From Meridianimarinicoccus zhengii (lineage in GTDB: Bacteria; Pseudomonadota; Alphaproteobacteria; Rhodobacterales; Rhodobacteraceae), in the NCBI RefSeq assembly GCF_003254465.1, contig NZ_QDFI01000032.1:1-46443 (forward strand): 46,443 nt of DNA, in the 5' to 3' direction. The position numbers and the translations under genes were made by a program. Below the pieces are notes generated by a model, which saw only the letters and a list, made by a program, of their open reading frames with translations, ran no database searches and had not been told where the DNA came from. Positions 1-46,443 of this stretch are shown piece by piece. Each line of letters begins with the position of its first letter. The first letter of the stretch is position 1.

Positions 1-926
1 AGCGCCGCCAGCGCGGCGCGCGCGCCCGCCTCCGCGCTGTCCGCCAGCCCGCCCAACGCCAGCGCCTCCCCCGCCAGTGCCAGCGACAGCGCGCAAAGCC
101 GGTCGTCAGGGCGCGGATCGCGCAGCACGTCCAGCACCGCCGCCACCTCCAGCGCGTTACCCACCGCATCGGCCAGCGGCTGGTTCATGTCGGTGATGAC
201 GGCGCGAGACGCCATGCCAGCCCCCTGCGCCGTCGTGACAAGCCGCCGGGCGAGCCCTTCAGCCTCTGCCCGCGTCCGCATGAAGGCACCCGAGCCGCCC
301 TTCACGTCGAGCACCAGCGCATCCGCCCCGCCCGCGAGCTTCTTGGACAGGATCGACGCGGTGATGAGCGGCACGCTATCCACCGTCCCGGTCACGTCGC
401 GGATGGCGTAAAGCCGCCGGTCAGCAGGGGCGATCTCGGCGCTCGCCCCCACGATGGCGCAGCCCACATCGGCCACGATGGCCCGCAGGCGCGCCTCCGT
501 CACGACCGTCTCCACGCCGGGGATCGCTTCGAGCTTGTCGAGCGTCCCGCCCGTGTGCCCCAGCCCCCGGCCGGACAGCATCGGCGCATAGGCCCCGAGT
601 GCCGCCAGTACCGGCGCCACGATGAGCGAGGTCGCATCCCCCACGCCGCCCGTGGAATGCTTGTCGAGCACCGGTCCCGGCAGGTCCCAGCGCAACACCC
701 GCCCGCTGTCACGCATCGCCCGCGTCAGCGCGACGGTGCGCGCATCGTCCAGCCCGACATGGCACAGCCCCATGGCCAGCGCGCCGGCCTGCGCATCGCT
801 GACCGTGCCATCGGCCAGCCCGCGCGCCAGCAGCGCCAGCGCATCGCCATCGGGGGCCGTGCCGTGGCGCAGCCGCGACAGGATCGCGCGCAGGTCGCGC
901 ATGTCCTGGGCCGCGGCGTCAGCCAT
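1..926 (-). CDS. deoA: Thymidine phosphorylase (C-terminus beyond window edge)
   Basis: Catalyses reversible phosphorolysis of thymidine/deoxyuridine to base plus deoxyribose-1-phosphate in the cytoplasm. The first 308 or so residues are visible; the reading frame is still open at base 1, so the C-terminal part is missing from the window. Translation from the ATG at 924-926 shows the family phosphate-binding motif KHSTGGVGD near residue 80 and the KLAGGADALVLDVKGGSG block near residue 200, both typical of the DeoA/anthranilate phosphoribosyltransferase-like fold. The start overlaps the stop of cdd by 8 nt (ATGGCTGA), so the two are probably translationally coupled. With cdd it forms a pyrimidine nucleoside salvage operon. 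Identity is secure; the overlap-defined start is the best choice but not proven. Confidence 0.92.
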   Translation of the reverse strand, partial: MADAAAQDMRDLRAILSRLRHGTAPDGDALALLARGLADGTVSDAQAGALAMGLCHVGLDDARTVALTRAMRDSGRVLRWDLPGPVLDKHSTGGVGDATSLIVAPVLAALGAYAPMLSGRGLGHTGGTLDKLEAIPGVETVVTEARLRAIVADVGCAIVGASAEIAPADRRLYAIRDVTGTVDSVPLITASILSKKLAGGADALVLDVKGGSGAFMRTRAEAEGLARRLVTTAQGAGMASRAVITDMNQPLADAVGNALEVAAVLDVLRDPRPDDRLCALSLALAGEALALGGLADSAEAGARAALAA

Positions 927-1362
927 CCCCGCCGCCTTCGCCCGCGGCATCCGCACCCATGGCCGGACCCGGCCCCGGGTCCATGTCATCGGCGGCGAAG
1001 GCGCCGGGCAACAGCGCGCCCACGGTCGTTTCCTGCCGCGCGCCCGAAACGCTGGCGAGCGTGACCGGCGTATCCGCCGACGCGAACTCGGCCAGCTTCT
1101 GGCGGCAGCCGCCGCAAGGGGTCAACGGGCGCGGCGTGTCGGCGATCAGCGCCACGGCCATGATGCGCGTCTCGCCTGCCGCGACCATGGCGGCGATGGC
1201 GCCCGCCTCGGCACAGGTGCCTTCGGGATAGGCGGCGTTCTCCACGTTGCATCCTAGGTGCACGGCTCCGCCGGCGCCCATGATGGCCGCCCCCACCTGG
1301 AACCGGGAATAGGGGGCATAGGCGCGGGTCATGACCCCACGGGCGGCGGCGACGAGATCCAT
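919..1362 (-). CDS. cdd: Cytidine deaminase
   Basis: Hydrolytic, zinc-dependent deamination of cytidine/deoxycytidine to uridine/deoxyuridine; cytoplasmic. The 147-residue product has the N-terminal YAPYSRFQVGAA block, the zinc/catalytic CAE motif (NVENAAYPEGTCAE) and the second zinc site PCGGCRQ, as expected for the small homotetrameric class. The C-terminal tail, rich in Gly, Asp and Pro, is longer than the conserved fold. The ATG at 1360-1362 was chosen because AGGGAG lies about 7 nt upstream and the protein then begins just before the conserved fold; a longer upstream frame adds unconserved residues. It is the first gene of the cdd-deoA operon and is divergent from the malic enzyme gene. 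Confidence 0.93.
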   Translation of the reverse strand: MDLVAAARGVMTRAYAPYSRFQVGAAIMGAGGAVHLGCNVENAAYPEGTCAEAGAIAAMVAAGETRIMAVALIADTPRPLTPCGGCRQKLAEFASADTPVTLASVSGARQETTVGALLPGAFAADDMDPGPGPAMGADAAGEGGGDG

Positions 1363-1525
1363 GTGACACTCCCTGACCAGAACCGCCCCACCCTGCGGCG
1401 CGCCCCGGCCCTTTGCAAGACCGGCGCTTTGCACGCCCGCGTTTGAAACTGCTCCTGCCGCTTGGGCATGGTCTTGGCCCCTTTGTTCGGCTACGACCAT
1501 GGCACGATTGACAGGGAGCGGACCC

Positions 1526-3805
1526 ATGACCACCGACACCGGCGACAGCCTGCGCGACGAGGCGCTCTACTACCATGAATTCCCCCGTCCCGGTAAGCTG
1601 GAGATCCGCGCCACGAAGCCGCTCGCCAACGGGCGCGACCTTGCGCGCGCCTATTCGCCCGGCGTGGCCGAAGCCTGCACCGAAATCGCCGCCGACCCCA
1701 CCGCCGCGCGCCGCTACACCGCCCGCGGCAACCTCGTCGCGGTCGTCACCAACGGCTCGGCGGTGCTGGGGCTCGGCAATATCGGGCCGCTGGCATCCAA
1801 GCCGGTGATGGAGGGCAAGGCGGTCCTGTTCAAGAAGTTCGCCAATATCGACTGCTTCGACATCGAACTGGACGCGACCGATCCGGAACGCATGGCCGAT
1901 ATCGTCTGCGCGCTCGAACCGTCCTTCGGTGCCATCAACCTCGAAGACATCAAGGCCCCCGACTGCTTCATCGTCGAACAGATCTGCCGCGAACGGATGA
2001 ACATCCCCGTGTTCCACGACGACCAGCACGGCACGGCCATCGTCGTTGGCGCCGCCGCGACCAACGCGCTGCGCGTGGCCGGAAAGAATTTCGAGGATAT
2101 CCGCATCGTGTCCACCGGCGGGGGGGCGGCGGGCATCGCCTGCCTGAACATGCTGGTCAAGCTGGGCGTGAAGCGCGAGAACATCTGGCTGTGCGACATC
2201 CACGGGCTGGTCTACGAAGGCCGCGAAGTGGACATGAACCCGCAAAAGGCCGCCTTCGCGCAACCGTCCGACAAGCGCACGCTGGACGACGTGATCGAGG
2301 GCGCGGACCTGTTCCTCGGCCTGTCGGGCCCCGGCGTGCTCAAGCCCGAGATGGTGGCGAAGATGACTGCGCGCCCGATCATCTTCGCGCTGGCGAACCC
2401 CCGGCCCGAGATCATGCCGACCGACGCCCGCGCCGTGGCCCCGGACGCGATCATCGCCACGGGCCGGTCGGACTTTCCCAACCAGGTCAACAACGTCCTG
2501 TGCTTTCCATTCATCTTTCGCGGCGCGCTCGACGTGGGTGCGACGGAGATCAACGACGCCATGCAGATCGGCTGCGTCGAAGGCATCGCCGCGCTCGCCC
2601 GCGCGACCACCAGCGCCGAGGCCGCGGCGGCCTACCAGGGCGAACAGCTGACCTTCGGGGCGGATTACCTGATCCCCAAACCGTTCGACCCGCGCCTGAT
2701 GGGTGTCGTCGCCTCCGCCGTGGCGCGTGCGGCGATGGAAAGCGGCGTCGCCGAACGGCCCATCGACGATCTGGTGAAATACAAGGCCGATCTCGACGGG
2801 TCGGTGTTCAAGTCCGCGCTCATCATGCGCCCGGTGTTCCAGGCCGCGGCCAAATCCAGCCGCCGCATCGTCTTTGCCGAGGGCGAGGACGAACGCGTCC
2901 TGCGCGCCGCCAATGCCGTCATGGAGGAAACGACCGAGACCCCGATCCTGATCGGCCGGCCCGACGTGATTGCAACCCGCTGCGAACGCGCGGGCCTTGC
3001 CATCCGCCCCGACACGGATTTCGAGGTGGTGAACCCGGAAAACGACCCGCGCTACCGCGACTACTGGGAAACCTATCTCGGCCTGCGCGAACGCCACGGC
3101 GTGACCCCGGACCTCGCCCGTGCGATCATGCGCACGAACACCACCGCCATCGGCGCGATCATGGTCCACCGCGAGGAAGCGGACAGCATGATCTGCGGCA
3201 CCTTCGGCCAATACCTGTGGCACCTGAACTACGTCACCCAGATCCTCGGGACCGACACGCTGCACCCGGTGGGGGCACTGTCGCTGGTGATCGGCGAAGG
3301 CGGGCCGCTCTTCATCGCCGACACCCATGTGAACGCCGAACCCACGCCCCAGCAACTGGCCGACGCCGTCATCGGTTGCGCGCGGCACATGCGCCGCTTC
3401 GGGGTGGAACCGGCCATCGCGCTGTGCTCGTCGTCGGAATTCGGCAATCTCGACACCCGCTCGGGGCGGACCATGCGCGCCGCGCTGGCCATTCTCGACA
3501 GCGCGCCGCGCGATTTCGCCTATGAGGGGGAGATGAACGTGGATACGGCCCTGACCCCGGCCCTGCGCGAACGGGTCTTTCCGCACAGCCGGTTCTCCGG
3601 CGCGGCCAACGGGCTGGTCTTCGCCAATTCCGACGCGGCGTCGGCGGTGCGCAACACGCTCAAGGCGCGGGCGGGCGGGCTCGAGGTCGGGCCGATCCTC
3701 ATGGGCATGGGCAACCGCGCCCATATCACCACGCCGGGCGTCACGGCGCGGGGCTTGCTGAACATCGCCGCCATTGCCGGCACGCCGGTCGCGGAATACG
3801 GCTGA
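1526..3805 (+). CDS. maeB: NADP-dependent malic enzyme with phosphotransacetylase-like C-terminal domain
   Basis: Oxidative decarboxylation of malate to pyruvate with reduction of NADP. The 759-residue length matches the MaeB-type fusion: malic domains (residues 1 to about 430, with the YSPGVAEAC block, the FHDDQHGTA metal/substrate motif and a Rossmann GGGAAGIA loop) joined to a phosphate acetyltransferase-like domain (about 430-759, with [11 protein letters not shown] and the late [13 protein letters not shown] block). In characterised MaeB proteins this second domain is regulatory (acetyl-CoA sensing) rather than a full Pta; that is family knowledge. The start at 1526 has AGGGAG about 8 nt upstream; an ATG 27 nt earlier lacks one. 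It faces cdd across a 163-nt divergent region containing two TTTGCA direct repeats (1412-1417, 1428-1433). Confidence 0.93.
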
Positions 3806-3895
3806 CACCTCCCCGACCGGCATCGCGCATTGACAAACAGGGGCGCGCGATGCCTGCCTAGGCGGATTACATATTCGCATATGGGGGGAGCCATG

Positions 3896-4750
3896 ATGCC
3901 GAAGGACAGGCCGGAACAGGCCCACGGCGCTGTCGGGCGGCAAAAGGCGCGCCATGGCGCGGTCACCTCGGCACAGGCCGACATGCTGGGCGCGACGCTG
4001 GTGCCCGGCTGGACGGTCGGCACCCTGCCGGATGGCGCGCCTGTCCCGAAGCTGTGGCACTGGGCGGCCTTTCCACCTGCGGCACCCATGGAGGACCTCG
4101 GCCCCGACGGGCACCCGAAGCTCGGCGATTTCCTCCCCGATCTCGGCCTGAACCGGCGCATGTGGGCCGGTGGCAGCCTGCGCTTCCTCCGGCCGATCCA
4201 CGTGGGCGAGCGCCTGACACGCCTGTCCGAAATCGCGTCGGTGGACCACAAGGACACCGCCGGCGGCCCCATGGCCTTCGTCACCCTGCGCCACAGGATC
4301 GACGGGGCCGCAGGCCCGGCGATCGAGGAAGACCAGACCATCGTCTACCTGCAGATCCCGCCCGAATTCCGCCCGCCGAAGGCGATCCCGGCCCCAGAGG
4401 CCCCGGCCTTTGAGCGCACCCTGCCCGTGACCGCGCCGCTGCTGTTCCGCTACTCGGCGGCGACCTTCAACGCCCATCGCATCCATTACGACCGTGCCTA
4501 CGCCACCGGGGTCGAACACTATCCCGGCCTCGTCGTGCACGGTCCGCTTCAGGCCACGCTCCTGATGGCCGCGGCCACCGCCCATCGGGGCAGCCCGCCC
4601 GACAGCTTCCAGTTCCGCGGGCTGTACCCGATGTTCGACCACCACGACCTGCGCCTGATCGGCGTGGACAAGCCCGACGGCACGCTGGCGCTTTGCACCG
4701 CCGCCCCCGCGGGGCACCAGGGGATGCAGGCCACGGCGGCGTGGTCCTGA
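3896..4750 (+). CDS. MaoC/HTD2-type hydratase, mesaconyl-C4-CoA hydratase-like
   Basis: The 284-residue protein belongs to the FAS1-like/HTD2 hotdog hydratases. An N-terminal hotdog half carries the conserved MWAGGSLRF stretch, and the C-terminal half carries FNAHRIHYD, whose Asp/His are the hydratase residues of MaoC domains. The close relative in the 3-hydroxypropionate bicycle hydrates mesaconyl-C4-CoA to citramalyl-CoA; itaconyl-CoA hydratases are another possibility. Its stop shares one base with the ATG of the CoA-transferase-like gene (TGATG), so the two products are expected in similar amounts and probably act in sequence. The start is a double ATG (3893/3896) behind GGGGAG; 3896 gives the better spacing. 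A TTGACA at 3830-3835 is a candidate -35 box, but its -10 partner is weak. Confidence 0.8.
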   Translation: MPKDRPEQAHGAVGRQKARHGAVTSAQADMLGATLVPGWTVGTLPDGAPVPKLWHWAAFPPAAPMEDLGPDGHPKLGDFLPDLGLNRRMWAGGSLRFLRPIHVGERLTRLSEIASVDHKDTAGGPMAFVTLRHRIDGAAGPAIEEDQTIVYLQIPPEFRPPKAIPAPEAPAFERTLPVTAPLLFRYSAATFNAHRIHYDRAYATGVEHYPGLVVHGPLQATLLMAAATAHRGSPPDSFQFRGLYPMFDHHDLRLIGVDKPDGTLALCTAAPAGHQGMQATAAWS

Positions 4751-6000
4751 TGGGGATCCTGTCGGGGATGCGGGTCGTCGAAGGCTCGGCCTTCGTGGCG
4801 GTGCCGCTCGCAGGGATGACGCTGGCGCAGATGGGCGCGGACGTGATCCGCTTCGACCGGCTCGAAGGCGGACTCGACGCCCAGCGCTGGCCGGTCACCC
4901 GCGACGGGCGCTCGCTCTTCTGGGCGGGGCTGAACAAGGGCAAGCGGTCGGTCGCGGTGAACATGAAATCCCCCGAAGGCCGCGAGTTGATCACCCGCAT
5001 CGTCACGGCCCCCGGCGACGACGCGGGCCTGTTCCTGACGAACCTGCGCGTGCGCGACTGGATGGACTTCGAGACGCTCAGCCAGCACCGCAAGGATCTC
5101 ATCATGGTGACGTTGCTGGGCGACCGGCACGGCAACCCGGCGGTGGACTATTCCGTCAACCCGTCCCTTGGCTTCCCCCTTGCCACCGGTCCCGAAGGCA
5201 GTACCGAACCCGTCGCGCACACCCTGCCCGCATGGGACTGCATCGCGGGCAACCTTGCCGTCTCCACCCTGCTGGCCGCCGAACGCCACCGCCTGCGCAC
5301 CGGGCAAGGGCAGGAGGCCGTCCTGACCCTGAAGGACGTGGCGGCGGCCATGCTCGGCCATCTCGGCATCATCGGGGAGGTCTGCGTGAACGGCACCGAC
5401 CGCCCCAAGTCAGGCAACAGCCTGTATGGCGCCTACGGGCAGGATTTCGTGCTGGCCGATGGGCGGCGGATCATGGTGATCGGGCTGACCGACCGGCAAT
5501 GGCGCGTGCTGGTGAAGACCACCGGCATGGACGCGGAGTTCGACGCGCTGGCCGCACGGCTCGGTGCCGACCTGCGGGCGGAAGGCGCGCGCTGGACCCA
5601 CCGCCACGCGATCACCGACACCCTGCGCCCGTGGTTCGCCGCCCGCACGCTGGATCAGGTGGCCCCGCTCTTCGACGGGGCCGGCCTGACATGGTCGGTT
5701 TTCCGCAGCTTCGCGCAGGCCGTGGCCGAAGACCCGGACCTGTCCCCCGACAATCCGATGATGGCCGAGATCGACCAGCCCGGCATCGGGCGTTATCCCG
5801 TGCCGGGCCTCGCCGCCACGTTCTCCGCCCTCGACCGCGACCCGCCCCGACCCGCACCGGACCTGGGTGCCGATACCGAGGCCGTTCTGGCGGACGTGGC
5901 GGGCTTGCCTTCGGGCGAGATCGGGCGGCTCTTCGACACGGGCATCGTGGCCGGGCCGCGCCCCGCGCAGCACCCCGTTTCTGCACCGCAGAACCGTTAG
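4750..6000 (+). CDS. mct: CaiB/BaiF family CoA-transferase, 2-methylfumaryl-CoA isomerase (Mct)-like
   Basis: The 416-residue class III CoA-transferase-fold protein has the N-terminal GMRVVEGSAFVAVPLAG block, KRSVAVNMK (CoA-binding region) and a PAWDCIAG segment whose Asp163 aligns with the catalytic aspartate of the family. It most resembles the intramolecular transferase that moves CoA from C1 to C4 of mesaconate. Coupling to the preceding MaoC-type hydratase reproduces the mct-meh pairing of the Chloroflexus 3-hydroxypropionate bicycle. Start: ATG overlapping the preceding stop by one base. The stop codon lies inside the first copy of a TAGCGTAAACC direct repeat placed before prpE. Family assignment is firm; the exact acyl-CoA substrate is inferred. 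Confidence 0.75.
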   Translation: MGILSGMRVVEGSAFVAVPLAGMTLAQMGADVIRFDRLEGGLDAQRWPVTRDGRSLFWAGLNKGKRSVAVNMKSPEGRELITRIVTAPGDDAGLFLTNLRVRDWMDFETLSQHRKDLIMVTLLGDRHGNPAVDYSVNPSLGFPLATGPEGSTEPVAHTLPAWDCIAGNLAVSTLLAAERHRLRTGQGQEAVLTLKDVAAAMLGHLGIIGEVCVNGTDRPKSGNSLYGAYGQDFVLADGRRIMVIGLTDRQWRVLVKTTGMDAEFDALAARLGADLRAEGARWTHRHAITDTLRPWFAARTLDQVAPLFDGAGLTWSVFRSFAQAVAEDPDLSPDNPMMAEIDQPGIGRYPVPGLAATFSALDRDPPRPAPDLGADTEAVLADVAGLPSGEIGRLFDTGIVAGPRPAQHPVSAPQNR

Positions 6001-6053
6001 CGTAAACCGCGACCCCAAGGCGCAGTCCCGGATCCCGCGCCGTAGCGTAAACC
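5998..6053 (+). repeat. Direct repeat pair TAGCGTAAACC before prpE
   Basis: The 11-mer TAGCGTAAACC occurs at 5998-6008 and again at 6043-6053 (period 45 nt), ending 24 nt before the prpE start codon. The first copy contains the mct stop codon. Two exact copies so close to a start in GC-rich DNA suggest an operator pair or a small duplication. No regulator for this sequence is known to me. Confidence 0.5.
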
Positions 6054-6077
6054 CGGGCAAACTGGCGGAGGAATACC

Positions 6078-7982
6078 ATGGCATACAAAGATGTATACGC
6101 GGCGTGGAAAGCCGACCCGGACGCCTTCTGGATGCAGGCGGCGGACGCGATCGACTGGCACACGAAGCCCAGCAAGGCGCTCTTCGACGACAACGCCCCG
6201 TTCTTCGAATGGTATGCCGACGGGATGGTGAACACCTGCTGGAACGCCGTGGACCGCCATGTCGAAGCCGGGCATGGCGACCGCATCGCCATCATCCACG
6301 ACAGCCCGGTGACGCACTCCAAGCACGAAATCACCTATGACGAGCTGCGCGACCGGGTGGCCAGCCTTGCGGGTGCCTTGCGCGCCAAGGGCGTCGAAAA
6401 GGGCGACCGGGTCATCATCTACATGCCCATGGTCCCCGAAGCGCTGGAGGCGATGCTCGCCTGCGGACGCATCGGCGCGATCCATTCGGTGGTGTTTGGC
6501 GGCTTCGCGGCCAACGAACTTGCAGTGCGCATCGACGACGCGAAACCGAAATGCATCATCGCGGCAAGCTGCGGGATCGAACCGGGCCGCGTGGTGCATT
6601 ACAAGCCGTTGCTGGACGGTGCCATCGACGCGGCCACCCACAAGCCCGATTTCTGCGTGATCTTCCAGCGCGAACAGGAAGTCGCGCATCTGGAAGAGGG
6701 TCGGGATGTCGATTGGCACGCCTTCCAGTATGGCGTGGAACCGGCAGACTGCCTGCCGGTCGAAGGCAACCACCCCGCCTACATCCTGTATACCTCGGGG
6801 ACCACGGGCGCACCCAAGGGCGTGATCCGGCCCACGGGCGGGCATCTCGTGGCGCTCGACTGGACCATGGCCAACATCTATGCCGTTCAACCGGGCGAGG
6901 TGTTCTGGGCCGCGTCCGACGTGGGCTGGGTCGTCGGGCACAGCTACATCTGCTACGCACCGCTGATCCACGGCTGCACCACCATCGTGTTCGAGGGCAA
7001 ACCCGTGGGCACGCCCGACGCGGGCACATTCTGGCGCGTCATCGAGGAGCACAAGGTCTCCGTGTTCTTCACCGCCCCCACCGCCTTCCGCGCGATCAAG
7101 CGCGAGGACCCCAGGGGCGAGTTCCTGAAGAAATACGACCTCTCGGGCCTGCGCGCGCTCTTCCTTGCGGGCGAACGGGCGGACCCCGACACGATCACTT
7201 GGGCGCAGGACATGCTCGGTGTGCCGGTGATCGACCACTGGTGGCAGACCGAAACCGGCTATGCCATCGCCGCCAACCCGGTGGGGATCGAACACCTGCC
7301 GGTCAAGATCGGCAGCCCTTCGGTGCCCATGCCCGGTTACGACGTCTGCATCCTCGACGAGGGCGGGCATGCGCTGAAGCCCGGCGAACTGGGCGCTATC
7401 GCCATCCGCCTGCCCCTGCCGCCGGGCACCCTGCCGGGCCTGTGGAACGCCGAAGACCGCTTCCGCAAGAGCTACCTGACCCATTTCCCCGGCTATTACG
7501 AGACTGGCGATGCCGGGATGATGGACGAAGACGGGTATCTCTACATCATGGCGCGCACCGACGATGTCATCAACGTCGCCGGTCACCGCCTGTCCACCGG
7601 CGGGATGGAAGAGGTGCTCGCCTCCCATCCCGACGTGGCAGAATGTGCCGTCATCGGCGTCGCGGACGAATTGAAGGGCCAACTGCCCATGGGCTTCGTC
7701 TGCCTGACCAAGGGCGTGAACCGCCCGCATGCCGACATCGTCAAGGAATGCGTCACGCTGGTGCGCGACAAGATCGGCCCTGTCGCGGCGTTCAAGCTGT
7801 GCGCGGTGGTGGACCGGCTGCCCAAGACCCGGTCGGGCAAGATCCTGCGCGCGACAATGGTCAAGCTCGCGGATGGTGCTGACTTCAAGATGCCCGCCAC
7901 CATCGACGACCCCGCGATCCTTGACGAGATCGCGGCGGCGCTGAAGACCCTCGGCTACGGATCGAAGACCGAAACCGCCTGA
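6078..7982 (+). CDS. prpE: Propionyl-CoA synthetase (propionate--CoA ligase)
   Basis: ATP-dependent activation of propionate (and possibly acetate) to the acyl-CoA through an acyl-adenylate. The 634-residue acyl-CoA synthetase has the P-loop-like YTSGTTGAPKG motif near residue 240, the adenylate motif DHWWQTETG near residue 390, the hinge/YETGD region near residue 475 and the C-terminal catalytic lysine in KTRSGKILR near residue 590, a known site of reversible lysine acylation in this family. Overall sequence and length fit PrpE rather than Acs. GGAGGA lies 6 nt before the ATG. The 77-nt gap after mct, which holds the direct repeats, suggests its own promoter or regulated read-through from the upstream genes. 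Confidence 0.92.
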   Translation: MAYKDVYAAWKADPDAFWMQAADAIDWHTKPSKALFDDNAPFFEWYADGMVNTCWNAVDRHVEAGHGDRIAIIHDSPVTHSKHEITYDELRDRVASLAGALRAKGVEKGDRVIIYMPMVPEALEAMLACGRIGAIHSVVFGGFAANELAVRIDDAKPKCIIAASCGIEPGRVVHYKPLLDGAIDAATHKPDFCVIFQREQEVAHLEEGRDVDWHAFQYGVEPADCLPVEGNHPAYILYTSGTTGAPKGVIRPTGGHLVALDWTMANIYAVQPGEVFWAASDVGWVVGHSYICYAPLIHGCTTIVFEGKPVGTPDAGTFWRVIEEHKVSVFFTAPTAFRAIKREDPRGEFLKKYDLSGLRALFLAGERADPDTITWAQDMLGVPVIDHWWQTETGYAIAANPVGIEHLPVKIGSPSVPMPGYDVCILDEGGHALKPGELGAIAIRLPLPPGTLPGLWNAEDRFRKSYLTHFPGYYETGDAGMMDEDGYLYIMARTDDVINVAGHRLSTGGMEEVLASHPDVAECAVIGVADELKGQLPMGFVCLTKGVNRPHADIVKECVTLVRDKIGPVAAFKLCAVVDRLPKTRSGKILRATMVKLADGADFKMPATIDDPAILDEIAAALKTLGYGSKTETA

Positions 7983-8152
7983 TCCACCCGTCCCCGTCCC
8001 CGGCGCCGTGCGCTGCATGGGCCGGGGCATCCACAGACGCAACGGCAGGCACCGGACGCGTCGGGAACGTCGCGCGGCACTGGGAACACGCCCCCTGTGC
8101 GTCTCGAAGCCATGCCTGCGCCCTCTTGGGCGGGGCCGCACCGCGGCGCATG

Positions 8153-9169
8153 CTAACCCGGAATAAACCGGCGCAGATAGTCGTCGGAATAATCGATCTC
8201 CAGCTCGATCCAGACGGGCAGGTGATCCGACATTTCGTGCGTGCACCATTGCGGATAATACCCCGCCCAGTCGGCATAGGCTTCGCCGCGTTCGGCCTCC
8301 GCTGCGGCGCGATAATCCGCCACCTCGTCCGCGCGATAGACCGCCGCGCGCCAGTCGAAACTCCCCGCCCGCAGCATCCGCGTGCGGTCGTGATTGCCGG
8401 AAAACGCGATCTGGTCGAAATGCCGCGTCCCGCCCAGGTTCGTCGGCCCCAGCAACGGCGCATCGAACCCCTCGGCCCGCAGGGCGGCCATGATGTCGTC
8501 GTCGGGATGCTCGATGTTCATGTCGCCCAAGAGCACGTAGACCTCGTCCGCCGCGCGCGCCCGTTCGGCCAGGATCGCGGCGATGGTGCCCACCTCCCGC
8601 GCGCGCAGCGTCAGGTCCGCCGCCGCCTCGCTGCCGAAATGGATATGCGCCGAACACAGGGTGAAGCGGAACCACGACGCCTGAAACGCCGCGAAGAACG
8701 GCGTGCGCGCGATCTGCCGCCCGTCGATCAGCGCATCGGCGGGCAGCACCACCTCGCCGATCAGGTTGCGGAACACCACCCGGTCGGTGTTGTAGAAGAT
8801 CGCCATCCGTTCGCTGTTGCCCGGCACCCCGGCGGTCACGTCGGTGACGAAATAGGTCCAGTTCGGCCCCAGCAGCCCCGCCAGCCGCCGCACCGGGGCA
8901 AGGTCGGGCTTCAGTTCCTGCACCGCGCAGATGTCGAAATGATCAACGATCTCGGCGATGTAGTGATAGCTCTCGTCCAGTCGCGGGCGCCCGCCGTCGA
9001 AATGGCGGATGTTCCACGACCCCACGATCAGCGAATTGGGCCGCCGCTCGTCCAGCACCTGCCGTGCCAGTTCCGAGCGCAGCGCAAGCAGATGCGCCGC
9101 GATCCAGCCTCTCTGGCCCGGACGCGCGTCGCCCTCGGGATAAAGGTCGAGTTCCTTGTAGGACGCCAC
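8153..9169 (-). CDS. Endonuclease/exonuclease/phosphatase (EEP) family hydrolase
   Basis: The 338-residue metal-dependent phosphodiesterase of the DNase I/EEP fold shows the motifs in order: WNIRHF (about residue 52), AVQELK (metal-binding Glu, about 82), HIHFG, GDMNI (catalytic Asp/Asn) and the terminal SDHLPVWIELE (catalytic Asp-His). The natural substrate (DNA, RNA, phospholipid or other) cannot be told from the sequence, and no signal peptide is evident. Translation starts at a GTG (9167-9169) with AAGGA about 6 nt upstream. It lies 63 nt downstream of nadK on the same strand and may be cotranscribed. The 170 nt between its end and prpE are C-rich and hold a small GCCGC/GCGGC hairpin but no gene. 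Confidence 0.85.
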   Translation of the reverse strand: MASYKELDLYPEGDARPGQRGWIAAHLLALRSELARQVLDERRPNSLIVGSWNIRHFDGGRPRLDESYHYIAEIVDHFDICAVQELKPDLAPVRRLAGLLGPNWTYFVTDVTAGVPGNSERMAIFYNTDRVVFRNLIGEVVLPADALIDGRQIARTPFFAAFQASWFRFTLCSAHIHFGSEAAADLTLRAREVGTIAAILAERARAADEVYVLLGDMNIEHPDDDIMAALRAEGFDAPLLGPTNLGGTRHFDQIAFSGNHDRTRMLRAGSFDWRAAVYRADEVADYRAAAEAERGEAYADWAGYYPQWCTHEMSDHLPVWIELEIDYSDDYLRRFIPG

Positions 9170-9232
9170 GCCCGATCCTTCCGCAAACCGGGGCAGAGCC
9201 TGCGCCCGAATCGCGGCCCCGGCAAGCGGCGG

Positions 9233-9991
9233 CTACTCGAATTGCTCGCGCAGCAGCCGTTCCTCCAGCCCGTGGCCGGGATCGAACAGCAGCCGGTGCG
9301 CGACCATCGGCTCGCTCTCGATCTCCACCCACACGACGTCGCGCACCGACCGGCTGTCGGCATCGGCCATCACCGGGCGTTTCTCCGGCTCCAGCACGTC
9401 GAACCGCACCCGCGCCTTTTTCGGCAGCAGCGCCCCGCGCCAGCGGCGGGGCCGGAACGGTGCGATCGCCGTCAGCGCCAGCGCCTCCGCCCCGATGGGC
9501 AGGATCGGCCCATGCGCGGAATAGTTATAAGCCGTGGACCCCGCGGGCGTGCTCACCAGTGCCCCGTCGCAGACCAGTTCAGACAGCCGTTCACGCCCGT
9601 CTATGCTGATGCGCAGCCGCGCCGCCTGCGGGCCCGCGCGCAGCAGCGAAACCTCGTTGATCGCCAGCGCCCGCGTGATCGTGCCATCCATCGTGCCCGC
9701 CCGCATCGCCAACGGGTTGATGATCGTCTCCTCCGCCGCCGCAAGCCGCTGGTGCAGCCCGACGATGGAATACTCGTTCATCAGGAACCCGACGGTGCCG
9801 CGGTTCATGCCATAGGTCGGCACCGGCAGACGTTCGGTCCCGTGCAGGGTCTGCAACATGAACCCGTCGCCGCCCAGCGCCACGATGACCTCGGCATCCT
9901 CGGGCGCGACATGGCCGTACAGCGCCTTCAATTCCCGCTGCGCCGCCTGCGCCACGGGCGAGTCGCTCGCCAGAAACGATATCCTCTTCAT
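9233..9991 (-). CDS. nadK: NAD kinase
   Basis: Phosphorylates NAD to NADP using ATP or polyphosphate; cytoplasmic. The 252 residues include the diagnostic GGDGF motif near residue 40, the INEVSL block near residue 110 and the glycine-rich DGALVSTPAGSTAYNYSAHGP segment that binds NAD. Length fits the compact alphaproteobacterial form. The start ATG at 9989-9991 has only a weak GGGAC-like ribosome binding site. Directly upstream is a threefold 12-nt tandem repeat. It is divergent from glyA. Confidence 0.93.
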   Translation of the reverse strand: MKRISFLASDSPVAQAAQRELKALYGHVAPEDAEVIVALGGDGFMLQTLHGTERLPVPTYGMNRGTVGFLMNEYSIVGLHQRLAAAEETIINPLAMRAGTMDGTITRALAINEVSLLRAGPQAARLRISIDGRERLSELVCDGALVSTPAGSTAYNYSAHGPILPIGAEALALTAIAPFRPRRWRGALLPKKARVRFDVLEPEKRPVMADADSRSVRDVVWVEIESEPMVAHRLLFDPGHGLEERLLREQFE

Positions 9992-10005
9992 GTCCCGCGC
10001 CGTCC

Positions 10006-10041
10006 CGCCTGTCCGGCCGCCTGTCTGGCCGCCTGCCTGCC
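10006..10041. repeat. Three tandem 12-nt repeats between nadK and glyA
   Basis: Three contiguous 12-mers, CGCCTGTCCGGC, CGCCTGTCTGGC and CGCCTGCCTGCC, lie 15 nt upstream of the nadK start codon. The first two differ at one base; the third has three differences from the second. They could be slippage products or binding sites in the nadK leader. Confidence 0.6.
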
Positions 10042-10093
10042 CGCGCAGTGATGACCCCCGCTTCGCGCGAAAACAAGCCCCTGAAAGCCAACG

Positions 10094-10139
10094 GCATTTC
10101 GCAAATGAACCGGGATGCGTCCCTTACGGGCCTTTTTTT
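10094..10139 (+). promoter_or_regulatory. Candidate structured leader of glyA
   Basis: Before glyA there is a CATTT/AAATG inverted repeat (10095-10107), then overlapping short hairpins GGGA/TCCC (10112-10123) and CCC/GGG (10121-10130), then a run of seven T (10133-10139), ending 71 nt before the start codon. The overlapping stems followed by a T-run resemble an attenuator layout, but the stems are only 3-5 bp. This could equally be a weak terminator or chance. Confidence 0.25.
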
Positions 10140-10210
10140 GTCGCGGCCCGTGGACTACACAGCCGACAGGATCATTCGCCAGACGTTCTCCACAAGGAGG
10201 GTTGCACCCG

Positions 10211-11506
<1,296 letters not shown>

Positions 11507-11520
11507 AAGACACCGGTCGG

Positions 11521-11609
11521 AGGCGCCGGGTCAGGCCCGGCGCGCCGGTGCGCGGGCGCATCCACGTCACCACCCCATTCCCCGACGCGCCGGGCTTGAC
11601 CCGGCGCCT
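11521..11609. repeat. BIME-like pair of inverted GC palindromes after glyA
   Basis: The 24-nt arms at 11521-11544 and 11586-11609 are inverted copies of each other with a single mismatch. Each arm is itself a palindrome, with GCGCCGGG facing CCCGGCGC around a TCAGG or TCAAG-type centre. Palindromes of this kind (REP elements) are common between genes of alphaproteobacteria. Here two copies face each other 41 nt apart in the convergent glyA / 11697-12083 interval, where they may also stabilise or terminate transcripts. Confidence 0.75.
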
Positions 11610-11696
11610 CACTGGGGTGCCCGCAGCGCCGCGCCACGGCAAGACACGGTCATTCGGTCGCGCGATTCCCCCCGCGGCTCGACCGCGCCGACCGCC

Positions 11697-12083
11697 CTAT
11701 CCCGCGCCGGGGCCGATCATGCCCCGCCACGCAAGGAACCAGACCAGCGCGGCGAAGAACACCAGCAGCCCGAACACGATCCCGGCCAACTGGCCGAGGA
11801 ACCGATCCCGCCGTGCCCTTGCCGGGTCCATCCCCTGCACGTGCCGCTGCAGCATCCGCGCCTCGCGCCGCAGTTGCGCGCGGTCCACCAGATGCCGCAG
11901 CTTCGGGTGCGCGGCCATCGTCTCGGCCAGCACAAGGTCGTCCGCCGCCCGGCCCAGCCGCCCCGGCAACAGCCGCCCCGCCCGCGCCCGCAGCGTCGCC
12001 AGATCGTCACCCGGCACGTCGAGCTTGCGTCCCAGATGCCGCGCCAGCGTGTCGTTGCGCGCCTTGATACCCTTCACCGCCAT
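11697..12083 (-). CDS. Hypothetical protein with C-terminal membrane anchor
   Basis: The 128-residue protein is not recognised. The first 100 residues are highly charged and arginine-rich, likely helical (LRARAGRLLPGRLGRAADD, LRREARMLQRHVQGMD). They are followed by one strong transmembrane segment (about 103-121, QLAGIVFGLLVFFAALVWFL) and a short tail. This suggests a tail-anchored inner-membrane protein with a cytoplasmic helical domain. The start at 12083 (MAVKG) was preferred; a longer frame begins in the 11-nt repeat array at 12103-12135 and adds ten residues. It is divergent from the alpha/beta hydrolase, sharing an upstream region that contains that array. Confidence 0.65.
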   Translation of the reverse strand: MAVKGIKARNDTLARHLGRKLDVPGDDLATLRARAGRLLPGRLGRAADDLVLAETMAAHPKLRHLVDRAQLRREARMLQRHVQGMDPARARRDRFLGQLAGIVFGLLVFFAALVWFLAWRGMIGPGAG

Positions 12084-12102
12084 CGCTGCCCGCCCTGTCA
12101 CC

Positions 12103-12135
12103 GAGTCATACAAGAGTCATACGCGAGTCATATGC
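12103..12135. repeat. Tandem 11-nt repeat array 1 (GAGTCATAYNN x3)
   Basis: Three contiguous 11-mers: GAGTCATACAA, GAGTCATACGC and GAGTCATATGC, followed by a degenerate fourth, GGGTCCGAC. The same unit recurs in arrays at 31661-31693 and 45597-45640. The 11-nt period is about one helical turn, so units face the same side of the DNA. Array 1 lies between two divergent genes, 26 nt upstream of the -35 box at 12162. Confidence 0.85.
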
Positions 12136-12161
12136 GGGTCCGACAGTCGTTTCGGGCCGCC

Positions 12162-12190
12162 TTGACCCCGGCTCGCCCGCCCCGGATAAC
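12162..12190 (+). promoter_or_regulatory. Predicted sigma-70 promoter of the alpha/beta hydrolase gene
   Basis: TTGACC (12162-12167), 17-nt spacer, GATAAC (12185-12190), 27 nt before the ATG at 12218. The elements match 5/6 and 4/6 of consensus with ideal spacing. The upstream 11-nt repeat array would sit at about -60 to -95 relative to the start of transcription. Confidence 0.6.
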
Positions 12191-12217
12191 GCTGGGCGAC
12201 AGACCGAAGGACCGATC

Positions 12218-12997
12218 ATGCTGGCCACCACCACCCATGGCGACGCACCCGACAGCGTCCGCCCGCTCCTGATCGTGCACGGCCTATTCGGGTCGGCGCG
12301 CAATTGGGGCGTGATCGCCCGGAACCTTGCCAAACATCGCCGGGTGCTGACCGTCGACATGCGCAACCATGGCGCAAGCGATTGGAAAGAGAGCCATACC
12401 TACGCCGACATGGCCGGGGATCTGGCCGAGGTGATCGACGCCCATGGCGGCACGGCGGACGTGCTGGGCCATTCCATGGGCGGCAAGGCAGCGATGTGGC
12501 TGGCGTTGACCCGGCCCGAAACGGTCGCCCGGCTCATCGTCGCCGACATCGCGCCCGTGGCCTACACCCATACCCAGATGAAGTATCTTCAGGCGATGAA
12601 GGCCCTCGATCTTGATGGCATCACGTCCCGGTCAGACGCCGACCGCGCCCTGCGGCCCGAGGTGCCCGAACTCGCCATCCGGGCTTTCCTGCTGCAATCG
12701 CTGGACGTTGCCGAAAAGCGCTGGCGACTGAACCTCGACGCGCTCGAACGCGACATGGCGGCGATCATGGATTTCCCCGAGACCGAAGCCACCTTCGACA
12801 AGCCGACCCTGTTCCTCGCCGGCGGCACGTCGGACTATGTCCGGCCCGATCACCGCCCGGCGATGCGGCGCCTGTTCCCGAACCACCGGCTCGTCAAGAT
12901 CCCCGGCGCAAACCACTGGCTGCACGCGGAAAAGCCCCGCGATTTCGAAGCCGCGGTCAACGCGTGGCTCGACGCGACCGCCGATCAGGCGTCGTAG
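12218..12997 (+). CDS. Alpha/beta fold hydrolase (YbfF-like esterase)
   Basis: The 259-residue serine hydrolase of the esterase YbfF type has an oxyanion-hole segment HGLFGSARNWG near residue 21, DMRNHGASD near residue 47, the nucleophile elbow GHSMGG near residue 86, an acid in the GGTSDYV region near residue 205 and the catalytic His in GANHWLHAEKP near residue 233. It is expected to act on short acyl esters in the cytoplasm; the physiological substrate is unknown. It overlaps the convergent small membrane protein gene by 13 nt. A predicted promoter and an 11-nt repeat array lie upstream. Confidence 0.88.
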   Translation: MLATTTHGDAPDSVRPLLIVHGLFGSARNWGVIARNLAKHRRVLTVDMRNHGASDWKESHTYADMAGDLAEVIDAHGGTADVLGHSMGGKAAMWLALTRPETVARLIVADIAPVAYTHTQMKYLQAMKALDLDGITSRSDADRALRPEVPELAIRAFLLQSLDVAEKRWRLNLDALERDMAAIMDFPETEATFDKPTLFLAGGTSDYVRPDHRPAMRRLFPNHRLVKIPGANHWLHAEKPRDFEAAVNAWLDATADQAS

Positions 12998-13167
12998 AGC
13001 CGCCGCGCCACGAGCCAAGCCACCGGCAACCCGGCCAGTCCGCCGATCACGGCGGCCCAGATGATACCCTGCGCATCGTCATGGCCAGCCACAAGCGCGA
13101 AAACGATCGCGCTACCGGCCAGCGTGGTGCCGATCAGCGAATAGAGAATGGATGCAAGTCGCAGCAT
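12985..13167 (-). CDS. Small membrane protein (Rhodobacteraceae type often labelled 'CTP synthetase')
   Basis: The 60-residue protein is made of two transmembrane helices (about 5-27 and 33-54) separated by the polar AGHDDAQG turn, with an ARRLYDA tail. Short proteins of this pattern (MLRLA...GTTLAGS...LPVAWLVARRL) recur in Rhodobacteraceae and are often mislabelled CTP synthetase in databases; there is no PyrG sequence here. The start at 13167 has CTGGAG about 7 nt upstream. Longer upstream frames lose the pattern. Function unknown. Confidence 0.7.
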   Translation of the reverse strand: MLRLASILYSLIGTTLAGSAIVFALVAGHDDAQGIIWAAVIGGLAGLPVAWLVARRLYDA

Positions 13168-13260
13168 GGGTATGCTCCAGTTCAAAAGCCCAGTGACGGA
13201 TATGCGATAGCCGTCCATGCTGCGCCCCGCCTTGATCTGTGTCAGACAGGACCGGTTGGC

Positions 13261-13276
13261 GTTTCGCGCACGAAAC
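13261..13276. promoter_or_regulatory. Inverted repeat upstream of the ABC/gamma-glutamylation operon
   Basis: A perfect 6-bp inverted repeat, GTTTCG - CGCA - CGAAAC, lies in the 242-nt gene-free region before the operon. It ends 133 nt before the ATPase start. It is a candidate operator; the rest of this gap shows nothing I can name apart from the ribosome binding site. Confidence 0.35.
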
Positions 13277-13409
13277 CTGCCGCGTCTGACCAAGCCATGT
13301 CTGCCCGATTTTCACACGACTGGCCGTTTTTTCGCCGCGTCACCGCCGGAAGGCATTGCAAAGCGCCGCGGTTTCTTCCCAAATCCCCCGGCGAGAACAA
13401 GGAGCCCGC

Positions 13410-14186
13410 GTGACCGAAACCCCGCCCGTCATCGAGATCCGCAACCTGCACAAGGCCTATGGCGCGCTCGAGGTGCTGAAGGGCGTGTCGGTCACGGCCG
13501 ACCGGGGCAACGTCGTGTCGCTGATCGGGTCGTCGGGATCGGGCAAATCCACGCTCCTGCGCTGCTGCAACCTGCTCGAAGACAGCCAGTCGGGCGAGAT
13601 CCTGTTCGACGGGGATCCGATCCGCTGGAAGGGCACCGGCCATGGCCGCGCCCCCGCCGACCCGAAACAGGTGCTGCGCGTGCGCACGAACCTGTCCATG
13701 GTGTTCCAGCAATTCAACCTGTGGGCGCACATGACGATCCTCGAAAACGTCATGGAGGCCCCGGTGACCGTGCTGCGCCACGACCGCGCCACGGTCGAAT
13801 CCCGCGCCCGCGCGCTGCTCGACAAGGTCGGCATCGGCGACAAGTGCGACGTCTACCCGGCGCAACTGTCGGGCGGCCAGCAGCAGCGCGCGGCCATCGC
13901 GCGGGCGCTCTGCATGGAACCGCAGGCGCTTCTGTTCGACGAACCGACCTCTGCGCTCGACCCGGAACTGGAGCAGGAGGTCGTACGCGTCATCAAGGGC
14001 CTCGCAGCCGAGGGGCGCACCATGATGATCGTGACCCATGACATGCGCATGGCCGCCGACATGTCGAGCCACGTGATCTTCCTGCACCAAGGCCTGATCG
14101 AGGAAGAGGGCCCGCCCGACGCACTGTTCGGCGCGCCGCGCTCGGCCCGGCTGAAACAGTTCCTGTCCCACTCCGCCCCGGCCTGA
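13410..14186 (+). CDS. Polar amino-acid ABC transporter, ATP-binding subunit (HisP/GlnQ type)
   Basis: ATPase energising the importer formed with the next three genes. The 258 residues show Walker A GSSGSGKST (about residue 40), a Q-loop in MVFQQFNLW, the signature LSGGQQQRAAIARAL, Walker B ALLFDEPTSALDPE and the H-loop IVTHD. The HisP-like insertion between Walker A and the Q-loop (DPKQVLRVRTNLS) supports the polar amino-acid uptake class. It starts at GTG 13410 with AAGGAG 5 nt upstream; an upstream ATG frame lacks a site. First gene of a long operon in which the downstream genes are 1-64 nt apart or overlapping. Confidence 0.92.
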   Translation: MTETPPVIEIRNLHKAYGALEVLKGVSVTADRGNVVSLIGSSGSGKSTLLRCCNLLEDSQSGEILFDGDPIRWKGTGHGRAPADPKQVLRVRTNLSMVFQQFNLWAHMTILENVMEAPVTVLRHDRATVESRARALLDKVGIGDKCDVYPAQLSGGQQQRAAIARALCMEPQALLFDEPTSALDPELEQEVVRVIKGLAAEGRTMMIVTHDMRMAADMSSHVIFLHQGLIEEEGPPDALFGAPRSARLKQFLSHSAPA

Positions 14187-14217
14187 CGGGGCCACTTTCA
14201 TCAACAGGGGAAACACG

Positions 14218-14937
14218 ATGAAGACACTCGCACTTGCCACCGCTTTCGCAGCACTGACCGCCGGGGCCGCCATGGCCCAGGACGTGGTGCGCATGGGCAC
14301 CGAAGGCGCCTACCCGCCCTACAACTTCATCAATGACGCGGGCGAGATCGACGGATTCGAACGCGAACTTGGCGACGAGTTGTGCGCGCGGGCGGAACTG
14401 ACCTGCGAATGGGTCACGAACGACTGGGACAGCATCATCCCGAACCTCGTGTCCGGCAACTACGACACGATCATCGCGGGCATGTCGATCACGCCCGAAC
14501 GGGAAGAGGTGATCGATTTCACCCAGCCCTATTCCCGCCCCGACCCGTCCGCCGTCGCGTCGATGATCGACGGGCTGGACCTGTCCGACGCGATCATCGC
14601 CGCGCAGACCGGCACGATCCAGGCGGGCTACGTGACCGAGATCGGCGCGACGCTGGTGGAATTCGCAAGCCCCGATGAAACCGTCGCCGCCGTCCGCAAC
14701 GGCGAGGTGGACGCGGTCATCGCCGACAAGGCGTTCCTGGAGGCCATCGTGGCCGAAGACCCCGACCTGATGTTCGTGGGCGAGGATATCCTGCTCGGCG
14801 GCGGCATGGGGCTGGGCATCCGCGAAAGCGACCCGGAGCTGAAGGCGACCTTCGACGCCGCGATCCAGTCGATGAAGGACGACGGCTCGCTCAACGCGCT
14901 GATCGAGAAATGGCTGCCCGGCAGCGCGACGTTCTGA
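14218..14937 (+). CDS. Polar amino-acid ABC transporter, periplasmic binding protein
   Basis: The 239-residue family 3 solute-binding protein has a signal peptide (residues 1-21, MKTLALATAFAALTAGAAMA, cut before QDVV). Conserved features are EGAYPPYNF, GMSITPEREEVIDFTQPY and DAVIAD. In structurally known LAO/HisJ-type proteins the Arg of TPERE binds the ligand alpha-carboxylate and the Asp of the DAVIAD block binds the alpha-amine; both are kept. The ligand is therefore probably an amino acid or amino-acid conjugate (arginine, ornithine, lysine, opine) rather than a simple diamine. RBS AGGGGAA precedes the ATG. Confidence 0.9.
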   Translation: MKTLALATAFAALTAGAAMAQDVVRMGTEGAYPPYNFINDAGEIDGFERELGDELCARAELTCEWVTNDWDSIIPNLVSGNYDTIIAGMSITPEREEVIDFTQPYSRPDPSAVASMIDGLDLSDAIIAAQTGTIQAGYVTEIGATLVEFASPDETVAAVRNGEVDAVIADKAFLEAIVAEDPDLMFVGEDILLGGGMGLGIRESDPELKATFDAAIQSMKDDGSLNALIEKWLPGSATF

Positions 14938-15001
14938 TCCTTCCGTGCGGCGCCGGGAACCTGCCTCCCGGCGCCGCCCCTGACCCGAGACATCCCCGCC
15001 C

Positions 15002-15883
15002 GTGTTCGCCTTTTGCACCGATCCCGCGACGCTCGACACGCTGCCATGGTTCGCGTGCTATCTGACCAATGGCAAGCACATGGCATTCTACGCGTCCTTC
15101 GGGACGGTGCTGCTGTTGCTGGCGATCACGGCGCCCGTGGCGCTCCTGTTCGGGTTCGGCGGCGCGGTCGCCAGCCGGTCGCGGGTCGCGCCCTTGCGCT
15201 GGTTCGGGGTCGGCTACACGTCGATGGTGCGCGGCATCCCGGATATCGCGTTCTTCCTGTTCGTGCCCATAGCACTCGACCAGGGGCTGGAATGGCTGCG
15301 CCACCACGCACGCTGCCCGGACTGGTCCGAACCGATCCGGCGCGGCAACGATTTCGTCGTCTGCGACGCGGCCAAGCTGCCCCTGTCCACCGCCGATGCA
15401 TGGGTGCATGACGCCTATGGCTTTGCCACCGCCGTCGTCGCCTTCGCCGTCGTCTTCGGGGCCTTCGCCGCCAATGTCCTCAGCGGCGCGATGCAGGCCG
15501 TGCCGCGCGCGCAGATGGAAACCGCCGAGGCATACGGCATGTCGCGCAGGCAAGCGTTCTGGCGCATTCTCGTGCCGCAGATGTGGGTCTATGCCCTGCC
15601 CGGCCTGTCGAACCTGTGGCAGATCCTCGTCAAGGCGACGCCGCTGCTGTTCCTGCTGGGGGTGGAAGACATCGTCTACTGGGCGCGCGAGCTGGGCGGC
15701 GCCAAGACCACCATCTTCGAATACCCCCATCCCGACTGGCGGCTGTGGTATTTCCTGTTCCTGCTGGTCTTCTACCTCGCGCTCACGCAAGCCTCGGAAA
15801 CCGTCTTCGCGCGGATCATGCGGCGCCTGTCGGTCGGGCAGGCCACGGCGGCGGGCGACGCGCTGCGCAAGGCCGCGGCATGA
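15002..15883 (+). CDS. Polar amino-acid ABC transporter, permease subunit 1
   Basis: The 293-residue inner-membrane permease of the HisQM class has about five hydrophobic helices and the cytoplasmic coupling (EAA) loop ETAEAYGMSRRQAFWRI near residue 175. Unusual for the family, it carries an extra segment of about 45 residues between helices (about 95-140, polar, with two Cys in RCPDW and VVCDA), predicted to lie in the periplasm where it could form a disulfide and contact the binding protein. The start is GTG 15002 with no strong ribosome binding site. Its stop overlaps the next permease ATG by 4 nt (ATGA). Confidence 0.88.
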   Translation: MFAFCTDPATLDTLPWFACYLTNGKHMAFYASFGTVLLLLAITAPVALLFGFGGAVASRSRVAPLRWFGVGYTSMVRGIPDIAFFLFVPIALDQGLEWLRHHARCPDWSEPIRRGNDFVVCDAAKLPLSTADAWVHDAYGFATAVVAFAVVFGAFAANVLSGAMQAVPRAQMETAEAYGMSRRQAFWRILVPQMWVYALPGLSNLWQILVKATPLLFLLGVEDIVYWARELGGAKTTIFEYPHPDWRLWYFLFLLVFYLALTQASETVFARIMRRLSVGQATAAGDALRKAAA

Positions 15884-16710
15884 GCTGCTGGCAGACCATC
15901 CAGGATTACGGGCTGCGGTCGCTCGGGATCGGCGAACGGCTGCTGCCGCGGGCCGACATCACGCTCTGCGAGCAGTTCACCCTGATCGGGTCCGGCATGA
16001 TCTGGAACGTCTATTTCGGCGTGCTGGCGCTGGCGGCGGGGTTCTTCCTGTCCGTGGCGCTGGCCATGGGCAAGGCGCACCCGGCCCCCGCCATCCGCAA
16101 GCCCTGCGACTGGTTCGTGTTCGCCTTCCGTGGCTCGCCGCTGTTCATCCAGTTCTTCCTCGCCTACGAGGCGCTGACGCTGCTGCCGCGCACGGGCATC
16201 CCCCTGCCGCTGGGCCTGATGCTCGAAACGTCCTGGGTCACGCGGGCCTGGGCGGGCGCGCTGCTGGTGCTGTTCTTCAACACCTCCGCCTATGCCGCCG
16301 AGATCTTCCACGGCGCGCTGAAATCCATCCCGCGCGGCGAATCCGAAGCCGCGGACGCTTACGGCATGGCGGGCTGGACAAAGTTCCGGCGCATCACCTT
16401 TCCCACGATGCTGAGGCTCGCGTGGCCCGGCTACACGAACGAGGCGATCTTCCTGTTCCACGCCACCGCGCTGGTGTTCTTTTCCAGCTTCCCGGCGTGG
16501 CGGCAGCAGGGCGACGCGCTCTACTATGCCAGCTATTTCGCGGACCGGACCTTCAACCCGTTCGTGCCCTACCCGATCTTCGCCTTCTACTTCATACTGC
16601 TGACGGTGATCGTCATCACAATCTTCGGGCGCATCAACCGCCGCCTGAACCGGCATCTGGCACCCGCAGCACGCCCCCGCCTGCGCATCCGCCCGCAACT
16701 GGTACGCTGA
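15880..16710 (+). CDS. Polar amino-acid ABC transporter, permease subunit 2
   Basis: The 276-residue permease partner shows helices at about 45-65, 75-110, 125-145, 195-215 and 240-260, and the EAA loop ESEAADAYGMAGWTKFRRI. With subunit 1 it makes the heterodimeric channel. The ATG overlaps the previous stop (ATGA), indicating translational coupling. One base separates its stop from the next start, that of a glutamine-synthetase-like gene, so transporter and catabolic enzymes are one transcription unit. Confidence 0.88.
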   Translation: MSCWQTIQDYGLRSLGIGERLLPRADITLCEQFTLIGSGMIWNVYFGVLALAAGFFLSVALAMGKAHPAPAIRKPCDWFVFAFRGSPLFIQFFLAYEALTLLPRTGIPLPLGLMLETSWVTRAWAGALLVLFFNTSAYAAEIFHGALKSIPRGESEAADAYGMAGWTKFRRITFPTMLRLAWPGYTNEAIFLFHATALVFFSSFPAWRQQGDALYYASYFADRTFNPFVPYPIFAFYFILLTVIVITIFGRINRRLNRHLAPAARPRLRIRPQLVR

Positions 16711-16711
16711 G

Positions 16712-18025
16712 ATGGAGATCGACGCGGCCAGCCTGCGCACCGCCTGCGCAGACCTGAACGGCCAGATGCGCGGCAAGCGCCTGCCCGCCCGTCACGCGGC
16801 AAAGCTGGAATTCGCGGGCCAGCGGATGCCGCTGTCGGCGCTGTCGCTCGACCTGTGGGGGCGGGATATCGAGGGCAGCCCGCTGGTTCTTGCGTCCGGG
16901 GACACGGACGGGCAAGTGCGCGTGACCGAACGCGGGCCGGTGCCGATGCCGTGGCTCGACTCAGCGCCCCTGCTGTTCCCGATGTGGATGTTCACCGAAG
17001 ACGGCCGCCCCTTCGACGGCTGCCCGCGCCACGCGCTGGCCCGCGTGCTGGCGCGGTACGCGAAACACGGCTGGAAGGTCACGGCGGCGACCGAGCTGGA
17101 ATTCACGCTGCTGGACGCGGCGGGTGGCACGCTGGACACGGTGCGCGACCCGGTCACGGGTCATCCGCTGCGTGGCGGGGACATCAACGGGATCGACGCG
17201 CTCGACACCTTCGCGCGGTTCTTCGACGATCTCTATGCCGGGGCGGAGGCGATGGGCATCCCCGCGCAGACCGCATCGTCCGAGGCGGGGGTGGGCCAGT
17301 TCGAACTGACCCTAGACCACGGACCCGCCATGCGGATGGCCGACGACACGTGGCTCGCAAAGGCACTGATCCGCGGAATGGCCCGCAAGCACGGGATGGC
17401 GGCGACGTTCCTCGCCAAGCCCTTTGCCCAGGACAGCGGCAACGGGATGCATGTGCATGTATCCGTCACCGACGCGCACAAGCAGAACGTGTTCGACAAC
17501 GGGCTTCAGGCGGGCAGCGGCGTGCTGAAGCAGGCGGTGGCGGGGTGCCTATCGGGGATGCCCGGCGCGATGCTGATCTTCGCGCCGCACGCGAACAGCT
17601 ATGCGCGTTTCGCGCCCGGCAGCCACGCCCCAACCGGTGCATCCTGGGGGTACGAGAACCGCACGGCGGCGATCCGCATCCCCGGCGGCGATCCGGCCGC
17701 ACGGCGGCTGGAACACCGGATGCCGGGCGGCGACACGAACCCTTACCTCGTGCTGGCCGCGATCCTTGGTGCCGCGCTGAACGGGGTGGAAGACGACGTG
17801 ACCCCGCCCCCGCCCGTGATGGGCAATGCCTATGCGCAAGCCATCCTGAAGGTGCCCACGGACTGGGACGAGGCGATCGCACGGTTCGAGACCTCGCCGC
17901 GCATGGCCCGCGTGTTCCCCAAGCTTCTGATCGACATGCTGGTGCGCGTGAAGCGGCAGGAACAACGCCGCACCGCCACGCTGGAGCATGACGCCGCCGC
18001 GTGGCTGTGCCATGACCGCGTCTGA
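16712..18025 (+). CDS. Glutamine synthetase-like gamma-glutamyl amine ligase (PuuA/GlnT family), copy 1
   Basis: ATP-dependent ligase predicted to join the glutamate gamma-carboxyl to an amine. The 437 residues contain ATELEFTLLD near residue 128 (metal-binding Glu), SSEAGVGQFEL near residue 190, the ATP/metal motif FLAKPFAQDSGNGMHVHVS near residue 230, a glutamate-site block HANSYARFAPGSHAP near residue 290 and ENRTAAIRIPGG near residue 312. It is closer to the gamma-glutamylpolyamine synthetase group than to biosynthetic GlnA, and it lacks the GlnA adenylylation tyrosine loop as far as I can see. A second ligase of this family lies two genes downstream. Substrate not determinable. Confidence 0.83.
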   Translation: MEIDAASLRTACADLNGQMRGKRLPARHAAKLEFAGQRMPLSALSLDLWGRDIEGSPLVLASGDTDGQVRVTERGPVPMPWLDSAPLLFPMWMFTEDGRPFDGCPRHALARVLARYAKHGWKVTAATELEFTLLDAAGGTLDTVRDPVTGHPLRGGDINGIDALDTFARFFDDLYAGAEAMGIPAQTASSEAGVGQFELTLDHGPAMRMADDTWLAKALIRGMARKHGMAATFLAKPFAQDSGNGMHVHVSVTDAHKQNVFDNGLQAGSGVLKQAVAGCLSGMPGAMLIFAPHANSYARFAPGSHAPTGASWGYENRTAAIRIPGGDPAARRLEHRMPGGDTNPYLVLAAILGAALNGVEDDVTPPPPVMGNAYAQAILKVPTDWDEAIARFETSPRMARVFPKLLIDMLVRVKRQEQRRTATLEHDAAAWLCHDRV

Positions 18026-18083
18026 CGCTGGACGCGGCCCGCGCGCGGGGTTAGCCTGCGGCATCTCCGACAATGAGGCCCCG

Positions 18084-18839
18084 ATGCATATCGGAATACT
18101 GGAATGCGGGCCGGTGCTGCCCGACCTTGCCGCCCGCCACGGCACCTATGGCGATATTTTCGCGCGCCTTCTCGACGCACCCGGTCGCCGTTTCACCGGC
18201 TGGGCGGTGCACGAGATGGCCTTTCCCGAGGGGCCGGATGCCGCCGACGGCTGGCTGCTGAGCGGATCGCGCTACGGCGCGTACGACCCGATGCCCTTCA
18301 TCCAGCCGCTGGAGGATTTCATCCGCGCTGCCCGCGACGCACGTATCCCCATGGTCGGCATCTGCTTCGGCCACCAGATCATGGCGCAGGCTCTGGGCGG
18401 GCGGGTCGAGAAATCCGCGAAGGGCTGGGGATTCGGGCGGCAGACCTATGCCATCGACGGGCTCGGCGAAGTGGCGCTGAGTGCCATCCACCAGGACCAG
18501 GTCACGCGCGCTCCGGACGGGGCCGAACTGATCGGGCGCAACGATTTCTGTCCCATCGCCGCGCTGCGCTATGGCGACTGGGGGCTGAGCGTCCAGCCGC
18601 ACCCGGAATTCGACCCCGCTCTGATGGGCGAGTTCCTCGACCTGCGGGACCGCGACGGGGAGTTCGACGAGGATCTCATCGCGCAGGCGCGTTCGGTTCT
18701 CGACAAGCCCCATGACTGCACACCGGTCGCGGCATGGCTTGGCGACTTCCTCGAAGAAGCGGCACTCGGCCAACGGACGCGCCCGGAAGGTCCGGGCGAT
18801 CACGTTGCCGCCAGCACGCCAGCGCGCCGGAGGGCATAG
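18084..18839 (+). CDS. Class I glutamine amidotransferase-like protein (GMP synthase-like)
   Basis: The 251-residue GATase1-fold protein has a nucleophile Cys in MVGICFGHQIMAQAL (about residue 95) and a catalytic His in VQPHPEFDPAL (about residue 174), as in stand-alone amidotransferases annotated 'GMP synthase-like'. Lying between two GS-like ligases and before a PuuB-like oxidase, it most likely hydrolyses a gamma-glutamyl amide, the job done in E. coli by PuuD. PuuD is a different subfamily, so this would be a functional counterpart. The start at 18084 has GAGG 6 nt upstream; the open frame extends further upstream into the previous gene without conservation. Confidence 0.8.
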   Translation: MHIGILECGPVLPDLAARHGTYGDIFARLLDAPGRRFTGWAVHEMAFPEGPDAADGWLLSGSRYGAYDPMPFIQPLEDFIRAARDARIPMVGICFGHQIMAQALGGRVEKSAKGWGFGRQTYAIDGLGEVALSAIHQDQVTRAPDGAELIGRNDFCPIAALRYGDWGLSVQPHPEFDPALMGEFLDLRDRDGEFDEDLIAQARSVLDKPHDCTPVAAWLGDFLEEAALGQRTRPEGPGDHVAASTPARRRA

Positions 18840-18840
18840 G

Positions 18841-20199
18841 ATGGCGGACTGGCTGACCCGCGTGCCCGAGGCCGCGCAACGGTTCCTCGAAGGCCGCAGG
18901 CTCGACGAGGTCGAGTGCATCATTTCCGACCTGCCGGGCATCGCCCGCGGCAAGGCGGTGCCCGCGGGCAAATTCGCCCGGCAGGCGAAGTTCTACCTGC
19001 CCGAGTCGATCTTCTTCCAGACCATCGCGGGCGGTTGGGGGGAAGCCGCGGGACCGCAGGGCTTCACCGAACCGGACATGATCCTGACCCCGGATCTGGA
19101 GACAGCAACCGCCGCCCCATGGACCGGCGACTGGACGCTCCAGGTGATTCATGACGCCCGCCGCCCCGACGGGACCGACGTGCCCTTCGCGCCCCGCAAC
19201 GTGCTGCGCCGGATCGTGCAGCTTTATCACGACGCGGGGCTGGTGCCCGTGGTGGCCCCGGAGATGGAGTTCTACCTCGTCGCCCGCAATCTCGACCCCG
19301 CGCGGTCGATCGAACCGATGCTGGGCCGCTCGGGCCGCCCCGCCGCCGCGCGGCAGGCATACTCCATGTCGGCGGTGGACGAATACGGACCCGTGATCGA
19401 TGATATCTACGATTTCGCCGAAGCACAGGGCTTCGAGATCGACGGCATCACGCAGGAGGGCGGCGCGGGCCAGTTGGAGATCAACCTGCGCCACGGCGAC
19501 CCGGTCAAGCTCGCGGACGAGGTGTTCTTCTTCAAGCGCCTGATCCGCGAAGCCGCCCTGCGCCACGACTGTTTCGCCACCTTCATGGCCAAGCCGATCG
19601 AGGACGAGCCGGGATCGGCCATGCATATCCACCATTCCGTTCTCGACCGCGCCTCGGGGCAGAACATCTTTTCCACCGCGGACGGGATGGAGACTCCGGC
19701 CTTCCACCATTTCATCGCCGGGCTGCAAAGCCACCTGCCCGAGGCCATCGCGATCCTCGCCCCTTACGTGAACAGCTACCGCCGCTACGTGCGCGACCAC
19801 GCGGCGCCCATCAACCTCGAATGGGGGCGCGACAATCGGACCACGGGTATCCGCGTGCCCATTTCCTCGCCCGCCGCGCGGCGGGTGGAAAACCGGCTCG
19901 CGGGGATGGATTGCAACCCGTATCTGGGGATTGCCGCGTCGCTGGCCTGCGGGCTTCTGGGCCTGCGCGAGGCGCAGGCGCCCCGTGCGATGATGGCGGG
20001 CGATGCCTATGCGGGCGGCAGCGACATCCCGCGCGACCTGTTTTCGGCGCTCGACCTGTTCGCGGCGGCCGAGGGACTGCGCGACATGCTGGGGCCGGAT
20101 TTCAGCCGTGTCTACGAGATCGTCAAGCGCGAGGAATACGACGAATTCCTTCAGGTCATCTCGCCCTGGGAACGCGAGCACCTGCTGCTGAACGTCTGA
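18841..20199 (+). CDS. Glutamine synthetase-like gamma-glutamyl amine ligase, copy 2
   Basis: The 452-residue GS-family ligase is clearly paralogous in type to the gene at 16712 but of another subgroup. It has IISDLPGIARGKAVP near residue 28 (beta-grasp domain), PEMEFYLVA near residue 140, TQEGGAGQLEINLRHGDP near residue 205, FMAKPIEDEPGSAMHIHHSV near residue 248, NSYRRYVRDHAAPINLEWG near residue 312 and DNRTTGIRVP. These are the ammonia/glutamate/ATP site blocks. Starting one base after the amidotransferase stop, with GGAGGG upstream, it is part of the same operon. Two ligases in one cluster suggest two amine groups or two related substrates. Confidence 0.85.
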   Translation: MADWLTRVPEAAQRFLEGRRLDEVECIISDLPGIARGKAVPAGKFARQAKFYLPESIFFQTIAGGWGEAAGPQGFTEPDMILTPDLETATAAPWTGDWTLQVIHDARRPDGTDVPFAPRNVLRRIVQLYHDAGLVPVVAPEMEFYLVARNLDPARSIEPMLGRSGRPAAARQAYSMSAVDEYGPVIDDIYDFAEAQGFEIDGITQEGGAGQLEINLRHGDPVKLADEVFFFKRLIREAALRHDCFATFMAKPIEDEPGSAMHIHHSVLDRASGQNIFSTADGMETPAFHHFIAGLQSHLPEAIAILAPYVNSYRRYVRDHAAPINLEWGRDNRTTGIRVPISSPAARRVENRLAGMDCNPYLGIAASLACGLLGLREAQAPRAMMAGDAYAGGSDIPRDLFSALDLFAAAEGLRDMLGPDFSRVYEIVKREEYDEFLQVISPWEREHLLLNV

Positions 20200-20205
20200 C
20201 GCGCA

Positions 20206-21507
20206 ATGAACCTGCTTCACGCCAACGACCGGGCCGGGGAATATCCGCCGAGCCTCTACGCAGCGCGCGCCGGGGATGTGCCGCGCCATCCGCCGCTGGA
20301 CGGCGACACCCACGCGGATGTCTGCGTGGTGGGCGGCGGCTATACCGGCCTGTCGGCGGCGCTGCACGCAGCACGGGCCGGCCTGTCCGTGCGTCTGCTG
20401 GAGGCGCAACGGATCGGCTTCGGGGCGTCCGGGCGCAATGGCGGGCAGGTCGGGTCAGGCCAGCGCGTGGACCAGCAGACGCTGGAGGCGCGGTTGGGCG
20501 CGGATCATGCGCGGCAGCTTTGGGACCTTGGCGAGGATGCGAAGGCCTTGGTCAAACGGCTCATCGCGGACCATGCCATCCCTTGCGACTGGCGCGACGG
20601 CGTGGCGCATCTGGCGCGCAGCGACCGGGCGGCGGGCGCTGAACGCGACCACGCGGATCACCTTGCGCGGGTCTACGGTTATGACCGGCTCGAACCGCTC
20701 GACCGCGCTGGGGCGGCGCAGGCCACCGGCGCACGGGGCTTCGCGGGCGGAGTGATCGACTTTGGGGCCGGGCATCTCGACCCGCTGGCCTTCGCCCTTG
20801 GGATCGCGCGGGCGGCGCGGGACGCGGGCGCGGTGCTGCACGAAGGGTCGGAGGTCACGGGCCTGACCCGCAGTGCGCGGTGGCAACTGGCCAGCGCGCG
20901 GGGCACGCTGCAGGCGGATCACGTGATTCTCGCCTGCAACGGTTATCTCGGGCGGCTGCACGGCCCCACGGCGGCGCGGGTCATGCCGATCAACAACTTC
21001 ATCGTGGCGACCGACCCGCTGACCGATTTCCCCGAGGTGCTTCCGGGCGGCATCGCCGTCGCCGACGACCGCTTCGTGGTGAACTACTGGCGGCGCAGCG
21101 CGGACGACCGGCTCGTGTTCGGCGGGGGGGAGACCTATGGCTACCGCTTCCCCGCGGACATCGCCGCGATGGTGCGCCCGCGGCTGGCGGCACTCTATCC
21201 GCAATTGACCGGCATCGGAATCGCCCATGCCTGGGGCGGCACGCTGGCGATCACGCGCTCCCGCCTGCCCTATCTCGCGCGGTCGGAACCGGGACTCTAC
21301 ACCGCGGGCGGGTACTCCGGCCATGGCGTGGCGCTGGCGACGCTGGCGGGGCAGTTGATGGCCGAAGCAGTCGCGGGCGATGCGGGCCGCTTCGACGTGA
21401 TGGCCCGCCTGCCCAGCCCGCCCTTTCCCGGCGGCCCGGCGCTGCGCGGCCCGCTTCTGGTGCTGGCGATGACGTGGTTCGCCCTGCGCGACCGGCTGGG
21501 GATCTGA
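20206..21507 (+). CDS. FAD-dependent oxidoreductase, PuuB-like gamma-glutamyl amine oxidase
   Basis: The 433-residue DAAO-family flavoprotein has the dinucleotide-binding GGGYTGLSAALHAARAGLSV motif near residue 43, the FAD/active-site block GFGASGRNGGQVGSGQRVD near residue 69, a C-terminal ITRSRLPYLA and the GGYSGHGVALATLAG FAD motif near residue 365. In E. coli PuuB oxidises gamma-glutamylputrescine to the aldehyde with release of ammonia and peroxide. Position after two gamma-glutamyl ligases and an amidotransferase supports the same chemistry here. Six bases separate it from the preceding gene. No aldehyde dehydrogenase (PuuC) follows. Confidence 0.87.
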   Translation: MNLLHANDRAGEYPPSLYAARAGDVPRHPPLDGDTHADVCVVGGGYTGLSAALHAARAGLSVRLLEAQRIGFGASGRNGGQVGSGQRVDQQTLEARLGADHARQLWDLGEDAKALVKRLIADHAIPCDWRDGVAHLARSDRAAGAERDHADHLARVYGYDRLEPLDRAGAAQATGARGFAGGVIDFGAGHLDPLAFALGIARAARDAGAVLHEGSEVTGLTRSARWQLASARGTLQADHVILACNGYLGRLHGPTAARVMPINNFIVATDPLTDFPEVLPGGIAVADDRFVVNYWRRSADDRLVFGGGETYGYRFPADIAAMVRPRLAALYPQLTGIGIAHAWGGTLAITRSRLPYLARSEPGLYTAGGYSGHGVALATLAGQLMAEAVAGDAGRFDVMARLPSPPFPGGPALRGPLLVLAMTWFALRDRLGI

Positions 21508-21590
21508 CCGCGACCGTAGGGCGTTTCGACGAATCGCGCCGACGCGCACGGTGTCGTGGAATTGTTACCCGGCTTGGTGTACAGGTTTTC

Positions 21591-21604
21591 GAAACATCCG
21601 TTTC
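21591..21604. promoter_or_regulatory. Palindrome in the DegT aminotransferase leader
   Basis: GAAAC - ATCC - GTTTC (perfect 5-bp arms, 4-nt spacer) ends immediately before the AGGAAA ribosome binding site of the gene at 21617. An operator here would block transcription or translation initiation. The 109-nt gap before this gene separates it from the operon upstream. Confidence 0.4.
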
Positions 21605-21616
21605 AGGAAATCGAAA

Positions 21617-22807
21617 ATGACCGCGACCCCGTTCCCGAATGTCTACGACGCCGAACCGATCCCCGAGGCCGCGCGGGCGGAAATCGACCGCCTTCTGTCG
21701 TCGGGCGATCTCTTCCGCTACACGAGCGCGGACGCCCCGGTGGCGCTCTTGGAGGCGGAGTTCGCGGCCCTGCTCGGCAGCCGCTACGCCCTGGCCGTGG
21801 CGTCCTGCTCGGCGGCGCTGTTCCTGACTCTCAAGGCGCTCGATCTGCCGCGCGGGGCGAAGGTGCTCATTCCGGCCTTCACCTTCGGCGCGGTGCCCTC
21901 GGCGGTGGTCCATGCCGATTGCGTGCCCGTGCTGGTCGACGTGGGTGAAAACTACCGCATCGACACGGCCGATTTCGAAGCGAAGATCGCGGACGCGGAC
22001 GCGGTGCTCATCAGCCACATGCGCGGGCATACCTCGGACATGGACGCGATCATGGCGCTTGCCGAAGCCCATGGCCTGCCGGTGATCGAGGATGCGGCCC
22101 ATTCGCTGGGCACGACATGGGCTGGCCGCAACATCGGCACGCTGGGGCGCGTGGGCTGCTTTTCGTTCCAGTCCTACAAGCTGCTAAACGCGGGCGAAGG
22201 CGGGATGCTGGTCACCGACGACCCCGAGATCTTCGCGCGCGCCGTCATCATGTCGGGCGCCTATGAACACAACTGGAAGAAACATCCCGGTGTGACCGAC
22301 CATGTCGCGCGCTGGCAGAACCGTCTGCCGCTCTACAACACGCGGCTGAACAACCTGTCGGCGGCGCTGGTGCGCCCGCAACTCGACGAGCTGCCCCGGC
22401 GGGTGCGCGACGGGCTGCGCAACCACGACCATGTCGCGGCGCAACTGAACGCCCATCCCGCGTTCGACGTGCCCCCGCCGCTCGCCCCGGAACGCCGCGC
22501 GCCCGACTCGATCCAGTTCAATCTGGTCGGGATGGACGACGACACCACCCGTGGCTTCACCGCCGCAGCCGCCGCGCGCGGCGTCAAGGTGCAGGTCTTC
22601 GGGATGAGCACGGACAACGCGCGCGCCTTCTGGAACTGGCAGTTCCTCGGTGACATTCCCGACCTGCCGCGCACCCGCGCGATGCTGATGCGGGCCTGCG
22701 ACGTGCGGCTGCCCGCGCGGTTGACGCCGGCGGAATGCGACCTGATCGCCGGTGCGCTGCTGATGGCGGCGGAGGACGTGACGGCGCCGCGGGCCTACGG
22801 GACCTGA
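21617..22807 (+). CDS. DegT/DnrJ/EryC1/StrS family aminotransferase
   Basis: The 396-residue PLP-dependent fold-type I enzyme has ASCSAALFLTLKAL near residue 60 (PLP phosphate cup), IEDAAHSLGTTWAGR near residue 158 (PLP-pyridine Asp) and the lysine motif SFQSYKLLNAGEGGML near residue 185. The family usually aminates keto-sugars, but no sugar-nucleotide or glycan genes lie nearby, so another acceptor is possible. The start at 21617 follows AGGAAA; the frame extends 66 nt further without conserved sequence. It converges on a LysR gene 9 nt away. Whether it belongs with the gamma-glutamyl amine pathway upstream is unknown. Confidence 0.82.
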   Translation: MTATPFPNVYDAEPIPEAARAEIDRLLSSGDLFRYTSADAPVALLEAEFAALLGSRYALAVASCSAALFLTLKALDLPRGAKVLIPAFTFGAVPSAVVHADCVPVLVDVGENYRIDTADFEAKIADADAVLISHMRGHTSDMDAIMALAEAHGLPVIEDAAHSLGTTWAGRNIGTLGRVGCFSFQSYKLLNAGEGGMLVTDDPEIFARAVIMSGAYEHNWKKHPGVTDHVARWQNRLPLYNTRLNNLSAALVRPQLDELPRRVRDGLRNHDHVAAQLNAHPAFDVPPPLAPERRAPDSIQFNLVGMDDDTTRGFTAAAAARGVKVQVFGMSTDNARAFWNWQFLGDIPDLPRTRAMLMRACDVRLPARLTPAECDLIAGALLMAAEDVTAPRAYGT

Positions 22808-22816
22808 TCGCCCGGA

Positions 22817-23809
22817 TCAGACAGGGATTGGCCCACCGTCCTGCCCCAGAACGGCCATCGCCGCGCCGAGCCACGGGATACGCACCCGCGCGGGCCGCAC
22901 GATCAGATCGGCCAGGATCACGCGCAGCCGTGCCGCGGTATCGGCGGGCATGTCCCCCAGCGCGCCCCGCCGCGCCCAAAGCGACAGCGCCCGCCCGAAG
23001 GGCGCGACCGGCAGCCGCACCACGCCCACGCGCGATTCGAACCGGTGCGCGCGCAAAAGCCCCAGCGGCGTGAGGATCGACCACCCCGCGCCTTCGGCCA
23101 CCATCGACAGGATCGCGTGGTAGCTGTCCATCTCGAACCGGGGCGACAGGACGAAATCCTGCCGCGCCAGATGCGCCGCGATCTGCCGGCCCATGTGATG
23201 CCGCTGGGTGTATTGCAGGAAGGGCAGCGCCCGCAGCGCCCCCGCATCGGTGGCCAGCGGCACACCGTCCGCCAGCGGCACCACGGCGACGAAGGGTTCC
23301 ACCAGCAGCGGGTGAATTTCCAGCCCCTCGGCGGGTGCTGCGGTATCGGCAGCCACCACCATGTCGAGCGCCCGGTCGCCCAGCCCCGCCAGAAGACGAT
23401 GGGTCGGCCCCGTTTCCAGCAGGAACTGGCAGGTTCGCAGCGCATCGGCCATGTCGGTCAGCAGCCGCGGGGTCACGTCCGCATCGAAATCCTCGATCAT
23501 GCCGAGCCGCACGCGGGTCAGGTGCGACAGATCGGTCCCCAACAGGTCCGACCGCGCCAAGGCCGCTTCGTCAAGGATGGTCTGCGCCCGGCGCAGGAAC
23601 GTCTCCCCCGCAGGGGTCAGCGCCAGGGGCCGGGCCGCCCGGTCCACGAGAACGGTGCCAAGCCCGGCTTCCAGCTTGCTCAATTGCTGGCTCACGGCCG
23701 ACACGCTGGCGCCCACCCTGCGCGCCGCCCCGGAAATCGACCGCGTCTCGGCGATCCCCACGAAACACTCGATCATCCACAGCGTAAGGCGCCCGCCCGG
23801 ATCGGCCAT
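22817..23809 (-). CDS. LysR family transcriptional regulator
   Basis: The 330-residue protein has an N-terminal winged helix (about 8-66; IAETRSISGAARRVGASVSAVSQQLSKLE is the HTH region) and a periplasmic-binding-like effector domain (about 95-300, with FLQYTQRHHMGRQ and GAGWSILTPLGLL). The target is unclear because its neighbours are not divergent: it converges with the DegT gene and lies 37 nt downstream of phaR on the same strand. GAGGG precedes the ATG at 23809. Similar LysR proteins often control adjacent uptake or catabolic genes, so the amine cluster is a reasonable but unproven target. Confidence 0.88.
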   Translation of the reverse strand: MADPGGRLTLWMIECFVGIAETRSISGAARRVGASVSAVSQQLSKLEAGLGTVLVDRAARPLALTPAGETFLRRAQTILDEAALARSDLLGTDLSHLTRVRLGMIEDFDADVTPRLLTDMADALRTCQFLLETGPTHRLLAGLGDRALDMVVAADTAAPAEGLEIHPLLVEPFVAVVPLADGVPLATDAGALRALPFLQYTQRHHMGRQIAAHLARQDFVLSPRFEMDSYHAILSMVAEGAGWSILTPLGLLRAHRFESRVGVVRLPVAPFGRALSLWARRGALGDMPADTAARLRVILADLIVRPARVRIPWLGAAMAVLGQDGGPIPV

Positions 23810-23846
23810 CGGCGGCCCTCAGCCGTTCATCGGGCGCGCGCCGCGG

Positions 23847-24440
23847 TCACTCGCCCAGCTTGGACATCTTGTCCTTCAACTCGGCCAGTTGCGCGCGGAT
23901 ATCGTCCAGTTCCTCGCGTTCGGCGCTGCTCAGTTCGGTCTTCGGCGCGGGGGCGTCCGGGGCGGTGTCCGTCCCGTCACCCTTCCAGCCCGGTACCATC
24001 GTCTGCAGGAACGCCTTCTGCTGGCGCTTCATCGCCTCGATCCCCGACATGGGATTCATCGGGTTCATCGCCGTCATCGGGCCGGGTATCTGGGTGAAGC
24101 CTTCCATCATCTTCGACTGGCTGTCGCGCAGCATCTCGAAGGACATGGCGAGGAATTGCGGCACGACCGACTGCGCCTGCGTCGTGTAGCTGCGCACGAG
24201 ATCGGTCAGCACCGCGATCGGCAGGACGCTCTCGCCCTTGCTTTCATGCTCCGCCACGATCTGAAGCAGATACTGCCGCGTCAGGTCGTCCCCCGATTTC
24301 AGATCGACGATCTTCACCTCGCGGCCCGCGCGAATGAACCCCGCGATATCTTCCAGCGTGACGTAATCGCTCGTCTCGGTGTTATAGAGCCGCCGGCTGG
24401 CGTACCGCTTGATCAACAGGGGTTTGTCGTTGTCCGCCAC
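23847..24440 (-). CDS. phaR: Polyhydroxyalkanoate synthesis repressor PhaR
   Basis: The 197-residue regulator has the PHB/PHA accumulation DNA-binding domain at the N-terminus (residues 5-65; IKRYASRRLYNTETSDYVTLEDIA is diagnostic), a central PHB-accumulation region with repeated Met-Asn-Pro, and a C-terminal coiled coil (about 160-195, SSAEREELDDIRAQLAELKDKM). In Paracoccus denitrificans the orthologue binds both TGC-rich operators and PHB granules and represses phaP and itself. A matching operator lies in the phaP promoter (25127-25137). Its own leader has CTGCACTGC (24465-24473, minus strand). It is 150 nt downstream of phaP behind a strong terminator, so it probably has its own promoter. 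Confidence 0.94.
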   Translation of the reverse strand: MADNDKPLLIKRYASRRLYNTETSDYVTLEDIAGFIRAGREVKIVDLKSGDDLTRQYLLQIVAEHESKGESVLPIAVLTDLVRSYTTQAQSVVPQFLAMSFEMLRDSQSKMMEGFTQIPGPMTAMNPMNPMSGIEAMKRQQKAFLQTMVPGWKGDGTDTAPDAPAPKTELSSAEREELDDIRAQLAELKDKMSKLGE

Positions 24441-24485
24441 CGGGTATCCTCCGCTCGGGTCGCCGCAGTGCAGAGTAGGACAGCA

Positions 24486-24523
24486 TAGATCAAAAGAAAA
24501 GAGCGGGCTCGAAAAGCCCGCTC
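24486..24523 (-). terminator. Rho-independent terminator of phaP
   Basis: Perfect 9-bp stem GAGCGGGCT (24501-24509) / AGCCCGCTC (24515-24523) with a 5-nt loop. Read on the minus strand it is followed by TTTTCTTTTGATC. It lies 68 nt after the phaP stop and 46 nt before the phaR start, isolating the two genes. Confidence 0.88.
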
Positions 24524-24590
24524 CGTTCCAAACCGTCCGATCCGGGATCAGGGAGGATGCCCCGGACCGGCCGTTCCGCGCGTGGCGGAA

Positions 24591-25058
24591 TTACTTGGCC
24601 GCAGCCGTCGCCGTGGTGGTGGCCTTCTTGGCCGCCGCGGTCATGTCGGTCGTCGCCTTCTTGACGGCGGCGGTAGCGTCTTCGCTGATGTCCTTGCCGG
24701 CGGCCAGCATCAGTTCGACGGTTTCCATCTGCACCTTCTTCGCGACTTCGGCGAAAGCAGCCATGGCTTCCGAGGTCATTTCCGCCTGAGCCGATGCGAA
24801 GTCGGTCATCGCCTTGCCGTAGTCGGCCGGCTCTTCCTTGACGGAGGTCACGGCGGCGAACTTGGCCAGCGTGTCCTTGGTCCACTTGGACGAGATTTCG
24901 CTCGACTTCTCGGCGGCTTCCAGCGCCACTTTCGACATCTTGTCGCTCAGCGTCGCCGACGTCTTGAACGCGTCCTGCATCGCCTTGGTGTCGACGGGGA
25001 ATGCACCCATCATTTCCTGCATCATCTTGGTCATGTCGTTCGATTTGGTCGCAGCCAT
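24591..25058 (-). CDS. phaP: Phasin, PHB granule-associated protein
   Basis: The 155-residue protein coats polyhydroxybutyrate granules and limits their coalescence. It is almost entirely helical, low in aromatics and rich in Ala/Lys/Thr/Met, with an amphipathic central region (about 40-110, LEAAEKSSEISSKWTKDTLAKF) and an Ala-Lys-Thr repeat tail (KKATTDMTAAAKKATTTATAAAK) typical of phasins. The start at 25058 has AGGAG 8 nt upstream. The promoter (TTGAAT-N17-CATATA) holds a PhaR operator, so it should be repressed when PHB is absent and induced when PhaR moves to granules. A perfect terminator follows. Confidence 0.92.
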   Translation of the reverse strand: MAATKSNDMTKMMQEMMGAFPVDTKAMQDAFKTSATLSDKMSKVALEAAEKSSEISSKWTKDTLAKFAAVTSVKEEPADYGKAMTDFASAQAEMTSEAMAAFAEVAKKVQMETVELMLAAGKDISEDATAAVKKATTDMTAAAKKATTTATAAAK

Positions 25059-25116
25059 TTGTCTTCTCCTGAGCAGTAGGCGGAAACACTTGACCGCCTT
25101 CGTTGTTGCTGACCCG

Positions 25117-25145
25117 TATATGCATGCTGCACCGCAGCAATTCAA
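25117..25145 (-). promoter_or_regulatory. phaP promoter with PhaR operator in its spacer
   Basis: Minus strand: -35 TTGAAT (25140-25145), 17-nt spacer, -10 CATATA (25117-25122), about 59 nt before the phaP ATG. The spacer holds CTGC-GGT-GCAG (25127-25137), extended to TGCTGC/GCAGCA arms (25125-25139). This fits the CTGC-N3/4-GCAG motif reported for Paracoccus PhaR. Repressor bound here would occlude RNA polymerase. Confidence 0.75.
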
Positions 25146-25187
25146 CCCCTAATTCTGCAACGCGGCATATTTTTGACGCTGCGGCAC

Positions 25188-26981
25188 CTACCCCTTCGAC
25201 TGGGCGACCACATAGGTGCCGGGCGCATCGGCCAGCGGCGGATGATCGGCATTGCCCGGCGTGCGCGCGGGCACCTGCTTGCCGGACTTCTTGGCCAGCC
25301 ATTCGCCCCAGCGCGGCCACCATGACCCTTCGTTGAAGGTGGCGCCGTCAAGCCAGGCCTCGGGGTCCAGCTTCAGGTCCGTATTGGTGTAGTGGCCGTA
25401 TTTCTTCTTCGACGGCGGGTTCACGATCCCGGCGATATGACCCGACTGGGACAGGATGAAGGTCTTCGACCGGCTGCCGAATTTCTGCACCCCGCGATAG
25501 GATGGCTTCCACGGGGCGATATGGTCGGTCTCGCACGCGATGGCACAGAGCGGCGTCTTCACGTCGCCCGAACTGACCGTCTCGCCACAGATCGTGAAGC
25601 CCGTCGTGGCGAACCGATCCTGCTGGCACAGCCCGCGCAGGTACTCCACCGCCATCTTGCCCGGCAGGTTCGTCCCGTCGCTGTTCCAGTGCAGCAGGTC
25701 GAAGGCGGGCGGAGTCTCTCCCATCATGTAGCTGCGCACCGCGGGGCCATAGATCAGGTCGTTCGAGCGCAGGAAGGAAAAGGTCCGCGACATGAAGAAG
25801 CTGTCGAGAATCCCGGTGCGCCCGCATTCCCGTTCGATCCCGTCCACGAAATTGTTGTCGAGGAACACGCCGACCTCGCCCGGATCGGAGAAATCGGTGA
25901 GCGTCGTGAACAGCGTCGCGGCCTTGATCGACGTGTCGCCGCGCTTGGCCATCAGGGCCAGCGTCACGCTCAGCGTCGTGCCCGCGATGCAGTAGCCCAC
26001 AGCGTTGATCTGCGCCTCGCCCGTGATTTCCTTCACCTTGTCGATGGCGGTCAGGTATCCTTCGGACACGTAGTCATCCATGCCCACATCGGCATAGCTG
26101 GCATCCGGGTTCACCCAGGACACGACGAACAGCGTGAAGCCCTGGTCCACGATCCACCGGATCAGGCTGTTCTTCTCCTTCATGTCGAGGATGTAGAATT
26201 TGTTGATCCACGGCGGGAAGATCAGCAGCGGCGTGGTGTGCACCGTCTCGGTCGTGGGCGCGTACTGGATCAGCTCGAACAGGCGGTTGCGGAACACGAC
26301 CTTGCCCGGCGTGGTCGCAAGGTTCTCGCCCACCTTGAAAGCGCTCGGATCCGACAGCGTCACAAGAAGCTCGCCGTCATGGGCCTCGATGTCGCGCACG
26401 AGGTTCTCGAGCCCCTGCACCAGCGACTGGCCCTGCGTTTCCACCGCGCGTTCCAGCGCATCCGGGTTGGTCGCCAGGAAATTGGTGGGCGCGAACATGT
26501 CGATGATCTGGTGCGTGAAGTAGCTCACGCGCTGGCGGTCCTTGTCGTCCAGATCCTCCAGCGCCGCCACCGCATCGTCGATCGCCTGCGCGGTGCGCAG
26601 GTAGTTCTGCTTGATGAAATTGAAGTATGGATGCGTTTGCCACAACGGATGGGCAAATCGCTTGTCGCCCGGCGTGTCGTCCGGCGGCGCCATCAGCTTG
26701 CCGCTCGACAGGGTCTTCTGCACGTCGACGTAATGCTGAAGCATCTTGCCCCAGTATCCCGCCTGGTGCTCGATGATCTTGGCCGGATTGTTCAGCCACT
26801 CGTGCCAATACGCGGTTGCCGCCTTGACAAAAACGTCCTGGCTCGGACCGTGCAGAGCAGGGTCCACCTGCCGCTTGTTGGCCATCGCCGCCACCAGCCG
26901 CTGGGACAGTTCCTCAAGCCGCGATACGTTCTCGTTCAGGCGTTCCAGTTCGGCGCCCGTGGCTTTTTCGTCAGTTGTCAT
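25188..26981 (-). CDS. phaC: Class I polyhydroxyalkanoate (PHB) synthase
   Basis: Polymerises 3-hydroxybutyryl-CoA into PHB at the granule surface. The 597-residue protein fits class I synthases: N-terminal domain (about 1-200) and alpha/beta-hydrolase catalytic domain with nucleophile Cys331 in the lipase-box-like GYCIAGT, catalytic Asp in CETDHIAPW (about 487) and His in SQSGHIAG (about 515), plus the family PPWINKFYILD block near residue 243. The box has Ala where many synthases have Gly (GYCIGG), a variant I recall from related bacteria. The start at 26981 (MTTDEK) was taken at the first conserved Met; the open frame continues upstream into phaZ antisense. It is divergent from phaZ, with phaP 129 nt downstream. 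Confidence 0.95.
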   Translation of the reverse strand: MTTDEKATGAELERLNENVSRLEELSQRLVAAMANKRQVDPALHGPSQDVFVKAATAYWHEWLNNPAKIIEHQAGYWGKMLQHYVDVQKTLSSGKLMAPPDDTPGDKRFAHPLWQTHPYFNFIKQNYLRTAQAIDDAVAALEDLDDKDRQRVSYFTHQIIDMFAPTNFLATNPDALERAVETQGQSLVQGLENLVRDIEAHDGELLVTLSDPSAFKVGENLATTPGKVVFRNRLFELIQYAPTTETVHTTPLLIFPPWINKFYILDMKEKNSLIRWIVDQGFTLFVVSWVNPDASYADVGMDDYVSEGYLTAIDKVKEITGEAQINAVGYCIAGTTLSVTLALMAKRGDTSIKAATLFTTLTDFSDPGEVGVFLDNNFVDGIERECGRTGILDSFFMSRTFSFLRSNDLIYGPAVRSYMMGETPPAFDLLHWNSDGTNLPGKMAVEYLRGLCQQDRFATTGFTICGETVSSGDVKTPLCAIACETDHIAPWKPSYRGVQKFGSRSKTFILSQSGHIAGIVNPPSKKKYGHYTNTDLKLDPEAWLDGATFNEGSWWPRWGEWLAKKSGKQVPARTPGNADHPPLADAPGTYVVAQSKG

Positions 26982-27006
26982 GTCCCGGATTCCCCCGTAG
27001 TCTCTG

Positions 27007-27017
27007 CAAACTGTTTG
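27007..27017. promoter_or_regulatory. Palindrome between divergent phaC and phaZ
   Basis: CAAAC-T-GTTTG, perfect 5-bp arms around one base, 26 nt upstream of the phaC start. It is preceded by TCTG, giving a TCTGCAAAC half-site. It could bind a regulator serving both divergent genes; it does not match the CTGC-N3-GCAG operator of phaP. Confidence 0.35.
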
Positions 27018-27092
27018 TATCGTCGTAGAGGAGGGGGGCCAAAGCGACGAATTGTTACGGGCGGTCACATGACCCGGCCCCAGGAGACGATG

Positions 27093-28361
27093 ATGCGCTA
27101 CATGGCGACCTACGACGTTATGGAAACGGCCCGCAACACCTTTCAGTGGATGGGGTCCACGGCGCGCGCCATCGGGTCGCTGCCCGCCATGGGGCTGGCG
27201 CCGACCCCGGCGTTCAAGCTGATGGCCGCCTGGGGCGAGGTGGCGGAACGCAGCTTCGCGCGCATGATCGCAAAGCCCGACTGGAACATCACCTGCGTGG
27301 TGGGCGATGACGGGCGCGACCATATCGTGACCACCCACAGCGTCGTGGCCCGGCCTTTCGGCGATCTCGTGAAATTCGAGGTGCAGGGACGCAACCCGAT
27401 GCGCCGCCGCGTGCTTCTGGTGGCCCCGATGTCGGGACACTATGCCACGCTGCTGCGCTCCACCGTGCTCAGCCTGCTGCCCGATTGCGACGTGTTCATC
27501 ACCGACTGGCACAACGCGCGCGACATTCCCGTGTCCGAAGGCAAGTTCGATATCGAGGATTACACGCGGTATCTGGTCGAGTTCATGGAAGAGCTTGGCC
27601 CCGACCTGCACGTCATCGCCGTGTGCCAGCCCGCGCCGCTGACGCTGGCCGCTGCGGCATTGCTGGCCGAACGGAACCCGGACGCGCAACCGGCGACCCT
27701 GACCCTGATCGGCGGCCCGATCGACCCGGACGCCGCGGCGACGGACGTGACCGATTTCGGCCGCCGCATCACCATGGGCCAGCTCGAAGAGCTTGCGGTG
27801 CAGCGTGTCGGCTTCAACTACCGGGGTGCCGGGCGGCTGGTCTATCCGGGCCTGCTGCAACTGACATCCTTCATCTCCATGAATGCCGACCGGCACGGCG
27901 AGGCGTTCTTTAACCAGATCGTGCGCACCGCCAAGGGCGAGTCGAGCGACCATGACCACCACAACAAGTTCTACGACGAATACCTCGCCGTGATGGACAT
28001 GCCCGCGGAATTCTACCTCTCGACGGTGGAACGCATCTTCAAGAACCTCGAGATCGCCGAGAACCGCTTCGTGGTGGATGGCCACCCCGTGGATATCGGC
28101 AAGATCACCGACATCGCGGTCAAGGTCGTCGAGGGCGAAAAGGACGACATCAGCGCGCCGGGCCAGTGCCTTGCCGCGCTGGACCTGCTGACGGGTCTGC
28201 CCGACGGCAAGAAGGCCGCCCATCTCGAACCCGGCGCGGGCCATTACGGAATCTTCGCGGGCAAGAGCTGGCGCAACAACATCCGCCCGCTGGTGCTGAA
28301 TTTCATCGACAGCAACGCCCGCCCCGCCCCGCAGCCGGCTCAGGGCCTGCGCAGCGTCTGA
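27093..28361 (+). CDS. phaZ: Intracellular PHB depolymerase
   Basis: Mobilises PHB granules to 3-hydroxybutyrate. The 422-residue protein of the PhaZ1 type has a thiol nucleophile at Cys178 in IAVCQPAPLTLAA (lipase-box equivalent), a catalytic Asp in the VEGEKDDISAPGQC block near residue 350 and a His in EPGAGHYGIFAG near residue 384. There is no signal peptide, consistent with intracellular action. Start: of the two adjacent ATGs (27090, 27093) the second has the better 6-nt spacing to AGGAG; MRYMATYD is the usual beginning. It is divergent from phaC. The 184 nt that follow carry no confident gene. Confidence 0.93.
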   Translation: MRYMATYDVMETARNTFQWMGSTARAIGSLPAMGLAPTPAFKLMAAWGEVAERSFARMIAKPDWNITCVVGDDGRDHIVTTHSVVARPFGDLVKFEVQGRNPMRRRVLLVAPMSGHYATLLRSTVLSLLPDCDVFITDWHNARDIPVSEGKFDIEDYTRYLVEFMEELGPDLHVIAVCQPAPLTLAAAALLAERNPDAQPATLTLIGGPIDPDAAATDVTDFGRRITMGQLEELAVQRVGFNYRGAGRLVYPGLLQLTSFISMNADRHGEAFFNQIVRTAKGESSDHDHHNKFYDEYLAVMDMPAEFYLSTVERIFKNLEIAENRFVVDGHPVDIGKITDIAVKVVEGEKDDISAPGQCLAALDLLTGLPDGKKAAHLEPGAGHYGIFAGKSWRNNIRPLVLNFIDSNARPAPQPAQGLRSV

Positions 28362-28422
28362 CAACGCGGGCACAGCGTACCGACACACGCCCGGCAAATC
28401 CGCTTCGACGGGTCGCCACGGA

Positions 28423-28545
28423 CTAGGCCCTCGACCGGAATTCTTCGCCCGGCGCAGGCGGCACCGCGTCGCGGCGGGGCGTGCCCCGGTCGTCGTCCAG
28501 GACTGGCCCGTCCCCGATGCGAAGATGCGGGAAACGCCCGCGCCG
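28423..28545 (-). other. Open frame continuing past the hydrolase stop codon
   Basis: After the TAG that ends the hydrolase gene (28546-28548) the same frame stays open for 40 codons to a second TAG at 28423-28425. The translation, RRGRFPHLRIGDGP then VLDDDRGTPRRDA and PPAPGEEFRSRA, has the mixed acidic/basic composition of real protein. It has no start codon of its own. It may be a nonsense-truncated tail, a read-through extension or chance. Confidence 0.25.
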
Positions 28546-29547
28546 CTACAACCCTGCGGCCCAGCGTTCTATCCGGGCGACCAGCGGTGCCGTGCCGCCG
28601 GGGCTGAGGATATCGCCCGCAAGCACATGCCCCGCGCTGTCGTCGCCGGGCCGCAGGGACACCGACATGAGTTCCGCCGATGCGCCGCTGTCCTGCCCCC
28701 AACGCGCCGCCGCCCGCAGCGCCGCATGGCTGTCCACGATCAGGTCCCGCTCGGACACCATGAACAGCGCGGGCACCCGCGCCGCCCCGGCATCCAGCGA
28801 CCGCACGGCCCGGGTCAGCGCCCCGAGCGGTGCAAGCGCCACCGTCGGATAGCGCGTCGTCCAGTGCCGCGCATGGTCGGGGCTGCGCGGTTCGAACCCG
28901 CGCTCCTGTCCCACCACGAACGGCGCCCAGACCCGCACGCCCGGCCATTCGATCAGCCGCCCCGGCCAGCCCGCCACGCGGAAATTCGGCGACACGAGGA
29001 CAACTCCCGCCACACCCTCCGACATCGCGCCATCCTGCGCGGCCATCGCGGCCAGCGCGCCGCCGGTCGAGGTGCCGATCACCAGAACCCGCGTTCCAAG
29101 CGCACGCCCGATGGCCAGCGCCTCCGCCGTGTCGGCCATCCAGTCCGCCACGGATGCCTCGGCCATGGCTGCCCCATCCCGCCCATGCCCCGAAAGGCGC
29201 GCGAAGAACAGGTTCGCCCCCAGCGCCGCCGCCACTTCGTCCGGCACCGGGCGGATTTCCTCCCGGCTGGCCGAGAACCCGTGCAGATAGACCACCGCCC
29301 AGTCGGTGCGCTCCCCCGGCGCACCGGCCCAGACGATCCGCTTCGCCGCCTCGGGGCGCAGGTCGGGCACCGCGGCCTCCTGCGCGGCAACCCATGGCTC
29401 CAAGTCATCCAGCGGCGGCAGGTCCGGCGCGGGTGCGGACAGCACCACGGGCTCGGTCGGCCCCACCCAGTCCAGCACGAGCATCGCCAGCCACAGGACG
29501 ACCCCGACCCCGATCACCCACCGCAGCACCGCCATCAGCGTGTCCAT
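28546..29547 (-). CDS. Membrane-anchored alpha/beta hydrolase
   Basis: The 333-residue protein has an N-terminal hydrophobic helix (about 5-26, AVLRWVIGVGVVLWLAMLVLDW) acting as uncleaved anchor, then an alpha/beta hydrolase domain. It shows VVYLHGFSASREE near residue 90 (oxyanion hole), GHGRDG, the nucleophile elbow IGTSTGG near residue 165, an acid in MVSERDLIVD near residue 275 and a late His in SAGHVLAGD near residue 310. Substrate unknown; probably acts at the periplasmic face or the membrane surface. Its ATG overlaps the stop of the upstream hydrolase by one base, so they are coupled. The reading frame continues open for 40 codons after its TAG stop. Confidence 0.85.
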   Translation of the reverse strand: MDTLMAVLRWVIGVGVVLWLAMLVLDWVGPTEPVVLSAPAPDLPPLDDLEPWVAAQEAAVPDLRPEAAKRIVWAGAPGERTDWAVVYLHGFSASREEIRPVPDEVAAALGANLFFARLSGHGRDGAAMAEASVADWMADTAEALAIGRALGTRVLVIGTSTGGALAAMAAQDGAMSEGVAGVVLVSPNFRVAGWPGRLIEWPGVRVWAPFVVGQERGFEPRSPDHARHWTTRYPTVALAPLGALTRAVRSLDAGAARVPALFMVSERDLIVDSHAALRAAARWGQDSGASAELMSVSLRPGDDSAGHVLAGDILSPGGTAPLVARIERWAAGL

Positions 29548-30287
29548 CAGCCCCCGACCTCCGTGATCGCGGCCTCGATCAGCGACAGGCAGGCGGGGCT
29601 GGAAAAACGGTGATCGGCATCCTTCACAAGCACCAGCCGCATGTCGTCGCCCTCCGCGTGGTCCAGCAGCCGCACCGCCTTCGCCACAGAGACCTCCACA
29701 TCCGCTGTGCCCTGCAGGAACCGCGCCGGGAACGGCAACGCGAGCGGCGCATCGAAGATCCTGCGCGCGCGCCCTTCGGCGATCATCCGCGCGGTGACCG
29801 GCAGGGGCGCCCCGTAATCCGACGGCAGCGCAACCGATCCCTCCGCGTCCAGCCGCGCGCGGGCGGCGCCGTCCATCCCGTCCCACAGGTCATCGGTAAA
29901 GTCCGGCGCCGCGGCGATGGTCACCAGCCCGGCCACCCGGTCCGGCACGGCGCGCGCGAGCAGCAACGCAATCCACCCGCCCATGGACGACCCCACAAGG
30001 ATCTGCGGCCCCGCGGTCAGCGCATCCAGCACCGCGCGCGCATCCGCCGCCCAGTCGCCGATGCAGCCATCGGCAAATGCGCCCGACGACACCCCATGAC
30101 CGCTGTAGTCGAACCGTAGAAATGCCCGGCCCCGCGCCCGCGCCCAGGCCTCCAGATGCGTCGCCTTGGTGCCGGACATGTCCGACGCGAACCCACCCAG
30201 AAAGACCACGCCGGGGCCATCTCCCGCGACCCGGCCATAGCCGATCCGCCGTCCCTCGGGCGTGTCCAGAAATTCGGGCCCTCGCAT
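29547..30287 (-). CDS. Alpha/beta hydrolase
   Basis: The 246-residue soluble serine hydrolase has VVFLGGFASDMSGTK near residue 27, FDYSGHGVSSG near residue 57, the nucleophile elbow VGSSMGGWIALLLA near residue 96, an acid in GTADVEVS near residue 190 and a His in DADHRFSSP near residue 222. It is of the type found next to membrane-anchored hydrolases or annotated as palmitoyl-protein thioesterase-like. The start at 30287 follows AGGGAGGA with 5-nt spacing; upstream in-frame sequence is Arg-rich and unconserved. It is the first gene of a two-gene operon, divergent from the ArsR-SRPBCC gene. Confidence 0.86.
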   Translation of the reverse strand: MRGPEFLDTPEGRRIGYGRVAGDGPGVVFLGGFASDMSGTKATHLEAWARARGRAFLRFDYSGHGVSSGAFADGCIGDWAADARAVLDALTAGPQILVGSSMGGWIALLLARAVPDRVAGLVTIAAAPDFTDDLWDGMDGAARARLDAEGSVALPSDYGAPLPVTARMIAEGRARRIFDAPLALPFPARFLQGTADVEVSVAKAVRLLDHAEGDDMRLVLVKDADHRFSSPACLSLIEAAITEVGG

Positions 30288-30406
30288 GCGTGTCCTCCCT
30301 GCGCGCGGGACCAGCCTCGCCTCACGACGCGCGCGGCGCAAGCCCGTCCGGGCACGGTCCCGGCAGAAAGGGGACTGGACGCACATCGCGCATAAGTTAC
30401 CATATT

Positions 30407-30416
30407 GTCACGTGAC
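30407..30416. promoter_or_regulatory. Palindrome GTCACGTGAC upstream of the ArsR-type gene
   Basis: A perfect 10-bp palindrome ends 15 nt before the 30432 ATG, within AT-richer sequence (ACCATATT before, CATAGAAT after). Placement over the expected -10/+1 region of the ArsR-SRPBCC gene fits autoregulation by an ArsR dimer. Confidence 0.5.
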
Positions 30417-30431
30417 CATAGAATCACGTAT

Positions 30432-31217
30432 ATGCGGTTCATGGACAAGCTCTTCAAGGCCCTCGGCGACCCCGCCCGACGCGAAATCCTCGATGCCCTG
30501 CGCGCGCGCGACGGGCAGACGCTCGGCGATCTGGCCACGCGGTTCGAGATGACCCGCTTCGGGGTGATGAAACATCTCGGCGTGCTGGAGGACGCGGGGC
30601 TCATCACCACGCTCCGGCGGGGGCGGTTCAAGTACCACTACCTCAACGCCGTGCCGCTCCAGCAGGCCATCGACCGCTGGATCGAACCGCTGATCGCCAA
30701 ACCCGCGGCCCGTGCGCTCATCGAACTCAAGTCCACACTGGAAGGAGACCAGACCATGCACGACACCGACGCCAAACCCGATTTCGTCCTGCAGACCTTC
30801 ATCCGCTGTTCGCAGGACGCGCTTTGGGATGCGCTGACCCGGGCAGACCAGATGGCGGCGTGGCACTTCATGGCCCATCGCGTGGACCGGGAAGGCGACT
30901 GCTTCGATTACCGCTTCGCGGATGGGTCGCTGATGCTGCGGTCGCGCGCGATCGAGATCACGCCGAAGACCCGCATCGTCGCCACGTTCGAGCCGCAATG
31001 GGAAGGCGGCGGCGCGCCGTCGCGCACCGTGTTCCGGATCGCGGCCGAGGGCGACCATTGCAGCCTGACGGTCGAACATTACGGCCTGACCTTCCCCGTC
31101 CTCCCCGGCGAAGGGGTGTCCGACGGCTGGGCCCGCTGGGCGGCGGGGCTGAAGACCTGGCTGGAAACCGGCGAAGCGGTCCGCTTTGCCCATGTGTCCG
31201 ACGGGGGCGCGGCATGA
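30432..31217 (+). CDS. ArsR family regulator fused to an SRPBCC (AHSA1-like) domain
   Basis: The 261-residue two-domain protein has an ArsR-type winged helix (about 1-90: LFKALGDPARREILDAL, then DLATRFEMTRFGVMKHLGVLEDAGLI) with none of the Cys metal ligands of ArsR/SmtB sensors. After a short linker an SRPBCC/AHSA1 ligand-binding domain begins about residue 109 (VLQTFIRCSQDALWDALTRADQMAAWH to WARWAAGLKTWLETGE). In many bacteria these are two separate adjacent genes. Here they are one frame, yet an ATG with a strong AAGGAG sits at the junction (30756). The 30432 start has no clear ribosome binding site, and 30441 is an alternative. It overlaps the MAPEG gene by 4 nt. Confidence 0.85.
   Translation: MRFMDKLFKALGDPARREILDALRARDGQTLGDLATRFEMTRFGVMKHLGVLEDAGLITTLRRGRFKYHYLNAVPLQQAIDRWIEPLIAKPAARALIELKSTLEGDQTMHDTDAKPDFVLQTFIRCSQDALWDALTRADQMAAWHFMAHRVDREGDCFDYRFADGSLMLRSRAIEITPKTRIVATFEPQWEGGGAPSRTVFRIAAEGDHCSLTVEHYGLTFPVLPGEGVSDGWARWAAGLKTWLETGEAVRFAHVSDGGAA
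30742..30758 (+). promoter_or_regulatory. Strong in-frame internal ribosome binding site and ATG
   Basis: AAGGAG (30742-30747) stands 8 nt before an in-frame ATG (30756-30758), exactly at the linker between the ArsR and SRPBCC domains. It is stronger than the signal at the gene start. It predicts a separate SRPBCC protein of about 153 residues in addition to the fusion. Confidence 0.6.
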
Positions 31218-31615
31218 CCGCGGAACTGTTCTGGCTGACGCTGACCGCGTTGCTGGCCGCGTCGCTCTGGCTTCCCTTCATCGTCGGGATGAACACGCAG
31301 GCAGGCCGGGCACACGCCGATTTCCTGCGGCCGCCCGACCTGCGCGCGCTGCCCGCCTGGATGCACCGGGCGCACCGGGCGCATCTGAACCTGCTCGAAC
31401 AGTTCCTGCCCTTCGCCGTGGTCGTGCTGGTCGCGCATCTGGCCGGGGTATCCACCCCGGTGACGGTCTGGGCCAGCGTCGCGTTCTTCTGGGTCCGTCT
31501 CGCCCACGCGGCGGGCATGATCTCGGGCATGGCGCGGATGCCCCTGCGGCCGGTCCTGTTCACCGCCGGCTGGGTCTGCATCCTCGCCATCGCGGCGGTG
31601 GTTCTCGTGGTATGA
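31214..31615 (+). CDS. MAPEG family membrane protein
   Basis: The 133-residue integral membrane protein has four hydrophobic helices (about 3-25, 56-76, 82-98, 112-132) and the MAPEG-type signature between helices 1 and 2: RAHRAHLNLLEQFLPFAV, with the conserved Asn/Glu that in characterised members contact glutathione. The family includes glutathione S-transferase/peroxidase-like enzymes. The ATG overlaps the stop of the ArsR-SRPBCC gene (ATGA), so the regulator probably controls it. Confidence 0.83.
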   Translation: MTAELFWLTLTALLAASLWLPFIVGMNTQAGRAHADFLRPPDLRALPAWMHRAHRAHLNLLEQFLPFAVVVLVAHLAGVSTPVTVWASVAFFWVRLAHAAGMISGMARMPLRPVLFTAGWVCILAIAAVVLVV

Positions 31616-31660
31616 CCCGACAGTCCCGGCGCACGGGCGGCGCGGACGCAGGGCATACCG

Positions 31661-31693
31661 GAGTCATACAAGAGTCATACGGGAGTCATACAC
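31661..31693. repeat. Tandem 11-nt repeat array 2 (GAGTCATACNN x3)
   Basis: GAGTCATACAA, GAGTCATACGG and GAGTCATACAC, contiguous and in the same orientation as array 1. The first eight bases after GAG are identical in all three. It lies between the MAPEG gene and thrS, 24 nt upstream of a TTGACA box. Confidence 0.85.
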
Positions 31694-31717
31694 GGGATCG
31701 CGGCCTCGGCGGGCGGC

Positions 31718-31746
31718 TTGACACCGCGCCGCGCCCCGGCCAGAAC
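31718..31746 (+). promoter_or_regulatory. Predicted thrS promoter
   Basis: TTGACA (31718-31723, full consensus), 17-nt spacer, CAGAAC (31741-31746, weak -10), 63 nt before thrS. The layout relative to the upstream 11-nt array mirrors that at 12162-12190. Confidence 0.45.
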
Positions 31747-31809
31747 GCGCCAAACCCATACCCGCAACCGGGCGTTTCGTAGGCGCCGAACCGACGAGGA
31801 GGCCAGACA

Positions 31810-33756
31810 ATGGCGAACGTCACCCTCACCCTTCCCGATGGCTCCCAGCGCGTCTATCCCGGCGGAACGACCCCCGCCGCCGTGGCCGAGGATATCTCCA
31901 AGTCATTGGCGAAAAAGGCGATTTCCGCCAAGGTCAACGGCGCTCACTGGGATTTGCAATGGCCCATCGACGCGGATGCCGATATCGCCATCCACACCAT
32001 GAAGGACGACGCGCAGGCGCTGGAACTCATCCGGCACGACCTTGCGCATATCATGGCCCGCGCCGTGCAGGCGATCTGGCCCGACGTGAAGGTCACCATC
32101 GGCCCCGTGATCAGGAACGGCTGGTACTACGACTTTGACCGGGCAGATCCCTTCACCCCCGAAGACCTTGGTCTCATTGAACAAAAGATGAAAGAGATCA
32201 TCGCGGCGCGCGATCCCGTCCGCACGGAGGTCTGGGACCGCGCCCGCGCCATCGCCCATTACGAGGCGAACAATGAACCCTACAAGGTCGAACTGATCGA
32301 CTCGATCCCGGGCGACGAACCGCTGCGGATGTACTGGCATGGCGACTGGCAGGACCTGTGCCGCGGCCCGCACCTGCAGCACACGGGCCAAGTGCCCGCG
32401 GATGCGTTCAAGCTGATGTCGGTCGCGGGCGCCTATTGGCGCGGCGACAGCACCCGGCCCATGCTGCAACGCATCTACGGCGTGGGCTTCCAGAACCGCG
32501 AAGACCTGAAGGCGCATCTGCATTTCCTCGAAGAAGCCGAAAAGCGCGACCACCGGCGGCTGGGGCGCGAGATGAGCCTGTTCCATTTCCAGGACGAAGC
32601 GCCGGGCATGGTCTTCTGGCATCCCGATGGCTGGACCATCTACCGCCAGCTCGAAGACTACATGCGCCGCCAGCTGGACCGCGACGGCTACCGCGAGATC
32701 CGCACGCCGCAGGTCGTGGACCGCAAGCTGTGGGAAGCCTCGGGCCACTGGGACAAGTACCGTGAAAACATGTACATCACGGAAATCGACGAGGAACACG
32801 CCAACGAAAAGCGCGTCAACGCCCTCAAGCCCATGAACTGCCCCTGCCACGTTCAGGTGTTCAACCAGGGCATCAAGTCCTACCGCGACCTGCCCCTGCG
32901 GCTGGCGGAATTCGGATCGTGCCACCGCTACGAAGCCCATGGCGCGCTGCACGGGCTGATGCGGGTGCGCAACTTCACCCAGGACGATGCGCATATCTTC
33001 TGCACCGAAGACCAGATCGAGGCGGAATGCGCGAAGTTCATCGACCTGCTGTCGCGCGTCTACAAGGACACGGGTTTCGGCACCTTCGACATCAAACTGT
33101 CCACCCGACCCGATGTCCGCGTCGGCAGCGATGCCGTCTGGGACAAGGCCGAAGCCGCCCTTGAAAAGGCGATCCTGTCGGTGCGCAACGATTATGAAGT
33201 CGACCCGGGCGAAGGGGCGTTCTACGGCCCCAAGCTCGACTTCAAGCTGACCGACGCGATCGGGCGCGAATGGCAATGCGGCACGTTCCAGGCGGATTTC
33301 AACCTGCCCGAACGGCTCGACGCCAACTACATCGGCGCGGATGGCGAGAAACACCGCCCCGTGATGCTTCACCGCGCCGTGCTGGGCAGCTTCGAGCGGT
33401 TCATCGGCATCCTGATCGAGAACTACGCGGGCCGGATGCCGTTCTGGCTGGCCCCGCGGCAGGTCGTCGTCGCCTCCATCGTGTCGGACGCGGATGATTA
33501 CGTGCGCGAGGTCGTCAACGCCCTGCAGGCCGCGGGCATCCGCGCCGAGGCCGACCTGCGCAACGAGAAGATCAACTACAAGGTGCGCGAACACTCGGTC
33601 GCCAAGGTCCCCGTCATCCTTGCCTGTGGCGCGCGCGAGGTCGAGAACCGCACCGTCACCGTGCGCAGGCTTGGTGAAAAGGCCACCGTCACCGAACCGC
33701 TGGACGCCATCACCGACACGCTGGCCCGCGACGCCCGCGCACCGGATATCGTCTAG
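31810..33756 (+). CDS. thrS: Threonyl-tRNA synthetase
   Basis: Charges tRNA-Thr. The 648-residue class II synthetase has an N-terminal TGS domain (1-62), an editing/SAD domain (about 70-220, with [13 protein letters not shown] and the [12 protein letters not shown] zinc-like site) and a catalytic core with motif 2 [24 protein letters not shown], the zinc ligand Cys in [10 protein letters not shown], motif 3 [17 protein letters not shown] and a C-terminal anticodon-binding domain (about 545-640). GAGGAGG precedes the ATG. The last three bases overlap the stop of the convergent ArsC-like gene within a CTAG that supplies both stops. Confidence 0.97.
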
Positions 33757-34088
33757 ACCCGCAGGGCCGCCTGCACCGGCGCGGTCCAGCCCAGATGGGC
33801 CGCGCCGTCCGTCACGATCACCGGGCGCTTCATCAGCGCCGGGTGCTCCGCCAGCAGGTCGGCCGGGTCACGCGCCCGGTCGCCTTCCGACAGCCCGCGC
33901 CATGTCGTGGACTTACGGTTCACCAACTCGGGCCCGAACCGATCCAGCCATGCGGCCAGCGTCGCGCGCGGCACGGGGTCCGACCGCACGTCGTGCAGCG
34001 CCACATCATGCCCCGCCGACGTCAGCGCCCGCATCGCCTTGCGGCAGGTATCGCACGCCTTCAACCCGTAGATCGTGATATCCGCCAT
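33753..34088 (-). CDS. ArsC/Spx-like reductase family protein
   Basis: The 111-residue thioredoxin-fold protein of the arsenate reductase-like (ArsC/YffB) family has the redox CxxC motif in [15 protein letters not shown] at residues 9-12 of the conserved block, [21 protein letters not shown] (family Arg-binding region) and [11 protein letters not shown]. Proteins of the YffB type bind glutathione and are not proven arsenate reductases; no ars genes are nearby. The start at 34088 (MADITIYG) follows a GGGGGA site. It converges on thrS with stops sharing CTAG. Confidence 0.85.
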
Positions 34089-34266
34089 GGCGTCCCCCTG
34101 CCCGCGCGCCCGCATTTTTCGGGAAATTTACTTGCCTTCGCGCCGATTCACCCTTGTTTTATCCCTGCACGAACAGGGTGCAAGCGGGATCGGGCATTCG
34201 GTCGGGTCCGCCCCGCGCGTCGAAGGCGGCCGGCCCGGACACGGGCGCAGAACGGGGAGATACGCG

Positions 34267-34476
34267 ATGCCCACAGGCACCGTGAAATGGTTCAACACGA
34301 CAAAGGGTTTCGGCTTCATCGCGCCCGACACGGGCGGAAAGGACGTTTTCGTCCATATCTCGGCCGTCGAACGCGCCGGTTTGACGGGGCTCGCGGACAA
34401 CCAGAAAGTGGAATACGAAATGCGCGCCGGGCGGGACGGGCGCGAATCCGCCACCGATCTGCGGCTCCTCGACTGA
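34267..34476 (+). CDS. Cold-shock domain protein
   Basis: The 69-residue single CSD OB-fold protein binds single-stranded RNA/DNA. RNP1 is KGFGFI (about residue 14) and RNP2 is VFVHIS (about residue 28), with KWFN at the start. GGGGAG lies 6 nt before the ATG. It is preceded by a 178-nt leader without a gene, including a small CCTGCACGAACAGGG hairpin, as is usual for mRNAs with cold-responsive 5' regions. Two hairpins follow it. Confidence 0.93.
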   Translation: MPTGTVKWFNTTKGFGFIAPDTGGKDVFVHISAVERAGLTGLADNQKVEYEMRAGRDGRESATDLRLLD

Positions 34477-34524
34477 AACGGACGGGGCGCCGACAGCGCC
34501 CTTGATTTAGGCAAATAACCAGAA

Positions 34525-34583
34525 GCCGATCAGGAAATCGGCAACACCGCATCTGGTTTCTGCGGTGCAGCATTTCTTGTTTT
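34525..34583 (+). terminator. Double hairpin after the cold-shock gene
   Basis: Stem 1: GCCGAT/ATCGGC (34525-34542). Stem 2: CACCGCA/TGCGGTG (34545-34567, perfect 7 bp, 9-nt loop), followed by CAGCATTTCTTGTTTT. The second stem with its T-rich tail fits an intrinsic terminator for the plus strand. Confidence 0.6.
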
Positions 34584-34682
34584 GCGCCGCGCCCCGGCTC
34601 GACCATCTTGGATGCAGGGGGATCGGCGCTCGGCACACACGCCCCTTTTGCCGGTCCTTCGCATCCGCGAAAGGAGCCGGAG

Positions 34683-34967
34683 ATGTCCCGTTTCGTTCTC
34701 GATCTCGTTCTTTACTACGCCTGCGCGCTGTCATCCGAGGCGGCAAGCATGCCCGGCGCGGACGCGATGCGCTGCTCGCGCGCCTACGAGACTGCCAAGA
34801 CCCATTTCTACAGTGCAGATCCGGCGCCGCAAGGCAGCCCTGCCCGCGCCACCCAGTCCAACGCGGCCTTCGCGGCCTTTCGCGCATGGGAAGCCGCGAA
34901 CCCGGACGCTGTCGCGGCGCTCAAGGCGATGGCACGCGACTGGCAGGGCCACGGTCCCGCCGCCTGA
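34683..34967 (+). CDS. Hypothetical protein, 94 residues
   Basis: Not recognised. It begins MSRFVLDLVLYYACALSSE, then a polar mainly helical region with two Cys (ACALSS, MRCSRAYE) and an Ala-rich C-terminal half (NAAFAAFRAWEAANPDAVAALKAMARDW). There is no convincing signal peptide or membrane helix. It is supported as a gene by AAGGAG just before the ATG, its position behind a terminator and codon composition like its neighbours. It converges on thyX with a single base between the stops. Confidence 0.6.
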   Translation: MSRFVLDLVLYYACALSSEAASMPGADAMRCSRAYETAKTHFYSADPAPQGSPARATQSNAAFAAFRAWEAANPDAVAALKAMARDWQGHGPAA

Positions 34968-34968
34968 G

Positions 34969-35883
34969 CTAGCCGCCCGGCGCGATCAGGGCGCGAAACT
35001 CGCGCCACTCGCCGGCACTCATGCCGCTGGTGTCCTGCGTGACGGTCTCCCCCGCAAGCATCCGGCGCAGGCAGTCCAGCCCCCGCGCCGACAGTTGCGC
35101 CCCGCCCATGCGGTAATCCTCGAACGCGGCATAGGCGGCGGGCACCCAGTCCGCCACGATCCGGCAGATCGTGTCGGCATAGACCCGGATCTCGTACTGC
35201 GCATGGGGGTCGGCCCGCAGGCGCAGGAAATGGAACAGGTTGTGCAGGTCCACCTTCCAGTACCACTGGGTATAGACATTGGCGGGCAGGTTCATCCGCG
35301 CCAGTTCCCGCGCCAGTCCCTGCTGCCCCTCCTGTGACAGCATCGCCTCGTAATGGTCATAGGCCCGGTCCGCATCGGCGCGCAGCATGTCCAGCACGCG
35401 CGCAGCCTCCTCCCCCTCCAGCACGGCACCGCGGCCCTGGTTGTTCTGGGTCGATTGCGCGGCAAGCTGGTCGGGCGCGGGGATATAGAACTCGCGGTCA
35501 AGGATCGAATACCGCGCCGAGTATTCGTTGACGTTCGCGGTGCGGTGCCGGATCCACTGCCGCGCCACGAAGACCGGCAGCTTCACATGCAGCTTGATCT
35601 CGCACATCTCGAACGGCGTCGAATGCCAGTGCCGCATGAGGTAGCGGATCAATCCCGCATCGTCGCGCGCCTTCTTCGTGCCCGCGCCATAGCTGACCCG
35701 CGCCGCCTGCACGATGGCGCTGTCATCGCCCATGTAATCGATGACCCGCACGAAGCCGTGGTCCAGCACCGGGTGGGCGGTGTAGAGATGCGCCTCCATT
35801 CCCTCGCTCACCGCGCGGCGGGTCGGGCGGGTCTCGGCACGGGCCGCGGCGATATCGTCAAGCTGGTCTTGGGTCAGGGACAT
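34969..35883 (-). CDS. thyX: FAD-dependent thymidylate synthase
   Basis: Makes dTMP from dUMP using methylene-tetrahydrofolate and reduced flavin, in place of ThyA. The 304 residues contain the ThyX signature [15 protein letters not shown] near residue 138, the dUMP-binding Ser/Arg in that block, [17 protein letters not shown] upstream and [25 protein letters not shown] near residue 220. It is longer than minimal ThyX (about 220-250), as in alphaproteobacteria. The start at 35883 (MSLTQDQ) was preferred to a 26-residue longer frame. It is divergent from the glyoxalase gene. Confidence 0.95.
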
Positions 35884-36029
35884 GGCGGTCTCCGTCTGAG
35901 TCGCTACGCTTACGATATATGGACAAGCGGGGGCGCGAAACCACCAGATGGAGTTTTCCACAGGATCGACGCAGGGCTTGTTCGCGCATGAGGCAATGGT
36001 ATGTCAGGGACAACCAAGGAGGATTATCC

Positions 36030-36464
36030 ATGAAGATCGAATACCTGCACACCATGGTGCGCGTGAAGGACCTGGAGGCGTCGCTGGCCTTCTACAAGCT
36101 GCTCGGGCTGGTCGAACGGCGGCGGATCGAGAACGACAAGGGCCGCTTCACGCTCGTATTCCTGTGCCCGCCCGACCAGGCCGATGGGCGCGCCGACGTG
36201 GAACTGACCTACAACTGGGACGGCGACGACGCCCTGCCGTCGGACAGCCGTCACTTCGGCCATCTCGCCTACCGGGTCGAGAACATCTATGACAAATGCG
36301 CGGAATTGCAGGCCGCGGGTGTGACGATCAACCGCCCGCCGCGGGATGGTCACATGGCGTTCGTCCGGTCGCCGGACAACGTGTCGGTGGAACTGCTTCA
36401 GATGGGGGAGTCGCTTCCGCCGCAGGAACCGTGGGCAAGCATGGAAAATGTCGGCCACTGGTGA
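36030..36464 (+). CDS. gloA: Glyoxalase I-like protein (lactoylglutathione lyase)
   Basis: The 144-residue VOC-fold protein isomerises the hemithioacetal of methylglyoxal and glutathione. Metal-ligand positions are visible: His in YLHTMVRVKD (residue 7), Glu in VELTYNW, His in HFGHLAYRV and Glu in VSVELLQMGE. AAGGAGG lies before the ATG with 6-nt spacing. Length and the short linker between the two beta-alpha-beta repeats fit the nickel-type bacterial GloA. It is monocistronic by position. Confidence 0.9.
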   Translation: MKIEYLHTMVRVKDLEASLAFYKLLGLVERRRIENDKGRFTLVFLCPPDQADGRADVELTYNWDGDDALPSDSRHFGHLAYRVENIYDKCAELQAAGVTINRPPRDGHMAFVRSPDNVSVELLQMGESLPPQEPWASMENVGHW

Positions 36465-36521
36465 TCGGGTCGGAAAGGGCGGACCGTTCTGGTCCGGATC
36501 GGTCGGGCGGTGCCCGGCGGA

Positions 36522-37019
36522 TCAATAGATATAGCGGATCTGGTCGGTCCAGTACCGTTCGACCCGCTTGAGCGAACTGTTGATGGTGGCGATTCCGTCC
36601 GCCCCCATCACGCCGCGGCTTTCCAGACCCTCGGCATGGCGGGCGAACAGGCCCTCCATGATCCGGCGGATCTCGCGGCCCCGTTCGGTCAGCTTCACGC
36701 GGACAGAACGGCGGTCCACCTGGCAGCGCTGGTGGTCCATGAACCCCATCTCCACCAGTTTCTTCAGGTTGTAGGACACGTTCGACCCCTGGTAATACCC
36801 GCGGGTCTTCAGTTCACCGGCCGTGACCTCGTTATCGCCGATATTGAACAGCAGCAGCGCCTGCACCGCGTTGATCTCAAGGATGCCGATCCGTTCGAAT
36901 TCGTCCTTGATGACATCGAGAAGCAGGCGGTGCAGCCGTTCGACAAGAGCGAGCGATTCGAGATAGCCGCCCATCAGGTCGGCCTCTGCCCGCTCCGGCA
37001 GGTTAGGGTGTATGCTCAT
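36522..37019 (-). CDS. MarR family transcriptional regulator (LdtR/PetP-like)
   Basis: The 165-residue winged-helix protein has a dimerisation helix (about 18-45), recognition region ELKTRGYYQGSNVSYNLKKLVEMGF near residue 70 and the wing MDHQRCQVDRRSVRVKLTERG. The GYYxGSNVSYNxKKLV stretch is typical of the alphaproteobacterial LdtR/PetP group, linked elsewhere to cell-wall or redox control; the target here is unknown. It is convergent with the glyoxalase gene and 80 nt downstream of sdhE. Confidence 0.87.
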   Translation of the reverse strand: MSIHPNLPERAEADLMGGYLESLALVERLHRLLLDVIKDEFERIGILEINAVQALLLFNIGDNEVTAGELKTRGYYQGSNVSYNLKKLVEMGFMDHQRCQVDRRSVRVKLTERGREIRRIMEGLFARHAEGLESRGVMGADGIATINSSLKRVERYWTDQIRYIY

Positions 37020-37099
37020 CGCAATCCTCCATCGTTACACGTCTGACGAAGGTCGCGGGATTCTGCCAAAATTGGGTTAAGTTGCGCGGCGAAGATGCT

Positions 37100-37414
37100 T
37101 CAATTGCGCGCAATATTCGACTGGTGCGCCGCGATCAGGCTGACGAGGTCCAGGTATTCGGGCGGCGTCGGCGTCTGCCCGCTGACCCACCCGTAAAGAT
37201 CGTGGTCGTTCTCGGTCAGAAGCGCGTCGTACAGGTCCAGCCCTGCCGTCGGCAGCTTCGCCAGCTCCTCCGCCGCGAAGGCGCCGAGGATCAGGTCCAT
37301 CTCCTTGATGCCCCGGCGGATCGACCGCATGCGCAGCCGTTTCAGCCGCGTCTCGCGGGGCTCGTCCGCTCCACCGCCGGTTTCGCGCAGGGGATCGCGC
37401 ACGGGATCGCTCAT
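37100..37414 (-). CDS. sdhE: FAD assembly factor SdhE (succinate dehydrogenase assembly factor 2)
   Basis: Promotes covalent flavinylation of SdhA. The 104-residue protein has the family core LKRLRMRSIRRGIKEMDLILGAF, which includes the functional RGxxE motif, then LYDALLTENDHDLYGWVSGQ and a C-terminal IAAHQSNIARN. The first 20 residues are a polar, non-conserved extension. The start ATG overlaps the stop of the upstream XRE gene by 4 nt (ATGA). The sdh genes themselves are not in the window. Confidence 0.9.
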   Translation of the reverse strand: MSDPVRDPLRETGGGADEPRETRLKRLRMRSIRRGIKEMDLILGAFAAEELAKLPTAGLDLYDALLTENDHDLYGWVSGQTPTPPEYLDLVSLIAAHQSNIARN

Positions 37415-37830
37415 GCCGCCGGTTCCTTCAGCAGGCTGCGCAGGCGCTTTTCCAGCTGTCCGATCCGCTCCGCCTCGCGCAGAAGGTCGGTACGCACCTG
37501 CCGCATCTCCGACAGCACCTTGCGCAGGTCGTCGCCCAACGGCTCGTCGCTCGGCCCCGGCCCGTCGCCCTCGGCGGTCAGCAGCCATGTCAGCGACACG
37601 CCGAGCAGCCCCGACAGCATCTGCAGCCGGTTCGCGCGCGGCTCGGCCAGGTCGTCCTCCCACTTGTCGATGGTAGACAGCTTCAGCCCCATGCGCCGCG
37701 CCAGTTCGGCCCGCGTCATGCCCGCAGCCTCCCGCGCCCCAGCAAGCCGGTCGCCCAGCGTGCTGTTTTCCGGCGTGAACCAGGGCTCGTCGGTTTCCGC
37801 CATATCGGCGGTCATCTCTTGATCGATCAT
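37411..37830 (-). CDS. XRE family transcriptional regulator
   Basis: The 139-residue protein has a Cro/C1-type helix-turn-helix (about 26-80: LGDRLAGAREAAGMTRAELARRMGLKLSTIDKWE) followed by an acidic linker and a C-terminal coiled coil (about 100-137, LRKVLSEMRQVRTDLLREAERIGQLEKRL). Several ATGs are possible; 37830 has an AGGA about 8 nt upstream. Coupling to sdhE by a 4-nt overlap suggests the pair is conserved. It is divergent from the aspartate aminotransferase gene with a 48-nt gap. Confidence 0.86.
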   Translation of the reverse strand: MIDQEMTADMAETDEPWFTPENSTLGDRLAGAREAAGMTRAELARRMGLKLSTIDKWEDDLAEPRANRLQMLSGLLGVSLTWLLTAEGDGPGPSDEPLGDDLRKVLSEMRQVRTDLLREAERIGQLEKRLRSLLKEPAA

Positions 37831-37863
37831 GCTGCACATCCTAAGCACCCGCATCATCCATGA

Positions 37864-40462
<2,599 letters not shown>

Positions 40463-40525
40463 GCGCGGCCCTTAGCGCGGCAGAACGCCGACGTCCAGCG
40501 GCAGCCACGGCAGGCCCGCCGGGAG

Positions 40526-40545
40526 GTCCCGGCTTTCGCCGGGAC
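40526..40545. repeat. REP-like hairpin GTCCCGGC/GCCGGGAC
   Basis: Perfect 8-bp stem with TTTC loop in the 113-nt gap between the MATE and porin-like genes. This hairpin sequence is a widespread intergenic palindrome of alphaproteobacteria. It is different from the REP types at 11521 and 44880. Confidence 0.65.
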
Positions 40546-40575
40546 GGCACATGTCGGGATGTCGGGCCGGGCCGC

Positions 40576-41343
40576 TTACTGGGCTTCGAAATAGCGCTGC
40601 ATGATCCGGCCCAGCCCGCCCTGCCGCTGCGCCTTGAGCGACGATGTGCCGGGCACGAAGCGGATGCCCCCCGCGAACGCGTCATAGCTGGCCACGTCGC
40701 GGTAGTCGTCGAACGCCTCAGCATAGTCGAGATAGAAACTCACGCCCCAGCCCGCGGGGCGGTATTCGACCCCCACGCCATAGCCCTCGCCATCGCCATC
40801 GGCCAGAACAGCCGCCGACAGGGCCAGCCCGCTTGTGGGATAGATCGTGATCTCGCCCTGCGCGAAGAAGGTGTTGTCGTCCCGCCCCGGCACCCTGTCC
40901 GCATCCGCCAGCATCTGAAGCCCCACGAGGCCGCGCAGGTCCAGCGACTCGCCCAGATGCTCGATGGAATAGGCGACTTCGGTGGTGCTGGTCAGTTCCT
41001 CGTCGTCGCGGAACCGCCCGCCCAGCCCGTAACGCTGATTGCCGACCTTGCGGGCAAAGACCAGTTCGGCCCCGTAATTGCCGGTCAGATCGCCGGACCA
41101 GTCGTCGTTATTGGCAAAGCCAAGCTCCACGGCCCCGCGCATCCGCCCGTCGCCGCCGGCCCCCCAAGTCAGGCCCAGCACCAGCCGCGCGATATCGTTG
41201 TCCAGTTCCTCGGTCGATCCCGGTTTCTCGATCTCGTCGCGCGCGGTATAGCCGAAGCCCGCGTCGAACTGCTGTGCGCCCGCCGTCCCGGCCACGACCC
41301 CGGCGACGCCCGCCGCGACAATTCCTGCCTTGATCCTGCGCAT
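40576..41343 (-). CDS. Putative outer-membrane beta-barrel protein
   Basis: The 255-residue secreted protein has a signal peptide (1-23, RRIKAGIVAAGVAGVVAGTAGAQ). The mature part alternates hydrophobic and polar residues with many Gly/Tyr/Asp, as in small beta barrels (FGYTARDEIE, RLVLGLTWGA, VELGFANNDDW, YGLGGRFRDD, ISFYLDY-like strands), and lacks cysteines. It ends MQRYFEAQ without a classical terminal Phe. No enzyme motif is seen; porin-like role is inferred from architecture only. It is divergent from parE across 174 nt. Confidence 0.6.
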   Translation of the reverse strand: MRRIKAGIVAAGVAGVVAGTAGAQQFDAGFGYTARDEIEKPGSTEELDNDIARLVLGLTWGAGGDGRMRGAVELGFANNDDWSGDLTGNYGAELVFARKVGNQRYGLGGRFRDDEELTSTTEVAYSIEHLGESLDLRGLVGLQMLADADRVPGRDDNTFFAQGEITIYPTSGLALSAAVLADGDGEGYGVGVEYRPAGWGVSFYLDYAEAFDDYRDVASYDAFAGGIRFVPGTSSLKAQRQGGLGRIMQRYFEAQ

Positions 41344-41517
41344 CTTGTTTGTCCCTGCCGCTCACGCCCCAGTATCTTGTGGCATGTCATAGGGCGCAAA
41401 TCAACCGCGCGCGCCGCTGCCGATTGCCTGTCCCATCCTCCGCGCGCTATGGTGCCCGTCAATGACAGGACAATGACGCGCCCGCGACACCGCGCGACAG
41501 CGAAGGACGAGCAGCCC

Positions 41518-43479
41518 ATGGCAGACGATCTCCTCTCCGGTGCAGCCCCCGGCGATGGCTACGACGCCTCGTCCATCGAGGTACTCGAAGGGCTGGAACC
41601 CGTCCGCAAGCGCCCTGGCATGTATATCGGCGGCACCGACGAACGCGCGCTGCATCACCTCGTGGCCGAAGTGCTCGACAATTCCATGGACGAGGCCGTG
41701 GCAGGCCACGCAACCCGCATCGAGATGGAGATGCACGCCGACGGCTCCGTCACCATCCGCGACAACGGCCGCGGCATCCCCGTGGACCCGCACCCGAAAT
41801 TCCCCGGCAAATCCGCGCTGGAGGTGATCCTCTGCACGCTCCACGCCGGCGGCAAGTTCGGCGGCGACAGCTACGAAACCTCGGGCGGGCTGCACGGGGT
41901 CGGTGTCTCCGTCGTCAACGCGCTGTCGGATCACCTGCGCGTCGAGGTTGCCCGCAACCGCACCCTCTACGCGCAGGACTTCGCCCGCGGCATCCCGCAG
42001 GGTCCGGTGACCGAGATCGGGCAGGCCCCCAACCGCCGCGGCACCTCGGTCACCTTTCACCCTGATGCCGACATCTTCGGAAAGTTACAGTTAAAGCCCG
42101 CCCGCCTGCTCAAGATGGCCCGCTCCAAGGCCTATCTCTTCTCCGGGGTGGAAATCCGCTGGAAATCCGCCATCGATGACGGCGAAACGCCGCTCGAGGC
42201 CCGCTTCCACTTCCCCGGCGGGCTCTCGGACTATCTCGGCGAAACGCTGGGCGACGCCGCCACCTATGCCGACCGCCCCTTCGCCGGCAAGGTCAGCTTC
42301 CGCGAACGGCTCAACGCCCCCGGCTCCGTCGAATGGGCGATCAACTGGACCCCCGCCCGCGACGGCTTCATCCAGTCCTACTGCAACACCGTCCCCACCC
42401 CCGAGGGCGGCACGCACGAGGCCGGGTTCTGGGCCGCCATCCTCAAGGGCATCCGCGCCTACGGCGATCTCGCCAACAACCGCAAGGCCGCCCAGATCAC
42501 CCGCGAGGACCTCGCCGCGGGCGGTTGCGCCGTCGTGTCCTGCTTCATCCGCGAACCGGAATTCGTCGGCCAGACCAAGGACCGGCTGGCGACGACCGAG
42601 GCCGCCCGGCTGGTCGAATCCGCCGTCCGCGACCATTTCGACAACTGGCTCGCCGCCGACACGAAATCCGCGGGCGCCATCCTCGACTTCCTCGTGCTGC
42701 GGTCCGAGGAACGGCTCCGCCGCCGCGCCGAAAAGGAAACCGCCCGCAAATCCGCCACCAAGAAGCTGCGCCTGCCCGGCAAGCTCGTGGATTGCACCCT
42801 GTCGGCCCGCGACGGCACCGAGCTTTTCATCGTCGAAGGCGACAGCGCGGGCGGCTCGGCCAAGATGGCGCGCGACCGCAAGACACAAGCCCTCCTGCCG
42901 CTGCGGGGCAAGATCCTCAACGTGCTCGGCGCCGCCTCCGGCAAGATGTCCCAGAACGCCGAGATCTCCGATCTCTGCCAGGCGCTCGGCGTCGGCATGG
43001 GGTCCAAGTTCCGCATCGACGACCTGCGCTACGACAAGATCATCATCATGACCGACGCCGACGTGGACGGCGCCCATATCGCCGCCCTCCTGATGACGTT
43101 CTTCTTTTCGCAGATGCGCCCGCTGATCGACGGCGGCCACCTCTACCTCGCCTGCCCGCCGCTCTACCGGCTCACCCAGGGCCCCAACCGCGCCTATTGC
43201 CTCGACGAGGCCGAGCGCGACGCGCTCATGGCCACCGGGCTGGGCGGCAAGGGCAAGATCGACGTGTCCCGCTTCAAGGGGCTGGGGGAGATGGACGCCA
43301 AGGACCTCAAGGACACCACCATGAACCCCGAAACGCGCAAGCTGATCCGGGTCAGCATCGACGATGACGAACCGGGAGAGACCGCCGATCTGGTGGACCG
43401 CCTCATGGGCAAACGCCCCGAGAAGCGGTTCGAATACATCACCGACAACGCGCGGTTTGTCGAAGAATTGGACGTGTAG
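41518..43479 (+). CDS. parE: DNA topoisomerase IV subunit B
   Basis: ATPase subunit of the decatenating topoisomerase. The 653 residues show the GHKL ATP site (LDNSMDEAVAGHA near residue 57, DNGRGIPVD, GLHGVGVSVVNALS), a transducer domain and a TOPRIM domain with EGDSAGGSAKMARD near residue 440 and TDADVDGAHIAALL near residue 515, ending FVEELDV. It is closer to ParE than GyrB (LRGKILNVLGAASGKM; no GyrB-type insertion is obvious). The start at 41518 follows GAAGGACGAG; the frame extends upstream without conservation. Confidence 0.95.
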   Translation: MADDLLSGAAPGDGYDASSIEVLEGLEPVRKRPGMYIGGTDERALHHLVAEVLDNSMDEAVAGHATRIEMEMHADGSVTIRDNGRGIPVDPHPKFPGKSALEVILCTLHAGGKFGGDSYETSGGLHGVGVSVVNALSDHLRVEVARNRTLYAQDFARGIPQGPVTEIGQAPNRRGTSVTFHPDADIFGKLQLKPARLLKMARSKAYLFSGVEIRWKSAIDDGETPLEARFHFPGGLSDYLGETLGDAATYADRPFAGKVSFRERLNAPGSVEWAINWTPARDGFIQSYCNTVPTPEGGTHEAGFWAAILKGIRAYGDLANNRKAAQITREDLAAGGCAVVSCFIREPEFVGQTKDRLATTEAARLVESAVRDHFDNWLAADTKSAGAILDFLVLRSEERLRRRAEKETARKSATKKLRLPGKLVDCTLSARDGTELFIVEGDSAGGSAKMARDRKTQALLPLRGKILNVLGAASGKMSQNAEISDLCQALGVGMGSKFRIDDLRYDKIIIMTDADVDGAHIAALLMTFFFSQMRPLIDGGHLYLACPPLYRLTQGPNRAYCLDEAERDALMATGLGGKGKIDVSRFKGLGEMDAKDLKDTTMNPETRKLIRVSIDDDEPGETADLVDRLMGKRPEKRFEYITDNARFVEELDV

Positions 43480-43515
43480 TAAGTCGCTTGGCGACGCGCG
43501 CAATTTACGAACTGA

Positions 43516-43595
43516 GGATCGCGCCCGGCCCGAGGGTGGGCGTTCGCGCCCGCCCTGGGGGGCGGGTCGGGCGCGATCCGGGGCTGACGCCCCGG
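43516..43595. repeat. Strong nested hairpins after parE
   Basis: Outer stem GGATCGCGCCCG (43516-43527) with CGGGCGCGATCC (43568-43579), 12 bp perfect. Within it is a 9-bp stem GGGTGGGCG/CGCCCGCCC (one G-T pair) closed by a TTCG loop. A third stem, CCGGGGC/GCCCCGG (43578-43595) around TGAC, is followed by six A. The absence of a T-run argues against a simple plus-strand terminator; a REP/BIME element or mRNA 3'-end stabiliser is more likely. Confidence 0.65.
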
Positions 43596-43678
43596 AAAAA
43601 ACCCTCTATTCTTCGTAGATGCGCAGGGCGACGGCGGCTAATTTCGCGTGGCAACGCGAACAGAAGGGAATTGCAACG

Positions 43679-44008
43679 ATGGCTCACGAACAGCGCCTGA
43701 CCCGCAAGATCCACATTCCGTCAGACGAAGAGGATGCTGCGATCACGCGCGCGGTCGAAGAAGACCCGGACAACCCGCCGCTGGACGACAACTTCTTCGA
43801 GAACGCCCGCCCGGTCACCGACTATCCCGAAATCGCCGACATCCTGCGCCGCCACGGCAAACTCGGCCGCCCGCCCCTGCCCGAATCCGCGCGCAAACAG
43901 CGCGTGACCCTCTACCTCGACCGCGATATCGTGGCGGCGTTGAAGGCTGACGGCAAAGGCTGGCAAACCCGCGCGAATGCGGCGTTGCGGAAGGCGTTGG
44001 GGGTTTGA
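43679..44008 (+). CDS. BrnA-type antitoxin, no adjacent BrnT toxin
   Basis: The 109-residue protein's C-terminal region GRPPLPESARKQRVTLYLDRDIVAALKADGKGWQTRANAALRKAL is the BrnA antitoxin ribbon-helix-helix dimer module, which normally neutralises and autoregulates the BrnT RNase-fold toxin encoded just upstream. Here the 199 nt upstream hold only hairpins and no BrnT-like frame. The N-terminal part is acidic (SDEEDAAITRAVEEDPDNPPLDDNFFENARP). It could be an orphan acting as regulator or antitoxin in trans. The start at 43679 (MAHEQ) has only a distant AGAAGGG; the frame opens 60 nt earlier. Confidence 0.8.
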   Translation: MAHEQRLTRKIHIPSDEEDAAITRAVEEDPDNPPLDDNFFENARPVTDYPEIADILRRHGKLGRPPLPESARKQRVTLYLDRDIVAALKADGKGWQTRANAALRKALGV

Positions 44009-44067
44009 GAACGATTCGCAATTGCGACACTTGGTTTTTCGAACGCAAGATTTAAAGAAATGAGAAA

Positions 44068-44862
44068 ATGAGAATTTGCGACGTTGATATTACTGAAATA
44101 AACTATGACGCTGGCCGCCCATCCCATACCCTTGAAATGATTGATTTGGGTCATTGCGACTATCCATTCAAGGGAAAAATGTCACTTGATCAAATCTTTA
44201 GATTTAGAGCAGTCCACAAAAAATTTCTTTCCCTTTTGCGCCTTCATGAAGCACTCTCGGAAAAAGAAAGCATTATGCTAGGATTCTGCAGTCCTTGGCA
44301 GAGAAATTTTCCTATCGAGGAAAGCGTTAAGGATGTGACTTATTCTACCTACAGCCTTCATGATTACCACTTTCTTGCAGAAAGTTTTGTTTTTGATATC
44401 CGACGATTCTTTGAAACACACTTGCACTTGATGCAAATCATCATCCATAGGGGCAAGAAGAGCAACTCCGAATCTTTTCCAGACGCGATAGATCCAGACG
44501 ATTTGGGAGCGCTAATAAGAAATCGTGAAAGCAGAGAGCTCCAGAAAACGCTATCGCTGTGCTTTTTTGACGATCAAGATACAGAAGATCGCACTCTTGA
44601 TTACCTTGGCTTGATAAACTGCCTTGGAAACGCTATGAGGCACCATGCATTATTTTCGGACGCATTCAACTTACTTGGCCATGGAACTCCTACTTTGGTT
44701 GGGTATGAATTTAACAATAAGAAAAATAACTCAAAGATACGCCCGGGAGCGAGATTTCACAATCACAACATCTTCCACTTAATGATGGGCTTTCAAGACA
44801 CCTCACAGAAGATCATTGCTCGCAGCAAACGCCAACTTCATCCTCAAAGCAATGCGGAGTAG
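44068..44862 (+). CDS. AT-rich hypothetical protein, probably horizontally acquired
   Basis: The 264-residue protein is not recognised. Its base composition and codon use (many AT-rich codons such as AAA, ATT, TTT, AGA) differ sharply from every other gene in the window. It looks cytoplasmic and helical, with no signal peptide. Notable stretches: IFRFRAVHKKFLSLLRLHEAL, SFVFDIRRFFETHLHLMQIIIHRG, LINCLGNAMRHHALFSDAF. The last has the Arg-His pairing seen in some HEPN-type helical RNases, but this is only a suggestion. It lies directly after the orphan BrnA-like gene and before a pair of hairpins, i.e. in a small accessory pocket. Confidence 0.6.
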   Translation: MRICDVDITEINYDAGRPSHTLEMIDLGHCDYPFKGKMSLDQIFRFRAVHKKFLSLLRLHEALSEKESIMLGFCSPWQRNFPIEESVKDVTYSTYSLHDYHFLAESFVFDIRRFFETHLHLMQIIIHRGKKSNSESFPDAIDPDDLGALIRNRESRELQKTLSLCFFDDQDTEDRTLDYLGLINCLGNAMRHHALFSDAFNLLGHGTPTLVGYEFNNKKNNSKIRPGARFHNHNIFHLMMGFQDTSQKIIARSKRQLHPQSNAE

Positions 44863-44879
44863 ACGGACTTCGTAATGCG

Positions 44880-44993
44880 CTCCGCGCATTTCGGGCTCAA
44901 ACGGTCCCCCGGACCGTTTGCAAGACGACCTCTCCCGGCACTCCGCGCGCTTCGGCCTCAAACGCTCCCCCGGAGCGTTTGCAAGACGACCTC
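44880..44993. repeat. Tandem hairpin repeat with covarying stem
   Basis: Two 53-nt units (44880-44932, 44941-44993; period 61) differ at five positions. Each carries a 10-bp stem with a CCC loop: CAAACGGTCC/GGACCGTTTG (44898-44920) and CAAACGCTCC/GGAGCGTTTG (44959-44981). Two of the five differences are a compensating pair inside the stem. The second unit reaches into the stop codon of the minus-strand cytochrome gene. Confidence 0.8.
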
Positions 44994-45417
44994 AGCCCTG
45001 AACCGACTCCAGCCACACCACCAGATCCGCCACCGGCATCCCCGTCATCATCGGCTGGCCGCTCGGAAGGCGGAACACCACGTGGTCGTCGCTGCTCAGG
45101 AACGGGCCGAAGATCGGCATGTCGCCCCCGTGCGCCAGCACCCGGTTGCGCCCGTCGATCTGGCGCGCCACCATCTCCACCGGGAACACCCCGTCGTTCC
45201 GCGCCGAAAGCCGCGTCAGGTCCGGCGTCGGCACCGCGATGATCTCCGACATCGGCCCGTTGCCGGTCGCATCCGCCCCGTGGCACTGCGCGCAATAGGC
45301 CGCGAACAGCGCCTGTCCCTCGGCCGGGTCCGGGTCCGCCTCCTGCGCCGCCACACCCGCATGGAATACCAATGGGCACACCGCCACCAGCCCCGCCATC
45401 ATCACTCGTTCCAGCAT
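44992..45417 (-). CDS. c-type cytochrome, single haem
   Basis: The 141-residue periplasmic electron carrier has a signal peptide (about 1-24, MAGLVAVCPLVFHAGVAAQ), one CXXCH haem site in FAAYCAQCHGADATGNGP near residue 42 and an axial Met candidate in QPMMTGMPVADLVVWL near the C-terminus, the cytochrome c class I pattern. No oxidase or dehydrogenase partner is adjacent. The start at 45417 follows GGAGGG; a longer frame upstream is Arg-rich and unconserved. Its stop overlaps the hairpin repeat, which forms its 3' end. Confidence 0.87.
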   Translation of the reverse strand: MLERVMMAGLVAVCPLVFHAGVAAQEADPDPAEGQALFAAYCAQCHGADATGNGPMSEIIAVPTPDLTRLSARNDGVFPVEMVARQIDGRNRVLAHGGDMPIFGPFLSSDDHVVFRLPSGQPMMTGMPVADLVVWLESVQG

Positions 45418-45596
45418 GACCGTCCCTCCTGTCATTGTTCGGATCATACCACGCCGCCCGGCGCGCGTCCCTGCGGCACCCGCATCACCCATCCGTGACC
45501 ACCGCGTGCGCCACGCCGGGTTAGGGTCGGCAGATGTGTCCACGCGCCCCGGTCAGACGCTCATGGTTCCGACCCCGGCGCGGGCGCGTCCGACCG

Positions 45597-45640
45597 GAGT
45601 CCTATGAGAGTCATATGAAAGTCATATGCGATTCATATAA
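45597..45640. repeat. Tandem 11-nt repeat array 3 (four units, TATG variant)
   Basis: GAGTCCTATGA, GAGTCATATGA, AAGTCATATGC and GATTCATATAA, contiguous, same orientation as the other arrays. It ends 29 nt before the DUF1194 start codon. The last unit ends TATAA, which could double as a -10 element (TATAAC, 45636-45641). The rest of the 252-nt gap shows no gene. Confidence 0.8.
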
Positions 45641-45669
45641 CGCCCCCTTTCCCAGAACCGGAGCCGCCC

Positions 45670-46380
45670 ATGCCCCGCGCCTTTCTCGCAGCCCTCGGAA
45701 TTCTCATGGCAACCCAAGGGTTTGCCCAGGACACCGATCTCGAACTCGTGCTGCTGGCGGACGCCTCCGGCTCCATCGACCAGGCCGAGATCGCCTTCCA
45801 GCGCGAAGGCTACGCCACCGCCATCACCGACCCCGAAGTGCTTGAAGTCATTGCCGGAACCGCCTACGGCCACATTCTGGTCACCTACGCCGAATGGGCC
45901 GCCAACCAGGCCGTCGTGGCCCCCTGGACCCTCATAGACGGCCCCGAAGCCGCCGCAAATTTCGCCGATAGAATCCGCACCGGCCCCCGCGGCGCGTTCG
46001 GGCGAAACGCCATCGGCGACGCGCTTCTGTTCGGCAAAACCCTTATAGAAACCAACGATATGGACGGCTGGCGCAAGGTGATCGACTTCTCGGGCGACAG
46101 CGCGAATTCGTGGCGCGGCGCCCCCATGGAGTCCGCCCGCGACACCGTCGTCGACGCCGGCATCACCATCAACGGCCTGCCGATCCTGTGCTTCGACTGC
46201 CCTTCCGGCCGTGCGGGCTCCGGAGATCTCGAATCCCAGTACGAATCCCGCATCATCGGCGGCCTCGGCGCCTTCGTCGTCACCGCCGACAGCCGCGAAA
46301 GCTTCGCGGATGCCGTCAAACGCAAGCTGATCCTCGAAATCTCCGGCACGATGCCCGACCGCGACGTCGCCGCGCGCTAG
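45670..46380 (+). CDS. DUF1194 family secreted protein (von Willebrand factor A-like)
   Basis: The 236-residue protein has a signal peptide (1-19, PRAFLAALGILMATQGFA) and a VWA-like fold. The metal-ion-dependent adhesion site is partly kept as LLADASGSIDQAE near residue 30 (DxSxS), with a GRNAIGDAL Thr/Gly region near residue 115 and IDFSGDSANSW (Asp) near residue 139. The family is found widely in Rhodobacteraceae without established function. The Cys pair in PILCFDCPSG may form a disulfide. GGAG lies 7 nt before the ATG. The 11-nt repeat array 3 is immediately upstream. Confidence 0.83.
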   Translation: MPRAFLAALGILMATQGFAQDTDLELVLLADASGSIDQAEIAFQREGYATAITDPEVLEVIAGTAYGHILVTYAEWAANQAVVAPWTLIDGPEAAANFADRIRTGPRGAFGRNAIGDALLFGKTLIETNDMDGWRKVIDFSGDSANSWRGAPMESARDTVVDAGITINGLPILCFDCPSGRAGSGDLESQYESRIIGGLGAFVVTADSRESFADAVKRKLILEISGTMPDRDVAAR

Positions 46381-46443
46381 GCCGTGTCTGCAATCAAGGG
46401 ATTCCCGTTTGGTCTCATTTCTGATTCAAGATCGAAAACGGAG
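46381..46443. other. AT-richer sequence at window end, possible mobile-element edge
   Basis: The last 63 nt (beginning GCCGTGTCTGCAATCAAGGG) switch to a lower GC content than the preceding gene and resemble the outer end of a transposable element or the start of another intergenic region. No inverted partner is visible in the window, so this cannot be settled. Confidence 0.2.

Follow-up and report, generated by a model that had tools for sequence, protein, structure and literature searches.

The window, the whole stretch of 46,443 nucleotides of Meridianimarinicoccus zhengii DNA (genome G000) that was analysed, carries three arrays of tandem 11-nt units on the plus strand. Array 1 (12103..12147) consists of a G, three AGTCATAYRNR units (12104-12136) and a degenerate fourth unit, GGTCCGACAGT, whose TCCGA core is the dominant one in the related genome G198. 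It is followed by TTGACC (12162..12167, plus strand), recognised as a -35-like hexamer by sequence inspection, and by an alpha/beta hydrolase gene (12218..12997, plus strand). Array 2 (31651..31694) opens with a degenerate unit, GGGCATACCGG, and continues with three AGTCATAYRNR units; inspection placed a second -35-like hexamer, TTGACA (31718..31723, plus strand), upstream of thrS, the gene for threonine--tRNA ligase (31810..33756, plus strand). Array 3 (45598..45641) reads AGTCCTATGAG.AGTCATATGAA.AGTCATATGCG.ATTCATATAAC, and the start codon of the next gene, a plus-strand DUF1194 gene (45670..46380), lies 28 nt on. The exact 8-mer GAGTCATA occurs within array 3 only in the second of the four units, and lone copies of it with at most one mismatch were not in excess in the window (16, vs 11.93 by chance, sd 3.21). 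The first-pass annotation had placed arrays at 12103-12135, 31661-31693 and 45597-45640, in runs of 3, 3 and 4 units. The coordinates were confirmed, as were the runs, to which one degenerate unit has to be added in each of arrays 1 and 2. It had also described a single orientation, always upstream of plus-strand genes, and no copy within genes; this holds in the window (hydrolase, thrS and DUF1194) and fails genome-wide, where orientation and position vary and where valS and two more reading frames contain arrays.

The proposal of a dispersed family with an 11-nt period was borne out by the genome-wide counts. AGTCATA-N4-AGTCATA was matched 66 times in the whole M. zhengii genome (37 forward, 29 reverse) and its reversed pattern not once, and a longer two-unit pattern with two mismatches permitted gave 137 matches (control, 0), which shows the arrays to be genuine and far in excess of chance expectation. 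Among the matches listed for this genome, 39 of 48 runs had 4-5 units (22 with four and 17 with five, the other 9 having 3 or 6-8). Base changes had been said to fall mainly in the last 2-3 positions of the unit, and they are concentrated outside the core. In 19 pairs of arrays from G000 and Meridianimarinicoccus roseus TG-679 (G197), one pairing being doubtful, agreement was indeed higher at the five positions of the TCATA core (93%) than at the variable positions (64%) or in the flanks (58%), the core value being inflated because the pairs were found in both genomes by core-matching patterns. One G000 locus (L128) was used twice in this comparison, and without both of its pairs (n = 17) the values were 94%, 66% and 60%. 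For all G000 x G197 array pairs, the core agreed in 91% and the variable positions in 58%. CcrM methylation sites (G + ANTC) were considered as a constraint on the unit and set aside, as many units were seen on inspection to be preceded by A, not G, giving a partial overlap. In G460, G329 and Poseidonocella pacifica DSM 29316 (G366), the bases 3' of the array often resemble CCGATTTCGG, and the element may extend slightly past the units in these genomes.

The exact pattern was searched for in 196 genomes of the order, with 66 matches in G000, one in each of two others and none in 193 (control, 3 in all); within the genus it was present in G000 (66) and G197 (12) and absent from 5 of 7 genomes. 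A looser three-unit core was matched in 12 of 394 genomes of the family (two matches for the control), with the highest counts in G000 (86), G426 (43), G197 (42), G460 (22), G329 (16) and G366 (10). For G426, which probably corresponds to the MAG CAKZTM01, the loci of that MAG are used here. A sequence profile built from 42 arrays was run against 295 genomes, each from a different genus; 14 were matched at E <= 0.001, and the other 281 were unmatched by this TCATA-type profile under strict filters, with 21 candidates scored per genome. Given the few genomes matched by these two family-level searches, the TCATA type has few carriers, and these are scattered. In 20 stretches from other genera (the beginning of contig 1 in 17 cases), a period scan showed no excess of period 11; three short all-N stretches added one count to every period, and after their removal (three units, 75%) period 11 had 3 hits, period 10 had 3, periods 7-9 and 12 had more and period 13 had 0. 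Presence of the arrays throughout the family was thus unsupported by these 20 stretches. Because 281 of 295 genomes were unmatched and period 11 was not in excess, most of the family either lacks the array system or can do without it. Viral spread was rejected, as a search of viral contigs for the exact three-unit pattern in the dialect of the window gave 0 matches. On contig G133:C1, the array places found with the looser core and the profile lie at 0.76, 0.98, 3.11, 3.24 and 3.54 Mb, all of them outside the 1-3 Mb part of a 4.0-Mb contig; these very few sites are perhaps origin-proximal, if the numbering begins at the origin.

The array inside valS occupies a variable loop of ValS between EMN and a conserved N-K/R-W motif, here called the valS slot. 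This slot was read by script in 23 of 30 loci from G000 and its relatives, and in G329 in addition. It holds AGTCATAYRNR units in G000 and G197, ATTCATATGVA-type units in G329, ACTCCTACAGG-type units in G196, AGTCCGACRAA units in G198, ACTCTTTCATA units in G202, a genome of another genus, and GTGCACGCCCG units, found by period scan, in G217. No array was evident in the remaining readable slots, save for G199, where the slot (L327) reads AGCCATACGCC.CGCCATACACG.CACCAGACGCC. This is possibly a decayed array or another dialect, and the window-type, G196, G198 and G202 units were all unmatched when tested genome-wide in G199.

The units of the valS slot were treated as predictions of dispersed families in the respective genomes. 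For the G198 unit (three copies, two mismatches), a search of 14 genomes gave 64 matches in G198, 2 in G201, 1 in G000 and 0 in the other 11 (control, 0). The G202 unit (two copies, three mismatches) was matched 21 times in G202 and never in 13 other genomes or in the control. In 815 kb of G217, its own unit was found in 7 arrays including that of valS, the reversed unit in 0, and 20 shuffled units in 0-4 arrays each, 8 in all; a looser check on two units, covering 420 kb, yielded 10 hits (4 arrays), vs 4 for the reversed unit. The slot unit therefore predicted a dispersed family confined, or nearly so, to its own genome in three of the four cases (G198, G202 and, within 815 kb, G217), and in these the slot is a reading window for the dialect of the genome. 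The fourth, the G196 type, was searched for as a pair of ACTCCTACA (two copies, one mismatch) in 41 genomes and was not specific to G196 (10 matches), because G000 (9) and G197 (5) were matched too, the 38 others having 0. A clean TCCTA dialect in G196 was rejected, as the arrays of this genome mix TCATA, TCCTA and TCCGA. In a tree of ValS, with the slot removed where findable, G196 and G197 were sisters (99/97) with G000 outside them, so that the TCATA dialect of G000 and G197 marks no clade apart from G196. Overall, and unexpectedly, the carrier genomes each tend to use their own unit. This might indicate a genome-identity signal spread by drive, comparable to the DNA uptake sequences, whose dialects likewise give different words to different genomes in the accessible text of PMC3630211. 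The same text has uptake sequences in thousands of copies, a number not reached by the arrays (66 two-unit matches in G000, 64 in G198, 21 in G202), which occupy tens of sites and are tandem, with 4-5 units, and a signal of this kind is considered very improbable.

The first-pass annotation had asked for a comparison of orthologous upstream regions and held that a lack of conservation there would count against it. Array positions were found to recur at the same loci across genera. By neighbour comparison, an array at leuD was shared by G000, G197, G568 and G133, and one inside valS by G000, G197 and G329. The gltD array was present in G000, G133, G329 and G460 (by eye also in G366), the lpd array in G366, G329, G460 and G568, the serS array in G000, G329 and G366, the rpoA-rplQ array in G366 and G329, and the dppC-dppD array in G329 and G202, while the murB and argG sites recur within the genus. 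The start of lpd lies 23 nt past the array end in G366, G329 and G460, and 26 nt past it in G568, as judged by eye, the gene caller having picked another start. The gltD array was antisense in all four genomes where it was classified; the serS array was sense in two genomes (G000, G329) and reversed in the third, G366. Aminoacyl-tRNA synthetase genes (thrS, valS, serS) recur beside or around array sites in G000, G197, G366 and G460, and genes that we take, by eye from the protein sequence, to be leuS, metG and hisS also lie near arrays.

Sites were shared between dialects as well. Among 21 array loci of G198, those at valS, murB, argG and a chorismate-mutase-like gene also bear arrays in one or more of G000, G197, G196, G329 and G366, and a fifth locus has one neighbour in common with a G196 array. 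Five of the loci compared for G202 (n = 15) coincide with array sites of other carriers, namely those at valS, lpd, dppC-dppD, a dehydrogenase pair, and a LacI gene together with the gene convergent to it; a sixth has one neighbour in common with a G197 array (the names dppC-dppD, LacI, chorismate mutase and dehydrogenase are presumptive, being assigned from the look of the protein sequences). Two or three of the five shared G202 sites were flipped, whichever strand of the unit is taken as forward, in a comparison in which the loci were not re-oriented and orientation was hand-corrected via the strand column. The forward strand of the G202 dialect is uncertain, because AGTTATGAAAG, the reverse complement of its unit, is closer to AGTCATACAAG by hand count than the forward form is.

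The position relative to genes was classified for 143 arrays in 13 genomes, namely those with a profile score >= 30 in 158 loci, the weaker ones being dropped; G366 contributed 9 arrays from 21 regions, and the G000 arrays are those among the matches listed. Tandem-gene gaps held 83 arrays, convergent gaps 25 and divergent gaps 19, 7 were in frame and 9 at sequence ends, although some of these classes may be wrong because the gene caller was crude, with codon scores from eight window genes. Arrays antisense to both neighbours occur as well. In tandem gaps, 61 arrays were sense vs 22 antisense, and all 7 in-frame arrays were sense, which may be because an antisense TCATA-type array of three units contains, by sequence reasoning, TGA in every frame. 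The in-frame arrays, of which those inside valS and within genes at L106 and L124 are examples, are copies of the kind that the first-pass annotation had listed among the findings that would count against it. Its picture of upstream regulatory sites in a fixed orientation was not supported, given the arrays in convergent gaps, the antisense sites and the copies inside valS. The class proportions resemble what we would expect of ordinary intergenic space, and this argues against a simple promoter role.

The arrays could be operators of one OmpR/PhoB-type response regulator controlling a regulon. The 11-bp direct repeats and the GTCATA core do resemble a Pho box, two of the window arrays precede -35-like hexamers, and the thrS arrangement is kept in G197, where the orthologue of array 2 likewise has four units at an identical spacing from TTGACA (23 nt). 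At the site of the TTGACC that follows array 1, the hexamer is TTGACA in G196 and G197, in which the arrays are present, and was not seen in G200. It is also TTGACA in G198, G199 and G201, where the array was not seen, and this persistence of the hydrolase hexamer counts against operators, as do the 25 convergent and 7 in-frame sites among the 143, the core of TCCGA in G198 and of GTGCAC in G217, and the membership of the linked genes in unrelated housekeeping pathways. A promoter operator of one regulon is weakened by the convergent, antisense and in-frame sites, and such a regulon is judged improbable.

The sense excess between tandem genes (61 vs 22) would be in line with an element acting at the RNA level, on the 3' end, translation or stability. 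When 10 arrays were folded as RNA, z ranged from -2.59 to +1.67 without a common hairpin or fold, and a shared hairpin was rejected even though 3 of the 10 had z < -2.3, a point in favour of an RNA element. The antisense gltD array of the four genomes where it was classified is a further difficulty, as is an Rfam search of 10 loci (the window lay outside this search), which returned one tRNA and no family at the arrays. An RNA-level element is accordingly considered very unlikely. The first-pass annotation knew of no named regulator or repeat class with this pattern; no Rfam match was found at the arrays in the 10 loci, and no description in the literature searched.

Units with the cores of other genomes lie at array edges. 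Among the 48 G000 runs in the matches listed, TCCTA or TCCGA was found in the first unit of 15 of 48 and in the last unit of 10 of 48, and in the third unit from either end in 5 of 48. On inspection, some G366 arrays have GTGCAC, the word of G217, at the left edge. These edge units look like the remains of a word replaced from the middle outwards; relaxed constraint at the edges would fit the pattern as well. Between-unit linkage of the variable positions was weak in G000 (z 3.7), G198 (z 4.4) and G329 (z 2.7) and was not found in G197 (z 0.0) or G460 (z -0.6), which indicates that the arrays are mostly not recent clones. In G000, G197, G460, G329 and G366, the copies share little past a few array-adjacent bases, and the flanks of the G198 and G202 arrays look unrelated by eye. 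Recent cloning of whole arrays was therefore rejected as a general explanation on the grounds of weak or absent linkage, with the exception of MAG CAKZTM01. In most of the 20 copies listed for this genome (L043, L045, L048, L051, L081, L084, L089, L093 and others), the array sits centrally in a repeat of well over 100 bp that hardly differs from copy to copy, with TTAACC bordering it to the left and GTTAA...GATTCG to the right, which looks like copying. The left part of this repeat, TTAACCAAGC TTACCAAACCC TCACCGAACGC, is itself approximately 11-bp periodic. A similar frame was observed at L272, L274, L275 and L276 of G366 and at L271 of G361, where GTTAA words border the array on one side or both and some loci have a downstream GATTCG, the flanks otherwise differing.

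An array repeat that copies itself would be copied or converted among preferred sites (by recombination, template switching or an enzyme), would be homogenised to the latest unit, and could flip. Its merits are that the unit differs in concert across whole genomes (G198, G202, G217), that orientation varies at shared sites (serS in G366 vs G000 and G329; the two or three flipped sites of G202), that the CAKZTM01 array sits within a near-clonal repeat and that units are weakly linked in G000, G198 and G329. The scarcity of shared flank, the unlinked variable positions of G197 and G460, the narrow array length and the viral contigs without a match to the exact three-unit pattern are not what copying leads one to expect, and a self-copying repeat is regarded as rather unlikely, although it can be combined with a role of the arrays in protein binding.

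The reading tentatively preferred, with a little less than even confidence, is that the arrays are binding platforms of 4-5 helical turns for a putative protein with drifting specificity. Each array would be a landing platform that varies rather little in size, 4-5 units (44-55 bp) being usual, with one unit per helical turn, on which a single oligomerising DNA-binding protein per genome would assemble. This protein would recognise one unit at dozens of places, most of them intergenic, independently of promoters and in part independently of orientation, and may act like a nucleoid- or chromosome-organising factor. Its binding specificity would drift fast and the sites would follow, giving each genome its own 11-mer dialect at inherited places, with units of other dialects remaining at the array edges. 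Cooperative binding by one protein fits the 11-bp period, the narrow number of turns, the conserved core with freer spacers and the recurring sites, and a chromosome-level role fits better than a regulon because the arrays are independent of promoters. The counts against zero controls, the weak or absent linkage between units, the spacing at lpd and the other-dialect units at array edges are further points in favour. The arrays, their period, the positional classes, the shared sites, the dialects and the edge units are observed; we infer that a protein is bound, that the likeness of the units is due to selection and not to copying, and that the arrays serve an architectural and not a regulatory purpose.

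Several observations count against binding platforms. Point mutation and selection alone hardly explain the rewriting of dozens of sites within a genus, and point mutation cannot turn an array round at a shared site; that the word differs in concert and that arrays are flipped is better fitted by copying than by binding. The sense excess in tandem gaps is not predicted by a purely architectural role. The clonal copies in CAKZTM01, the lack of a clean dialect in G196, the 281 of 295 unmatched genera, the missing period-11 excess in the 20 stretches and the inflated core agreement of the G000/G197 pairs also weigh against platforms. What the genome-specific words at many shared places point to is an undescribed DNA-binding or repeat-copying system. 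A wider formulation, possible if on balance doubtful, is an as yet undescribed genome-wide marking system of the Rhodobacteraceae, with chromosomal addresses (the valS slot, lpd, leuD, gltD, murB, serS and others) at which the word would be replaced in concert, in either orientation, as lineages diverge, the agent being a writer that acts in trans or a binding protein of altered specificity. If this is true, related bacteria keep many chromosomal addresses and yet rewrite the word at all of them, and it becomes a testable question which trans-acting factor sets the word and why the sites of one genome must agree. The arrays could thereby reveal either a chromosome-organising protein whose specificity evolves fast or a short repeat able to spread without the help of palindromes.

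Several known systems share part of this anatomy. The Pho box and other operators of the OmpR-PhoB family have direct-repeat half-sites at 11 bp with a GTCAT core, and the arrays resemble them in being direct repeats of 11-bp period with a GTCAT-like core. Unlike the Pho box, the arrays do not keep their core among relatives (TCATA, TCCGA, GTGCAC and the ACTCTTTCATA type), and they lie in convergent gaps and coding sequence, as placed by a crude gene caller, and beside unrelated housekeeping genes. REP/BIME and other intergenic repeats and the Rickettsia palindromic elements are palindromic, dispersed, mostly intergenic, lineage-specific and occasionally in frame. The arrays are likewise dispersed, mostly intergenic, lineage-specific and occasionally in frame, and differ from these elements in being direct repeats, with no common hairpin in the 10 that were folded. 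Searches of the open full-text literature listed no description of the arrays, subscription journals being mostly beyond its scope, so that absence from print is unproven.

The nearest descriptions found are the uptake-sequence dialects (PMC3630211) and the TAACTGA repeats (PMC4679880), neither of which, in the accessible parts of these papers, has the anatomy of the arrays. According to the former, the DNA uptake sequences of the Neisseriaceae are a dispersed short signal with species dialects, and the arrays are comparable as a dispersed short signal that varies among related genomes, with G196 mixed. The uptake sequence is described there as one short word that occurs singly, thousands of times over, and has a known role in transformation, unlike the arrays, which are tandem, with 4-5 units, and occupy tens of sites. 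The TAACTGA direct repeats of marine Beggiatoaceae are, in the accessible part of PMC4679880, one heptamer in 7-nt steps, common to several phyla and placed mostly directly before start codons in the genome studied. The arrays are similar to them as dispersed, mostly intergenic short direct repeats with a sporadic distribution across taxa and no known mechanism. They differ from the TAACTGA repeats, as far as that text describes these, in showing no clear preference for promoters or starts, and in their 11-bp period, their genome-specific units and their recurring sites.
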